From Rhizophagus irregularis (Eukaryota > Glomeromycota > Glomeromycetes > Glomerales > Glomeraceae), in the NCBI RefSeq assembly GCF_026210795.1, contig NC_089452.1, positions 868,001 through 932,000 of the forward strand: 64,000 nucleotides of DNA, read 5' to 3'. Positions within the stretch are counted from its first letter, which is position 1. Each line of letters begins with the position of its first letter. The notes under the pieces are model-generated. The model was given only the letters and a program-made list of their open reading frames with translations. It ran no database searches and was not told where the DNA came from. Below are positions 1 through 64,000 of this stretch, one piece after another. The position numbers and the translations under genes were made by a program.

Positions 1-123
1 AAAACTAGAATCAACAGGATCTGAACAGATCTACTGATCTACGCGACGTCTTTTATACGTTGCAGATTATTTAGTAACACTTGAGAAACGCACCATTTTT
101 TAAATTCACAACTATTTGAAATA

Positions 124-851
124 ATGCCGACTTGGTCATTAAGTTCTGACTTCTCTCTTATACATAATCCTTCTTCGGTATGGTCCTTCGGCTCAAAGCC
201 TGCCGGTCATCACGTAACCGGAATGTTCAGCTTATTTACACACTTAGATCCGGAACCAAATGACTATAGCGAAATAATCGCCTGGTTTGGGAGTGATACC
301 ATATGGTATACTCACTGGCTTGGCGTTTATTATAACACTAAGCCAATGAATATTATCCTAAAGGAACCGAATACTAACATTATGACATTTACTGCCAACG
401 GTGTAGCTATGCACCCAGGAGACGATGGTAGATTCTCAGTCGTAAGATTCACTGCACCAAAGGATGGGAATTATGTCCTAGACACAACATTTACACATAT
501 CCATAATTGTGCACTACATTCAGGAGTTTACATAGTATATAATAACCTGACGCTTTGGGAAATAGGCTTAGCTGGTCCTGGAGATTCAAAATCGTTCAAA
601 ACAACTGATAGTTTTACTGTTAGAGCAAATGAGCCTATCGACTTGTTGGTCTAGATAATATCTTCAATTGTGATATGACTCTTGCTCGTGTGGATATTCA
701 TTTATTAGAAAATCAAATAGAATTTCCCGTAATTGCTGGATCAATCGGATTTGTATTGGGTATTATTGTTACTACTATTCTACTTTGTATCTATTACCGA
801 TATCGTGGGAATAGACAGAACGGTAATGCTGGTTATGAGGTTATCGGCTAA
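124..851 (+). pseudogene. Beta-sandwich membrane protein, copy 1, frameshifted
   Basis: First of three paralogues of a single-domain protein of conserved W-S-L-S-S-D-F and N-P-S-S-V-W-S motifs, then a P-K-D-G-N-Y-V-L-D segment typical of jelly-roll-like beta-sandwich domains. The frame opens at ATG 124 and stops at 652-654. Against copies 2 and 3 it lacks 10 bp just after the codons for N-E-P-I-D (near 640), and this shift creates the TAG. The continuation in the next frame still encodes the C-terminal part and a hydrophobic membrane segment, ending at 849-851. It is a recent pseudogene, or makes a truncated soluble protein without the anchor. Confidence 0.75.
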
Positions 852-1705
852 GTGTAAATTGTGAACTTAAGAAGATTTTTTTATTTGTTTATTTATTTAT
901 TTTATGAAAAATCAACCTCAATAATTTTATTAATAATAATCTGTATTATAGTATAATGTAAATTTCCAAATGTATCATATTGATATGGTTAAAAAAATAA
1001 AGGCGTTTATTAGAAATGTAATATAAAAATAAATTATTTTTTTTTAATATTTAAGTATCACCATGATCTCTCTAAATAACATGTGTGATCGTACGATTTT
1101 TCGTTTAAAGACTGCATTATTTTGATAATTAAGTACATCCTAAATAAGCTATTTACCTATAATAGTAATTGAATCATCGGGATTAACTTTGTTCAACAAA
1201 TATCTGAATATTCAATTGTCTCCTCAATTGTATCATACATCATCTTTTAAATTGATAATGATGTCGCTCGGCTTTTCGTTGATCAAGTTGGCAACCATCT
1301 GCTATACCAGACGAATCATGTTATATTTGCAAAAAACCTATTAATGAATCAATCGCAGTTTTGGGACGTGATCACACGTTATATCTTTTAATTACGTCAT
1401 TTAAAGTCTGTTCTATTAATAATTTCTGTCTGCTGAAAGCGATATTGATGATCTTACACAAAGCTTTAAAGCATGTTCGGAACACTTTAAGTCGAATTCT
1501 TTCTTCGAGAATGTCTTATTTAAGACTAGATATATAATCCCCGACTTAGGATGTCGTATAAGAATTTGTTTTATTATAAATTTGAGGAAGAGAATGCGAT
1601 AATATCTATGTTGCAAAACAGAACATAATAAAAACTTAACATTTCTACTCTTGTTTAAAACAAGAATCAACAGGATCTGAACATCTATCTACTGATCTAC
1701 GCATA

Positions 1706-1884
1706 GTGATGGAATCGGTTCAAAATGAGTCGACTCGAGTCGATTCTGGAACCGATCTTAAATTTAAAAGATTCCGGAACTTCGAACCGACTTCAAGAAC
1801 CGATCAAATTGAGTCATCTGACGATCACACACCAACTACCAATCAAATTTTTCTGATTGATCGTTTTTATATTTGTTGCACGTT
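1706..1884. mobile_element. Insertion upstream of copy 2 flanked by 8-bp direct repeats
   Basis: Compared with unit 1, unit 2 has about 170 extra bases between two copies of ATCTACGC. An 8-bp duplication is the hAT pattern, and the left end (TAGTGATGGAATCGG) resembles the hAT-type end CAGTGATGGC seen at the element at 62779-63116. No matching inverted repeat is visible at the right end, so the assignment is weak. The insert adds an in-frame upstream extension with a hydrophobic stretch before the copy 2 ATG, probably by chance. Confidence 0.35.
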
Positions 1885-1927
1885 GCTCATCTACGCGACG
1901 TCTTTTATACGTTGTATATTTGAAATA

Positions 1928-2683
1928 ATGCCGACTTGGTCATTAAGTTCTGACTTCTCTCTCATACATAATCCTTCTTCGGTATGGTCTTTCGGCCCAA
2001 AGCCTGCCGGTTATCAAGTAACCGGAATGTTCAGCTTATTTACACACTTAGATCCGGAACCAACTGACTATAGCGAAATAGTCGCCTGGTTTTGGAGTGA
2101 TACCGTATGGTATACTCACTGACTTGGCGTTTATTATAACACTAAGCCAATGAATATTAACCTAAAGGAACCGAATACTGACATTTTAACAATGTTTACT
2201 GCCAACGGTGTAGCTATGCATCCAGGAAACGATGGTAGATTCTCAGTCGTAAGATTCACTGCACCAAAGGATGGAAATTATGTCCTAGACACAACATTTA
2301 CACATATCCATAGTTGTGCACTACATTCAGGAGTTTACATAGTATATAATAACCTGACGCTTTGGGAAATAGGCCTAGCCGGCCCTGGAGATTCAAAATC
2401 GTTCAAAACAACTGATAGTATTACTGTTAGAGCAAATGAGCCTATCGATTTCATTGTAGGCGTTGGTCTAGATAATAGCTTCGCTTGTGATATGACTCTT
2501 GCTCGTGTGGATATTCATTTATTAGAAAATCAAATAGAATTGCTGGATCAATCGGATTTGTATTGGGTATTATTTTTACTGCTATTCTACTTTGTATCTA
2601 TTACCGATATCGTGGGAATAGACAGAACGGTAATGCTGGTTATGAGGTTATCGGATAAGTGTAAATTGTTGAATTTAAGATGA
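1928..2683 (+). pseudogene. Beta-sandwich membrane protein, copy 2, nonsense and frameshift
   Basis: Second paralogue. ATG 1928 aligns with the copy 1 start; the same frame is open upstream to 1706 because of an insertion, but that part has no counterpart in the other copies. The codon for the tryptophan in Y-T-H-W is TGA at 2120-2122 (TGG in copies 1 and 3). Reading continues in the same frame from 2150. A 10-bp deletion near 2540, between two AATT repeats present in copy 1, shifts the C-terminus, so the membrane segment is read in a different frame, by chance still hydrophobic. Two independent lesions make this a pseudogene. Confidence 0.8.
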
Positions 2684-3431
2684 TTTCTTTTATTTATTTA
2701 TTTATTTTATGAGTTTATTAGAAATGTAATATAAAAATAAATTATACATTTATTATTATACTCAAAAAACTCATATAACACCATAATCTCGTGATCACTA
2801 CAGTTTTACGCTTAAGACTATTTTATTCAGGTGTTATTTACCTATATAAGAAGTTGAATCATTGGATTAACTTTGTTAATTGACCTCATCAATTATCTGA
2901 TTACTTGATTGTTTCTTATCTTTAAATTATAAGTGATGTCGCTAAGCTCTTCGTTGATCAGGTTGGATTCTTAATTTTGGATACATAATCATCTGTTTCT
3001 ATATTAGATAATCGTTTTCTTTGCAACAAACCTATTGGTAAACCAATCGGTGATCATACGACATATGTTTGATCACATCATTATATTTCTTAGCCTGTTC
3101 TATTAATAATTGCTGAAGTCAAATAGAAATATTTATCTAGATTGAGAAAAGTAATTTTCCGATTTTACAAGGATCTCGAGACAAGAACTTTTCTTATTAT
3201 CAGTTTTATCAGTGAAAAACATCATCGTTACCAAATAGAACATAACATACCAGACAATAAAAATCAGAACATACTATTCGTTAAATCAAAAGGATCAACT
3301 CGTCTTTTATAAATGTTGCATCAACTATCAAAATTGACCTTACCCTATTTGGTAATTACACGTGATTCAGTCGCGATACAATATGCACACTATGAAGGAG
3401 TCGAGAAAAATTAAAATGATAATTAAAAATA

Positions 3432-4307
3432 ATGACAAAATGGTCATTAAGTTCTGACTTTTCTCTTATACATAACCCTTCTTCCGTATGGTCTTACGGC
3501 TCAAAACCTACCGGTTATCACGTAACCGGAACGCTCAGCTTATTTACACACTTAGATCCGGAACCAAATGACTATGGCGAAATAGTTGCCTGGTTTGGGC
3601 GTGATACCATATGGTATACTCATTGGCTGGGTGTTTATTATAACACCAAGCCAACGGATTTTATCTTAAAGGAACCGAATACTTCCACTGTAGCTTTTAC
3701 TGCTAACGGTGTAGCTATGCATCCAGGCGATGATGGTAGATTCTCAGTCGTAAGATTCACTGCACCAAAGGATGGAAATTATGTTCTAGACACAACGTTC
3801 ACACATATTCATAGTTGTGCACGACATTCAGGAGTTTACATAATATATAATAATCTAATGACGCTTTGGGAAATAGACCTAGCCGGTCCCAAAGATTCAA
3901 GATCGTTCAAAACGACTGATAAAGGAATTGCTGTTAGAGCAAATGAGCCTATCGATTTTATTGTGGGCGTTGGTCTAGATAATGTCTTCTATTGCGATAT
4001 GACTCTTGCTCGTGTAGATATTCATTTATTGGAGAATCAAGCAGAAGCTCCCGTAATAGCTGGATCAATCGGATTTATATTGGGTGTTATTATTAGTGCT
4101 ATTCTGTTTCACATCTTTTTCCAATATCGCGAGAATAAACAAAACATTAATATAAATCAGTCAGACATGAGGTTATCAACTAAATGTAGTTATGAACTTA
4201 AGATGATTTCTCCTATTGATTTATTTTTAATTTTAATTATGAAAAATCGGGTTAAAAATTATAGCCTTATAGGGAATAGAAGTTTGTGTGACTTATTAAT
4301 TTACTAA
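3432..4307 (+). CDS. Beta-sandwich domain protein with C-terminal membrane anchor, copy 3
   Basis: The only uninterrupted copy, 291 residues. Residues 4-40 carry the W-S-L-S-S-D-F / N-P-S-S-V-W-S motifs, and residues 95-145 the H-P-G-D-D-G-R-F, F-T-A-P-K-D-G-N-Y and S-G-V-Y strands of what looks like a jelly-roll or carbohydrate-binding-like sandwich. Residues 207-230 form one membrane helix followed by a charged tail (Y-R-E-N-K). No signal peptide is visible at this start. The last ~45 residues lie in a frame different from copy 1, owing to an 8-bp length difference near 4160, and run through sequence that is 3' untranslated in copy 1. The ligand is unknown. Similar domains occur in bacterial surface proteins, so lateral origin is possible but untested. 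Confidence 0.65.
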   Translation: MTKWSLSSDFSLIHNPSSVWSYGSKPTGYHVTGTLSLFTHLDPEPNDYGEIVAWFGRDTIWYTHWLGVYYNTKPTDFILKEPNTSTVAFTANGVAMHPGDDGRFSVVRFTAPKDGNYVLDTTFTHIHSCARHSGVYIIYNNLMTLWEIDLAGPKDSRSFKTTDKGIAVRANEPIDFIVGVGLDNVFYCDMTLARVDIHLLENQAEAPVIAGSIGFILGVIISAILFHIFFQYRENKQNININQSDMRLSTKCSYELKMISPIDLFLILIMKNRVKNYSLIGNRSLCDLLIY

Positions 4308-4860
4308 GATTCTGTTGGGTACTATTGAAATGTATACACGGTTAATTTACTGTGTATAACTATCTAGCAAAATTTTATTAGATTTTTTCTTTGTATTTTT
4401 TACAAAAACAAAAGAGTATCACACGATAAATAACTTTCTCATATCAGGTTTATAACAAAATTTCTATTATATATTATCAAATATTATCTCAATTAAATAC
4501 CACAATTATGTACTTGCTAAAATTAAAATATTAAGAATAAACTGGATCACCGAATCAACTTTGTTAGTTGATCTCACCAAACTTCCTAGTATTCTTGATG
4601 GTCTTCTCCAATTGTGTCATGTCATACATCTCTCGTTGATATCGATTTCAAATCATTACAAAAACCTTAGTGGTTTAACGTAGATTGTACCACATAACGA
4701 TGAATAATATAAGATTCTCCGTGGAAATCGCCGAAATAAAATATCTGGAATGTCAATCAAGACTAAACGCTTTGCATATATAAGTTGATGATGCGATAAC
4801 GATAAATAATAAATTGCAGAGCATAATATGAAAATATAGCAATTTTTACCTTGTTTAACA

Positions 4861-5719
4861 TGTCAAATTTTTTTTTCTTGCGAATGTAGTAGAAATTCTG
4901 GCCAGTGATTTCCACCTGCTTTATATGCTTTTTCTTTGGTGCTTTTATGACAGTTTGACCCAGCCAAAAGTATAATTAATCGTGCAAGAGGAATACTCGA
5001 TCATTTTTGAAAGGAACTCCCAATGATGCATTTCTGTATTACAATTACGTTAGAATTACATTCTTTAAAATATTTAATAATCAAATTCCAAAGGCACAAT
5101 TACCTCATAACGCTATTTCATATGTATTTACACTCTAGATCTTTATTTGTAATAAAGAAATTTTGTCATCATCATTTGCCAAAGTTTGAAGTACGGTAAT
5201 AATCTACTTTTAATTTGTAATAAATGGCCTTCTATATTACTCACGAGTGCTTTTATCTATGATTCGAATAATAAAAAAAAGGCTAATATTAGTACCAAAA
5301 ACTTCGTAAAATCGATCAATTTTTATTTAAATCGCGTACCATTTTCTAATAGGGTTCGATTATATTAAAATTCATGATCACGGAGACGTTCATTTACCCT
5401 TTCTTCTAACAAAATCACAAAATCAATCAATCCCCCACAAACATTATATTTTTGCTTTAATCATAAATGTGCCTCCACGTTACATATAACAGTATCGTTG
5501 AAAAGTGAAATCGACATTTGATCGACGTTGGTTTTTTACGGTATAACATTGACATCACGTGTATCGCCATAAAAATCTCACTTCGCCTTCGTTTGATCGA
5601 ATGAAAATTTTAATTTTTTTTGACAGATATAATTTTTTTTATTATTATCCATCTTAGGATGATTTATTAACAATTATATACATATCTATATACAGAAAAA
5701 AAAAATCCCCCCAAAAAAA
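4861..5719. other. Gene-free AT-rich stretch
   Basis: No gene is supported here. A 60-codon open frame at 5186-5368 has no recognisable motif and is judged to be chance. Confidence 0.5.
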
Positions 5720-7135
5720 TCATGACCATTCAAAATCTTCGAAAGTACGCCCACACCTAGTATAATGATCATATTTTTCAATCACTTTTTCAGCCTTATA
5801 TTGTTCTTTTAATCTAAAATAGTTTATAATAAAATTATTTGATGAAATAGTTTGTAATAACATTGGACGTTTATCACGTTTATCCTTCCAATTATCAAAA
5901 AATAATTTCAAAGATTCAAATTTAACTTGATTATTATAAAAATTAAATTTAAACTTGAATAAACAAGGTGGGGAAGATCTAGTCAATATTTCAAATAATT
6001 TATCCCAATCAAATAAATTATCGTGAGCGAGAATAAATAAACCTTCCAAATATTTGCAATTAATTAATAATTTTTCTAATTCCAAAGTACCACTATATCT
6101 AAATAACATTTTAAGAAATTTAAGATTGGGACAATGTTGACAAATAGTTTGAATAATTACTTTATTATCAAATTCATCATGATTTATACAATCAATATTT
6201 ATCTCATTAAGATATCCACTCGTATTTTCAATTAAACTTGTTAAAGCTCTAATTGGAACTCTTTTAGCTCTTAATATTTGTAAAAAAGGTAAGGATAAAT
6301 TTTTCAAACAATTCCAAGTATAATAATAATAACAATCCATTTCTAATACTTTTAGATTTATAAAAGATGAAAGAACATTTGTGATTGGTTGTTTGGTTAT
6401 CTTAAAATATTCTATAGTATTTGAATGTTGAATCAATGAATCTTCGAGAATTTTACAAAATGAATCACCAACGTATTGATTATTGGGTAAAAGACGAATA
6501 TTAAATAATTTTTTGGAATTTTCAATTAATCCAACAATTCCATAATTATTATTTTGAACTTCAATATTAAATTCTAATTCTTGTATTGATTCACATATTT
6601 CAATTAATCCATTTAAAACATTATCGTTTATATTAGTATTACAACTGAGGAATACAAGTTTTGAAAAGCATTGTTCAGCCCCAGGAATAAGATTTATTTG
6701 TTGATCAAATTGATAAGGTATATAAAGGTGTGTAAATTCTCTTCTTTCATTGATAAAAAGATTCAATATTTCATTTTTAATAATTGAAATTTTTGATTTT
6801 TCGTTAATAGTATTGATTATCTTTTTAATCGAATTTAAATTTAAATGTCTACAAAAACTAATATAATCAAATAAAGGTTTTTGATAACAATCTATTAAAA
6901 AATCAACTCCTTGACTCATTAAATCATTTTTAGATTCATTTGAAAGATGTGAAACTATCACATTTAATAATAATCTCTTCTTTTTCTTCAAATATTTCCA
7001 TGGATTTTTCCATAAAATTGGTATAATTACTTCACACCAAGTTCTATTAACTGAAAGACATAAAAGAAGTGTCTTTTTATCATTTTGTAATCTTTTAAAT
7101 ATTAAATAAAGAATATCTCGATTTAGGTCGGTCAT
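5720..7135 (-). CDS. F-box-like protein with LRR-type C-terminus
   Basis: A 471-residue single-exon gene. Residues 1-47 match the short F-box seen throughout Rhizophagus proteomes: an N-terminal acidic start, D-I-L-Y-L-I-F, a run of polar residues, L-L-L-C-L-S-V-N-R-T-W-C, then I-P-I-L-W-K-N-P-W. The rest is rich in regularly spaced leucine, isoleucine and asparagine (for example L-K-V-L-E-M-D, L-P-F-L-Q-I-L-R, L-K-F-L-K-M-L), as in degenerate leucine-rich repeats. By family it would be the substrate-recognition subunit of an SCF (Skp1-cullin-F-box) ubiquitin ligase. The substrate is unknown; the family is greatly expanded in these fungi. The length is typical and no lesions are seen. Confidence 0.85.
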   Translation of the reverse strand: MTDLNRDILYLIFKRLQNDKKTLLLCLSVNRTWCEVIIPILWKNPWKYLKKKKRLLLNVIVSHLSNESKNDLMSQGVDFLIDCYQKPLFDYISFCRHLNLNSIKKIINTINEKSKISIIKNEILNLFINERREFTHLYIPYQFDQQINLIPGAEQCFSKLVFLSCNTNINDNVLNGLIEICESIQELEFNIEVQNNNYGIVGLIENSKKLFNIRLLPNNQYVGDSFCKILEDSLIQHSNTIEYFKITKQPITNVLSSFINLKVLEMDCYYYYTWNCLKNLSLPFLQILRAKRVPIRALTSLIENTSGYLNEINIDCINHDEFDNKVIIQTICQHCPNLKFLKMLFRYSGTLELEKLLINCKYLEGLFILAHDNLFDWDKLFEILTRSSPPCLFKFKFNFYNNQVKFESLKLFFDNWKDKRDKRPMLLQTISSNNFIINYFRLKEQYKAEKVIEKYDHYTRCGRTFEDFEWS

Positions 7136-7740
7136 TTTTTATTTTTTATTTTTATGAAAAAGAAAAAGTGTTGCAATATTTTTTATGACATATTTGTAAT
7201 ACATAAATATTTATCGCATCAATGATTTGTGGAATATGGGAATGTGATACAGATTACTTTTCTGTGTTGTATCATGTGATAATAATTTGTATGACGCAAC
7301 GATCGATCAAATAATCCAAGAAATAGGGAAAGCTCGTGATTACTTGTGATTTGGTAGCAATTAGATACAAAATTCACGAATAAGGAAGAAACAAGAAAAA
7401 TAATTTTCATATCAAATCAATATATCATTACATAAAAATTATATTATAACAACTCAATATCATAATAATTTCTTTAATTTGTGGAATATTAAACACAATA
7501 GTTTTTAAAACTTGTTACCATATAATTATACACTACGCAAGACGTTATAATAATAATAATTGTTATTTTAAATAAATAATTAATGGTCTTTGTGAATGCT
7601 TTCAAACCAGTCGTTGATGAGGTCGTGCGTGTAATATTTTTTATTGTGTCCGAAGAAACTATGTTGATCTAGATATTTTGTGTACGAATCGTAGTTTTTG
7701 GCAGGAAACGAGTCAGTTACAACTTACAACGTGGCTTATA
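7136..7740. other. Intergenic, no gene seen
   Basis: Upstream region of the F-box gene. A 63-codon minus-strand open frame at 7219-7410 has no supporting motif. No promoter element could be assigned with confidence. Confidence 0.4.
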
Positions 7741-7844
7741 CGCAAATATTATCTTTTTGACATCTTTTTTTGACCCTCCTATATGTAACACAATATATGC
7801 GGGCCAAAAAAATAACACGAGGAGGGTCAAAAAGTAATTTTTGC
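7741..7844. mobile_element. 104-bp fold-back MITE
   Basis: The left end (CGCAAATATTATCTTTTTGAC) and the reverse complement of the right end (CGCAAAAATTACTTTTTGACC) are near-identical inverted repeats. The element is flanked by GCTTATA direct repeats (7734-7740 and 7846-7852; GGCTTATA if an 8-bp duplication is counted). The left arm also repeats TTTTTGAC a second time, next to CCTCCT, which pairs with AGGAGGGTCAAAAA on the right. It has no coding capacity. Confidence 0.6.
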
Positions 7845-7852
7845 GGCTTATA

Positions 7853-8707
7853 CTGTGTCACAATACGTCTAAACTAAAATTGGAATCTTTGCCACATCGT
7901 TCTAGCACGATCTTTGTTTTCCCGCAGCTATTAACAAAATAGGATATTTGTACCGCAAAATGATCTTTCGGCGGTTTCTCATGTTCTTTTTATAACAGTC
8001 ACTGCACGAATCTAGTTGTGAATACTGTAACAAGGTAAAAAATATTAACGTTACTAAATACTAAGGTCCTTTGAAAACGAGTAAACATTTTTTAACGGTT
8101 TAGTTTTCATATGGATAAATTAACATTTTTTAGGTCCGGACTTTTGGAGCGTCATTGTAAAATTGAAGCATATCTTTACAGGATCTTGACTATAAAAGGA
8201 GACTCGTAAGTCAAATTTCAGTTACCTTGGTGAATAATTAGATATTTCGGATATTTAATATTTTGTTGACGGCCCTTTTTCAAACAGTAACTTACGAAAA
8301 CAAGTATATATGTATCGAAAAGGGTTCAATGCAAATACTTAGTTTATTTCCTATATTACCCTTAATCTATTTTTTCATGCTTGTTACTTATAGTAATAAT
8401 AATATTCCACCGTACAGAATTTAGTCAATCTTCAAGTAATCTTCAACTAAAACACCAAAACGTTTGATAGACTTAAAGGATGTGTTATCGATGATGTGTA
8501 GAAAAATTGGAATTCAGAAATGCCGATAGATCAACAATATTTTAGCGAGTTAGAGATAATCATGATTAGATCATTCGCATGTATTCGAAATTGGAACGGT
8601 CTTTATTCTCGTGCGAACAAACTCATTCAAGAATTTAAGGGAAAAAAAGGTAGAATGGATATTAGTATACTACGTTATCAGTAACATCGAAATTTCGTAA
8701 TTAGTGA
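7853..8707. other. Intergenic, no gene seen
   Basis: No motif or durable reading frame. Short degraded open stretches just before 8708 could be the lost 5' part of the next gene, but I could not join them. Confidence 0.35.
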
Positions 8708-9232
8708 ATGTACGACGTGTATAGAAAAACTAACAAAATTTGTCAATTATTAGGAAGCAAAGACAGATGTTCTTTTTTAATTCATGAATGGAAATTCACC
8801 ATCATTGTTATTTTCTTCGATGGTATGAGATTACAAAGCGCTATAGATAACAAACAAGCACCATTTGTAGAAAAATTGGAGATAGACGTGCGAGGACAGT
8901 TAACACCTTTGACATCAAATGGCAAGATTGATACGTTTAATATTGAAATTGGAGAAATAAGGAAATCCGACAGTGCAGATTTGATAACCAAAGGATATCG
9001 TCACTTGTGGTTAAACTTGAAAGAGTGTGGGAAATCTGAATACAATTCATTTCCGAAATCCTTACATATGGCGAAATCATTAGGCTTGATTGATCAATTT
9101 ACGTCTTTTGTAGCTTGTCAAAATGTCATAAATTGTATTAAGGATGATGTTGAAGCGGTCATTGGTTATGCCTTAAGTATTATCTTTCCAGATTTAAAGT
9201 GTAATTTGATAGGTAATCTATATACGTCTTAA
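8708..9232 (+). CDS. Hypothetical protein with GEI(R/K)-type motif
   Basis: A 174-residue frame of unknown function. The middle reads L-E-I-D-V-R-G, then N-I-E-I-G-E-I-R, a spacing (acidic residue, then E-x-x-E-x-basic) that loosely recalls the core of PD-(D/E)XK nucleases; this is inference only. The following helix and the final C-x-L-I-G-N-L segment are compatible with a small alpha/beta fold. The first ~35 residues look less protein-like, so the true start may be the ATG near residue 40 or in an upstream exon. The opposite-strand frame at 8782-8991 is its shadow. It may be a fragment. Confidence 0.4.
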   Translation: MYDVYRKTNKICQLLGSKDRCSFLIHEWKFTIIVIFFDGMRLQSAIDNKQAPFVEKLEIDVRGQLTPLTSNGKIDTFNIEIGEIRKSDSADLITKGYRHLWLNLKECGKSEYNSFPKSLHMAKSLGLIDQFTSFVACQNVINCIKDDVEAVIGYALSIIFPDLKCNLIGNLYTS

Positions 9233-9861
9233 ACAAATAAGACTTTTAATTCGCAATACCATGATGGGTTTGAGGGTTACAACTATTATGTGAATCATAT
9301 CACTATCTAGTATTTACGTTCACTATCTAGTATTTATGTCCAATTTTATTACTCTGTTGATGTATGATCGTTTTTTAAATAATAAATAGAAATAGAAATA
9401 GTGATTTGATAGTATGATATCATTGTACACGAGAAATTCTTCACATAAAGCTAATTTTAAACACGGCAACAATTTCTACATTCCACAAAATACAATTCGT
9501 GAGTAGTTATATTTATTGTCTAATATGTTGTCAAAGAAAAACATCCCCTCGAACTTTTCTTGTCGATGTTGATATGGATCAATTGCTACCTCGAAAAATT
9601 ATTAAGAGAAAAGGGTTTCGGAGTTCAATAATTTCTGTAGATTTTCAAGATATCCTACGATCATAGCAATCCTCAGGACCTAGATCGCGTAATCAAACTC
9701 ACGGTTACTTTATTTCATGACAACTGCATATGTGCTTGCGATAATATTTTTTCCGCAGCAATTAACAAGAAAATTGCTATTCGGAATTTAATTATGAATT
9801 TTCGTTTATGGTTAATTTGTTAATGTACCATAAAGAAGTTGTAAATAAAAATTAGAATAAC
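9233..9861. other. Intergenic, no gene seen
   Basis: AT-rich with a short direct repeat of CACTATCTAGTATTTA at about 9300-9340. No reading frame of note. Confidence 0.4.
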
Positions 9862-10290
9862 TTTTTTTTTTTTTACGCTAAGATTGTAAGTCAATTTATT
9901 AAAGTAATAAACAAAAACCATTGATACAAAAAATTACAAACTAAAAAAGAACTACTGGCTGCCCTATCTACCATAGTAAACTACCCAGACAGACGAACCC
10001 AACCTTGCCATAAATAATAGAAGATTTTGGGTGTTCATGTCTAAAATCAGATGATAATACTGGAGCACATAATACTTTATATGGACCCTAAATTTTTCGA
10101 TATCGCATAATCGAAAAATCTGATATATACGGGTTGGGAGTATTATTCTGGGAGTTAACAAGTCGAAAATCGTCTTTTAAATACAAGACGGGGGACGATC
10201 ACGCTCTAGGTTACTTATCCTTAATGGTTTAAGAGAAGAACCTATACTAAACACGAATGCTATATTTGTTGGATTATATCAAAGTAAGTA
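9862..10290 (-). mobile_element. Retroposon 3' end (minus strand)
   Basis: Read on the minus strand the segment ends in an AATAAA-like signal (TTTAATAAATTGAC) followed by a run of about 14 A (seen as T at 9862-9875). This is the signature of a polyadenylated non-LTR retroposon insertion. The body is too degraded to assign an ORF. Confidence 0.4.
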
Positions 10291-10652
10291 TAAAATAGGG
10301 TATAATACTTTTCCGCAATGTTTTTTCACAATCTATTTTTACTTTATTTTATTAAAATGTTGGCAACACGAACCAGATAATAGACCGAATATTCACTAAG
10401 TAATTTCGGAACTTAATCTTATTAACCCTGAAAACAGTAATGTATCAACTCCCAGAGTAAGCGAAAATGAGGATTTATACTTGTTCAGATTAAATAAGCT
10501 TTATCGCAATTTTAGGATATTTATATGCAAGGTTGTGATTTCGTACAACTCTGAATGTTTTACTTTTAGTTATAACTTTGTATTATTAGTAAAAATACCC
10601 CTGATTTACATTTTGCTAATAATTAAGACCTGATTCACAATCGAATCGATTA

Positions 10653-11230
10653 GAGTCAACGCTCGTTATAGTGAAGCTTGTTATAGTAAATTTGGCTTAT
10701 AGTGAACTTTTTTATTCCCCAGTTCACTTACTAATAAATCTTATTCGTTATAGTAAACTTCCTCGATATTCGTTATAGTGAATATCACGTGAAATAATTA
10801 GGTACATTGTTCATTTGTTCTCGAATCACTTTAAATACAAAATTAGGATTGGTATTTCACTCTATTATTGATAATTAAATGATAACAATGAAATTATTTG
10901 TATAAGGAATTAAATTTACGAGATCACTATTATCAGATAAAGAAATTATAAGTATAATAATTCAAATCCTGAAAATGATTATACAAAAGAGAATGAAAAA
11001 TTAGAAATAATATATTATTAATAAAGAAATTAATAAAAATATTTCATTGGTCTAAATATACACAGAATTGGAATTCTTAAGGCTTTAAAATCAAAAATTA
11101 ACAAAAATACTTTCGTCAAAAGAAATATTAATATAAAGTTCACTATAAAGAAATCTTTCGTTTTGTGAATATTCGTTATAGTGAACAAAAATGGTTGGAA
11201 CCGAGAGTTCACTATAACGAGCTTTGATTG
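10653..11230. mobile_element. 578-bp pogo/Tigger-like MITE
   Basis: Flanked by TA dinucleotides (10651-10652 and 11231-11232). The left end GAGTCAACGCTCGTTATAG and the reverse complement of the right end CAATCAAAGCTCGTTATAG are matching inverted repeats, continuing GTGAA on both sides. The CGTTATAGTGAA motif recurs several times just inside both ends in both orientations. TA duplication and this end sequence fit Tc1/mariner-pogo elements. No transposase frame is left; the 60-codon minus frame inside is chance. Confidence 0.75.
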
Positions 11231-11807
11231 TACTCATAAAGCCGTAATTACCTTTAAACGGTATTTCCCTCTTGATTTGAATTTTGTAAGTAATAGATTA
11301 GGGAGTTAAAATAATTTGAAAATGGAAGTTTTGTATTTACAACAAAAATAGGGGACTCGTTGATCGCCTCAAACAAATGTCCCTGATTTGCTAATGAATG
11401 CGAAATGGAACAAAAAATTAAAGAATCGCTAAAATCAGATCATTTCAAAAATGGAAGTTTTATTATTCCGTCATCTACTTCATTACAGATCTCGATCCTA
11501 TTGACCTATACATTCATTATACATACCGAATTTCTGTCGAAAATGACACGATTTTTCACGTTCGAACTTTCTCTTTGGGCTTATTGTATTATCTGAAGTT
11601 AAGTATTCAATTTAATTGGTAATAAATCTCTAATCATTTACAATAATTAAAATTTATTAATAGTGATTACATGGTATCTCTAAAAAAAACTTTTGTATAT
11701 AAAACAGAGTATAACAGATAAACAAAGAGTATAAAAATAAAATAATTTGGTGATGTTTAGATTACACTTGTATTTCTTTTTTAACGTATGTGGGTTTTTT
11801 TGCATTT

Positions 11808-11868
11808 AATTTTGAGGGAAACAATGGTCCACTAGTCAATTTTGAGGTAAACAATGATCCACTGGGCC
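11808..11868 (+). repeat. 30-bp direct repeat, two copies
   Basis: AATTTTGAGG-(G/T)-AAACAATG-(G/A)-TCCACT repeats with a period of 30 bp starting at 11808 and 11838. It lies in a gene-free stretch (11231-12270) that otherwise holds only chance open frames on both strands. Confidence 0.6.
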
Positions 11869-12272
11869 AATTCAAATTTTTCGATCGGCGAATTTTATTG
11901 GTTGGTGTAACCAGACCAGACCTCGGTTTGGTCGATCGAAAATTCCCAGTCGAAATCATATTTTGCAGATTGTCCTTATTAATATTACAAAATATTAAAA
12001 ATATTACAATGTGAATATTGTCTAAATTAAAAAAAAAATTGATCAGTAACTATAAATGGACAATGAAAAATACATTTAAACTCCTTAATTGCTTAGTTCG
12101 AATGCGTTTTATACCAAATTAATATCATTGTATTACATACTAATTAAAAAAACATACCTCTAAAGATTATCTTGAAAAAGATTTGTTTGCACGAAAAATA
12201 AAAATTGTGGAATTTTCTTTGGATCATTCTTTGAATTTAAGTGTAGAATAAGGACGACCTTTCAAATTTTGC

Positions 12273-12280
12273 TATAAATA
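12273..12280 (+). promoter_or_regulatory. TATA box of the secreted cysteine-rich gene
   Basis: TATAAATA lies 76 bp upstream of ATG 12356, in a suitable place for a transcription start near 12305 and a leader of about 50 bases. It is one of few clear TATA elements in the window. Confidence 0.6.
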
Positions 12281-12355
12281 TACCTTCAATTCCACACGAC
12301 TTAAACGATCAAAGAACATTTCTTCGTAAAAAAATCAAATTAAGTTAAAATCAAA

Positions 12356-12664
12356 ATGAAATTCAAGCTTTTCTACCTTTTCTTTATTTTGGCTATTTTT
12401 GCTGCTATTACTTTAGCATTTGACGATCATTTGGTAAAACGTCAAGGGAATGATGAAAAAGATGTTGAAGCCAAAGCTTTGCCTGCTATTCTTCTCGCTC
12501 TTGCTAGGAAATTTGGCGCCTCTCTTGTTGCAAAGTGTCGTACCAACTCTTGTCGTGGTAGATGTCCTGATCAACTTTGCAAAGTTCCTAATCTGTCTTG
12601 TTGTAACCTGGCATGTGAAATCGGAATTGGTGCTCGCATTCCTCGTGTCGGCGGTCGGTGTTAA
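12356..12664 (+). CDS. Small secreted cysteine-rich protein, effector candidate
   Basis: 102 residues. Residues 1-21 form a classical signal peptide (M-K-F-K-L-F then a hydrophobic core ending T-L-A). A dibasic L-V-K-R at residues 26-29 is a likely Kex2 site, leaving an acidic then helical spacer (A-L-P-A-I-L-L-A-L-A-R-K-F). The C-terminal ~42 residues hold eight cysteines with a C-C pair and end in G-G-R-C, so four disulfides are possible. The secreted, small, Kex2-processed, cysteine-rich design is that of mycorrhizal effectors or antimicrobial-type peptides; the exact family is not recognised and no activity is claimed. It is a single exon with a TATA box. The overlapping frames at 12413-12691 (minus) and 12450-12668 are shadows. 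Confidence 0.85.
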   Translation: MKFKLFYLFFILAIFAAITLAFDDHLVKRQGNDEKDVEAKALPAILLALARKFGASLVAKCRTNSCRGRCPDQLCKVPNLSCCNLACEIGIGARIPRVGGRC

Positions 12665-14947
12665 ATAATGGAAAAACTTTAGAAAATTCACATATTTAAT
12701 TATATACTTTATATTAGAAGGTTAACGATTCAAATTAAATATGATTTTCTTTTTTCTATTTCCTTCTTAATCTCAATAATATTACTTTTGGTTTAGCACC
12801 ATTTAGAACATTTATACAATTATAGTTTGTTTCTAGTAAAGTTTATTAGTGTTATTTTTGTATCCCTAGACTATTTATTTACATGATATAAATCATACTA
12901 ATAAATAATATACTAATAATATTATTACCGCACTTTCAAAATCCTGTATTCACATGAATGTAATGAATGTAATGAATATCCTAATCCTACTTCGGCTATG
13001 TTTCTTAGGATTTTGTACTTTCGGAACAAGATTTTGTAGTAATTCATTATAATTACTTAATGAAATATCTCGTAATGACTAATTTCTATTGTCGAATATA
13101 AAGATTAAACTAATCGTTCTCGACTATGTGAAAGTGTACAAAAGTGCGAGCACAGAAAAAGGAACAATAGATTTTTATAGTTCCTTTTTTTTAGTTCTAA
13201 TTTTTTTTTGCAAATTTCACAACGATATCTTAAACTCAGCCCTAAAAGCCATGACATTGTAATAAGATTTCATACTTCGCCATAATTCATTATTTCCTTA
13301 TGCAAACGGACAATATACTTTCTAAATAAATCTCTCGTTATATTTCTTCTTAATATGGTATAACAAAATGTAGAAAAGCCGGTCGTCATAATAATTTTTT
13401 TTTTGTTATATCGACATGTTTAGGGCGTTTTTTTTACAACAGGTTTATTTATATCAAACCTCAAGATGGTATCTAAGCCACTTTGATGATTTCGTATTAC
13501 AATTACAAAAAAATTTTCAAAAAAACTATTTATATGACGCGTGTTCTTAAGGAAAATCTAAATGATAATCTAAGTAGTAATCGAACACACGATAAATATT
13601 AATCGATTTGCTACTCCAAGAATACTCTAAGAATAAATTTTTTCCTAATTCGTTCAAGCAGATCCTGTCTAAAAAGAGTAGACATTGCAAGTGTTTTGAT
13701 AGAGAACACTTATAGTTTTATGATAAAAAGTACCGCAGAACAACGCAGATTAGGAAAAACATAATAACTTCTTATTACGATAGACAAATAATGTGACATT
13801 AATGCAACGACTAATCGTTAAGAATTCTAATTTCGAATTATTTTAATTCAATATATTAACATAAAGGGCCCCATGTAAAAAATGTTACTGAATACTAATT
13901 TACAATTATGATAACTAAATTGGGATAATACACTGGACGTAGGGCTGTTGGGCCCTATTTATTTAAAAATTTAAGTTTCAGTTTTTTATAACAAATTTCC
14001 TTCCGTAACGGTTAATTTTTTGTTTATAATTTTGTTTTTTTGTTTCATTGTTTTTTTTAGGAGTGTCTTCTTTAGTTAGGTTTCATTTTATTTATGGTTA
14101 TAGGATTTGGGAGACTTATTTATGAGGATCATGACATTGCACGACAGTACTGTACATATTATTATAATTAACACTTTGTATTTAGATGGATTGTCTTGCT
14201 ATAGAGCCGTTGATCCTTGAGGTCTGCGGTTTTGTATATTAGTCCGTAGTCCGTACCTTTACAGAAATTAATAAAGAAATGCAGTGCAATGATTTTTAAA
14301 AAAAACAAAAACATAAGAAACGGAAAGAAGGAAAGAGACATCAACAAGGAAGCAGGGACGGTCACTTCATCCACGAATGCCTCAAAATAGAACGTATGTG
14401 GGTTAGACAAAATCGCGGCAAGTAGAAATAAAAACAAAGATATAACAGAAGATAAATCGATTGACGAAGACGAAGTAATGGATCTGATCAAAAAATGGAG
14501 AGTAGGAGTAAAGGAGTTAGGTGAAATTTTCAAAAGAATCTCAAAGTCCAAAGAGGAAGTGAGGCAAAGTAAAAACGATATAACGACATATGCCGTAGAA
14601 TTATTAGTCTCAGCTTTAAATTCCCCATCTTTATATGATCTTTCAATCATTTGAATAAATCCATTCTTGGAGAAGTATTTTAGTTTATATTCAAGAAGTT
14701 TCTTAAATGGATAATGAACACAAGAACACCACATTTCTGGTGTTTCACCACTATACCTATATCCTGCACTACTACAGGATTTAAACCAGAATAGTAGTTA
14801 GTTTTAACCATTTTAAGGGTGTAGAGAGTTTATAATTGATCTTAGTGTTTTAGTTAATCTTTATCAACATATACTATAATATTATAGGATTCAAATTTAT
14901 ACAGATTTTGAATAGAAATTCATATATGTAAAACCTACTAATTCTCA
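12665..14947. other. Gene-free region
   Basis: About 2.3 kb without a supported gene. ATGAATGTA is directly repeated near 12955-12975. A 188-codon minus frame at 14168-14734 was considered and rejected: it is hydrophobic and serine-rich and lies opposite a purine-rich, coding-like but broken plus strand that may be an old retroelement fragment. Confidence 0.4.
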
Positions 14948-15842
14948 ATGCAATTAAAATTATCCTTGAATATTGCTTGCACAATTGCTAAAGAGTGTGG
15001 TGGATTTTGTCTTTCTGATAATTATATTAATAACATAACTCCTTTAAAGTGGTGTTGCTCTAAAGGCCATGAGTGGAATGCCTGTCTCTCTAGTGTAAAA
15101 AATCAAATACTTGGTGTCCATACTGTGTAGGTCGTAGTGTAGCTAAACATACTCTTGAAATGCTAGAAAAATTGCACATAGTAGAAATGGAAAATGTCTT
15201 TCCGAAAAATATATTAATTGCATGACAGCTTTACTGTGGCGTTGTTCTAAAGGTTCATGAATGGAATGCACCACTTAGTAATATTAAAAATGCAAATTCA
15301 TGGTGTCCTCATTGTTCTGGACGATATGCTTGTGATATTGATCAAGCCAAGCAAATTGCATTTAGCCGAAATGGTGAGTGTCTCTCTATCTCATATTTTA
15401 ATAACTATTATTCAGATTTATTATGGAAATGTGATAAAGGACATATATGGCATGCAACGCTTCATGCGATTAAAAATCATAATACCTGGTGTCCAATTTG
15501 CCGGAATAAATATGAAAATTTACGTCGTGAAATTGTTTCTAAATATTTGGGACCATCTTCAGGCATTCGCCGACCAGATTTCTTGAAAATTCCTAAACAC
15601 CCTAAGGGATTAGAACTTGATATATATTATCCAGAACATGATTTTGCGATTGAAGTACAAGGTTCCCAACATGAAAAATATATCGAATTCTTTCACAGAG
15701 ATCCCAATAATTTTATCAAACAGCAAGCACGGGATCAACTCAAGAAAGAGAGAATCAGATTTCCCTAAGGTATGTTTGGTATTACGAAGACCCATATGTA
15801 GTTATTCCAGAGCATCTTCGTGAATTGGGACATATTGAATAA
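14948..15842 (+). pseudogene. Treble-clef zinc-ribbon/endonuclease protein, frameshifted
   Basis: Broken gene of a family common in these fungi. Three repeats of the form W-x-C-x-K-G-H-x-W, then 11-13 residues, then W-C-P-x-C are visible near 15050-15130, 15235-15325 and 15420-15500, the pattern of the probable zinc-ribbon (treble-clef) domain. A C-terminal endonuclease-like domain follows (E-L-D-I-Y-Y-P, F-A-I-E-V-Q-G-S-Q-H, then F-I-K-Q-Q-A-R-D), ending P-E-H-L-R-E-L-G before TAA 15840-15842. At least three single-base shifts interrupt it, near 15108, 15250 and 15765. By family it would be a DNA-binding nuclease-like protein. The start is uncertain. Confidence 0.75.
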
Positions 15843-16150
15843 ACTCAAATATTTAAATCTTTTGCGATTCGTTATTATTTTTTTCGAATATAATTTATTC
15901 ATCTGGAATTACACGAAAAATCTAACTAATTATTATTATGAGCGAAATCTGCAACCATATGGTTAATCGTCTGCGCAAATTAAGGTGGCTTAGTTGTGAA
16001 ACTTTTCTGTCGCACAGGATCTATTGTATGACGGCAATGTGATTTTATGATTTTATCAAATAAAACTGATTCGGAATTTGAATCAATATAATGATTATTT
16101 TTTCATAAAAGAACGATAGTTTCTTCTCGCTCTTCTAATAGTCTTCTATT
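15843..16150. other. Short intergenic, no gene seen
   Basis: Holds only the presumed promoter of the nuclease-kinase gene. A pyrimidine-rich leader (TTCTTCTCGCTCTTCTAATAG) precedes ATG 16151. Confidence 0.4.
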
Positions 16151-17680
16151 ATGGCTCAAACGGCAGGTCAATTACTAGGTCAGGTCGTTCCAGTTTGCCA
16201 ATGGATCCCGCAAAATACACCTAATACAACTTCGACAATACCTGCTTACCCACGATTTCCAGACAACGTGAGGGAATGGATCGGATTCTTTCGAACTGTT
16301 AGACTTGTTGGTACGCAATTTCCCCTTCCGGGAGGTCAATTCCCATTGGATTCATAAGTGCATCATCTCTCATAGTTGAAGGAAATGCAAAAAGTCGTTT
16401 ACGAGAAAATGTTTTATTGCCTGTCGAAGCAGTATTACTACAAGGAGCAATATTTGATGAGACACCCGCCGGATTTTTGGGCTCTTCTGATCATGTTCTA
16501 TGCACTAATAATTCCACAGTGGCCAAGATGCCGGTAGAAATGAAAACGCGCCACAATCTTGATTTACGCGGTTATAATTTCTGGGATATTTATCGATATA
16601 ACGACCGGCGTGGAATAATGGATCCAAATTTTATTAGTGACCAGCGTCGAAGATTCGATCCAAATTTTAGATTCAAGAAACGTATCCTATCGCAGATATT
16701 TGGTGAAATGGCCTGTAATGGCCTCCATTATGGAATTTTATCAAATTATAGCGATACATATTTTCTCAAGCGAGAAGAAACAAATCCAACCACCATTTAT
16801 ATTTCCCATGTTGTTCAACCCACTGATACTAATCCGACTTTACGCGAATGCGTTTGCTATATCAGCCAACTTGCCATTAATGATAATGTTGGTAATAGAT
16901 TGGGACGTGTAGAGCTTGACAGTTATTCATATAATGATGATGATGATGATGATGACTCTAGTTACCATGATCCTGATGATTATGACGACCCATATTACGA
17001 CCCTGATGATGACTCTGATGGCTCTGATGATGATGGTGATGATTATACTGGTTTAAGGAAGAGGAAGAGAACATCAAAAAGCAGTAGTAAACCAATTGCG
17101 AGTTCATCCAAGGGAATTACTACTGTAGATAAGTACATAGGTGGCGGATCATTTGGTAAAGTTTTTTCTGGATATTATGATAATCAAGATGTAGCATGGA
17201 AGACTTGTGATGCATATAAGAAGCAAGAGGCGATGAAAACGCTAAAGCATGAAGCTCATATATATTCTATTTTGAAAGAATGTCAAGGTACAATTTTTTT
17301 TTTCATTCATAATATTTTTGGATAATATTAACTTGTCTATTGCAATATTGATATTAGGTCGTGATATTCCACGTTTGTTCTACAACGGTTACATTTATGA
17401 CGGATATCTTTTTGCGTTAGCGTTACAATTAATTGAGAGCGCCCATCACGTTGATCCGGAAAGACTCACTAAAGAGGAAAAAAAGTTAATAGTCAATCAG
17501 CTAAAGTCAATACATAATTGTGGCGTCCTACACAATGATATCTCAGAAAAAAATATTCTATATGAACCAAAGAGTCGCCATTACTTTTTTATTGATTTTG
17601 GCTTGAGTGAGGTCGTGGGTAGTGAGTCGCCGAAATTGCGCCAGGAAGAAAGAAGATTAAAAAAATTTTTAAAACTTTAA
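16151..17680 (+). pseudogene. Crinkler-like nuclease-kinase fusion, one frameshift
   Basis: From ATG 16151 the N-terminal part reads to about 16348, where one missing base shifts the frame (premature TAA 16354-16356); the continuation runs in the next frame to 17287. Then a 70-bp GT-AG intron (17288-17357) joins in frame to 17358-17680. Domains: a PD-(D/E)XK nuclease-like region (S-D-H-V, P-V-E-M-K-T, Q-I-F-G-E-M, F-L-K-R-E); an acidic D-rich linker with a basic K-R-K-R nuclear signal; and a compact kinase (G-G-G-S-F-G-K-V, V-A-W-K, H-N-D-I-S-E-K-N-I-L, D-F-G) that stops soon after DFG. This order is that of Crinkler-type proteins, thought to act in the nucleus on host or competing-cell DNA. 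If the single shift is an assembly error the gene is intact. Confidence 0.75.
17288..17357 (+). other. Intron of the nuclease-kinase gene
   Basis: 70 bp, GTACAA...ATTAG. Removing it restores one frame across Q-G-R-D-I-P-R, linking the kinase N-lobe to the catalytic loop. Confidence 0.75.
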
Positions 17681-18119
17681 ATATTTGGACGCATAGGACT
17701 ATACCGCATTATCGCACTAGATGAAGAATAAATGAATTTTTATTATTGCAAGCTACAATATATATATTACTTTCATAAAATGTAATAAATCATGAAATAA
17801 ATCATATATTTTGCACAACTTATTTTCCAATAAATATTTATTAAATAATAAAAGTGAGTTGGAAAAAGAAACATATGTTGAAATCTTTATTATATTTTTT
17901 TTTATTTTTTCGTAAAGCAATAAATGAGAAAGGGCCGGCCGGCAAAGTAAAAAATGAAAATAATAAAATAAATGGAGTAGCAGGATGTTTCAAGGGAGGA
18001 ATTAGCCGAGCCCTAACCCATATAATGGCAGTTCCTACCCACTACTCCGCATTATTATTATTATTATACTATCAACCCATCTCATAATTGACATCACTGT
18101 GCTAAAATTTTGGATCCCT
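17681..18119. other. Intergenic, no gene seen
   Basis: AT-rich; contains a short GGCCGGCCGGC palindrome at about 17935 and ATTATTATT microsatellite. A 77-codon frame at 17854-18087 has no motif. Confidence 0.4.
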
Positions 18120-18400
18120 TTACCATAGTAAAAACTTTCTACAGTACTCTTTCCAACTTTCCAATCTTTTCCTAGTAAGATGTCGAATTTCACGTCTCAC
18201 AGTTTCAAACGCATAGTCATTAGTCTCCCCCATTTCCTTTTTCGAGTCGAAAACTCTCTTAAAACGGTTCCTATTTTCATCTAAAGATGAGTTGGATGAA
18301 CTGGATGATGGAGTAGAATTACTTGACCGATAAAATTTTTTCAATTGATCTGCAAATTCACCTGAAATTAAATCCCGTGTACGCTGATCAATTTGATATT
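18120..18400 (-). CDS. Possible last exon of an unidentified gene
   Basis: The minus strand is open through a polar, serine-rich segment (S-S-N-S-T-P-S-S-S-S-S) followed by a charged helix (R-R-E-I-R-H-L-T-R-K-R-L-E-S-W-K) and a stop. The frame can be carried upstream past ATG 18344 to about 18400, where AG precedes it, so this could be a terminal exon cut off by the rearrangement that placed the microexon relic next to it. No family is recognised. Confidence 0.3.
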
Positions 18401-18424
18401 ACACGAAAAATATTTTATTAAGTA

Positions 18425-19514
18425 GTATATCGCCGTTATTTAAAAAATTATTTAATAATATAGGGCGTAAGTTAATTCTATTATTATTATTATTATTTAT
18501 TGTCATAATATTTACAAATAATTTAAACTAACTAAATTCTTCATTTAAAAAATTACTTAAAATATAGAGAGTAAGTTATTAATTTAATTCTATTATTACT
18601 TATTGTTATAATATTTGCATATAATTTAAACTAACTAAATTCTTTATTGAAATAATTATTTAATAATATAGAGAGTAAGTTATTTATTTAATTCTATTAT
18701 TACTTATAGTTATAATAATTTACATTTAATTTAAACTAACTAAATTAAAATTATTTAATAATATAGGGCGTAAGTTATTTATTTATCGCAGTTTTCAGAA
18801 TTCTGTGTACGTTGTGATGATTGAGTGATTATGATTGCAGGACGATTACATGATGATTACAGGACAACATAGTCCGATTTTTGTCCGGTAATTGTCCTGT
18901 AATCTAATAATTTTTTTATTAGATGATCTATAGGGGGGTAGCACAATTTTGAAAAGTGCGATAATTCTATTTTAACTTATTGTTATAATATTTACATACA
19001 ATTTTAAACTAAATTATTTTGTAATTTATTTTAGTTTGTAAGTTGTAAGTTATTTATTTAATTCTATTTTTACTTATTATTATAATAATATTTACATATA
19101 ATTTAGTTCGTAAGTTATAAGTTATTTATTTAATTCTATTATTACTATTTGTTATAATATTTACATGTAATTTAACTAACTAATTTCTTTATTTAAAAAT
19201 TATTTAATAATATAGAATGTAAGTTATTTATTTAATTCTATTATTACTTATTGTCATAATATTTATAATATTTAAATTAACTAAATTCTTTATTGAAAAA
19301 ATTATTTTGTAATTTATTTTAGTTGGTAAATTATAAGTTATTTATTTAATTTTAATTTTACTTATTGTTATAATATTTACATATAATTTAAACTAATCGC
19401 TTACTTGATTTTACTAGTAAAGAATTGAATGAAATTCTTGAAAGTGAAGATTCACATACTAGTAGTATAACTGAAGAATTAAATGATTGTATAATTAATG
19501 ATATGAATAATTAG
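18425..19514 (+). pseudogene. Relic of a microexon kinase gene (locus A)
   Basis: Eight 3-nt exons in the AG-NNN-GTAAG setting remain (first base given): GGC 18464, AGA 18568, AGA 18672, GGC 18767, TTT 19035, TTC 19107, AAT 19216, TTG 19323. The last array intron runs directly into kinase C-terminal coding sequence at about 19397 (R-L-L-D-F-T-S, matching the ends of genes B and C) and stops at TAG 19512-19514. The first exon and the kinase exons are missing, so a deletion has fused array to 3' end. A MITE sits inside one intron. The downstream hairpin repeats of genes B and C follow. It shows that the locus type existed in at least three copies here. Confidence 0.75.
18786..18961. mobile_element. 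176-bp TA-flanked MITE inside a microexon intron
   Basis: Ends TCGCAGTTTTCAGAATT and, as reverse complement of the right end, TCGCACTTTTCAAAATT. TA flanks at 18784-18785 and 18962-18963; removing the element restores the ordinary array intron sequence. Internally GATTACAGGACAA and TTGTCCTGTAATC form a hairpin. Tc1/mariner-like, non-autonomous. Confidence 0.7.
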
Positions 19515-19700
19515 GTATGTAATATAGTATACAAAGAAAAATTAATTTTGAAAGTTTATTATGTAAAAATTAAATTTATTTATTTAATTATTCAGATGAA
19601 ATGACTAATTATTAAGGATTCATAGTTTTTTTAAGTGATATTTTACATGATAACATGATGTATTCAACAGAAATTGTTTTTTATTTCATTCTTTAGTTTT

Positions 19701-19869
19701 ATTTAAACACTAAGGTTAGAGTAATAAGATATTTTACAAGTTTCTTAGTTTGTAATTTAAATAATTTTTTTTTTTATAGCTTACCCAATATTAAATTTTT
19801 ATATTTTACTTAGAATTATTTAAACAGAGTAGTAAATATTTTACAAGCTACTTAGTTTGTAATTTAAAT
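19701..19869. repeat. Paired 3' hairpin repeats, locus A
   Basis: Two copies (19701-19762 and about 19817-19869) of a sequence whose ends pair: ATTTAAACACTAAG at the left and CTTAGTTTGTAATTTAAAT at the right. The same pair follows kinase genes B and C, so this is a family-specific 3' flank, perhaps a 3'-end or termination structure. Confidence 0.6.
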
Positions 19870-21304
19870 AAATCTTTTTTTTATAACTTTTCTAATTATT
19901 AGATATAAATTATCAAAATAATAATATAAAATAATATAAGTATATAAAACTATTTTTAATGTATAAAATTAAATAAATAATGTAAAATTTTTTATACTCG
20001 TATCAATATATAGCTGATTTTATTTAATTTATATTGATGACTTTATTTTAGTACTATTTAAATATTTTGAGTAACATAACGATAAGAAACTACAACAAGG
20101 ACATTTGCTGGATTGTCTAAAGACCCTTTTATAAATTCTGCTAGCTTTATTATGCATTGATTTACAGTGATAGTGCAATGAGGTAGTTTTATCTCATCAA
20201 ATATGAGTTCCTGTCAGTGACATAAATCTTTGCGAGGATCTGAAGTCTGGTTTTATACCATGGTTATGTCCTTGTAACTTTCAGATTCGCCATTGACCTT
20301 TTGTTTCAACAATAAAATGGAAACACATATTAATAAAGTTAATATACCGTATTATAATGATGACATGAATCTTACCAAATCAATGAGAATTTGGTTTTAT
20401 TGAATATTTCTTCGAGTCTTTGATGACAATATGGATGGATAATGTATCTTTGTCCATTTTTTATTCTTATTAAAACCACAAGATAAATAAGTAAGCTGCA
20501 AGGAAAAAAAAAATAAGATTAATAATACTGTCAATAAACACTTTTATCAAATTTAATACTTAAAAATTTCTCGAAACTGTTTGCATACAGTCGAAAATAT
20601 CTTTTGCTAATAATGTATTCCCTTTTGTCCAATCGTTACGCCAGTAGTTCTTAGTCACTCAAATGCTAAAGAAAATAAATAAACAAATTTATGTAGTTGC
20701 TGATTGCTTGTAATAATTTTAAGGAAGGTACCTTACCCTGTTGTATTCAATTAATTAATGAACTTGGACGATCTTGGTTCCATATCTTTACAGAACATTT
20801 AACATATTCTGGCTTAAGTTCATTGAAATACATAATTGACAATAGACATAATAATATACAAAGTTAATATTATAGCCAAATTTCCGCAACTTTGCATAAA
20901 AAATACTAACAAAAATATATCAATTCCTTTCGCATATGATAAGGTGGGATCGATTTAAATCATAATAACTTATGATAGAGAGATTTTGTGCTCATTCTTC
21001 GTTACAACTATATATATATATCAAAGAGAATGAGATTGGGCTATATCACTTAAAGAAATCTCAAACTGATATTTCTCAATGCTTACGTCATTTTCAGAGA
21101 CATTATTATGACAACATTATTAATCGCATGACTCCATAAGACGACCTTGAATAATATGATCCAAATTAACTAATATTTATTTTTGAAAGATTATGTTATC
21201 ATCAATGAATACTATATATTTCGTGAACCACCTCTATAAAAGGGTTACTATCGTTCTCACATATTATTTCTACATCAGACGCTTGACTTTGAGAGGAATG
21301 CAGA
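19870..21304. other. Gene-poor region
   Basis: No gene supported. The minus strand around 20090-20310 looks coding-like in short broken patches but I recognise no family. Confidence 0.35.
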
Positions 21305-21469
21305 TTAGAAATGTAAAACAGAACGCAAAACTGAATTGATCAAAATTCCTGAATGGAATTTCCCGTGGAAACTTATGTCCTTCTCCTCAGCTGAACTAGA
21401 TGATTCATCTTCTACTCTTTGTCGTTCTAGAGTTTGTCTTTCGTCATCTTCAATAGTAGTAGTTTTGAT
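21305..21469 (-). CDS. Possible terminal exon, acidic/charged segment
   Basis: On the minus strand 54 codons are open from an AG (at 21470-21471) to TAA 21305-21307. They are rich in charged and polar residues (E-D-D-E-R-Q-T-L-E-R-Q-R-V-E-D-E-S-S-S-S), unlike random AT-rich DNA. There is no ATG, so if real it is a last exon; upstream exons were not identified. Function unknown. Confidence 0.25.
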   Translation of the reverse strand: MKTTTIEDDERQTLERQRVEDESSSSAEEKDISFHGKFHSGILINSVLRSVLHF

Positions 21470-21471
21470 CT

Positions 21472-23529
21472 ACCCATGTCATTTTTAAGGAGGATGCTTA
21501 GCCTCAAATTATTTGTTAAAAAGTATTATTGATTCGTAAGCTATTTTCACTATAAATCTTTATGAAATATCCTATACCTATAGATTTTGTATTTTCGATC
21601 AAATTTCTTATTTTTTTTTTTTGAACTCTTAAAATTTCCAAAAAGATAGAGTTAAGAGATAAATATTATGATTTATGTAAAGCTTGCAGGTCATATGACA
21701 AATCAATTAATAATTAATTTTATTTTTCCATAAAATATTCTTGAAATTATTTGAAAGACTAATTTTCAATCAGCAAATCATCAATGTGTTTTAAGCTATA
21801 TTTTAATAAAATTTTAAATATTTTTAATGATTATTAACATCAAACAATAAAAATAAATGTACTTCACTTATTTATTTTTCTGTTATATTCTGTGATCCAT
21901 TTTGCCTTTTTAAAGTAACTTTCTTTAAGTTTTGGTTCTCTTTTTTTATAGCTTCCATCATTTTGTTTATTATATACTAATTTATCGTTAAATCTATGTT
22001 GGAGACAAATCCACCTTCACCAATTTCTTTTATATATATCAAACGGTACCATTCAAGAAATTTTTCAATAAAAATGTATATACTATTTCTCATATCATAC
22101 ATTGAAACTTTTTATCAATATCAGAATTACCGCTGGACCACTACCATTCTTTTAAGTGGATCACATTCTTCACATCGTAATAATACAGTTTATCGCAATA
22201 AGAGCAATATTTATAGTATTTAAATTCGGGTTTCATTAAGTATATTTTTGATACAGAAATTCTCTGTTTTTAATATTTTATATACTGTAAATACATATTC
22301 TGTTTTTAGTATTTTATGTATATTCATATTTTGTGTTACTAAATAACCAAAATAAAAGGCAAGATTTTTTCCGACCCGTATAATATTTATGAGTTTAAAG
22401 TTCTCATTCTAATAATGAAATAAAAAAAAACAATTTTTTTTTTGAAAAATAAGTAAATTTATAAAAAAAATTCATGAGATCTCATTATAATTTAGCTAAC
22501 AGAAATAAAAAATCGTAAATCTTGTATCAATTCATGTAACGCAAATAAACGAAAAAATTTTCATTTCTCATACTTTTTTAATAAATATGGGACTTATGCC
22601 GTATATTTGTTAATTAAACAATATTTGTATTTTTTAAACTTCAACTTTGAGAGCATTTAATGTTTGGGCTTTAAGTGTTTAAGGTGATTTACATTGTAGA
22701 TGTAAATTAGTTTATTTATATATGTAAAAAGATAAAATGTAAATTACGTTTAATACATTTAATACAATAGAATAGATTATATATCCATTATAATGATTAT
22801 ATACTTTCAACGCTAAACCAATCCATATTCCTAAAAACTATTTTTATTTCCCTATTTTATTAAAAATCAAACTCAGTAGACAATAATTCGCCAACATACC
22901 ATGTGAGAAACTAGTAAAGGTTCAAAATGTCCTTTTTTTTTATCTTTTTTCTTTGTCTTCTCTTAATATTTTTTTTCTTTTCACCTTTATTCTTTAAACA
23001 AACAATATTATGAAATTATAATAAAGAAAGTCGTCTTTTAACTTTTTTTTTTAATAGATGAAATGTTCTTTTATATGTTGTTTCATCAACAGCGTATTAC
23101 TGTACAACTCTTTGTGAACCTTACAAACTCCTTAATTTTAAACAAAGACTTAATACTTGTATAAAAGAAGTAAAGTAATAAATTACTAATAAGTATAACA
23201 AATAATTTTCGATCAACAAAATTATTTTACGTAAGATTACACCATACGATCACTTTTTTACGCCATCAATGTGAATTTTAGCCAATTAGAAAAAGGATGA
23301 TCATCGCGGCTGCGCCCCATATTGGAATGGTAACTCAAAATTAAATTTTTCGACTAATTCGACTAATTAAAATTTTTATTCTAAATTGGTGTTACACAAC
23401 GACAAAAAAAGTTAAAACTACGGTGGAACAAAATCAGCCACAATTGATCTACAATGTTACCATACATTTAGTCGACATAACGGTGAGACGAATCAAAATA
23501 TTTTTTTTTCTTTTTCTTTCCTTTTTACA
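21472..23529. other. Gene-poor region upstream of the Sel1 gene
   Basis: No gene supported; a 75-codon frame at 21996-22223 lacks motifs. A long pyrimidine-rich tract (23503-23528) directly precedes the Sel1 ATG and probably forms its leader. Confidence 0.4.
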
Positions 23530-24423
23530 ATGTCTGATAAACAACTTCTTAATACAGATATTATTTATTCATTTAATATTAATAATTCATTAAATGAATT
23601 TTCTCAAATTATTCAAAATTTTAATAAAATAAATATAAAAGAAATAAAACCTACGATCAAAAATAGTATTTTTGATGGAGATTTAAGTATTATAATTGAT
23701 GAAATGGTTAATTTTATTTTTAAAGAATTAAATGAAGGAATATATAAAGAGATAATAAATAAAAATTTTATTAATTTTATGAATGATCATGAAATAATTC
23801 CAAAAGAAATTTATAATTATATTTTAAATGATCAAAATAATTCAAATTCTATTTATTTACTTGGATATTTTAATTATTATGGAATTGAAGTTAATATTAA
23901 TCAACAAAGAGCATTTGAATTATATCAAAAATCTATGAAGTTAAAGAATCATGTGGCACAATTAGAACTTGCTGAAATGTATATTTATGGAATTGGTGTT
24001 AATAAAAATCATGATAAAGCTTTTGAATTAACAAAAGAATTAGCAGATATAGGTATTCCAAATGCAATAAATAAGATAGGTTATTGTTATGAAAATGGAA
24101 TTGGAACTAATATTAATAAGAAAAAAACATTTGAATTTTATAAAGAGGCAGCAGATTTAGGAAATTCGAATGGAATAAATAATTTAGCTTATTGTCATTA
24201 TAATGGAATTGGAACTATTGTTGATAAACAAAAAGGTTTTGAATTATATAAAAAGGCTGCAAATTTGAAAAATGATTTAGCTCAATATAATCTTGCTTTT
24301 ATGTATGAAACTGGAAATGGAATTGAAGAAAATATCGAACAAGCAGTTTATTGGTATAAAAAATCTGCTGAGCAAGGATATCTAAATGCTCAAAACAAAT
24401 TGAAAATGCTTCCAAAGTTATAA
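23530..24423 (+). CDS. Sel1-repeat protein
   Basis: 297 residues in one exon. The N-terminal ~105 residues are helical and asparagine-rich (including I-I-D-E-M-V-N-F-I-F-K-E-L-N-E-G), a region usually found between the kinase domain and the repeats in related fungal proteins. About five Sel1 (TPR-like, ~36-residue) repeats follow, with the typical A-x-x-x-L-A/G, Y-x-x-G-x-G-V and A-F-E-L-Y/W-Y-x-K-A-A-D-x-G signatures. Sel1 repeats are adaptor surfaces for protein complexes. No kinase domain is attached, so it acts as a stand-alone adaptor or is a natural truncation. Length and frame are intact. Confidence 0.9.
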   Translation: MSDKQLLNTDIIYSFNINNSLNEFSQIIQNFNKINIKEIKPTIKNSIFDGDLSIIIDEMVNFIFKELNEGIYKEIINKNFINFMNDHEIIPKEIYNYILNDQNNSNSIYLLGYFNYYGIEVNINQQRAFELYQKSMKLKNHVAQLELAEMYIYGIGVNKNHDKAFELTKELADIGIPNAINKIGYCYENGIGTNINKKKTFEFYKEAADLGNSNGINNLAYCHYNGIGTIVDKQKGFELYKKAANLKNDLAQYNLAFMYETGNGIEENIEQAVYWYKKSAEQGYLNAQNKLKMLPKL

Positions 24424-24716
24424 TAATAGATCATGTATTTTTTTTTATATAGAAAAAATGACCCTTTCATACTTTCAAATTTATGTATTTAGCAAATTAT
24501 ACAAGTTTATAAGCAAATAGTGTTAGGAATTTATTATTAGTTTTGATCATTTTAATTAGATTTTATTGATATAACCTATTTATCACATATTCTTTTTTTA
24601 TGAAAAATAAAAAAAAATAAATAGGAATGTTATAATTTGTTTTTGCCGATTGGTTTCTCCAATTTGAACTAAAATTTGAATAAAACAAAGGAATTGGGAT
24701 AAATCCGGATAAAATG

Positions 24717-25151
24717 AACGAACTTGATATAATATATGAAAACTGGAGATTTGATTCTTTCATTTTATCAAATGGTTTAAAGGAAATGAAGGAAACTTTA
24801 GTTAAAATAAATCTGGATTTAAAACATATAATTAATTTTTCAAAAAAGAATAAGATAATTTGTTAAGATAATTTAAATAAATTGATAAAGAATTTTTAAA
24901 ACGTCAAGGAAAGGTTCGGTTCTATATTAAAAATAAAATTAATAATTATTTTATAAATAAAAATTTTAAAATAGAAAAACTTTTACCACCTTCTTTATTA
25001 ACGTATGAGATTATTAATTGATGAATTAACAGGTTTTAGTAATAAATTACCGAAATCCTCTATCCAAAGAATCCTTGAGCGAAAAAACTTAAAATTATTA
25101 TATAAAATAAGAAACGCTGCCATATTATTAATGATTGCTGGCTCCCCATAG
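24717..25151 (+). pseudogene. Degenerate gene relic
   Basis: A plus-strand coding remnant broken by several stops and shifts. Readable pieces: E-L-D-I-I-Y-E-N-W near 24720, L-P-P-S-L-L-T-Y near 24990, then D-E-L-T-G-F-S-N-K-L-P-K near 25025 and a final Y-K-I-R-N-A-A-I-L-L-M-I-A-G-S-P up to TAG 25149-25151. The L-P-(P)-S-L-L-x-Y / D-E-L-T-x-F-x-N-K-L pair recurs at 47800-47870, so it belongs to a repeated gene family in this genome, not otherwise recognised. Confidence 0.4.
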
Positions 25152-25299
25152 ATAGGCATTTGAATTTGTGCGATCAACTAATCAGGAATGCAATTCATTT
25201 AGCTGCTAATTACATTAGTTATGATAAAATTTTTTTAAATAAATAAATAAATTATGAAATAGTTCACAATCGATAAAAAAAAAAGTCTAAAGTGCTTCT

Positions 25300-27713
25300 T
25301 TGTTATATTCTTTTAGTCGTATCTATATTTCAATAATTATATGCTAAAATATGGACACTCTAGAATGTGCAACAGGCTAAGGGATAGATATTCGGGAACT
25401 CTTCCGGATCATTCCGACAAAAATTTTAACGGAAGAAAAAGACGGTTTTAGAGAAATTTTATTAATAAAACATTCAAAAATAACCTGAAAAGTGGAGTCA
25501 GCATATAATTTTACAGAATATAGATATAGGTTACTTAGAGAAGATAAAGAGTTACTACACGCTGGCTCTAAAGGTTCAAAGAGAACGGAGAAATAATGCG
25601 ACTAACAGAGTAGAAGATATGCTTTTAGAGTCAATACGGAAGTCTGTTGTCATAAAAAAAACTATAAAATATTAAGTTGTACTAGTACGTCTTATGAGAT
25701 ATATATAACGATGAAATGAAAAGACTTTCGAAAGAAATTTTGGATCTTAGACGTTGGCTGCGGGAGCGCAGCAGCGAAACAAAGTAATGTCACATGATGA
25801 TGTAACAAAAAAGGTAAATGACGAATTATATTAGAGAAAAATAAAATATCTCAAGAAGTTGAATCAACGTGATTAGAAAATTAAAAAAGTAAAGTCCAAC
25901 ACTATAAATAGCCGTAAAGGGAAAGGTGTGGATAAACTACAGAAATCTAGGTTACAATACGTCATTGTTTAGCAACACACCGATTGAGATACTTGTGTAC
26001 GACATTCCGGCGCGAGCGATAGAAAGAAGATAAAATTATTACTGTCTTCAAAAGCTTAGGATTGGTTAAAAGAATCTCGATTAAGACATAATTCAAGTAT
26101 AAGTTAGTAAAAATAGAAATACATTTAAAGAGAGAACAAGAAAGTGCGGAGTGGTTGCAGAGAGCTAATATCAATATGATGATCGAACAATAAGAGGTTT
26201 TTGTTCCGGCTTCCAAAAAGTTATCAGAAATTAGGGAGATGTATAAGCTCGTAGCCTACAAAGAAGAATTGAAGAACTTGACGGATAAAGACATTATTGA
26301 TTTTTATGGAGGATATGACTGGTTTTTTGGTAAAACCATTTACATTAAGAATAAAAGGTTTTTTTTTACGCGTATTTTGGTGATCAAAGTTAGAAGCAGC
26401 AGTCGGTAGCGAAAAGTATAGAATCAGAAGGCGTCGAACGGTGGAAGGCGTGTGGATCATTCCTCAAAGGAAAAAAAAGTTTTGATATATTCATTTCTAA
26501 TAGGAATTTCCAAGTCTGTGATGAAAGATGTCGGGGCAATAATGAGCGTGGGATTAGAGGAATATGATAAGAATAGGAGAGATTTATGAGAAAGACGTGG
26601 AGGAGATTACGGCAGGAATAACTGAAGAATACGTTAAGGAAAAGGATGTGCTTAAAAAAGGTATACAGCAGAGTGCGGAAAGAATAATAAAAGCGATGGG
26701 TTGGAGTTTAAATGAATTGTTAGTACAGTAAATAAAGGTAGAAAAACGCAAGTTTTGTTTGAAGAAATACAAAAAACTAACGTTGAGCAAATTGCCCGAA
26801 GGATAGACCGAAGCCGATTGTATCATCGAAGAGTCATCAGGAAATTTTTTTATATGTAAAAAATATGCAATAATTTGTGCATGAAAAAATTGATTTGCAC
26901 ACCCTGAAAATGCATATTAATTGCATATTTAATATATATAATGTATTTTCCATACAATATATTGTAAAAAAATGCGTTGATTTTTATATAAATTTGTACA
27001 AAGAATTATACATATAATATTGTTAATTATATTGCATAAATTTTGAGAAATTTAACTATTTGTGCAATATTGAATACCCTGAGAATTTTGTGATGGTTTG
27101 GATGATTGCATTGTAGATATTGTTAATAAATATTGCAAGAGTGCGTTGTCGAATCTCGTTTCTAAGGATGTGTCGAATACGAACGATCATGTGACTCCGA
27201 ATAAAATGGTTGACGTCATCAACGGATTTTAGGAAGAAGAAAAAAGCAGAGTTACCAGTAACTGAAGAGGATATGAATTTGTATGATCAGGTGAATCGGA
27301 ATTGTTCATCACCCGAAATTAAAAAAGAAGAAATTTCTGAAGAAAAAATTAGACAAAAGCGAAGTAGTAAGGAGGAAATCAGTAGGGTGAAAGTGATAGG
27401 AGAGTGAGTCAGAAAATATTGCTACGGAGGTAGCATGTGAAAAGTCTGGTCAAGTAGGGAAAGGAAAGAAAGGTGTTAGGTCGAAGAAAAAGAAGAATAA
27501 AAAGAATTGGTAAGGTTATCAATAAAATATCTAATGTTTAGGGACGTAAGTATTAGCGTAGATTTTTAATTATAAAGGTAAATTAAGAATCATAAATAGC
27601 TAGTATGTATTTGGGTAGTGCTGTAGTTTAAAGTTTTATTTTTTGGTTTTATTTTGCAGTGCGTAGTACTACGCGATTTTCGCAATACTAATAAAGTTTA
27701 TAAAAAAAAAAAC
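25300..27713 (+). mobile_element. Degraded non-LTR retrotransposon (ORF1 region and 3' tail)
   Basis: Broken plus-strand coding traces include I-L-V-Y-D-I-P near 26000, a charged helix near 26600-26730 (D-V-E-E-I-T-A-G-I-T-E-E-Y), and a better piece at 27170-27405 (N-D-H-V-T-P, V-D-V-I-N-G-F, R-K-K-K-K, T-E-E-D-M-N-L-Y-D-Q-V, R-S-S-K-E). These resemble the ORF1/gag-like protein of LINEs common in these fungi. The element ends in AATAAAGTTTAT followed by a run of A at 27703-27713. The minus-strand open frames at 25962-26826 are shadows. The 5' limit is a guess. Confidence 0.45.
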
Positions 27714-27871
27714 AATAGGCTAAGCCTCCTTGTGGCGTAACACATTTCAAAAATAATAAATAATAAAACACTCTAATAAACGTACGTATCTTTAACTGCT
27801 CTAGGAGTTTGCTTAAAATTCAGAAATATTGGTTTTGACTTTAATAATTAAAACTAATTTTATCGTTCATA

Positions 27872-28780
27872 CAGAGGGCGATCAAAATTATCCGGCCAGT
27901 TTATTTTGCTAAAATTTTGTTGATCATGATGTGTTAATGTAATATAAATAAGATATAACTTAGTATTTATAATCACAATAAACAAATTCCAATGCTTCAT
28001 ATTTTTCGAAAATATGAAGTCACCCTATAGTATGAATTTTATAAATTTTACAATTTTGTGTAAACAAACTTAAAAATATTAAAAATATCATAATTTCGCC
28101 AATATCGATCTGATCGACCTGTGCTTACCACCATTCGAATCGTCTCAATGAGACGGATCAAAAGAGCTATAAATCGGAAAATCTCAATCACAGGAACAGA
28201 AAATATCATAGATGACATTTAGGCTTTTAGAGCGTAATCATGTGATGAATATCGATCCTACAAACATTAAATTATTACCATTCAAATCCTCTCAATGAGA
28301 CGAATCTGATGAACCCAAAATTTCAAAATTTCAATCACTAGATCTCAAAATAACCTTAACATACAATTTTAAATTTTAAAATTTGCGAATTTCGCAAACT
28401 CGAAAAATTTATAATTTACATAGTATTACATTTGCATAATACCTGTAATTAATATGTAATATAATGGCATAATACTTTTTCAACATTATGCTTGCATACC
28501 TTATTAAATTTTCTGATAAAACCACTTGAAAAGTACTATGTTAAAGTTGCATTGAAAGGTATTACTCCAGAATATTATAAAAAATCTATCAATAGCATAT
28601 CTCTGTGAATTGGGGAGTTATTTTTGCAAATGGAGATAGAATTTATTATTAAAATTTTATCTGAATTAGTAAACAAAGACATAATGAATTTGTTTAACTT
28701 AAATTTTTATTATTGCTATATTATATATATATAAATTATTTCAACTTGAAAAGTGGCCGGATAATTCTGATCGCCCTCTG
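27872..28780. mobile_element. 909-bp Tc1/mariner-type element, non-autonomous
   Basis: TA flanks (27870-27871 and 28781-28782). The left end CAGAGGGCGATCAAAATTAT and the reverse complement of the right end CAGAGGGCGATCAGAATTAT match and continue CCGGCCA on both sides, giving inverted repeats of about 28 bp with one mismatch. Inside, a ~150-bp segment containing CTCAATGAGACG is directly repeated (about 28140 and 28290). No transposase frame is present. Confidence 0.8.
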
Positions 28781-28782
28781 TA

Positions 28783-29160
28783 GTTTTTATTAATATTTGT
28801 GAAAACAGATATTTAAGAATTTAAAGTTGTTCAGTAAGTTTTGGACTACTTAAATAAATATTCAAGTATTTAAGTATGTATAATTTATCTGTATAAATAA
28901 TTTTATGTGAAATTATAGTGACGTACAGTTAGTTTTTGCGCTTTTATTAGGTGAAATAAGTTTTGAGTTTAATTAAGTTCATTTTGCAAGTGTAAAATAA
29001 CTTGTATTAAATTTATAAGTTGGTAAAAATGATGATTATTTGAGCCAGTTTGATAAAAAATTAACATCTAAATGAAAGAATTATTTTTTAATGTTCTTGG
29101 AGAAAAAAAGCAATATTTTTAAAAAATTATTCTATTAATTTTTAATAAGATATATACTGT
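28783..29160. other. Intergenic, no gene seen
   Basis: AT-rich, no motif. Confidence 0.4.
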
Positions 29161-29776
29161 ATGGAGAGATGCTCATCAGTGCGACAACTTGCACCCAACT
29201 AAATAGCGACTCCAGTGAAAGAATTGAACGTAAGAGAGATAAAGAAGTAGACAAAGACAAGGTTGTGGAACCAGAAGCCGTCATGTTGAATGAGAATAAG
29301 AAACGCGTAGTGACATCTCAGGGAAGCAGAATCGACGAATAAACAATAAGTCATTCAACGAATAAACAAATTTGAAGTAAGTTGGAAAGGGTTGCAGATC
29401 AACGTGGTCAAGTGGAGAATTTTTGACTTCTGTTCGAATACGTTTCCGTCAACGGGAATTAAATAGGCTTTATTTTTAATGTATTATTATTATTTTTTTT
29501 TCTTATTTTTGTTTCCATAATTTTTATTTGTTTTTAGTCAATATTATTTCTGTATAGTTTCGCTTTAGTTTATCAAATACAAATAGTGTAGTGTAATTAC
29601 TATGAATAATTAGAAAAGCAGAAAACATCGGAAAATATTGTAGATTGGTTAGTTATAGAGGTATTGGTGATTTATTATCAAGTATCAACGCTTCTAGGTA
29701 TTTTTGAAAATTATGTAATCTTTTCAAGATTTAAATAATTAATAAAATGCGTTACTAATTATAAAAAAAAAAAAGA
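29161..29776 (+). mobile_element. Retroposon relic with A-tail
   Basis: A charged coding-like stretch at about 29210-29341 (E-R-K-R-D-K-E-V-D-K-D-K) ends in TAA and is followed by ~400 bp of AT-rich 3' sequence, AATAAAATGCG, and a run of A at 29764-29775. It reads as the 3' portion of a LINE or LINE-driven insertion. Confidence 0.4.
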
Positions 29777-29958
29777 AAATGTTCATCAGTGCGACAACTG
29801 CGAAATGGGAGAACCTTTGCTGCGCCACAATAATGACGTAGGTGCTTGTGATCAACATGGTTGTAATGCATCTTTTAATGCATTTAATACATACCACAAC
29901 AGGAAAAGCGGGGGCTCAGACAAATCATGTGCTTATAAGTCTAGCCATTCGGAAAATA
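29777..29958 (+). pseudogene. Cysteine-rich coding fragment
   Basis: About 60 codons are open in one frame with paired cysteines and histidines (H-Q-C-D-N-C-E-M-G, then A-C-D-Q-H-G-C-N-A, K-S-C-A-Y-K). The layout suggests a zinc-binding exon, but there is no start or end. The motif GCTCATCAGTGCGACAACT also occurs at 29172, so the segment is partly duplicated. The 101-codon frame at 29842-30147 is a shadow. Family unknown. Confidence 0.25.
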
Positions 29959-30660
29959 AGTTTTTCTATCTATAATTTACTGTATATAGTAAATTATTTT
30001 TTTTACAAGATATTAGCATTAACCATTAAAAGTATCTATTATATTAATTTTATGATTTTAATTAAAAAAATACAAAATAAGAAAGTCAGTTTTTTGAAAA
30101 ATCCCATTTTTCAGCAAATGATCGTCAAAATCGATTATGTAATTTAAACCTACGTAATCGGCCGAGCCTCCCATATAATGCATTTAATACATCCTGTGAT
30201 CACAAACAAGGACCCGAGTAATATATATTGTAAATGTGCAAGAGATTGACACTCATTTACTATTAGTTCTACGCAACTCTTTAGGGCCAGAATTACGTAA
30301 TGTCGCCTGGCATTATCCAAAAAAAGGGAGAATCTACACGTTTTGGTTCATTCTACGTAAATTCTGTATTGTCACCTTTTATGTATTGCTTGGGTCCTAA
30401 CATACATAACATCCTTTGATTGCATACAATACATCCTTTGGTTGTATCCCTGTAAAAAAGTCGATCCGTTTTTTATATTCCATAAAGGCATATTTTCGGC
30501 ATTTTCCGTGAATGGATCCGTGAAAGGCTCATTTTTACGGAGTTTTACAGAAATAACGGATAAAATTTTTTATTATGGTATATAATTAATGCATTGATAT
30601 ATCCTTTGATTGTACAAAATGCATTCATTATTTCCTTTGATTCCTGTAATACAGTATTAA
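29959..30660. other. Upstream region of microexon kinase B
   Basis: No gene. The TTTGCTGCGC...ACGTA sequence near 29815 also occurs upstream of gene C (near 49394). A CCCTGTAAAAAAGTCGATCCG end at about 30446 matches the inverted end of an element near 60955. Confidence 0.4.
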
Positions 30661-30670
30661 GTTAACAACT

Positions 30671-30681
30671 ATATATATATC
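30671..30681 (+). promoter_or_regulatory. TATA box of microexon kinase B
   Basis: TATATATATC-type TATA about 75-85 bp before ATG 30755. The following leader (GCGTTTAAAAAA, then ACACTATCTTT) is shared with gene C at the matching place, supporting this as the promoter and ATG 30755 as the real start. Confidence 0.55.
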
Positions 30682-30754
30682 AACATTAATTAAGGCGTTT
30701 AAAAAAGAAAAAAATATTTACACTATCTTTTTAGGGTGAATTTTGATAAAAAAA

Positions 30755-33700
30755 ATGGCTTACAGTAATTATAGAGGTAAACGGCATATAGCATGAATAT
30801 TAAATACAAATTTGAATTATTCTAATTATTAAAACAAATTCATAATATAATAGAACTAGTTTCAAGAAACACTAATAAGAAATATAGAGGTAAATAACAT
30901 TAAAGTTTATATTATTTATTGGGAAAATATATATCTCGCCCTCCTGTATGATGTTAAAATTTCGCATTCTGCAACAAAAAAAGAAATTCTTAATATACAA
31001 CCTTTTTAAAAAAAATGTCTACTATATGTATTTTCCCCTGATCTACAAGTTTACTTAAAGCATCAAAGGTGGTTTTGAATGTCATTTTTAACTTATTTGA
31101 CAAAACTTTTTTGGGGTTTTTTTCGTTAAATCACGTTAAGTATTTAATTCTGGCCAGAATTAAATGATCGGCATACAAAATTCCTTTTTGGAACAAAGGC
31201 GAGATTTAATCATCACACATGGGACGAGATCTAAATTTACCCATATTTATTAAATAAAGTTAATTATAAACAATATGGTTATAATACTTTATGGATATTC
31301 ACATATAATTTAAACTAACTATTATTTATATTTAAAGACTTTTTAGATATTTCGCTTTGTAAGTTAATAGGTTATCTTATAATTGAATAATAATGATGGA
31401 GTTGCTTATTTTTGCTATTTTCTATATAACTAAATGATTTATCTGACGATTTATAATATTATTATAGTTGGTAAGTCATCTTTCATTTTTCACCACATTT
31501 TGCATTAATATTCAAATAACTAAATCCTTTACTTGAATAACAAATTAATAATTCACTATATTATAGATGATCGTAAGTTGTGGTATTTAATATATTATAT
31601 CTTTTAATATTTACGTATATTTTAGCTAACTATATTCTTTATTTAAATAATTAGTTTGTAAGTGATACATTCAATTTAGAACATATGCTTTTGTAATAGT
31701 ATTTACATCTAATTAATTTATAATTAATAATTACAGGGTGTAAGTTAATATGCTATCTATATTTCTATTATTTAGGCCGTTCAAACTTAATTGTTTGTTT
31801 AACATACAAACCCCTATATGTTTTTAAAAATCAAACTTTTATAAACGTATTATAACAACAGTACAACATAAAGTTATTTGTTTCAATGTCCCCTTTAAAT
31901 TTATAATTTCCAAAATTTCCATTTCTGGTTGTTAAACAAATAATTAAGTTAGAACAGCCTTATATAATTTAAGCTAACTAAATTCTTTACTATTAAAAAA
32001 TTATTTGACAATTTATTTTAGTCGGTAAGTTATAAGTTAGTTATTTAAATATATTTGATATAATTTAATCTTTTATTTAAAAAATTATATATAGGAGGCA
32101 AGTTATTTAATTCTCATATTTATATTTGCATATAATTAACATATAATTTAAACCAACTAAATTCTATATTTTTATGTTTAAAGCATATGTCTGTCGAGGT
32201 GAGTTATTTATTCAACTCTTATTGTTACATATTTATATAATATTTACACATAATTTAAATTAACTAAATTCTTTATTTGATAATTCATTTTAGATTGTAA
32301 GTTATAAATAATTTAATGGCTTTATTATTTCACACCACTGGTGCCCAACACTATAGTGGGTTTTTTTCATATTATATTAATAGAATCAATCGGCTTAACT
32401 AGACTACAAATAATAGAATAAAAAGTTAAGTTGCACGATATGACTATATTGTTGAACACCAGTGATGTGAAATATAAGTTTGTTATTTTTAAATTCTCTT
32501 ATTAGTATATATCAAACATATAATTTAAACTAACTAAATTCTTTATTTAAAAATTTATTTAATAATATAGGGAGTAAGTTATTTATTTAATTTCATTATT
32601 ATATATTTATATAATATTTACATATAATTTAAATTAAACTAACGAAATTCTTTATTTAAAAAATTATTTGGAAATTATTTTAGAATGTAAGTTATTTATT
32701 ACTTATCAAATTTATCATTTCACACCACTGGTATATGATACTTTCACAAAAACTATGGTCTAAACTAAACAAGTATATATTTGAAGTATATGCTACAGCA
32801 TTGGATACTGCAAAGTAAAAAATAATTATTATATGATATCAATAGAATTAGCTTAGCGAAACTACACATAATATAGAGTAAAAAGTTAAGTTACAAATAA
32901 AAAAAAATACAATGAATTACTATTGTGTCATGGGCACCAGGGTGGTGTGAAATATAATTTATTATCTTTAAATTAATTCTATTATTAAATATTTATATAT
33001 AATTTAAACTAACTGAATTCTTTATTTAAAAATAACTTAACAATATAGGGGGTAATGTTATTTATAATTCTATTAGTATATATTTATTTAATCTTTATAT
33101 ATAATTTAAATTAACTATATTCTTTATTAAAATATTATTTAATAATATAGAGGGTAAGTTTATTTATTAATTCTACTATTGCATATCTATATAATATTTA
33201 CATATAATTTTATTTAAAAAATTCTTTAATAAATTTATTTTAGATTGTAAGTTATTACTATTTATTTACTTTATTATTTTATATGTTTATATAATCATAT
33301 TTACGTATAATACTTAAAATAATTATTTTAATAATATAGGGAGTAAGTTATTTATTTAATTTTATTATCACAGCTTTATAATATAATATACATATAGTTT
33401 TATTAACTAAATTGTTTATTTAAAAAATTATTTTAGGATGTAAGTCATAAGTTATTTATTTAAGTTTATTATTATATACTTGCATAATATATACTTAATT
33501 ATAATTTGAACCAACTTAAAAAATTATTTGGCAATATAGGGGGTAAGTTATTATTGTAATTCTCATATTTATATATTTATATAATATTTACATATGATTT
33601 AAAAAAACTAATAAATCCTTTATCTGAAAAATTATTTGGGAATTTATTTTAGATTGTAAGTTATAAGTTATTTATTTAATTTTATAATATAGTATACATA

Positions 33701-36700
33701 TAATTTTTATTATTTAAACTAACTAATTCTTTTATTTAAAAAAATACTTGGGAATTTATTTTAGTTGGTAAGTTATAGGTTATTTATTTACTTCTATATT
33801 TATTTATATAATATCTAACACATAATTTAAACTAACTAAATTCTTTATTTAAATAATTATTTTAGAATGTAAGTTATAATTATTTATTGAAAATTACCAG
33901 TGGTGATGGACATCATACCAACATTATGGTGTGAATTGTGATATTTATAGCAATACCCTTATTTATTAAATTACATTATTACCTTCTACATATTTATATT
34001 ATATTTCAATACAATTTAACTAAATTCTTTATTTGAAAAACTATCCGCAATTTATTTTAGTTGGTAGGTTATAAATTATTTATTTATCAGTTATTATTAA
34101 TTTTACATATAAAATTTAAACTAAATTCTTTATTTAAAATATTATTTTAGAACGTAAGCCATATTATTTATTTATATCCATTATTGCTTATCTAATAATT
34201 ATATAATATTTAATTAACCAAATTATTTATTTAAAAATTGGTTGACAATATAGGGGGTAAGTTAATTATTTAATTCTCGTATTTAAATAATTGATATTTT
34301 ACATACGATTTAAACTAATTAAATTATTTAAAATATTATTTGTTAATATAGGGAGTAAGTTATTTATTTAATTCTAATTTTCGCGTACTAAATATAATTT
34401 AAACTAATTATTATATTCTTTATTTAAAAAATTATATGGAAATTTATTTTTAGTTGGTAGGTTATAAGTTATTTATTTAATTAATTTTTTACATATTTAT
34501 GCAAATTTACATGTAATCATATAATTTAAACTGACTAAATTCTTTATTTAAAAATTATTTGGTAATATAATATAGTTGGTAAGTCATATGATATTTAATT
34601 CTATTATTATTATTACATATTTTGTATAATATTGAGATATGATTTAAACTAACTAAATTTTTTATTTGAAAATTATTTAACAATATAGCAGGTAAGTTAC
34701 TTATTTAGTTCTATTATGAAATATTTGTATACAATTTAAACTAACTAAATTCTTTATTTAGATTGTAAGTTGTTTTATTTGATTCGATTATTATTACATG
34801 CTTATATAACATTTACACATAATTTTAAACTAAACTCTTATTTAAAATTTTTTTGATAATACAGCAAGTAAGTTATTTATTATTACATGCTTATCTAATA
34901 ATCATATATTATTTGTACTAAGATTTTTATTCACAAAATATTCAATAATGTATTGTACTAGGGCGTAAGTTATTTATTTAATTTTATTATTACATATTAT
35001 GAAAATTTGCATAAACTTAAATTAACTGAATTCTTTATTTAAAACTTATTTAATAATATAGTCTGTAAGTTATTTATTTAATTCCATCATTACAAATTCA
35101 TGTAATTTATGTAATATTTACATATAGTTCAAACTAACTAAATTCTTGATTTAAAATTATATAATGATATAGCACGTAAGTTATTTTTTTTTTAATTTTA
35201 TTATTTACGTATTATGCAAAATTTACATAAATTTAAATTAACTGAATTCTTTGTTTAAAACTTCTTATAAAAATATAGCACGTAAATTATTTATCTAATT
35301 CTACTATTATTACGTATTTATATAAAATTTGCATATAATTAAATTCTTTACTATTTAAAAAATTGTTTAATAATATAGGGAGTAAGTTATTTATTTGATT
35401 ACATATTTATAAAGTATTCACATATAATTTAAGCTAACTAAATTTTATTTAAAAATTATTTAATAATGTAGAGGGTAAGTTATTTAATTCTATTATTACA
35501 TATTTGTAAAATATTCATATGTAACCAAACTCTTTATTTAAAAATTGTTTAATAATATAGCACGTAAGTTAATTATTTAATTCTATTATTACTTATTGTT
35601 ATAATATTTGTATAATTTAAACTAACTAAGTTCTTTATTTAAAATTACTTAATAATATAGCACGTAAGTTATTTGTTTAATATTTATGTAAATTTTTTAT
35701 ATAATTTAAATTAACTAAATTCTTTGTTTAATAATATAGCACGTAAGTTAATTATTTATATTATTTACATATTGATTAAATCAACTAATAAATTCTTGAC
35801 TTAAATTATTTGGAAATTTATTTAGGACGTAAGTTATAAGTTATTTATTTAATTCTATTTTTATTGTTACTACATAATTATTTAATATTTGCACATAATT
35901 AAACCAATTAAATTCTTTGTTGAAAATTATTTAATAATATAGGAAGTAAGTTATTTATTTAAATCTATTATTACACAATTATACTACAATTTAAGCTAAC
36001 TAAAATTTATTTAAAATTATTTGGTAATTTATTTCAGTTGGTAAGTTATAAGTTATTTATTTAATTCTATTATTATATAATTATATTATATTTACATACA
36101 ATTTAAATTAACTAAATCCCTAACTAAAACTTATTTGTAATTTATTTTAGTTGGTAAGTCATAGTATTTACTTAATTTATTATTGCATATTTTTATATGA
36201 TCTATATTTGCATATAATTTAAACTAAGTTCTTCATTTAAAAATTATTTAATAATATAGGAAGTAAGTCATTTATTCAGTTTTGTTATATACTTATAAAT
36301 ATTCACATTTAATTTAATTAACTAATTTTCTTATTTAAACTTTAATTAACAATATAGAGGGTAAGTTATTTATTTAATTATATTATTATATATTTTATCC
36401 TATTTGTATAATTCAAACTAACTAAATTTTATTTAAAATTATCTGATAATTTATTTTAGATTGTAAGTCATAAGTTATTTATTATTTATTTATTTAATAT
36501 AATTTAAATTAACTAAATTCTTAATTAAAAAATGTACTATTTGTAATTTATTTTAGTTGGTAAGTTATACTACTGTATTTATTTAATATTATTACATATT
36601 AATATAATATTTACTTATAATTACTTTTTTAAAACACTATTTGTAATTTATTTTAGTCGGTAAGCTATAAGTTATTTATTTAATTTTTTTATTATTATAT

Positions 36701-38384
36701 ATTTACATTACATGTAATTTATTAAACTAACTAAATTTTTATATAAAAAATTATTTAGATAGTAAGTTATATTTGATTCTATTATTACGTATTTACATAA
36801 CATTTGCATGTAATTTAAACTAACTGAATTCTTTACAAAAAAATTTGATTTATTTTTAGTTTCTTGTAAGTTATTTTTTATTATGTTATCTATATAATAT
36901 TTATTTATAATTTTAATTAACTAAATCCCTATTTATAAAATTGTAATTTCAGATTCTTGTAAGTTATTTTTTATTATAATAGTTATTGTGATATTAATTT
37001 ATTGTTTTAACTAACTACACTCTTTATTAAAAAATATCTGATACTATAGTTGGTAAGTTATAATAATAGTTTATTATATATATACATTTATACAAAAACT
37101 TAGTTTTTATTTTGTTTTATGATATTTCTAATTATTGAATATTAGGGTTAGTAATTAGTATTAATTTTTTAATCTTATTTTGTATAATTTAATATGATTT
37201 CTAATGATTTACTTACTTATTTAAATATAGATTTGGAAATAGTGGAAATGCAATTTTAAATAAGTTTATTTTTGAAAAAAGATTAAAATGGATTCCTCAT
37301 GATAAACTTAAAAATATTAAATATCTTGATAAAGGAGGATTTGGTACAGTATATAAAGCTATTTGGTTAAATGAAAAACAAAATAAAGAAGTAGTTCTTA
37401 AATGTCTTAATAACTTGAATGAAAATTTAAATGTATTTTTGAATGAGGTATGAGTATGAATTTAATTTTAATTATAATTCACTTAAACTAATTATATTAT
37501 ATATGTTGAATTTTATTTTATAGTGGAAATATCATGAAAGTTGTTTAAATTCACCTGATATTATTGATTATTATGGATTTACAAAAGATCCGGATACTTT
37601 AAATTATATCGTCATAATGAATTATGCAAATAAAGGTAATTTAAGAGGAAATTTAACTAAAGTAGTTAAATATAATTGGAAACAAAAATTATTCATGTTG
37701 TATAAAATTATTTCTGGGATTTATGAAATGCATAATCAAAAACTTATTCATTGTGATTTACATGATGGTAATATTTTAAATCACAATAATAAAATGAATG
37801 GAGTGGAGGGAAAAAATGAAATTAATTGTGATTTAATTTTTGTTAGTGATTTAGGATTATGCCAACCTGTAAAGTCATCTTTAAAAAAAGGAGATATTTA
37901 TGGGGTTATACCATTTATAGCACCTGAAATTTTAAGAGGCAAGCACTATACTTTAGCTAGTGATATATATAGTTTTTCTATGATTATGTGGGAATTTACA
38001 TCTGGAGTTCCACCATTTAATGATAGAGCACATGATCTTCAACTTAGTTTAAGTATTTGTAGAGGTGAACGTCCTGAAGTTATTGAAAATACTCCACAAT
38101 GCTATATAGATTTAATGAAAAAATGTTGGGATGAAAATCCATTAAAAAGGCCATCTGCGTCAGAAGTGAAATATGCTATTGGAAATTGGATTTTCCGTCC
38201 TGATTATTTTAGTTATGAATTACAAGAAAACATTAAGGAATTTATGGATGCACCAATTGAGCATAATAATCTTGCTAATGAATCTCATTCACAAGCATGC
38301 TATACAAGTCGCTTACTTGATTTTACTAGTGGAAAATTGAATGAAATCATAGCAAATGAAGATTTGGATGATTGTAAAATTTGA
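30755..38384 (+). CDS. Microexon-array protein kinase B
   Basis: TKL-like kinase with its N-terminus assembled from microexons. Model: exon 1 30755-30776, 52 tiny exons (listed with the array 31347-37146), kinase exons 37231-37447 and 37524-38384; 1284 nt, 427 residues plus stop. Exon 1 ends in phase 1 and the model enters the kinase exon in frame (F-G-N-S-G-N). Kinase motifs: G-G-F-G-T-V-Y-K, V-V-L-K, H-C-D-L-H-D-G-N-I-L, D-L-G in place of DFG, I-A-P-E-I-L, D-I-Y-S-F, C-W-x-x-N-P-x-x-R-P-S. All catalytic residues remain, so it should be active. The C-terminal tail holds R-L-L-D-F-T-S. The kinase exons are certain; the exon 1 link and each microexon are inferred from splice signals and frame. 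Confidence 0.7.
30960..31210. repeat. Dispersed repeat in the first intron of kinase B
   Basis: This segment is similar to 47350-47540 (shared TCTACAAGTTTACTTAA and TCATTTTTAACTTATTT blocks), so it is a repeated, probably transposon-derived sequence. It carries the palindrome AATTCTGGCCAGAATT at about 31145. It lengthens the first intron to ~570 bp. Confidence 0.55.
31775..31959. mobile_element. PIF/Harbinger-like MITE in kinase B array
   Basis: TTA duplication on both sides (31772-31774, 31960-31962). Ends: GGCCGTTCAAACTTAATT and, reverse-complemented, GGCTGTTCTAACTTAATT, continuing TTTGTTTAAC. A related element sits in the matching intron of gene C at 49663-49893, so the insertion predates the B/C duplication. 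Confidence 0.75.
32328..32472. mobile_element. TTTCACACC-family MITE 1
   Basis: 145 bp, TA-flanked. Ends TTTCACACCACTGGTG and, inverted, TTTCACATCACTGGTG. Lies within a kinase B array intron. Tc1/mariner-like by TA duplication. Confidence 0.7.
32718..32952. mobile_element. TTTCACACC-family MITE 2
   Basis: 235 bp with ends TTTCACACCACTGGT and GGTGGTGTGAAA; right flank TA, left flank CA (mutated). It lies in the intron between microexons 32684 and 33049, which it expands to 362 bp. A shorter, decayed relative is at about 33890-33945. Confidence 0.65.
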
Positions 38385-38582
38385 TGGTTAAAGTCATTAG
38401 GTATGTAATACTTGTATATTACGAATAGAAAAAGTAAATAACGAATTATTTTATGTGATATTGATTTATTTATTTTATTAATTTTAGATATTAAAACATA
38501 AATATTTTTTTGAAATGTATGGTTTCTAGGTGATATTATTTATTTTACATTTTGCAATCCTTTATTTTATTTTATTAGAATT

Positions 38583-38739
38583 ATTTAAACACTAAGACTA
38601 GAGTAGTAAAATGTCTTACAAGTTTCTTAGTTTGTAATTTAAATGATTCATTCTCTTTTTTTTATTTTATTAGAATTATTTAAACACTAAGACCAGAGTA
38701 GTAAAATATTTTATAAATTTCTTAGTTTGTAATTTAAAT
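38583..38739. repeat. Paired 3' hairpin repeats, kinase B
   Basis: Two copies (38583-38644, 38677-38739) of the ATTTAAACACTAAG ... CTTAGTTTGTAATTTAAAT hairpin, 200-350 bp after the stop, as at the other two family loci. Confidence 0.65.
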
Positions 38740-39879
38740 AATTCTTTTGATTTTTATAGTAAATATAAATTATCAAATTTAATTTTAATATCATTAAAAT
38801 TATAATAAATACACTTAAAATTGCTTGACTAAACAATAAAAAAGTGAATTTATGGACTTTCCTCCATGTGAAAAATATCATGCATAACACCATGCTGTTC
38901 TAGTCCTGTCAATGAGCTTATATTTATTAAGTTTCTTACATCAAATTTTGTTATAACTTAACGAACCATCCGCGAATGCTGATGCAAATCTTTATGGAAT
39001 GAGCGTGAAAAGATTCCACCATCGTCACTATCAAAAGCATTATTTAACTACAATTAACAAAGATTTTCATGAAAATATGACAAAGCTCACGAAACGTGAA
39101 ACTAAAACCAAAGATTTTACTTTATTGAACAAAGAAATGAACAATTTTATTAAAAACTTTCCTAATTTTTTTGTTCTAATTCAAGTTTAAGCCAGTCTGG
39201 GCGAAGTTTTTTCTCATATAGATTCATAAAGGTAAACCAAACTCGGGGCCCTGGTGCTATGATTTTCCGTTATCAGAATATATAGGATCTTTGGGTATAA
39301 TTCACAGTATTTAAAGGGTATAAACATGTTTGGTATAGGATTGAAAGGTCTTCCAGTTCAATTTTTTGACGAGTTTGTCTTTCAATTTTGTCCAGTGAGG
39401 CTCCGCCTTTCTAGATACTTCCTCTATGCTTTCAAATACTTTTGATGAAATGAGCTTTGTTAGAAAGTTTTTTGACATCATTCCAAACCAATAGATACTC
39501 AAAGTTATTTAAAAACAGTACCTTGCGTAATGCCTTGCAAAACACCTGCTTTAATATAATTTCTTGTTTGAGAGGTAAAGCATTGACCTTTTAACTACCT
39601 TTTTTTTTAAATAGTTTTATTTTTACCGGATAGTACTATTGTTGTTTTTTATTGGTCATAGTATAGAACAGGATTCCTTTTATAACAAGTGAGGGTCTGG
39701 TTTTCTTACTAGATGATAGCTGTTCTGCTGTAGAGCTGCTATATTTTCTTTGAATGTATTATAGTAGTTTTACTTAGACTGCTGCCTGCTTGACATAAAA
39801 TAAAATCCTTGAAAGAAAAAGAAAAAAAAAGTAATGCTAAAAATATTACAAAAAAAATAAATAAAGAATTATTTTCTAC
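38740..39879. other. Gene-poor region with a retroposon tail
   Basis: No gene is supported. Short frames at 38999-39190 (plus) and 39311-39502 (minus) have no recognised motif. ATAAAATAAAATCCTTG followed by an A-rich run at 39797-39832 looks like a retroposon 3' end on the plus strand. Confidence 0.4.
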
Positions 39880-41640
39880 CTAAAATCTAATTTGCAATTT
39901 TCGTCTGGAACTCTTTATAAAAGAAGAAAAAAAGAAGATAAACTACTTTACAGAAACCTTCAATTTTTCTAAATATGTTTACAATATCTTTACAATATAA
40001 CAGACACATCACTTTAGTATTTCTGTTATTTTCGTTCTAACTATATGCTTACAATATGTAGAAAATATTACATGAAAAATCTGACAATCATATATCAAAA
40101 ATATGTTTCGGATTTATATATTATATGACAATCACATATCAAGCATATATTATAAATATAATTAGTATATTATTTTTATATGGTAAAAATACATGATTAC
40201 TCTTTTTATAACTATTATATATCTAATATATGTAAATAATATTGCAAAATTATGTAAATAATATAATAATTACATGCCAAAATATAATAACAGTAATTAA
40301 TAATAATATGCCACAAAGTTATATGTCGTCAAAAATTTGTTTCTACCAAAGCCTTACGTGTTCAAATACTCAAAAAACTTGTCATCTAAAAAAAAGTATA
40401 TGAAATGTTAGTGGTCATTTCATTCAAAAGAATTAGTTCAAAATAAAAGTAAAAAATTTACCAGATCTTCCACTTGCCCAAGCACTTAAAAACCAGCTAT
40501 CTACAAAAAAAATATGTAACATTAGTAGCTGTTTCGTTCAATAAAAAAATATTAAAAATTTTACTAACGTCTACTCCAAAGACTGAAAGATACGCCTAAA
40601 AAAAGAATTAAGAAATGGATTGTAAGTAAAGTTGTTAAAAATAAAAAAAAGTTAATATTCTAAAACTTTACCTTTGGGATTTCAGTATCCAAATTAGAGC
40701 CAATTTCCCTACAAAAAAACAAAGAAGTAATGAATGCTAAAAATAGTTCTTTTTAGTTGAAGTTTCAAAAAATTCATTTTGAAACTCATTTGCAGAGCAT
40801 CCAAAATTACGACTAGTTACTAGCTTTTAAAAGCCATACTGGCTAAAAATCCAAAAATTAGATGCCAAAACCAATAAAATAAAATATAAAAAATATTAAT
40901 ATTACCTCTTCTTTGTTGAAATTTTCGAATTTTTAAATTTTTAACAAGTTTAATACCTTTGCCAAGTTACCATGCATCCAATATCCGGATAATAAGTTGT
41001 TTACAAAAAAATAAACAAATTGTTAGAAATCATTCATTAAGATAATAATAAACAAAATTAAAATTCTACGCGTTTTGACTTCTGAAAGTATCATCTAAAA
41101 AAAAAAGAATGTTCCACCAACGTCCAAAGAGCCAAAGAGCTAACCGCCTAAAAAAAAAGAAAAAAATAGAAATTAATAACTATCCTTTAAAAGGTGGAAT
41201 AATGAAATTTAAAAATATCTTACCAAAATCCCACGCCTTGATTTTGTATTGAAGTTGTGGTTAATTTGGACGTACAGTGCTTGGATATGTTGCCTAAAAA
41301 AGAAAAGAACAAAAATATCAGTAATGTTTTGTTAAAAACAACATTAGAAAAAATGTCACTCACCATCCATCAAAGATATTGAAAAGCTGTCTAAACTACA
41401 AAATGCAAAACAAAAAATGTTAATTAATGTTTCGTCACATAAAAACCAAAAAGAACATAATTTATGATATACTTTCTAAACATTTTGTTAATATAATCGT
41501 TGCTTTTTAGTAATTTTCCAATGGTTATGTTACTTCAAATTTCCGACACGTCCAGTTGTCTAAAAAAAAGAAATTAGAAGTTGTTTTTTAAAGATGAAGT
41601 AATTAAATTAGAAATTTAGAATATTATTATGACACTTACT
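39880..41640 (-). other. Minus-strand series of short exon-like segments
   Basis: About ten short segments are each preceded (minus strand) by a pyrimidine run ending in AG and followed by GT: 41534-41559, 41364-41390 (GTGAGT), 41224-41293 (GTAAGA), 41122-41147, 41070-41094, 40821-40842, 40672-40708 (GTAAAG), 40569-40595, 40462-40500, 40358-40385 (GTAAGG), possibly 39880-39910; an upstream exon would end at 41640 (GTAAGT). Lengths are 22-70 nt. The first four chain in one open frame. Further on I could not keep a frame, and 40971-41000 has lost its AG. The spacing (~150 bp) and partial similarity suggest amplified exon-intron units. It may be a second multi-small-exon gene, perhaps decayed. 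Confidence 0.35.
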
Positions 41641-41679
41641 GAAATATTATGTCCAAAAACCAAGAAGTCAAGGAAAAGA

Positions 41680-41880
41680 TAAATAAGGAAGGAAAGGAAA
41701 AGGACGAAAAGGGATGGTAAAAGTGAGAGGAAGGGAAAGAGAAATTACAAGAGAGGTAATGGAAAAGGTCAGAAGAAAAGGGAAAAGAAGATACAAGGAA
41801 AAAAGGAAAGGATAATTATGAGAGGAAAAGGAAACTACAAGAGGAAGGGGAAATTACGAAAGGAAAAAAAAAGTTTAAGC
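41680..41880. repeat. Purine-rich low-complexity tract
   Basis: Nearly all A and G on the plus strand (AGGAAAGG-type motifs). It lies just upstream of the minus-strand exon series, so on that strand it is a pyrimidine tract such as often precedes fungal genes. A similar tract is at 54740-54920. Confidence 0.5.
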
Positions 41881-41990
41881 TTAAACTAAAAAAGATTAAA
41901 CTTTGACCAGTTGAATTGATAAGCTATGGTTAACAACATTTTATAGTATTTAGCCGACTAATATTATATCTGAATTTTAGCCAAAAACTA

Positions 41991-42641
41991 AAGTCGTGTT
42001 TGATCACGTGATTTTTAATAGTGCAGGCATGATAAATAGATATGTGACAAATAATTTTTCAACTCTCAAAAAAATTCAAGTCCCTGGGATATTATTACTA
42101 TCGATCTGTGTCAGGGTCACGTGATAGCAACAGAAATTCAAATCGTAATATAAAGTATATATTTATAAATTAAAGCTTATAAACTTTAAAGTATATATTT
42201 ATTTAAAATAAACTTAAAAATATAATAAATGATACAATGCCAGTAAAATAAAATATAATATATCATTAATATTGCTGCCTCTGCTGGCGATCTGCAATAT
42301 TACCAATAGCGAAGACTATATCTAAAACTAAACTAAATAAAAACCCAAATCCAAATCCCATCATTCGTTCGTGCTATATATATTGCTCTTTATTTCAGTA
42401 TAAATTATACTACTAGATATAAATTATACTTCGTATAAATTACATTAGATATAAATTATACCAAGTATAAATTATACTATGTGTAAATTATACTGTTACT
42501 CCGCCGATCATTTAGATTACATACGAATTTCTTAGAATTTCAGTGTGGTGCAGATCGGTCACCATTCTGCGTAACAATATATAGTAAAAATGAAAAACGG
42601 GCACGATGAATATAATAATGTCATGTGATCAAACACAGCTT
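41991..42641. mobile_element. 651-bp element with TA flanks
   Basis: Ends AAGTCGTGTTTGATCACGTG and, inverted, AAGCTGTGTTTGATCACATG (three mismatches), both flanked by TA. Internally TATAAATTATAC is repeated about five times (42400-42495). No transposase frame. Tc1/mariner-like by its duplication. Confidence 0.6.
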
Positions 42642-43014
42642 TAGACGCTCTCCGAAATCAGTAGTTGATTTTCAGCTGATTTATTATGAGTTCAATTTAG
42701 TTGAATCATTACCAGTCCGAGAATTATTGTCCTCATTTCTTTCATTCCAAAAATGTAAATTTATTTTATCCTTTATAAAACAATTTTCCTTTTAGTTTCT
42801 CACTTGGGTTATTGATTTTTGCTTAATCCTTTTCATTACTTCTAAAACAAAAAAAAAAAATATTTTTTTTTGTTAATCAAAATTTTCTTTTAATTAAAAG
42901 CCAAAGCAAGAAATGTTGTAATCATTTGTATTGTTACTGGAGCTGGAAGAATGATAGAGTAAATTTTAACATATAAATTTAAAACATATAAATTTAAAAG
43001 TAAATTTAATGTGT

Positions 43015-43440
43015 ATTTTTTGAATATATCAAACACATCACAATTGTATGTTACTCATACATTACTTATATTTTGTTTTCAATATGAATTTCAGTATATA
43101 AAGAACATATCTCAAATGTATTTTAGATATACGTTGATTATATTTTGTTTTTAATATAAATTTTGGCATATAAAGAACATATTATCAATATATCTTAATA
43201 ATATGTTAACCTTATTTATTTTAATATGCATTTTTAAAATATATCCAACATATTACAATTATATGTTGGTTATACATTACTTATATTTTGCTTTTAATAT
43301 GAATTTTGGCATATAACAAACATATTTTAAATGTATTTTAGATATGTATTGGTTATATTTAGTTTTTAATATAAATTTTGGCATATAAAGAACATATGAT
43401 CAATATATTTTGCTTGTATATTGACTATATCTTAGCAATA
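43015..43440. repeat. AT-rich tandem repeats
   Basis: Four or more copies of a motif containing TTTTTAATATRAATTTTGGCA and TATAAAGAACATAT recur at roughly 100-120 bp. Non-coding. 42642-43014 shows nothing else. Confidence 0.55.
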
Positions 43441-43694
43441 TTGCATACATGGTAATATGCTATATTCATAAATGCTATTTATCAGTGATATATCAAACAT
43501 ATTTAGGAAAATCGAAAGTTTCTGTAAAGTAATTAATAAGAAAATCACCTCCAAGAATTGAACTTGGACACAAAAATTGTGGAACCAACGGTGATGGATT
43601 TTGTTGAGTTGTTAAGTTATTAAGGAAAGAACTCAACAAAGGAATGAAATAAAGGGTATCACATGTGAAGAAGGAAATCACATGAGATAGATCA

Positions 43695-43945
43695 AATGAT
43701 CACAAGAAAGGTAAATTTTACAAGACAAAGGATCTCTCTGACACCAATTAGCACAGTGCAATGCTTCATGGGCGATGCAAACGATCCCCTTATAAAATTT
43801 ATCTATCTAAGAATGGTCAAATGATCAAGAAAGGGTAAATTTTTACAAGACAAAGGATCTCTCTGACACCAATCAGCACAGTGCAATGCTTCATGGCGAT
43901 GCAAACGATCCCCTTGTAAAAATTATCTATCTAAGAATGGTCAAG
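43695..43945 (+). repeat. Tandem duplication, ~125-bp unit
   Basis: Two near-identical copies starting about 43700 and 43825, each with GACAAAGGATCTCTCTGACA and GCACAGTGCAATGCTTCATG. Recent, since only a few differences separate them. No coding function visible. Confidence 0.75.
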
Positions 43946-44039
43946 TAATCCCAAGTTGACCAAAGGGGAAAGATTACGTCTCCATGCTATATTTGGTAAG
44001 CAATGGGCCAAGCTACGTAATATAAGTTTATTAATTAAG

Positions 44040-44507
44040 CTATTGGGAGATAAGGAGAATAATATTCACTAAATAGGTTATTTTATAGAGTAGAGAATAA
44101 GAAAAGATGAGAATCTGAATTATGCAATTGAGTAAATAAAGAAAATGAAGAAGAATAGGTAATAATGTAAATAAAATACGAAAAAGAATTGATAATAATA
44201 TGGATAATAATAAATGTTTAAAAGAATAAAATATATTAAATAGATATGAAGGAAGAGAAGGGAGTTGGTTGAGAGAAATGATTATAGTGCACATGAATTT
44301 CAATAAGTGAAGAATTAGGACAATTGTATTATTGAGAATGTTGGTATATATGAGGAGAATTATAAAAAGAATGTAAAAAAATCCGGTAAGTAATGGTAAA
44401 TAATGTTGAGATGTTTCAATGATAGGTTGAGGGTGATTGTAACATTTGTTGATAGGAAATTCATTTAAAATAGTATTGGCAATATTTGAGCACAAATGAT
44501 AAGACAT
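44040..44507 (-). CDS. Possible small multi-pass membrane protein
   Basis: 155 residues. An N-terminal ~35-residue hydrophilic part (with C-S-N-I-A-N and Q-P-I-I-E-T-S-Q) is followed by about four hydrophobic stretches of 18-24 residues separated by short polar turns. A TATA box (44622-44631) lies at a proper distance upstream, which favours a real gene over a chance AT-rich frame. No family is recognised and the membrane segments are leucine/isoleucine-rich as any AT-rich frame would be, so confidence is moderate. Confidence 0.4.
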   Translation of the reverse strand: MSYHLCSNIANTILNEFPINKCYNHPQPIIETSQHYLPLLTGFFYILFIILLIYTNILNNTIVLILHLLKFMCTIIISLNQLPSLPSYLFNIFYSFKHLLLSILLSILFRILFTLLPILLHFLYLLNCIIQILIFSYSLLYKITYLVNIILLISQ

Positions 44508-44621
44508 TTTTGTAATTACAAGTTAAAAATTTGAATTGAAATTTGAAAAAGTTTGGTTTGATGTTTGAAAATAATAATATTGAATTTGGTTTTTAATTTT
44601 TTCCTTGAGGAAATTTAAGGG

Positions 44622-44631
44622 TATTTATATA
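44622..44631 (-). promoter_or_regulatory. TATA box upstream of the possible membrane protein
   Basis: TATATAAATA on the minus strand, about 115 bp before the ATG at 44507. Confidence 0.4.
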
Positions 44632-44984
44632 TTTTTTAAAACCCTTTGAATACATAGATACATAGTGACTAATAATAAAATAGATAAAAAGAATCAAGAT
44701 TATCTATGAGTCACAATTAATTTATAAATTATTTAACCTAAACTAGTAATATTTATTGATTTAATGATGACTAATATGTATAATTGTGGCTTATAGTACA
44801 TAGTTAATATTATTTACAGATTTTACTCCCTATAAACAAAGATTATATGATATTGTGTAATATTCCCATATTATTAAAGCTTTTATTATTGTTAATTAAA
44901 ATAAATTTATTAAAATTTTATTCAAGCTAAATTTATTTTTGATATATAGTTTAGCAATGGTTTTAGTATAAAGTTTTTATTGTA

Positions 44985-45485
44985 TAATATTCTCTAATTG
45001 GGAGTTGAAGTGTGTACTATGCTTATGTTCGGACAATAAAAAAAGTATACTGATAAAGTCTATCTAAGTTATATGGAAAATTTGCAAATTATAAATATAC
45101 TGCGTGTTGATAAAATATGTTAGTTTGCATTATTACTCATATAAAGTCAACGATATTACAGTATCTAATCTCTAATCTCATAATTAACATGTAAAGTATT
45201 ATCAATATCACGCGTGATATACATAAAATTTTGATAGTTACACAAGATCCTAGAATTTAATATTCCCTAATTTGGAGTTGAAGAGTGCACTATGCTTATG
45301 TTTCGGACAATAAAAAAAGTATACTGAAAAGTCTATCTAAGTTATATGGAAAATTTACAGGTGTAAGTATAATAAATTTATATACTGATTATAATATACT
45401 GCGTATTGATAATTACTCATAAAATCAACGATATTACAGTATCTAATCTCTAGTCTCATAATTAACATGTGAAGTATTATAAATA
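44985..45485 (+). repeat. Tandem duplication, ~275-bp unit
   Basis: Two copies (about 44985-45205 and 45262-45485) share GGAGTTGAAG, CACTATGCTTATGTT, GGACAATAAAAAAAGTATAC and the ATTACAGTATCTAATCTCTA block. Small indels separate them. No gene in 44632-46011. Confidence 0.65.
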
Positions 45486-46019
45486 TTTTATCTAATAAAA
45501 TAACTTACAATAATATATCAAATTTTTGGAAAAACACGTAATATAACTTGCCAAACACCCACTTTATTACGTAAAAATCAATTTTTATTGTACTGTATAT
45601 GAGATATGAAATTACTTTGATATTTTGTTATTAAATGACATAAAGAGACATGATGAGATATAATGTAATGATACAAAGTTTCTTCAGATCTACTCAGGTG
45701 GGATATGAAAGCAAAATGTTTTTTTTTTAATTTAGAAACTGTTTTGTTATTGAAATGATTAAAATACGCAGTAATAATTAAATAGAAAGTAATTTACTAT
45801 AATTTTTATTTAAAATAGTATATACAAAAATAATATCCTCTTCAATTTATTGGTTAAGAGAACTGCAATTACCCATAGCAGGTCTTTGACATTTAATAAA
45901 ATAGAATAATTCCAAATTATTGATGAAATTAGTCAAGGAATTGATTCGGTGCCAATTTTATTTTTTTAATTTCTTTTTAAATTTATCCTTATTTTCACGT
46001 AATAATTGTATACTACGGA

Positions 46020-46233
46020 TAGTGTTTGGATCCGAAGCGGTTTTATCCGGTTTTTATCCGGTATCCGTTTCGGTTAATTCAGGATGGAACTATCAGAATT
46101 ACCAATTTTTTGATTCATAATATATTAAATATTCTGGTCGAAATTATAGTCTATTCAGAACTGAGATTTACAATCTTTTTTCGGCAATAATCTCATTTAA
46201 AATATTTAAGATTTTATCCGGATCAAAACACTA
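46020..46233. mobile_element. 214-bp hAT-type MITE
   Basis: Perfect 8-bp target duplication ACTACGGA (46012-46019, 46234-46241). Ends TAGTGTTTGGATCCG and, inverted, TAGTGTTTTGATCCG. TATCCGG-type motifs are repeated inside both ends. Eight-base duplication and TAGTG ends fit hAT. Non-coding. Confidence 0.8.
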
Positions 46234-46593
46234 ACTACGGATGTAATAAAGCTATTTCTAATAATACTTCAGTACTGTGCAAATCATCCGCCATTACATC
46301 GCCAATATAACGTGATACAATTCAATTTAAAATACTTGCTTCGCCAAGATGACTTTAAGTTATATTTTATTTAATAATTAAATTTATAATATTAAAGATT
46401 TAAAGTCATTCATTTTAATAATAAATATAATAATATTAATATGATAAAATATAGAATAAATAATAAATTATACAAAATATATGATATAAAAAAATAATCA
46501 AAATATTGAAACGATACGATTTTGAACTATTATAAAATATGATTAAGAATGTAAAACTATGAACTCATCATTTCTAGTCTTTTTTATGCATCT

Positions 46594-47116
46594 TTATCCT
46601 CTTTTAGCAGCATCTTTATACAATTCAATTGCCTTTTCTTTATCAATTTCGGTTCCAATCCCATTCTCATAACAGCATCCAAGTATATATATTCCATTTA
46701 AATATCCTTTTTCAGCTGATTTTTTATAATACTCAAATGCTTTAACTTCGTCTTTTTCGATACCAATTCCATCTTGATGACATTTACCAAACAATAATAC
46801 GCAACTTCATATCCATTCTCGTACCAATAAACTGCTTTACTCAAATCTTAATCGATTCCTTTGCCTTTTTTGTATAAATATCCTAGACTACATTGTGCGT
46901 TATTATACTCATGTATAACTGATTTTTCATACCATTCAATTGCTTTTTTTATATCTTTTTGCATTCCTCTACCATTTTCATAAAAATATCCTATTCTATA
47001 TTGTGCAGTTTTATTTCCATCTTCAGCTGCTTTTTTGTACCAATAAATTGCATTTCCTAAGTCTTGATCAATTCCTTCTCCATTTTCAAATGAATATCCT
47101 AAACAATATTATGCAA
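46594..47116 (-). pseudogene. Sel1-repeat protein relic
   Basis: Minus-strand Sel1 repeats run from about 47110 down to 46594: Y-S-F-E-N-G-E-G-I-D-Q-D near the start, then Y-F-Y-E-N-G-R-G, Y-L-Y-K-K-G-K-G, H-Q-D-G-I-G and a final [14 protein letters not shown]. At least one stop (near 46850) and one shift (near 46795) break it, and the start is gone. Only 46594-46794 is still continuous. Related to the intact gene at 23530-24423. Confidence 0.8.
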
Positions 47117-47349
47117 AACTACACCCTTGTTTTATTTCAAAATTTATTCTTGTTTGTTGTACGATACTGCGACTATGTCACTGAAACCGATACATTCGAA
47201 AGGTGGATCTGTATGGGATGTGTATTACTAGTTGAACACGTTTGCGTAGTTAGTATGTAGTTTTAACTCTGTAATTATGTACCACTTCAGCAGTTCCTGC
47301 CTTTTTTGAAATAAAATAAAGTAAAATAAAATAAATACAGTAAGTATAA

Positions 47350-47540
47350 CTTCAAAAAAAAAAATGCACACTAAATGTATTTTTGCCTGTTCTACAAGTT
47401 TACTTAAGTTGTCAAGGATAGGTCTGAATCTCATTTTTGACTTATTTAATTAGCTTTTTTTTTCTTGTTATTTTTCGCTAAGTTTAATTCCAGCCAACAA
47501 TAAGCGATCAGTTTAAAAATTTACCTTTTTTGGAAACCCG
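47350..47540. repeat. Dispersed repeat related to 30960-31210
   Basis: Shares several blocks with the first intron of kinase B in the same orientation. Diverged; type unknown. Confidence 0.5.
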
Positions 47541-47799
47541 AGTTTGAACGCGCAAAACATAATATTCTTTTTTACTTTAAAATCATAAACTTTATTTTCA
47601 TCGTCAATATCTATATAAACAATATGAGTACTTAGTACTTATTATTATCAGATGGTAAATTACGTTCATAGTACCTCCTGATTAAACTGAATCGGAATTT
47701 CCAAATCAAATAATTAAGATCGCAAACTATTTAAGCAACAAAAAAAAAACAAAAAAATTTAATTAATTAAAATAATAAGAATATTAAAAAAAAAAAGAA

Positions 47800-47920
47800 A
47801 TTACCTTCATTATTAATATATGGAGCAATAATGGATGAATTAACAAGTTTTGGTAATAAATTGCTAACCAAAGTACTGAAATTATGTTATGAAATGAAAA
47901 AAAAAAAACTGGTGCGCGGC
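47800..47920 (+). pseudogene. Fragment of the L-P-S-L-L / D-E-L-T family
   Basis: Encodes L-P-S-L-L-I-Y then M-D-E-L-T-S-F-G-N-K-L, matching the relic at 24990-25060, before degenerating. Too short for a function. Confidence 0.35.
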
Positions 47921-48179
47921 AAAGCAGTATGCAATTTTATATTGTATCAAAAAACTTACAAATAATTTACAAATTATTTTCAGTTTTTATGAAAAATAAA
48001 ATAAAAATAAAAAAAAGTTAAAAAAATCATTTCGTATAACGTCGCAAATCATAAACATATCATTACCATCACGTGATTTTGTATAAATACGAAAATTTCT
48101 ATACAAGTTTATAATTTTTTAATGAATTCAAACAATGATTAGCGAAGTGTTCATGCACCACTCTTAGGACTTTATTTAA

Positions 48180-48870
48180 GTCAATGATGAAAATTACACA
48201 TCATTCAGTCTTCAATATGAGTTTTTTAAATCGTTTTTTTATATATACTTCCTAGTCTATTTCGGTTGGGTTATATATTAGTCTTTCTTTTAATTCTAGT
48301 CAGGGCTTGATTTATTGGGTGACGATTCTACATTGTGTATTTCTATAGTTTTCTAGTTTGTTAAGACTACCTAATTATCAATGTATTCTCCTGGCTTACC
48401 TTAAAATAAATAAAATAAATTTTTTAATGAATTCACAGCCCTTTCCTAAACCAAGCTACTTGGGTCAAGCGTTCTAATACTTTTAAACAATGAGGATTGT
48501 TATTAGGCATTACCAGAAAGAAGAAAAAGCGATATCGCTGGAATTTACGTTCTTGGAACGACATGGATAACCCTCATACATACAGATGAAGCAATTTTGT
48601 TTCATCTTATCTCAAATCCGACGGACGAATCGATAATAATGCTCACATCCTTTGGACTTCCAGTAACTTTTACATTCGGGGCTCATAGGGATAACCTTTA
48701 TTTTGAAAATATAGATTTGTATAGTATTTTTTCCTCTTTTTATATTAAGGTGACATCGCCATCTGGCGATTTGGTTTACAGTTTATTTTGAATTAATTTT
48801 AATCCTAGTATATAGTTTCTTTGTAATCTGTACTGTAACTTTGTTCACGTTGAGAAATAAAAATAAAACA
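48180..48870 (+). mobile_element. Two retroposon 3' ends
   Basis: AT-rich 3' sequences end in AAAATAAATAAAATAAAT at about 48402 and GAGAAATAAAAATAAAAC at about 48855. A 64-codon frame at 48597-48791 inside the second may be a LINE remnant. Low confidence; 48871-49320 holds nothing else recognisable. Confidence 0.3.
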
Positions 48871-49436
48871 AGTTTATAATTTTGCCTGATTACTAAAAAA
48901 ATAAAAAAAAATAGCTTGTTTTATGTTTAAATTTAAGCTATAAAAAAACTTGATATTTGATAATTGTACTAAAATAATCAAAATTTTATATTATTATACA
49001 TTAATACAAATAATTGTATGCTAAAATTTAATTAATAAATTATACACAAAATTGTACATAAATCGTGTACTTTATTTAAATTGTATAAATATCATACATT
49101 TTTAATACATTAAAAAAAATATTATTGCAAAAAACTACAATAATTGTATAGCTTCAATACGGACTTTATGAAAATTAATCGTACAATTTTCATAAGAGAT
49201 ACATAATTTCAGTATTTTAGTTAAATGAAATAGTAAGTCTAGGAAACTTGGAGTAATGTTATTCAGCATGCATGGAATCACTCATACTAATTTTTGTCAA
49301 GTTAGTTTGAATATTCTACAAACAGTGCAACATGATGATCTGTTCGCTGCGTCACAATTACGTCTTTTTGCAATATGATGATCTACGTAATCTTTGCTGC
49401 GCTACGATTACGTAATTTTTTCAAATCCTTGAAACC

Positions 49437-49446
49437 TATATATATC
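49437..49446 (+). promoter_or_regulatory. TATA box of microexon kinase C
   Basis: CTATATATATC about 60-70 bp before ATG 49504, with the same following GCGTTTAAAAAA and GCACTATCTTT leader as gene B. Upstream, two copies of a TTTGCTGCGCTACGATTACGT-like sequence (49350-49415) recur. Confidence 0.55.
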
Positions 49447-49503
49447 TTAATAATGAGCGTTTAAAAAAAAAAAGATATTTTTGCACTATCTTTCTATATA
49501 GTA

Positions 49504-52500
49504 ATGTCTGGAGGTAAAAGCACCAAGAAATCTAAGAAATCTAAGAAATCCGAAGGTAAATATAATATAAATAAAACATAAAAATTATTTAATAAACAAT
49601 ATACACGATATTCATACTTTTGTACGATTACAGGGCGTAAGTTAATCGATATTCTATTATTTGGTGTTCCAACTTAATTGTTTGTTTAACAAATACTCAC
49701 CCTCTGTTTTTTTAAAAAAAAAAATCTAAATTTTCTAAATATTCATAAAACAACATATATGTTTTAAATTTGAATTGTTATTTTCCGAGATTTTCTGAAA
49801 TTTTCCGAATTTCAATTTTCACAATGAAAACCTCACTCCCCTTAAACTTTCCGAAATTTTAGTTGTTAAACAAGCAATTAAGTTGGAACAGCCTTATACA
49901 ATTTAAATTAACCAAATTTTTTTTTTATTAAAAATTATTTAAATTATTTGATAATTTACATCAGTCGGTAAGTCATAAGTTATTTATTTAATCTTATTAT
50001 TCCATATTTATATACTACTTACATATTCGCTAAATTCTTTATTTTCATGTAATATTTATATATATTTACTTAAACTAATTATATTTTGATTCTAAAAATT
50101 ATATTTTAGATGGTAAGTTATATTAATTTGATTTCATTGCTATATGTTTACATATAATTTAAACTATATTATTTATTTTTGAGCAGTAAATAGCACGGTT
50201 AGCACGGTTAGCACGGTTAGTACGATTAGCACGGGACGTAAGTTATTTATTTTAAAACTCTATTATTAGATATTTAATATTCACATAATTTAAACAAACG
50301 AACTAAATTTTTTATTTAAAAATTAATTTTAGCACGTAAGTTATAAATAACTTACATACTTTACTATTTCACACCACTGGTTCCTCATGTTCGATCGATT
50401 AGGGTAGTGATCAACAGATTAATTCAATGTTGGGGCCAATAACTATTGCCTAACTGAACAAAGTTTTATACTAGTACTCGTTTTTTTAGTGGTGTGAAAT
50501 ATAATTTTGGATATATTTTTATATATAATTTTAACTAACTAATTTTTTTAAATAAAAATTATTTTTCTCGTATTTACATAATTAATATTTTACATATAAT
50601 TAGAGAGTAAGTTATTTTTACCTATTTATATAAAATATATATACACATATAATTTAAACTAACTAAACCATTTTTTGCTAATTATTTAATAATATAGGAA
50701 GTAAGTTATTATTTAATTCTATTATTGCGTGCTCATATAATATTCATATATTATTGTATTCTTTATTAAAAAATTATTAATAATTTGTAGGGCGTAAGTT
50801 ATTTATTTAATTTATTGTTACAAAAGTTTACATATACGTTAAAATTAAATGAATTCTTTATTTAAAACTTATTTAATAATATAGTTCGTAAGTCATTATT
50901 TAATTCTATTATTTACATATTTCTTTAATATTTGCATATAATTTAAACTAACTAAATTTTTATCTAAATTTTATATATAAAAATATAGCAAGTAAGTTAT
51001 TTATTACATATTTACAAAGTATTTATATGTAATTTATGCTAACTAAATTTTTTATTTAATAATATAGAGGGTAAAGTTATTTAATTTTGTTATCACATTT
51101 TTATAAAATACTTTCGCATATAACTAAACTCTTTATTTAAAAATTACTTAATAATATAGCAAGTAAGTTATTTATTTAATTCCAACATTACATATTTATT
51201 TAATATTTATGTAATTTAAACTAACTAAATTCTTTTGTTTAAAAATTTAGCTCGTAAGTTATTTTGTTTACTACATATTTATGTGAAATTTACATATAAT
51301 TTAATTAACTAAATCCTTTTATAAAAATTGTTTAATATTATAGTTAGTAAGTTATTTATTTAGTTTCGTATTATATATTTATATAATATTTACATTTATA
51401 TTAATTAAATTCTTGGTTTAAAACTATTTAAATAATATAGAGAGTAAGTTATCTATTTAAATTTATTATAAATTTATATAATATCTACACATAATTTAAA
51501 CTAATTAAATTCTTTAACAATGTAGGGCGTAAGTTATTCATTTAATTCTATTGTTGTTACACATTTATATAATGTCACATATAATTTAATTAACTAAATT
51601 TTTCGTTTAAAAATTATTTCAATAATATAGAAGGTAAGTTATCTATTAACTCTATTATTACATTATTTATACATATAATTTAAACTAACCTAAATTCTTC
51701 AAATTAAAAATTATTTGTAATTTATTTTAGTTGGTAAGTTATAAATTATTTATTTTTTTTTACTATTACATATTTATATAATCTAAACTAACCAAATACT
51801 TTATTTAAAAATCATTTAATAATATAGGAGGTAAAACATTTATTTAATTATTATATATTTGTGAAATATTCACATAATCTAAATTAACTAAATTTTTATT
51901 TAAAAAATTCATTAATAATGTAGAGGGTAAGTTATTTATTTAATTCTATTATTATTTATTTACGTACTGACATTTATATATATTTTTAAATTTTTATTTA
52001 AAAAATTATAAAAATTATTTCAGATTGTAAGTTATTAGTTATATATTTAATTCTATTATTACAATTTAAATTTTAACTAATTCCCTTATTAAAAAATTTA
52101 TTTGTAATTTATTTTAGTTGGTAAGTTATAAGTTATTTGTTTAATTCGTTAATATGTTCATATAATATTCACATATAATCTAATCTAACTAATTACTTTA
52201 TTTAAAACATTAATTGTAATTTATTTTAGTTGGTAAGTTATAAAATTTATTTAATTTTATTACTGTATATTTAATTATATAATTTGTTAGTTAAACTAAC
52301 TAAATCCTTTATTTGAAAAATTATTTAGACGGTAAGCTATAATTCTATATTACATATTTATATATAATTTTAGATTAATTAAATTCATTATTAAAAAATT
52401 TGGTTCATTTTAGACTCTTGTAAGTTATTTTTTTTTTTATTATGATATTTATGTAATATTCGTTTATAATTTTAATTAACTAAATTTCTATTTTTTAATA

Positions 52501-53976
52501 TTAAAATTTACATTAGATTCTTGTAAGTTATTTTTTATTATGATATTTTTGTGATATTAATTTATTAGTTTCAACTAACTAAACTTATTTAAAAATAACT
52601 GGAAATATAGTTGGTGAGTTTATAATAAATTATTGATCATTATATATTTTACGCAAAAATCACTAAGGTTTTTTATTTTATTATATTCCGAATTAAAATT
52701 TTAGAGTAAGTATTAATTTTATTATTTTATTATTTTTTTTTTTAATTTAAATATGATTTTTTAATTTATTTAATTTATTATTTAAAAATATAGATTTGGA
52801 AAAAGTGGAAATAAAATTTTAAATAAATTTATTTCTGAAAAGAGATTAAAATGGATTCCTTATAAAAAATTTCAAGATGTTGTATATCTTGATAAAGGAG
52901 GATTTGGTACCGTGTATAAAGCTATTTGGTTAAATAAAGATAAAAACAAAAAAGTAGTTCTCAAGTGTCTTAATAACTTGAATGAAAATTTAAATGAATT
53001 TTTGGATGAGGTATTTAGTATATGCAATTATGACAATATTGATTTTTTAAATTTTAATTATAATTTTATTTAAACTATATATCTAATTTTTTATTTTTAA
53101 TAGTGGAAATATCATGAAATTTGTTCAGGTTCACTTGATATTATTAATTTATATGGATTTACAAAAGATTCAAATACCCCGAATTATATGGTGGTGATAG
53201 ATTATGCAAATAATGGTAATTTAAGAAAAAATTTATCTAAAGTAATTACAAATGATTGGAAACAAAGGTTAAATATGCTGTATAAAATTATTTCTGGGCT
53301 TTATGAAATACATAAACAAAATCTTATTCATTGTGATTTACATGATGGCAATATTTTAATTCATGTTAAAAAAGGTAAAAAGAAGGAAAAAGATGATGTT
53401 AATAGTAATTTAGTTTTTATTAGTGATTTAGGATTGTGTCATCCTGTAAAATCTTCTTTAAAAGAAGGTGAAATTTTTGGAATTATACCATTTATGGCAC
53501 CTGAAATTTTAAGAGGAAAACCTTATACTCCAGCTAGTGATATATATAGTTTTTCTATGATCATGTGGGAATTTACATCTGGAATTTCACCATTTATTAA
53601 TAGAGCACATGATCTTCAACTTACTTTAAGTATTTGCGGAGGTGACCGTCCTGAAATTATTGAAAATACTCCACAATGTTATGTTGATTTAATGAAAAAA
53701 TGTTGGAATGAAGACCCATTAAAAAGGCCATCTGCATCAGATGTGAAATATGCTATTGGAAATTGGATTTTCAATTTTGATTATAATGAAGAAACAAATG
53801 AAGAAATAAAAAGCAATGTTATGGAATTTATAAATGCACCAATTGGGAATAATGATCTTGCTACTGAATTTCATCCACAAGCACATTATACAAGTCGATT
53901 ACTTGATTTTACTAGTGATAAATTGAATGAAAACCTAGCAATTGAAAATCTGGATGATTGTGAAGTTAAAATTTGA
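49504..53976 (+). CDS. Microexon-array protein kinase C
   Basis: Paralogue of kinase B. Model: exon 1 49504-49555 (lysine-rich, K-S-K-K-S-K-K-S-E), 28 small exons (listed with the array 49634-52705), kinase exons 52794-53010 and 53104-53976; 1278 nt, 425 residues plus stop. The array carries phase 1 from exon 1 to a 1-nt exon, after which F-G-K-S-G-N-K opens the kinase part. Kinase motifs: G-G-F-G-T-V-Y-K, V-V-L-K, H-C-D-L-H-D-G-N-I-L, D-L-G, M-A-P-E-I-L, D-I-Y-S-F, R-P-S. Array-encoded residues before the kinase exon match gene B (V-G-x-D-F-V-D-x-S-Y-S-F). The kinase exons are certain; the array exons need transcript proof. Confidence 0.72.
49663..49893. mobile_element. PIF/Harbinger-like MITE in kinase C array
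   Basis: 231 bp; ends GGTGTTCCAACTTAATTG and, inverted, GGCTGTTCCAACTTAATTG, with TTTGTTTAAC within. Right flank TTA, left flank TTT. Same family and same relative place as 31775-31959 in gene B. Confidence 0.7.
50367..50499. mobile_element. TTTCACACC-family MITE 3
   Basis: 133 bp, TA-flanked, ends TTTCACACCACTGG and GTGGTGTGAAA. In the intron after microexon 50333. Confidence 0.65.
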
Positions 53977-54192
53977 TGATTAAATCATTGGGTATGTTAA
54001 TGATATATACAAAATAAGAAAAAATAGATGTCAAACAATTTATATTATATGAAATTAATTTATTTATTTTAATCATTTTAGGTATTATAACTGATGAAAT
54101 TTATTTTTTGATGAAATGTATGATATTTTTTTTTTTTAAGTGAATATTTAATATTATGCATTTATTAAATCTTTATTTTATTTTACTAGAAT

Positions 54193-54410
54193 TATTTAAA
54201 CACTAAGGTTAGAGTAGTAAGATATTTTAACAAATTTCTTAGTTTGTAATTTAAATAATTCCTTCTTTTTTTCAACTTTATATCTTTATATCCAAGTATT
54301 ATTATATACTGTATATTCTCTCTTTTTCTTTTATTTTTATCAGAATTATTTAAACACTAAGACTAGAGTAGTAAAATATTTTACTAGTTTCTTAGTTTGT
54401 AATTTAAATA
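54193..54410. repeat. Paired 3' hairpin repeats, kinase C
   Basis: Two copies (54193-54255, 54348-54410) of the same ATTTAAACACTAAG ... CTTAGTTTGTAATTTAAAT hairpin found after kinase B and locus A. Confidence 0.65.
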
Positions 54411-54739
54411 AATCTTTATATTTTTCTTGTAACTTATTCAATATTAAATATAAATTATCAAATTTGATTTTATTTATAATATCACAATATATGTTTTGAA
54501 TTAAAAAGCTTTAATATATGTCATTACTTGACTAAGCTGTAAAAAAAAAATGAATTTAACAAAGTAATCTCCTTGCACTATGTTCAGCCTTGTCTTATCA
54601 CAGAACTGTAGCAATGAGCTGGTTTCCTTACTGAAAGTAAGCGCCCTATGCTCCAACTCTCACATAGTACTATACCACACCAAAACTTTCCAAGGCATCC
54701 CTATTATGAGACTGCAGTATTAAAATACGCTATGCTCTT

Positions 54740-54920
54740 AATTATGGAAATGAGGAAGGGAGGGAAGAGAAGAAAAAGAGTAAGTAAAGAGGGGGAGGTA
54801 AAAAGAGTGAAAGAAAATGAGGAAAGGTAAGAGATATCAAAAAGTGAAAGTTATAGAGGGTGGCATTGGAAGATAAAGATAATAAGAATAAAAGGAAAAG
54901 TGAAATTTGACGAGAGCAAA
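54740..54920. repeat. Purine-rich low-complexity tract
   Basis: A/G-rich on the plus strand, like 41680-41880. The 60- and 70-codon frames across it are compositional. Further on, TTAACAGTC (about 55098) and GACTGTTAA (about 55142) form a 9-bp inverted repeat. 54411-55310 contains no gene. Confidence 0.5.
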
Positions 54921-55309
54921 GGAAAGTTATAAGTAATAAATGACTCTGAATCATTATTTTTTGGTGATCTTTTAATTATTTGTATAGTTATAGTATAAAA
55001 AATTTATGTAACCAATATTTAGATTAAAAGATGGTGAGTTATTATTATAGATATTTGAAAATATTTATTGAAAATTTCTCTAAAAATATAAAGATTTAAC
55101 AGTCCAGCTAAATTCAGTATGGTCCGTACACAGTCCAAGACTGACTGTTAAAATCCCTAGTTTTATATATTTATTTTACATTGTATTATTATTTTTATGT
55201 ATATATTTATATTCTTGCATGAAGAATCACTGAATTTAATTTTTTTTTACTTTATTTAATTTTTTATGAATCATTCAAAATAATTTTATTTCATTCAAGT
55301 GTTTTATTT

Positions 55310-56640
55310 TTATTTTTTATTTTTATAATTCAGAACGTACGAAGCTGTAGTACAAATTATCAAAACAACAATATTACATGTAAATTGCAGCGAATATAAT
55401 TCTAAAACTACAAACTAAATCACGAGCCGGAGAAGCCGGGCAGATGATGACTCCTGACCTTGAAGCTGCCGGCTACGCCACGGAAAAGACCCGAGGTCAT
55501 TCGCAACCACCCTACGGAAGGAAATAAAAAAACTAGAGAAAATAAGAACATAAAAATATTATTCTAATATCTAAATTACGTCCCACTATATTGTAATTAA
55601 AATTAACAAATAAATTTATATTATCGAACCAAATTCGATCTCTATGTGATTCCCAAGAACCCGAATGTAAAAAATTACTAGATGTCCATCTAATATGGGC
55701 ATCAGCATCATATAAACCATTTTTATGGTGAAATTGTGTTGATCAGGTGTGCGATTGTGTCATTGTGGTACATCTTCGTTCAAAGCCGGGCGGTCATTGT
55801 TAGACGAGTGATGTTTTTTATAAAACTTCTTTTTCTTTTTCGTTATATTTAAGGAACGCTCCCATTCTTTAACAGCATCGGAATGTCAGTTCCATATAAG
55901 AATGTCAATTTTATCCATAACTAACTTCATATATTTTATGAAGGTGTTGAAACGTTGTTTCTTTTGTTTTATATAATTATAAAAATATCTGTTAGGTCTC
56001 TTGAGACCAAATGATGAATTAGTAAATAAAAAAGATGATCGATTGTTAAGTGTGAACCGAAGTTCGTATTAAATAACATTGATCCTTTGATAGTGTCGAT
56101 TAGACCGTATTTTTTGTTGTCGTCCACTATATCCATTAATAAATGGAGTAAAATATCAGAAAATTCAATCATTATTTGCGAAATAGCATCAGAGTGGGCG
56201 GGGCATAAGCCGATATGTTCATTGTTGTCATTGACAGAATTACATTTTATGCAAGGGATGGTGCCTTGAGGATAAAGTCGCGGATAGTTACGCTGTTGAA
56301 TATCCACATACAGTTGGATGTGTGAAAGTACATTTTTTAATTTTTCTTCCTTGAATTATTGATAATTTTTCACTACATGGTGTATCAAGAGGATTATTAT
56401 TTATCCATTCCCAAGTGAAAGTCCAATCTATATTATCTTGAACTATAAATTGTTTGATGGGTCGCAAAGATGAATTATTAATCATTGAATTAAAAATAGT
56501 AGATTGAATGGCCGAATTTGACCATTTTTGAGCGTCTTTATCAATTACATATATATTATACCAGGCAATAAAGCCTAGGCTTGATTGGTGAAAGAATTTG
56601 TAGTTGACTATGATCGGCTTTTTATTTCATTCAAGTGTGT
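55310..56640 (-). mobile_element. LINE relic, C-terminal reverse-transcriptase ORF end and 3' region
   Basis: On the minus strand 56630-56288 encodes W-Y-N-I-Y-V-I-D-K-D and W-T-F-T-W-E-W-I-N-N-N, and after a one-base shift near 56295 the frame continues at 55969-56307 with Y-P-R-L-Y-P-Q-G-T-I-P-C-I-K-C, then E-H-I-G-L-C-P-A-H, a C-x-x-C...H...C zinc-knuckle typical of the end of non-LTR retrotransposon ORF2 in these fungi. Further broken pieces (V-K-E-W-E-R-S) and a GC-richer 3' region follow, down to a T-run near 55310 (A-tail on the minus strand). Inactive: 5' truncated and frameshifted. Confidence 0.6.
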
Positions 56641-57600
56641 GTTATTTGAGTGTCATAAAACAAATGATCAGTGATCACATGATATTTTTCCAAAATCACG
56701 AAAATCGCTCCTTTTTTAGATAATTCTTGACACTGACCGAAATTATTATAATTTAAAAAATATTTTAGCAGGGCCTTAAAATAAATTATTAAAATTCCAT
56801 CTTACTTAATTTTCTTTTATTTATATAGGTGCAATTATAAAATTCTAATTATCAAGATTATTTTAATAAAGAAAAGTGATATAGTAAATCAAAATAATAA
56901 CATACAGTAGTTGCCGTTATGAAACTGCGCAAAAAATTCGCAAATATTCACTTTACAATGTTATAAATGCGTTATCTATCTATTATTTACTTTCAGGGGT
57001 GAGAAAATCAGAAAATTTTAGTTAGTACATTTTGGTCAAAAGTAATTCCATAAGAAAAAGTAAACATAGGATATCAGGTTTTTATCCGCCATAATAGGGA
57101 ATGGGCTGATGTCAATTACATTAATTACATTGATCAACATTGATCAACTCTTGATTATTTTATATCTTCCTTACCTCTTTACTATAATTGTTTTATTGAG
57201 ATCGAAATTTTATTCATAATCTAAGATTATAATTCTCATCTGAAGATAAAGAAGTTAAGAAGTTTCGACACTACGTTTATTTATGGTAAATAGGAATCAA
57301 TAAATAAAATCATTTACTCCAAACGTGAAAAATTTTTATACATATATATGTATACGGGTCTCAGGGTTTTTCTTAACAAAAAATTTAAAAAAAAATCCAA
57401 AAAAAAATGAAAATTTTTTTTAAAAAAAAAAAATGTTGTTATGACCATATCCCTTTTGAGCGGTAGCTTCATTCTTTTTTCCTTAATATAAAATGTTCGT
57501 CTGCGAGACTTCATTTTATTTTTTTGTCATTATATTACATTTTTTTACGAAACCCCTTTATACGTCTTTTGCGTATACCCATTTTATACGTTCGTGCGTT
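56641..57600. other. Intergenic, no gene seen
   Basis: AT-rich; includes CATTGATCAA direct repeats at about 57130-57150 and homopolymer A/T runs at 57370-57435. Short frames at 57314-57514 and 57524-57715 have no motif. Confidence 0.4.
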
Positions 57601-58870
57601 CGATAAAACCAAATTAATTCACCATCCCGCAAGCTTAAGAAGCACAGATCTATTTCAGACATTCTTTTACCAAGTTGTTATGTTCGTGTTTTATAATCTT
57701 ACTAGAGAAGCTTAACCTGATTAAGCCATGGTAATAATAACAACAGAATTTCTCATAAATAATGTATTACAACATCACTCACGATTCTATTTATTTATTT
57801 ATTATTGTTTTATTCTAAAAAAAAGCTGCTCGGTTTAAGTCTCTCAATGACACTCGAAAAAAAAAGAGAATGGGGGTCGTGGATTTTTTTTTTTTAACTT
57901 ATTTCGTTGGACTTGTTTCCTCAAAAACTTTTCCAGAATACGCCTTCACGATTATTCTTAGCGGATCACACGGGGTCTTACTTCAAGACTCAAACTAAAG
58001 CTCAGTCATGAATTCGTCTCGTACGATTCATTTTATTATTATTTTAACCTTGCTCGTAAGTTAGTGACCTAGAGGTAATTATAACAGAATTCTTATAAAA
58101 AAATGTATTACACATCACTAACGATTCTATTTATTTATTTATTCATTTATCCACGATTATTCTTAGCGGATCACACACCAAACTCAGTCTGAATTCGCCT
58201 AGTGCGATTATTGTTTTTTTTTGAAAAAAAGCCATAGAAAAATCTCTCAGTAACACTTGGAAAAAAAGAAATAACCTTTTACAGTACATACAGACAAAAC
58301 ATTTTCAGAAAAAAAAAGAAAATGTTAAGTTTGGGGTCGGGATGGTTTTTTTTTTAACATAGCTCGTCCTCGGGGACTCCAAGTTTATCAATAACCAACA
58401 GTACACGCGCCTGCGGTACTGTAACTTTACCATCTCCATCCCGCAAGTCAAGGAAGCATAGGATCTCTCTCAGTTTTCTTTATACCAAGTTGTTACGTTC
58501 GTGTTTTATAACCTTGATCCCTCCAGTTCAATTAATGAAGATATACTCCCATTACTTTGATTCCTAAAGTCAAGGTAATAACAACAGAATTCTCATAAAA
58601 AAAATGTATTACACATCACTAGCGATTATATTTATTTATTTTATTATTTTTTTTAAAAAAAAACATAGGAAAAGTCTCTCTCAGACACTCGGAAAAAAAG
58701 AAATGGATTTTTTACATAAAAAATAAAACCGTTTTCATTTTTTTTTTTTGAAAAAAAAGTGAGAATATGGAAGTCGTGATGTTTTCTTTTTTTCTTTACT
58801 CGTCCTTTATGGGGATTAAAATATTTTTGTCAATAACCATCAGTACGCCGCTTGTCCGGGGTACTGTTAA
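57600..58870 (+). repeat. Three diverged tandem copies, ~400-500-bp unit
   Basis: Blocks recur in order: CATCCCGCAAGC, ACCAAGTTGTTAYGTTCGTG, TAACAACAGAATTCTCATAA, ATGTATTACACATCACTA then ATTTATTTATTT, a T-run with A-run partner, CTCTCAGACACTCGGAAAAAA, and GTCGTGATGTTTTCTTT. Copies centre on about 57700, 58100 and 58560; the middle copy is partial. No coding potential. Confidence 0.6.
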
Positions 58871-61800
58871 TTTGTTAATAAAATTTGTAACATATTGCAT
58901 TTTACTATAAATTATTTTGGTCTTAATGTGCATTTTACTTACTGTGTTTTGCCTGTAAATGTATAAATGATTCATTCATATTTGGGATTTCTTATCCGAG
59001 ACAAAACATACGATATCAATGTACCAGATACTTAATTCCGAAATCCTGAAATATTTCTGAACTGGTCAAATGGCATAACATCATGCGGATAAACTTGCCC
59101 TTTATTATATTGCTGCAGTTTTATAATCCAGATTAAATTTATTTTGGTTGCGGCCAACATTAAGATATTGCATTCCATTCTAATTCTGGCCAACTTAGGT
59201 ATAGGTTTTTTAATATCTAATTAGTTAAAGTTTTATCTCTCGGCCCCTATGTATTTCTTTTTTTTTTATTTTGTAATCTATATATTATATGTTTTCACTA
59301 ATTAATAAAGAAATATGTTACTAATTGAAAAATAAAATAAAATAAAATAAATAAATAGAAAAAATAAAATTTTCTAGACCTGACCCATCTTAAGCTTTTT
59401 AAATGTAACCAATTATTTACAAGTTTGTTTTAAAACAGGAAAATTGTTAGTTAGTAATAGTATTTTAATAATTTTCGTCGATTATTAATAGTAGTTGCTG
59501 ATATTATGGTAAGTAAAAATTCTTAGTCAATAAAAAAACAATGTTTATTATTTTCCATATTTTAGTACAAACTGAGATATGTTCAGGAAAGTATGCCTAA
59601 TCTGTTATTAGTATTTATTCATTTATCAGAAAATGGTAATGAAGGACCTGTTGAATTTTCTTAGAAAAAAAAAAAGAGTTCGAATTTAGAAACTTATTAC
59701 AAGATTACCATTTAAATAAAATATTAAAGAAAAAAATTAAGATTAAACATAAAGTTCACTTAAAATAACATTAAAATTAAATGACAAAATTATGAAAATG
59801 TGGTACTTTATACATTTAATTATTTTTTTTCCATGATCGTAAAATTTTTTGTCGTGAGAAAGTTTTCAGTTGGTTTTATTACAATAAGTTAGGGATAATC
59901 CAAATTGATAAGGGATTCAAAATAGTAGCGTATAAGTAACAACTATATAACTGAATTCATCAGTTTTCCTCATAAGTTTATGAAGATTTACATAATTGTT
60001 ATTTTGACCTGAGGGGAGTTTATTAAGTAAACCATTTTTACTTCATTTTCTTTTTATTTATACGGATATAATTATGAGAAAAATATCTCCAAAAATATAT
60101 CACTATTCATATAAATATAATGTATTGTTTAAGGATAATTAGTTATTTCTTTATATCTTGTTGAGAGGCAGAATTTTTCTTTGACTGCAATAACAAATTG
60201 CTTGTTAGATTTATATAAAAGAACACAAAAAATTGAAATATCTACTCTTTTTTTTTGGAAGCTAAATAAAATTAATAAAATTGTTCGAGCATTTATTTCA
60301 ATGGATCATAACTTAATTAACTTATGTCTAATCTTAACATTATCTATGAACTTCTTCAGGCCGGAATTACGATAATTCCAGCAAGCATCTAAAAACCGAG
60401 CTGGAGCCATCTACAAAAGGAAAGATCCACACGATTCTTTTGATTAGCAAAAGTTTATTTGATATACTGTATCTATTTGAACGAAAGGAATTATTTTTAA
60501 TAACTTAATTCTAACTATGTTTTTTAACTTATTTAGTGGTTCATACGTTCTTGTTAATATTTGCAAGACCTAAAAATGTTAGTTGTTAGTATTTTAATAC
60601 GAGGTCATTTTTAAAGAGATTTTTACTTTTCGTTTTCGCAACAATCTAACAAAAACATTTTAATTTATTATATAATTTATTAACTTCCTTAATAAACTTT
60701 ATTTTATTTTGTACCTGATTTTGTTCATTGCTGGTCTAGATAATAAAAAGTCTGAAATATCCTTATAAAAAATTTTTATACGAATACTTCCATTATTTCT
60801 CCGTGGCTTTCGTAAAAATTCCGTGAAAATACATTCACGTTAGAGAGATGAAAATTCCAATGATTTAAGGCTATAAATTCCATGAAAATGATACATTCAT
60901 GGAAAAAACATGAAATGCAAACACGGATCAACATTTTTTACAGGGTATAAAAAACTTATTAATAGTTTGTAAAATATTTTTACTATGAGAAAGTCTTTAT
61001 GAAAATATCCTAATTCATGTAAACTTTGTAAGTTCATTATTGAATTATGTAATAATTTAATTTTAAAATCTTGCTAAAATTATTTGAAAGATTAATATTA
61101 TTTCTTAAAATTTCCTTTCTCGGCAAATTTTATAATCATTATACATTCTTTATTTTTAGCTATATTTTAATAAATTTAAAATATAATTATATTATTAAAA
61201 GATTCTTAATAAATAGAAATAATTGATGATGTAATATAAAGACGTACTTTATTCAAATGTTTGTTTGTCATATTCTGTGATCCATTTAATCTTTTATTAA
61301 CCAGAAGTAGCAAAAGCTAGAATTTTTTTCGGGCCATATTTTTTTCCGATGCGTTATACTAATAAAAGCTAATAAATAGATAATCGCAGATCATAGTAAA
61401 ATAAATATTATATGGATGGAGCATTTTCATGATTTGAAAATTATTTTAAAATATTCGTGAATAATATTGAAGGATGAAAGTTATTGTGGTAAATTCATTC
61501 ATTACTTTAAGCAAGTTGAAATTTGTGTTAAATTTAATTAATTAAATTAATATTCTTCAAATGAATCTTAAATACTATTTTATTTATATTACAATTTACA
61601 AACCTGTATACAAGAAAATCAGATCATAAAAGCACAGATGTTTATATAACTTAAATATTCCTAACGTCATAACCTCAATTTAATTGATGTTCTAAATAGC
61701 ATTTATGAACTCTATGTACTTTGCTTTGAGTAATAGAATAAACATTAAACAATCATGGATTCATGATAATAATTAGATAAAGTTAACAATGAAAAAATAA

Positions 61801-62269
61801 AGCAGGGGTGAGAAAAGCTCATTCAGTTCTGTTTATCAAAAAATACAGGCATTATAGAAAAATTTGATCAGGTTAGTTTTTGATTATGATCAGACTTTTG
61901 AACAGCATGGCGCCTCATAATTTGCAATTTCGGAGTGGCACATGATGATCACATGACAATATCAAATGATTTTCACGGCGCAGCCGTGAGACTTTTATAC
62001 CAGTATTGATAGACTTTTACCCATCTTTTTATATGAACACCACCGTGAGAATATTAAGAAAAAAAATCACAAACTTTAACTAGAAACCGTGGGATAAATA
62101 ATATTATATTATAATGCATTTAATGATTTAAAATAATGCAATAATTATGAAGAATCCTGAAAGTTCTACTATTAGCTGTATGCATTTTTTTTAGGTTCGG
62201 AATTATAATTTCGGTTAGTATTCACCAGATATTATGAACGCGAATTACCCTAGTTGAAAATAAGAGAAA
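58871..62269. other. Gene-free region with a retroposon tail
   Basis: No supported gene in 3.4 kb. ATTAATAAAGAAATATG followed by AAAATAAAATAAAAT repeats at 59300-59372 looks like a plus-strand retroposon 3' end. GATCAACATTTTTTACAGGG near 60955 is the inverted counterpart of the end at 30446. A 64-codon frame at 60181-60375 has no motif. Confidence 0.4.
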
Positions 62270-62560
62270 AGTATTTTTTTTTCGTTTCATTATTAGTAAG
62301 TTAGAATAAAGGTATTTCTTTTCTTTTTTTTTTTTTTATTAAAAAATTAGGAAAAAGTTATTTTTTTTGTTTCTTTATTAAAAAAACATTTTTTCTTTCA
62401 TTTCTTTATTAAAAGAGGTATATTTTTTCGTTTCTTTATTAGAAAATAAGAAAAAAAGTATTTTTTGTTTCTTAGAAAAGAATTATTTTTTTTCTTTAGA
62501 AGCTAGAAAAAAAATCACTTTTTTTTTTGTTTTTTCATTAAAAAAAATTTATTATTCAAT
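62270..62560. repeat. Degenerate T-rich tandem repeat
   Basis: Roughly eight imperfect copies of a 30-40-bp unit with TTTTTTTCGTTTCTTTATTA and AGAAAAA. Low complexity, no gene. Confidence 0.6.
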
Positions 62561-62778
62561 TTTGGTTTATCTATCAATTGATCGTTTATTTTACTTTTTA
62601 TTTTATTTATTTATTTTTTATTAGACAAGGATACAGAAATAATACAATTTCAAAAGAAAATATCAAAACCATATTGTACGAAGTACATTAAAGACTAATT
62701 AAATTAATAGTAAATTAGTGGCTAATATATCTCCGATGTAGCGCTCCCATCCGACTAAGTTTTAATTCAACTTCGACG

Positions 62779-63116
62779 CAGTGTTGGCCAGTGACCCAAA
62801 TGACCTCAAATGACTCAAATGACTGGTCACGTGTCATTTGGGTCATTTCAACATTAAATGACGAATGACCTAGTCATTTAAAAATTACATCATAATTCTG
62901 GCCAGAACTATTCATACAATTTCACTATTTCATGGATAAAATTTCACATGATATTAGAAGTTCATAATTCTGGCCGGCATCATTAACTTGGCCTGAATTA
63001 TAAAGCATTAATTTTAAATGACTCAAATGACGAATGACCTAAATGACTAGGTCATTCGAAGGTCATTTGGAGGTCATCTCAAAATGGGCAAATGACCTAG
63101 TCATTTGCCATCACTG
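62779..63116. mobile_element. 338-bp hAT-type MITE
   Basis: Perfect 8-bp target duplication CTTCGACG (62771-62778 and 63117-63124). Ends CAGTGTTGGC and, inverted, CAGTGATGGC. Subterminal AAATGAC/GTCATTT motifs are repeated over a dozen times in both orientations, as expected for hAT transposase binding sites. No coding frame. The clean duplication suggests a fairly recent insertion. Confidence 0.85.
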
Positions 63117-63124
63117 CTTCGACG

Positions 63125-64000
63125 TGCCAACCTTATTCATCACCTCCTCGTGCACCACCTTAATAAGCACTTCCTAAGTAGCCGTATTTGTCTTTCATCA
63201 ATGTGTTACCCGTAAATACTGTCATAGGTGAAATTATGTAAATGACCTTAAAATTATCTTTGCAAAGAAAATAAAACAAAGAATTAATACTAAATATATA
63301 ATGATTTCTAAAAAGTTAATCTAACACTTTTTATAAATAGTTGTTCTCTATAATAATTTTTTTTTGAAGGTCATAATTGAAAGAATAAAGATCCTGTTTA
63401 AATATAACTTCTAAACAAATATCATAAAAAAAAATCCTTTATTTATTATATAAAATACCTTTAAATAATTTCATTTTGACTTTTAAAGTTTTCAGATATT
63501 TTGAAGAATTAAACTTTATCTTTATCTTTATTATATTCTATATTCAAAGCATTGTATATCTCTATTCTTACACACTTCCAGTAATGGCGTACTAATTTTC
63601 ATATTTAAATATTTGTATTCTCTTTATTTCCAAAATGTGATGGTGGTAAATGTTCTATCATAAAAATCAACTTGATTATCAAAAATTGTAGCTGTTAATC
63701 TGACACGGGTTGAAAACATGTGTTAAAATGTATTGTCCAAGTTAATCATAGTGTTGGCGAAATTGGTAGTGCTGACCGGCATTAAAAATCACGTGCCTCC
63801 GACGTTGCAACTTTTTAAATAGTAGTTAGTATTATTGATTTATTGTTGGATTATCTAATTGGATTTATCCTGACGGATAATGCATCCAGAAATTATCCGT
63901 TATCTCTGATTTAAGGCGGATTATCCCGATTACCGGTGTAATGCCGTGACTTACAGCTGTTTTCATAAGACCTGGGACAAACTAAATTTTTGAACCCGAT
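63125..64000. other. Window end, no gene seen
   Basis: AT-rich. A TAGTGTTGGCGAAATTGG sequence at 63749 resembles hAT-type left ends, and the following ~250 bp have GGATTATC/GATAATCC-type repeats, so another element may begin here and continue past the window. Confidence 0.35.

Follow-up and report, generated by a model that had tools for sequence, protein, structure and literature searches.

Rhizophagus irregularis carries a protein kinase gene whose N-terminus is very probably encoded by an array of real micro-exons, most of them exactly three nucleotides long, that are joined in order ahead of the kinase domain. The gene lies in the window, by which we mean the whole 64,000-nucleotide stretch of DNA analysed here (contig NC_089452.1, positions 868,001 to 932,000); window coordinates are counted from its first letter, and all features described are on the forward strand. 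Sequence evidence strongly supports both splicing and translation, and exon length, phase, neighbour-specific avoidance of stop codons, recurrence across a family, hypervariability and one block duplication are each established by sequence statistics. A preliminary description of a kinase gene with its N-terminus split into single-codon-sized exons is supported by length, stop avoidance, codon usage and family recurrence; it treated a single gene, and although that array is real, the genome-wide family and the hypervariability of the triplets had gone unnoticed.

The window gene opens with a 22-nt exon 1 (30755..30776), which encodes MAYSNYR plus one further base and ends in phase 1. An exon 1 of the same length was seen by eye in one relative (L071), and first exons also end in phase 1 in a second window gene (computed) and in L069 and L072 (by eye). 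The 30-nt exon 2 (30860..30889) is in frame between an ACTAG acceptor and a GTAAAT donor; it occupies the site equivalent to that of an exon found by eye in L071 and L072, where it follows exon 1 and an ACTAG acceptor. There follows a 12-nt micro-exon (31347..31358), downstream of which the sequence matches that after the first array unit (CTC) of L070 and L071, and then the array proper (31468..37052), consisting of 46 three-nt exons with longer ones among them. The three-nt exons begin at 31468, 31655, 31737, 32022, 32095, 32294, 32571, 32684, 33049, 33151, 33244, 33340, 33437, 33540, 33653, 33765, 33866, 34061, 34151, 34254, 34352, 34454, 34576, 34689, 34762, 34865, 34962, 35062, 35173, 35279, 35379, 35472, 35561, 35661, 35740, 35826, 35943, 36038, 36151, 36260, 36358, 36460, 36557, 36657, 36759 and 37050. 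The longer members are ATGATC (6 nt, 31567..31572), a 15-nt exon with a GTGAG donor (32184..32198), TTTCTT (6 nt, 36860..36865) and ATTCTT (6 nt, 36953..36958), the last recurring in several relatives, with CTT at the same place in many. A single-nucleotide exon, G (37146..37146), with a weak GTTAGT donor, converts phase 1 to the phase 2 of kinase exon 1 (37231..37447), which starts A|TTT GGA AAT; kinase exon 2 (37524..38384), of the PF07714/PF00069 type, runs up to the stop codon. The kinase domain scores above the curated cut-offs of both PF07714 (137.5 bits vs 23.1) and PF00069 (130.6 vs 31.7).

Recomputing the exon list returned the numbers first proposed, namely 52 micro-exons (46 of 3 nt, with others of 12, 6, 15, 6, 6 and 1 nt) which together with exon 1 make up 206 nt. 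The coding sum had been given as 1284 nt, divisible by three and free of stops; the latter properties hold, but with the missed exon 2 the coding sequence is 1314 nt including the stop codon, its frame open for 437 codons. The motif of AG, three bases and GTAAG on which the proposal rested is borne out: the window contains 73 copies of AGNNNGTAAG, of which 41 fall within 31466-37057, whereas 100 shuffles gave a mean of 3.44 and a maximum of 8. In the array 20 distinct triplets were counted, where at least 17 had been claimed. All 52 micro-exons have AG/GT borders (one GC), and most donors are GTAAG or close to it as described, with three overlooked and weak exceptions: GC at the GAG unit (32095), GTAATG (33049) and the GTTAGT of the 1-nt exon. 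Since exon 1 ends in phase 1 and the kinase exon needs phase 2, splicing the one directly to the other would shift the frame, and in both window genes omission of the 1-nt exon breaks the compatibility between exon 1 plus array and the kinase exon.

The second window gene (49504..53967) has the same plan: exon 1 (49504-49555), an array (49634-52613) of 24 three-nt, two 6-nt and one 51-nt exon, a 1-nt exon (52705) and kinase exon 1 (52794-53010), through which the frame is open, followed by a kinase exon 2 traced by tblastn only, to at least 53967. A relic array (18464..19496) also occurs, with seven units found by scan and one by eye (18464-19325) fused to a last kinase exon (19392-19496). Comparison of the two window genes does not support purifying selection on their 3' units; exons are no more alike than introns across 11 collinear units (30/37 vs 831/958 aligned columns, p = 0.32).

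The same exon lengths prevail beyond the window. In 38 stretches scanned with a finder that was not restricted to particular lengths, 545 of 549 strong donors have an AG exactly 3 or 6 nt upstream, so that exon lengths are multiples of three, the terminal 1-nt exon being the exception. Introns obey no such rule: the 705 array introns, with a median length of 96 nt, are spread over the three frame classes as 232, 259 and 214, independently of frame. Branch sites of CTAAC type had been reported before most acceptors, and family-wide a branch-like motif is present in 573 of the 705 introns (CTAAC 337, CTAAT 134, TTAAC 96, CTGAC 5, TTGAC 1; none in 132). Among 719 three-nt units in the pooled stretches there are 48 kinds of triplet. 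The pooled tests omit four overlapping stretches (L039, L040, L042 and L046) and L051, which has no array. The tests of junctions described below relied on finders of 3- or 6-nt exons only, separate from the unrestricted scans behind the length claim, and considered neighbours 55-140 nt apart (60-140 in one run), which drops units beside insertions or unrecognised donors.

If the triplets are joined in order and read in phase 1, each codon spans a junction, and it is at the junctions of neighbours that stops are avoided: one in 705, against 26.5 in shuffles, the single case being ATT|AGA in L065. For pairs that skip one unit there are 15 stops in 645 (22.9 shuffled; 2% of shuffles were as low), and at distances of 3, 4 and 5 units avoidance is absent (22/587, 22/531 and 13/481, with 19.0, 17.0 and 15.6 expected). 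Junctions that do not form stops served as controls (observed/expected: T|AT 36/41.5; T|GG 32/27.9; T|TT 61/41.2; T|GT 0/2.5), and a genome-wide two-by-two count gave T|AR 1, T|GG 84, V|AR 169 and V|GG 206, where 69 T|AR were expected (p = 5e-18). Agreement with the synonymous codon usage of the kinase exons scored +0.01 for phase 1, as compared with -0.54 for phase 0 and -0.40 for phase 2. Phase 0 is stop-poor too (2 of 719 triplets, 25.2 expected from independent columns), a scarcity that we put down to a general lack of triplets beginning TA or TG; given also its poor fit in codon usage and 13 stops in 753 units under a looser unit definition, a phase-0 reading was rejected. Phase 2 contains 105 stops in 650, against 83.4 in shuffles.

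Arrays of this kind form a family. Genome-wide, 2,478 unit-like sites were found, against one in a reversed control, and 29 of the 30 best-matching kinases, including both window genes, have an array immediately upstream with a terminal 1-nt exon. The exception, L051, was considered as a processed copy and rejected, its upstream sequence being unrelated and coding-like. The 114 listed kinases account for 58 of the 84 unit pairs on their upstream side and three downstream; among the 26 pairs not upstream of a listed kinase, two (C2:19-23 kb) and three (C11:882-889 kb) lie ahead of a more distant or broken kinase. One gene, L069, fits poorly, with a 17-nt first array exon out of frame and no exon-2 donor visible by eye. 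The array-encoded segment often begins like A-L-x-D-W-F and mostly ends like F-E-F-G-K-S, with variable sequence between.

The public gene models do not contain the array structure. Most of the 120 models listed of 1033 begin within the kinase exon or shortly ahead of it; in a rough motif test, the motif that starts this exon was missing from 51 and was preceded by no more than 20 residues in another 51. A comparison of the spliced window N-terminus with 18 candidates gave no annotated relative at E<=0.001. By eye, a few of the 120 listed proteins have array-like N-termini, and these were not counted as transcript evidence. Two of them, P0082, which shares 98% identity with the L045 gene over 303 residues and is array-like in phase 1, and P0023, judged by eye to be array-like in phase 0, disagree in frame, and are therefore taken as prediction artefacts.

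Within the arrays the triplets are hypervariable, differing at up to seven times the rate of the intron bases beside them. In 66 disjoint pairs of units, compared at bases that played no part in their selection, divergence at the three triplet bases is 10.6, 10.6 and 22.7%, against 1.8-2.2% in introns (odds ratio 8.2, p = 1e-13). Variation is greater at bases 1 and 3 of the triplet (codon positions 2 and 1) than at base 2 (codon position 3), significantly so in three of five bins, and pN is higher than pS in each of the four divergence bins (pooled 0.41 vs 0.29, p = 0.009, the bins not being independent). Synonymous changes are also more frequent than intron changes (pS 0.10 vs 0.009 in the closest bin), so that selection on amino acids alone does not account for the variation. 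Two bases have changed at once in 97, and three in 59, of 382 differing pairs, which are not disjoint. One block of units, 1.68 kb long, has been duplicated in tandem.

The units are plainly tandem relatives of one sequence of about 100 nt, which would suit a minisatellite of decaying intron copies, with a gene starting near the kinase exon and triplets that never enter the mRNA; the start points of most of the listed public models and the existence of relic arrays point the same way. We nevertheless consider this very unlikely, because a non-coding repeat offers no reason for stop avoidance between neighbours in one phase only, for the skewed two-by-two count, for the codon usage, or for a 1-nt exon that fits the phase in nearly all of the best-matching genes. 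It is likewise very unlikely that the arrays consist of introners, transposon-like introns inserted side by side with each triplet a 3-bp target-site duplication. Introners with target-site duplications of 3-9 bp are on record (PMC9860276), and one lone unit-like fragment (L022) lies in surrounding sequence with no other units; target-site duplication nevertheless predicts equal triplets on the two sides of a unit, whereas dozens of kinds occur and triplets differ even between units with near-identical introns, and neither the concentration of unit pairs upstream of kinases nor the tandem duplication of a whole block favours it.

Two further readings accept the exons as coding. Transcripts might each include a different subset of the triplets, so that one gene would yield a combinatorial library of proteins: every array exon of the window gene except the last is a multiple of three, so skipping preserves the frame, and skip-one junctions are mildly stop-poor. 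Stops at distances of 3 to 5 units are, however, about as frequent as chance dictates, so that wide skipping would often create them, and we regard such splicing as unlikely. That the hypervariability of a coding array reflects a local bias in mutation or conversion rather than selection for diversity is plausible, though we lean against it; the excess of synonymous differences over intron divergence and the common changes of two or three bases speak for it, while the excess of pN over pS and the greater variability of triplet bases 1 and 3 speak against.

We prefer to read the array as a diversifying N-terminal domain assembled codon by codon, and infer both that spliced RNA of this form is made and that selection acts on its variation. 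Each intron of about 96 nt would be removed through a GTAAG donor, a CTAAC-type branch site and an AG of its own, leaving in the mRNA the three bases that separate it from the next intron. Reading would enter from exons 1 and 2 in phase 1, each codon combining the last base of one triplet and the first two bases of its successor, until the final 1-nt exon shifts the frame to phase 2 for the kinase exon. Since all introns within an array are homologous, they could recombine by unequal crossing-over or conversion so as to add, remove or move codons and leave the frame intact. Tentatively, and at somewhat less than an even chance, we propose that the homogenised introns act as recombination seams in a system of codon cassettes, producing a hypervariable N-terminal recognition segment in a large kinase family, probably of more than 100 genes. 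The gene would then be an evolvable string of one-codon exons, in which single codons are gained, lost, moved or replaced and diversification resides in gene architecture, not in protein repeats. The segment may serve the kinase as a recognition or docking surface, possibly for sensing host, partner or self/non-self in this obligate symbiont.

Several known systems share parts of this design. Schistosome micro-exon genes have many consecutive short exons and variable products, as here; their exons are longer, whereas those of Rhizophagus are nearly all exactly one codon and separated by introns that are homologous tandem copies. Fungal HNWD/HET WD40 repeat proteins, with roles in signalling and recognition, combine concerted evolution with diversifying selection and likewise set a few hypervariable codons in a homogenised repeat background, but their repeat is protein-coding, while in Rhizophagus the intron forms the repeat and the exon consists of the hypervariable codon alone. 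Aphid bicycle genes encode fast-evolving proteins from numerous small internal exons of almost uniform phase, and the 'megacycle' gene has over 100 micro-exons for about 2000 amino acids (PMC9168663); that phase is 2 and not 1, megacycle exons hold up to about 20 codons and not one, and the available portion of that source mentions neither a kinase nor homologous tandem introns. Single-nucleotide exons needed for the frame are known from Arabidopsis APC11 and Fusarium CYP621A, the latter called the second example and the first in a fungus (PMC12940212), whereas those predicted here from DNA recur in 29 of the 30 best-matching genes of one genome, each after a three-nt array. The window kinase domain belongs to PF07714, reported as the most frequent motif among expanded genes of R. 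irregularis (PMC6123716), an account whose available text makes no mention of single-codon exon arrays.

Among the matches listed in a search of titles and abstract openings in open-licence PMC, no such arrays were described in Rhizophagus or any fungus, which is not proof of absence; the hypervariability of the triplets and the duplication of a unit block are newly seen here. Should transcripts confirm them, these would be genes with dozens of consecutive single-codon exons, and the known cases of 1-nt exons would be multiplied. They would provide a test of how the spliceosome copes with adjacent splice sites that lie only three bases from each other: a donor and an acceptor so placed could hardly be bound simultaneously, making splicing order and intron definition directly testable. 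Confirmation would also imply widespread mis-annotation of N-termini in a major expanded kinase family of mycorrhizal fungi, and would offer a mechanism for protein diversification.

The window, bases 868001-932000 of contig 24 in a genome of 146.7 Mb and 32 contigs, carries on its forward strand a kinase gene at 30755-38384, the kinase portion of which (37231-38384) is 99% identical to the Rhizophagus irregularis protein P0001, which points to this arbuscular mycorrhizal fungus or a very close relative as the source. The 6-kb run 5' of this portion is very A+T-rich and contains, as the preliminary description held, a recurring AG, three bases and GTAAG; AGNNNGTAAG occurs 73 times across the whole window against 3.44 expected. 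Our gene model comprises exon 1 (22 nt), exon 2 (30 nt), 52 micro-exons (46 of 3 nt, the rest of 12, 6, 15, 6, 6 and 1 nt) and two kinase exons, giving a predicted coding sequence of 1314 nt including the stop codon, which encodes 437 amino acids without internal stops. Exon 1 ends in phase 1 and the kinase exon requires phase 2, a gap that is bridged by a 1-nt exon at 37146; with exon 1 or exon 2 joined directly to it, the kinase exon would be out of frame. Three donors are weak. The 5' part before the kinase exon had been put at about 206 nt, and 206 nt is reproduced when exon 2 is left out, so the earlier exon list seems to be the same as ours except that exon 2 was absent from it. This exon is supported by two longer upstream stretches, L071 and L072, where by eye the same ACTAG acceptor is followed by an in-frame exon.

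Exon length is narrowly constrained. Of the 253 donors in six arrays, 234 are preceded by an AG at 3 nt and 13 by one at 6 nt, and 34 of the 253 also have an AG at 1 nt, a product of AGN triplets; across 549 GTAAGT[TC]A donors in 38 stretches the AG is at 3 nt in 529 and at 6 nt in 16. Among the exceptions, 12 nt in the window gene is in frame, 8 nt in a second gene (gene 2, 49504-53967, forward strand) becomes an in-frame exon of 51 nt when an acceptor farther upstream is used, 17 nt in L069 leaves the first array exon out of frame, and 2 nt in L066 yields a triplet if the donor just upstream is used. This exon of gene 2 (50187-50237) consists mostly of a 9-nt repeat in frame (STV STV), in which it differs from the other array exons that were read. 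Intron lengths follow no comparable rule, falling into the three mod-3 classes as 232, 259 and 214, and the alignment of 11 collinear units between the window gene and gene 2 places 153 gapped columns in introns and none in exons. Insert-like sequence is located by eye in array introns (31740-32021, 32297-32570, 32687-33048, 33869-34060 and 50336-50603), in some cases with CACACCACTGG-type ends; the adjoining micro-exons are intact.

When read in phase 1, in which the last base of one triplet joins the first two of the next, an in-frame stop arises wherever a triplet that ends in T precedes AA, AG or GA. Such stops occur at 1 of 705 junctions between neighbouring units, against 26.5 in shuffles (lowest 11), and within-locus shuffling of the first unit set gave 1 of 650 against 20.6 expected (lowest 10); the non-stop junctions T|AT and T|GG show no such avoidance. 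Since the units are tandem relatives and shuffles overstate independence, the control is the contrast, in the same units, between neighbours and pairs at distances 3, 4 and 5, where stops number 22/587, 22/531 and 13/481 against 19.0, 17.0 and 15.6 in shuffles; skip-one pairs give 15/645 against 22.9. Wide combinatorial skipping of triplets across transcripts would bring distant units together, and the chance-level counts at distances 3-5 argue against it, so that we consider it improbable. Single exons may nevertheless be skipped. A whole-genome count of four patterns, which overlaps this test in that some of its units were counted there too, gave T|AR 1, T|GG 84, V|AR 169 and V|GG 206, the single T|AR comparing with 69 expected (p = 5e-18). 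By position, this lone case is the L065 gene, a related gene with one junction stop. Phase 2 yields 105 stops in 650 against 83.4 in shuffles. Phase 0 yields 2 stop triplets in 719 against 25.2 from independent columns, a scarcity that we take to reflect a general lack of TA- and TG- triplets. Phase 1 and the kinase exons share the same synonymous codon usage, from which phases 0 and 2 differ.

The unit pattern, allowing up to 2 mismatches, has 1228 + 1250 matches genome-wide (control, 0 + 1), and a kinase search scored 114 candidates with 156 matches. An array ends within 1.3 kb upstream in 29 of the 30 best kinase matches (L039-L068), a set that includes the two genes of the window itself (L039 and L046); the one remaining match, L051, has unrelated sequence in its place. 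In all 29, a single-nucleotide exon (A in 26, G in 2, T in 1) directly precedes the kinase exon, which in L040 is seemingly one codon longer. Array and kinase exon also stand together in the four longer upstream stretches L069-L072. Seven stretches, single or merged, were taken around pattern matches: C1a, C1b, C1d and C2a each contain both, C2b has an array with its kinase outside the stretch (C2:709145), and C1c has an array without a kinase within the stretch examined; C1e has one lone unit-like fragment. One kind of unit pair, 84 in all, falls no more than 15 kb upstream of one of the 114 listed kinases, on its strand, in 58 cases and downstream in 3.

Broken members occur too. Contig 11 has unit pairs between 881.7 and 895.3 kb, upstream of a kinase reduced to its C-terminal end; in L073 (1-2943; C11:894400-897342) the end of this roughly 14-kb array is followed by insert-like sequence and then by that remnant. 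At 18464-19496 of the window, the introns of a short array directly abut the last kinase exon, and the remainder of the gene is missing. One isolated fragment that resembles a unit and contains AG-GGA-GTAAG, in L022 (1430-1570) and outside any array, is perhaps filler DNA copied from one. Among the 120 of 1033 public gene models listed, most omit the array and the structures do not agree with one another. The N-termini of the public Rhizophagus proteins P0023, P0082, P0091 and P0105 resemble array read-outs by eye, in differing frames, and may be marks of automatic annotation meeting an array.

Codons vary far more than the introns around them. Unit pairs were matched on 55 intron bases, and differences were scored at bases held out from that choice: among 66 disjoint pairs with no more than 1 mismatch, held-out intron bases differ by 1.8-2.2%, compared with 10.6, 10.6 and 22.7% at the three triplet positions (odds ratio 8.2, p = 1e-13). 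As divergence rises across five bins, the triplet/intron ratio drops from 7.2 to 2.4. GGT, GGA, CTT, AGC or TTC stands beside near-identical introns on different chromosomes. pN exceeds pS in four bins (pooled, 0.41 against 0.29, p = 0.009); triplet pS is far above intron divergence, so part of the hypervariability may be due to mutation or conversion bias. Codons are also added in whole units, as indicated by a tandemly duplicated block of about 1.68 kb with 15 listed single-codon exons (L070, 4218-7585), with 100% identity across 1 kb found in register. The ends are more regular: of 12 arrays read by eye, 8 start with a motif like A-L-x-D-W-F, not recognisable in gene 2, L069, L072 and C1d, and at most transitions into the kinase the predicted reading is F-E-F-G-K-S or a near variant.

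Every predicted array intron carries a donor and an acceptor, in most cases with a branch-like motif as well, and is short enough for intron definition, the mode known from fungal introns. Sites 3 nt apart could hardly both be occupied, and introns would therefore be removed in some order. Recombination between homologous introns could lengthen or shorten arrays and exchange codons, leaving the frame undamaged. Judged from sequence, the product is probably a kinase whose N-terminal segment is variable and takes between about 25 and 80 residues from the array; the role of this segment we infer to be most likely recognition or docking. We regard the architecture, which is undescribed in the literature searched, as real: in a large family of kinases in a mycorrhizal symbiont, micro-exon genes are predicted to be reduced to a single codon per exon.
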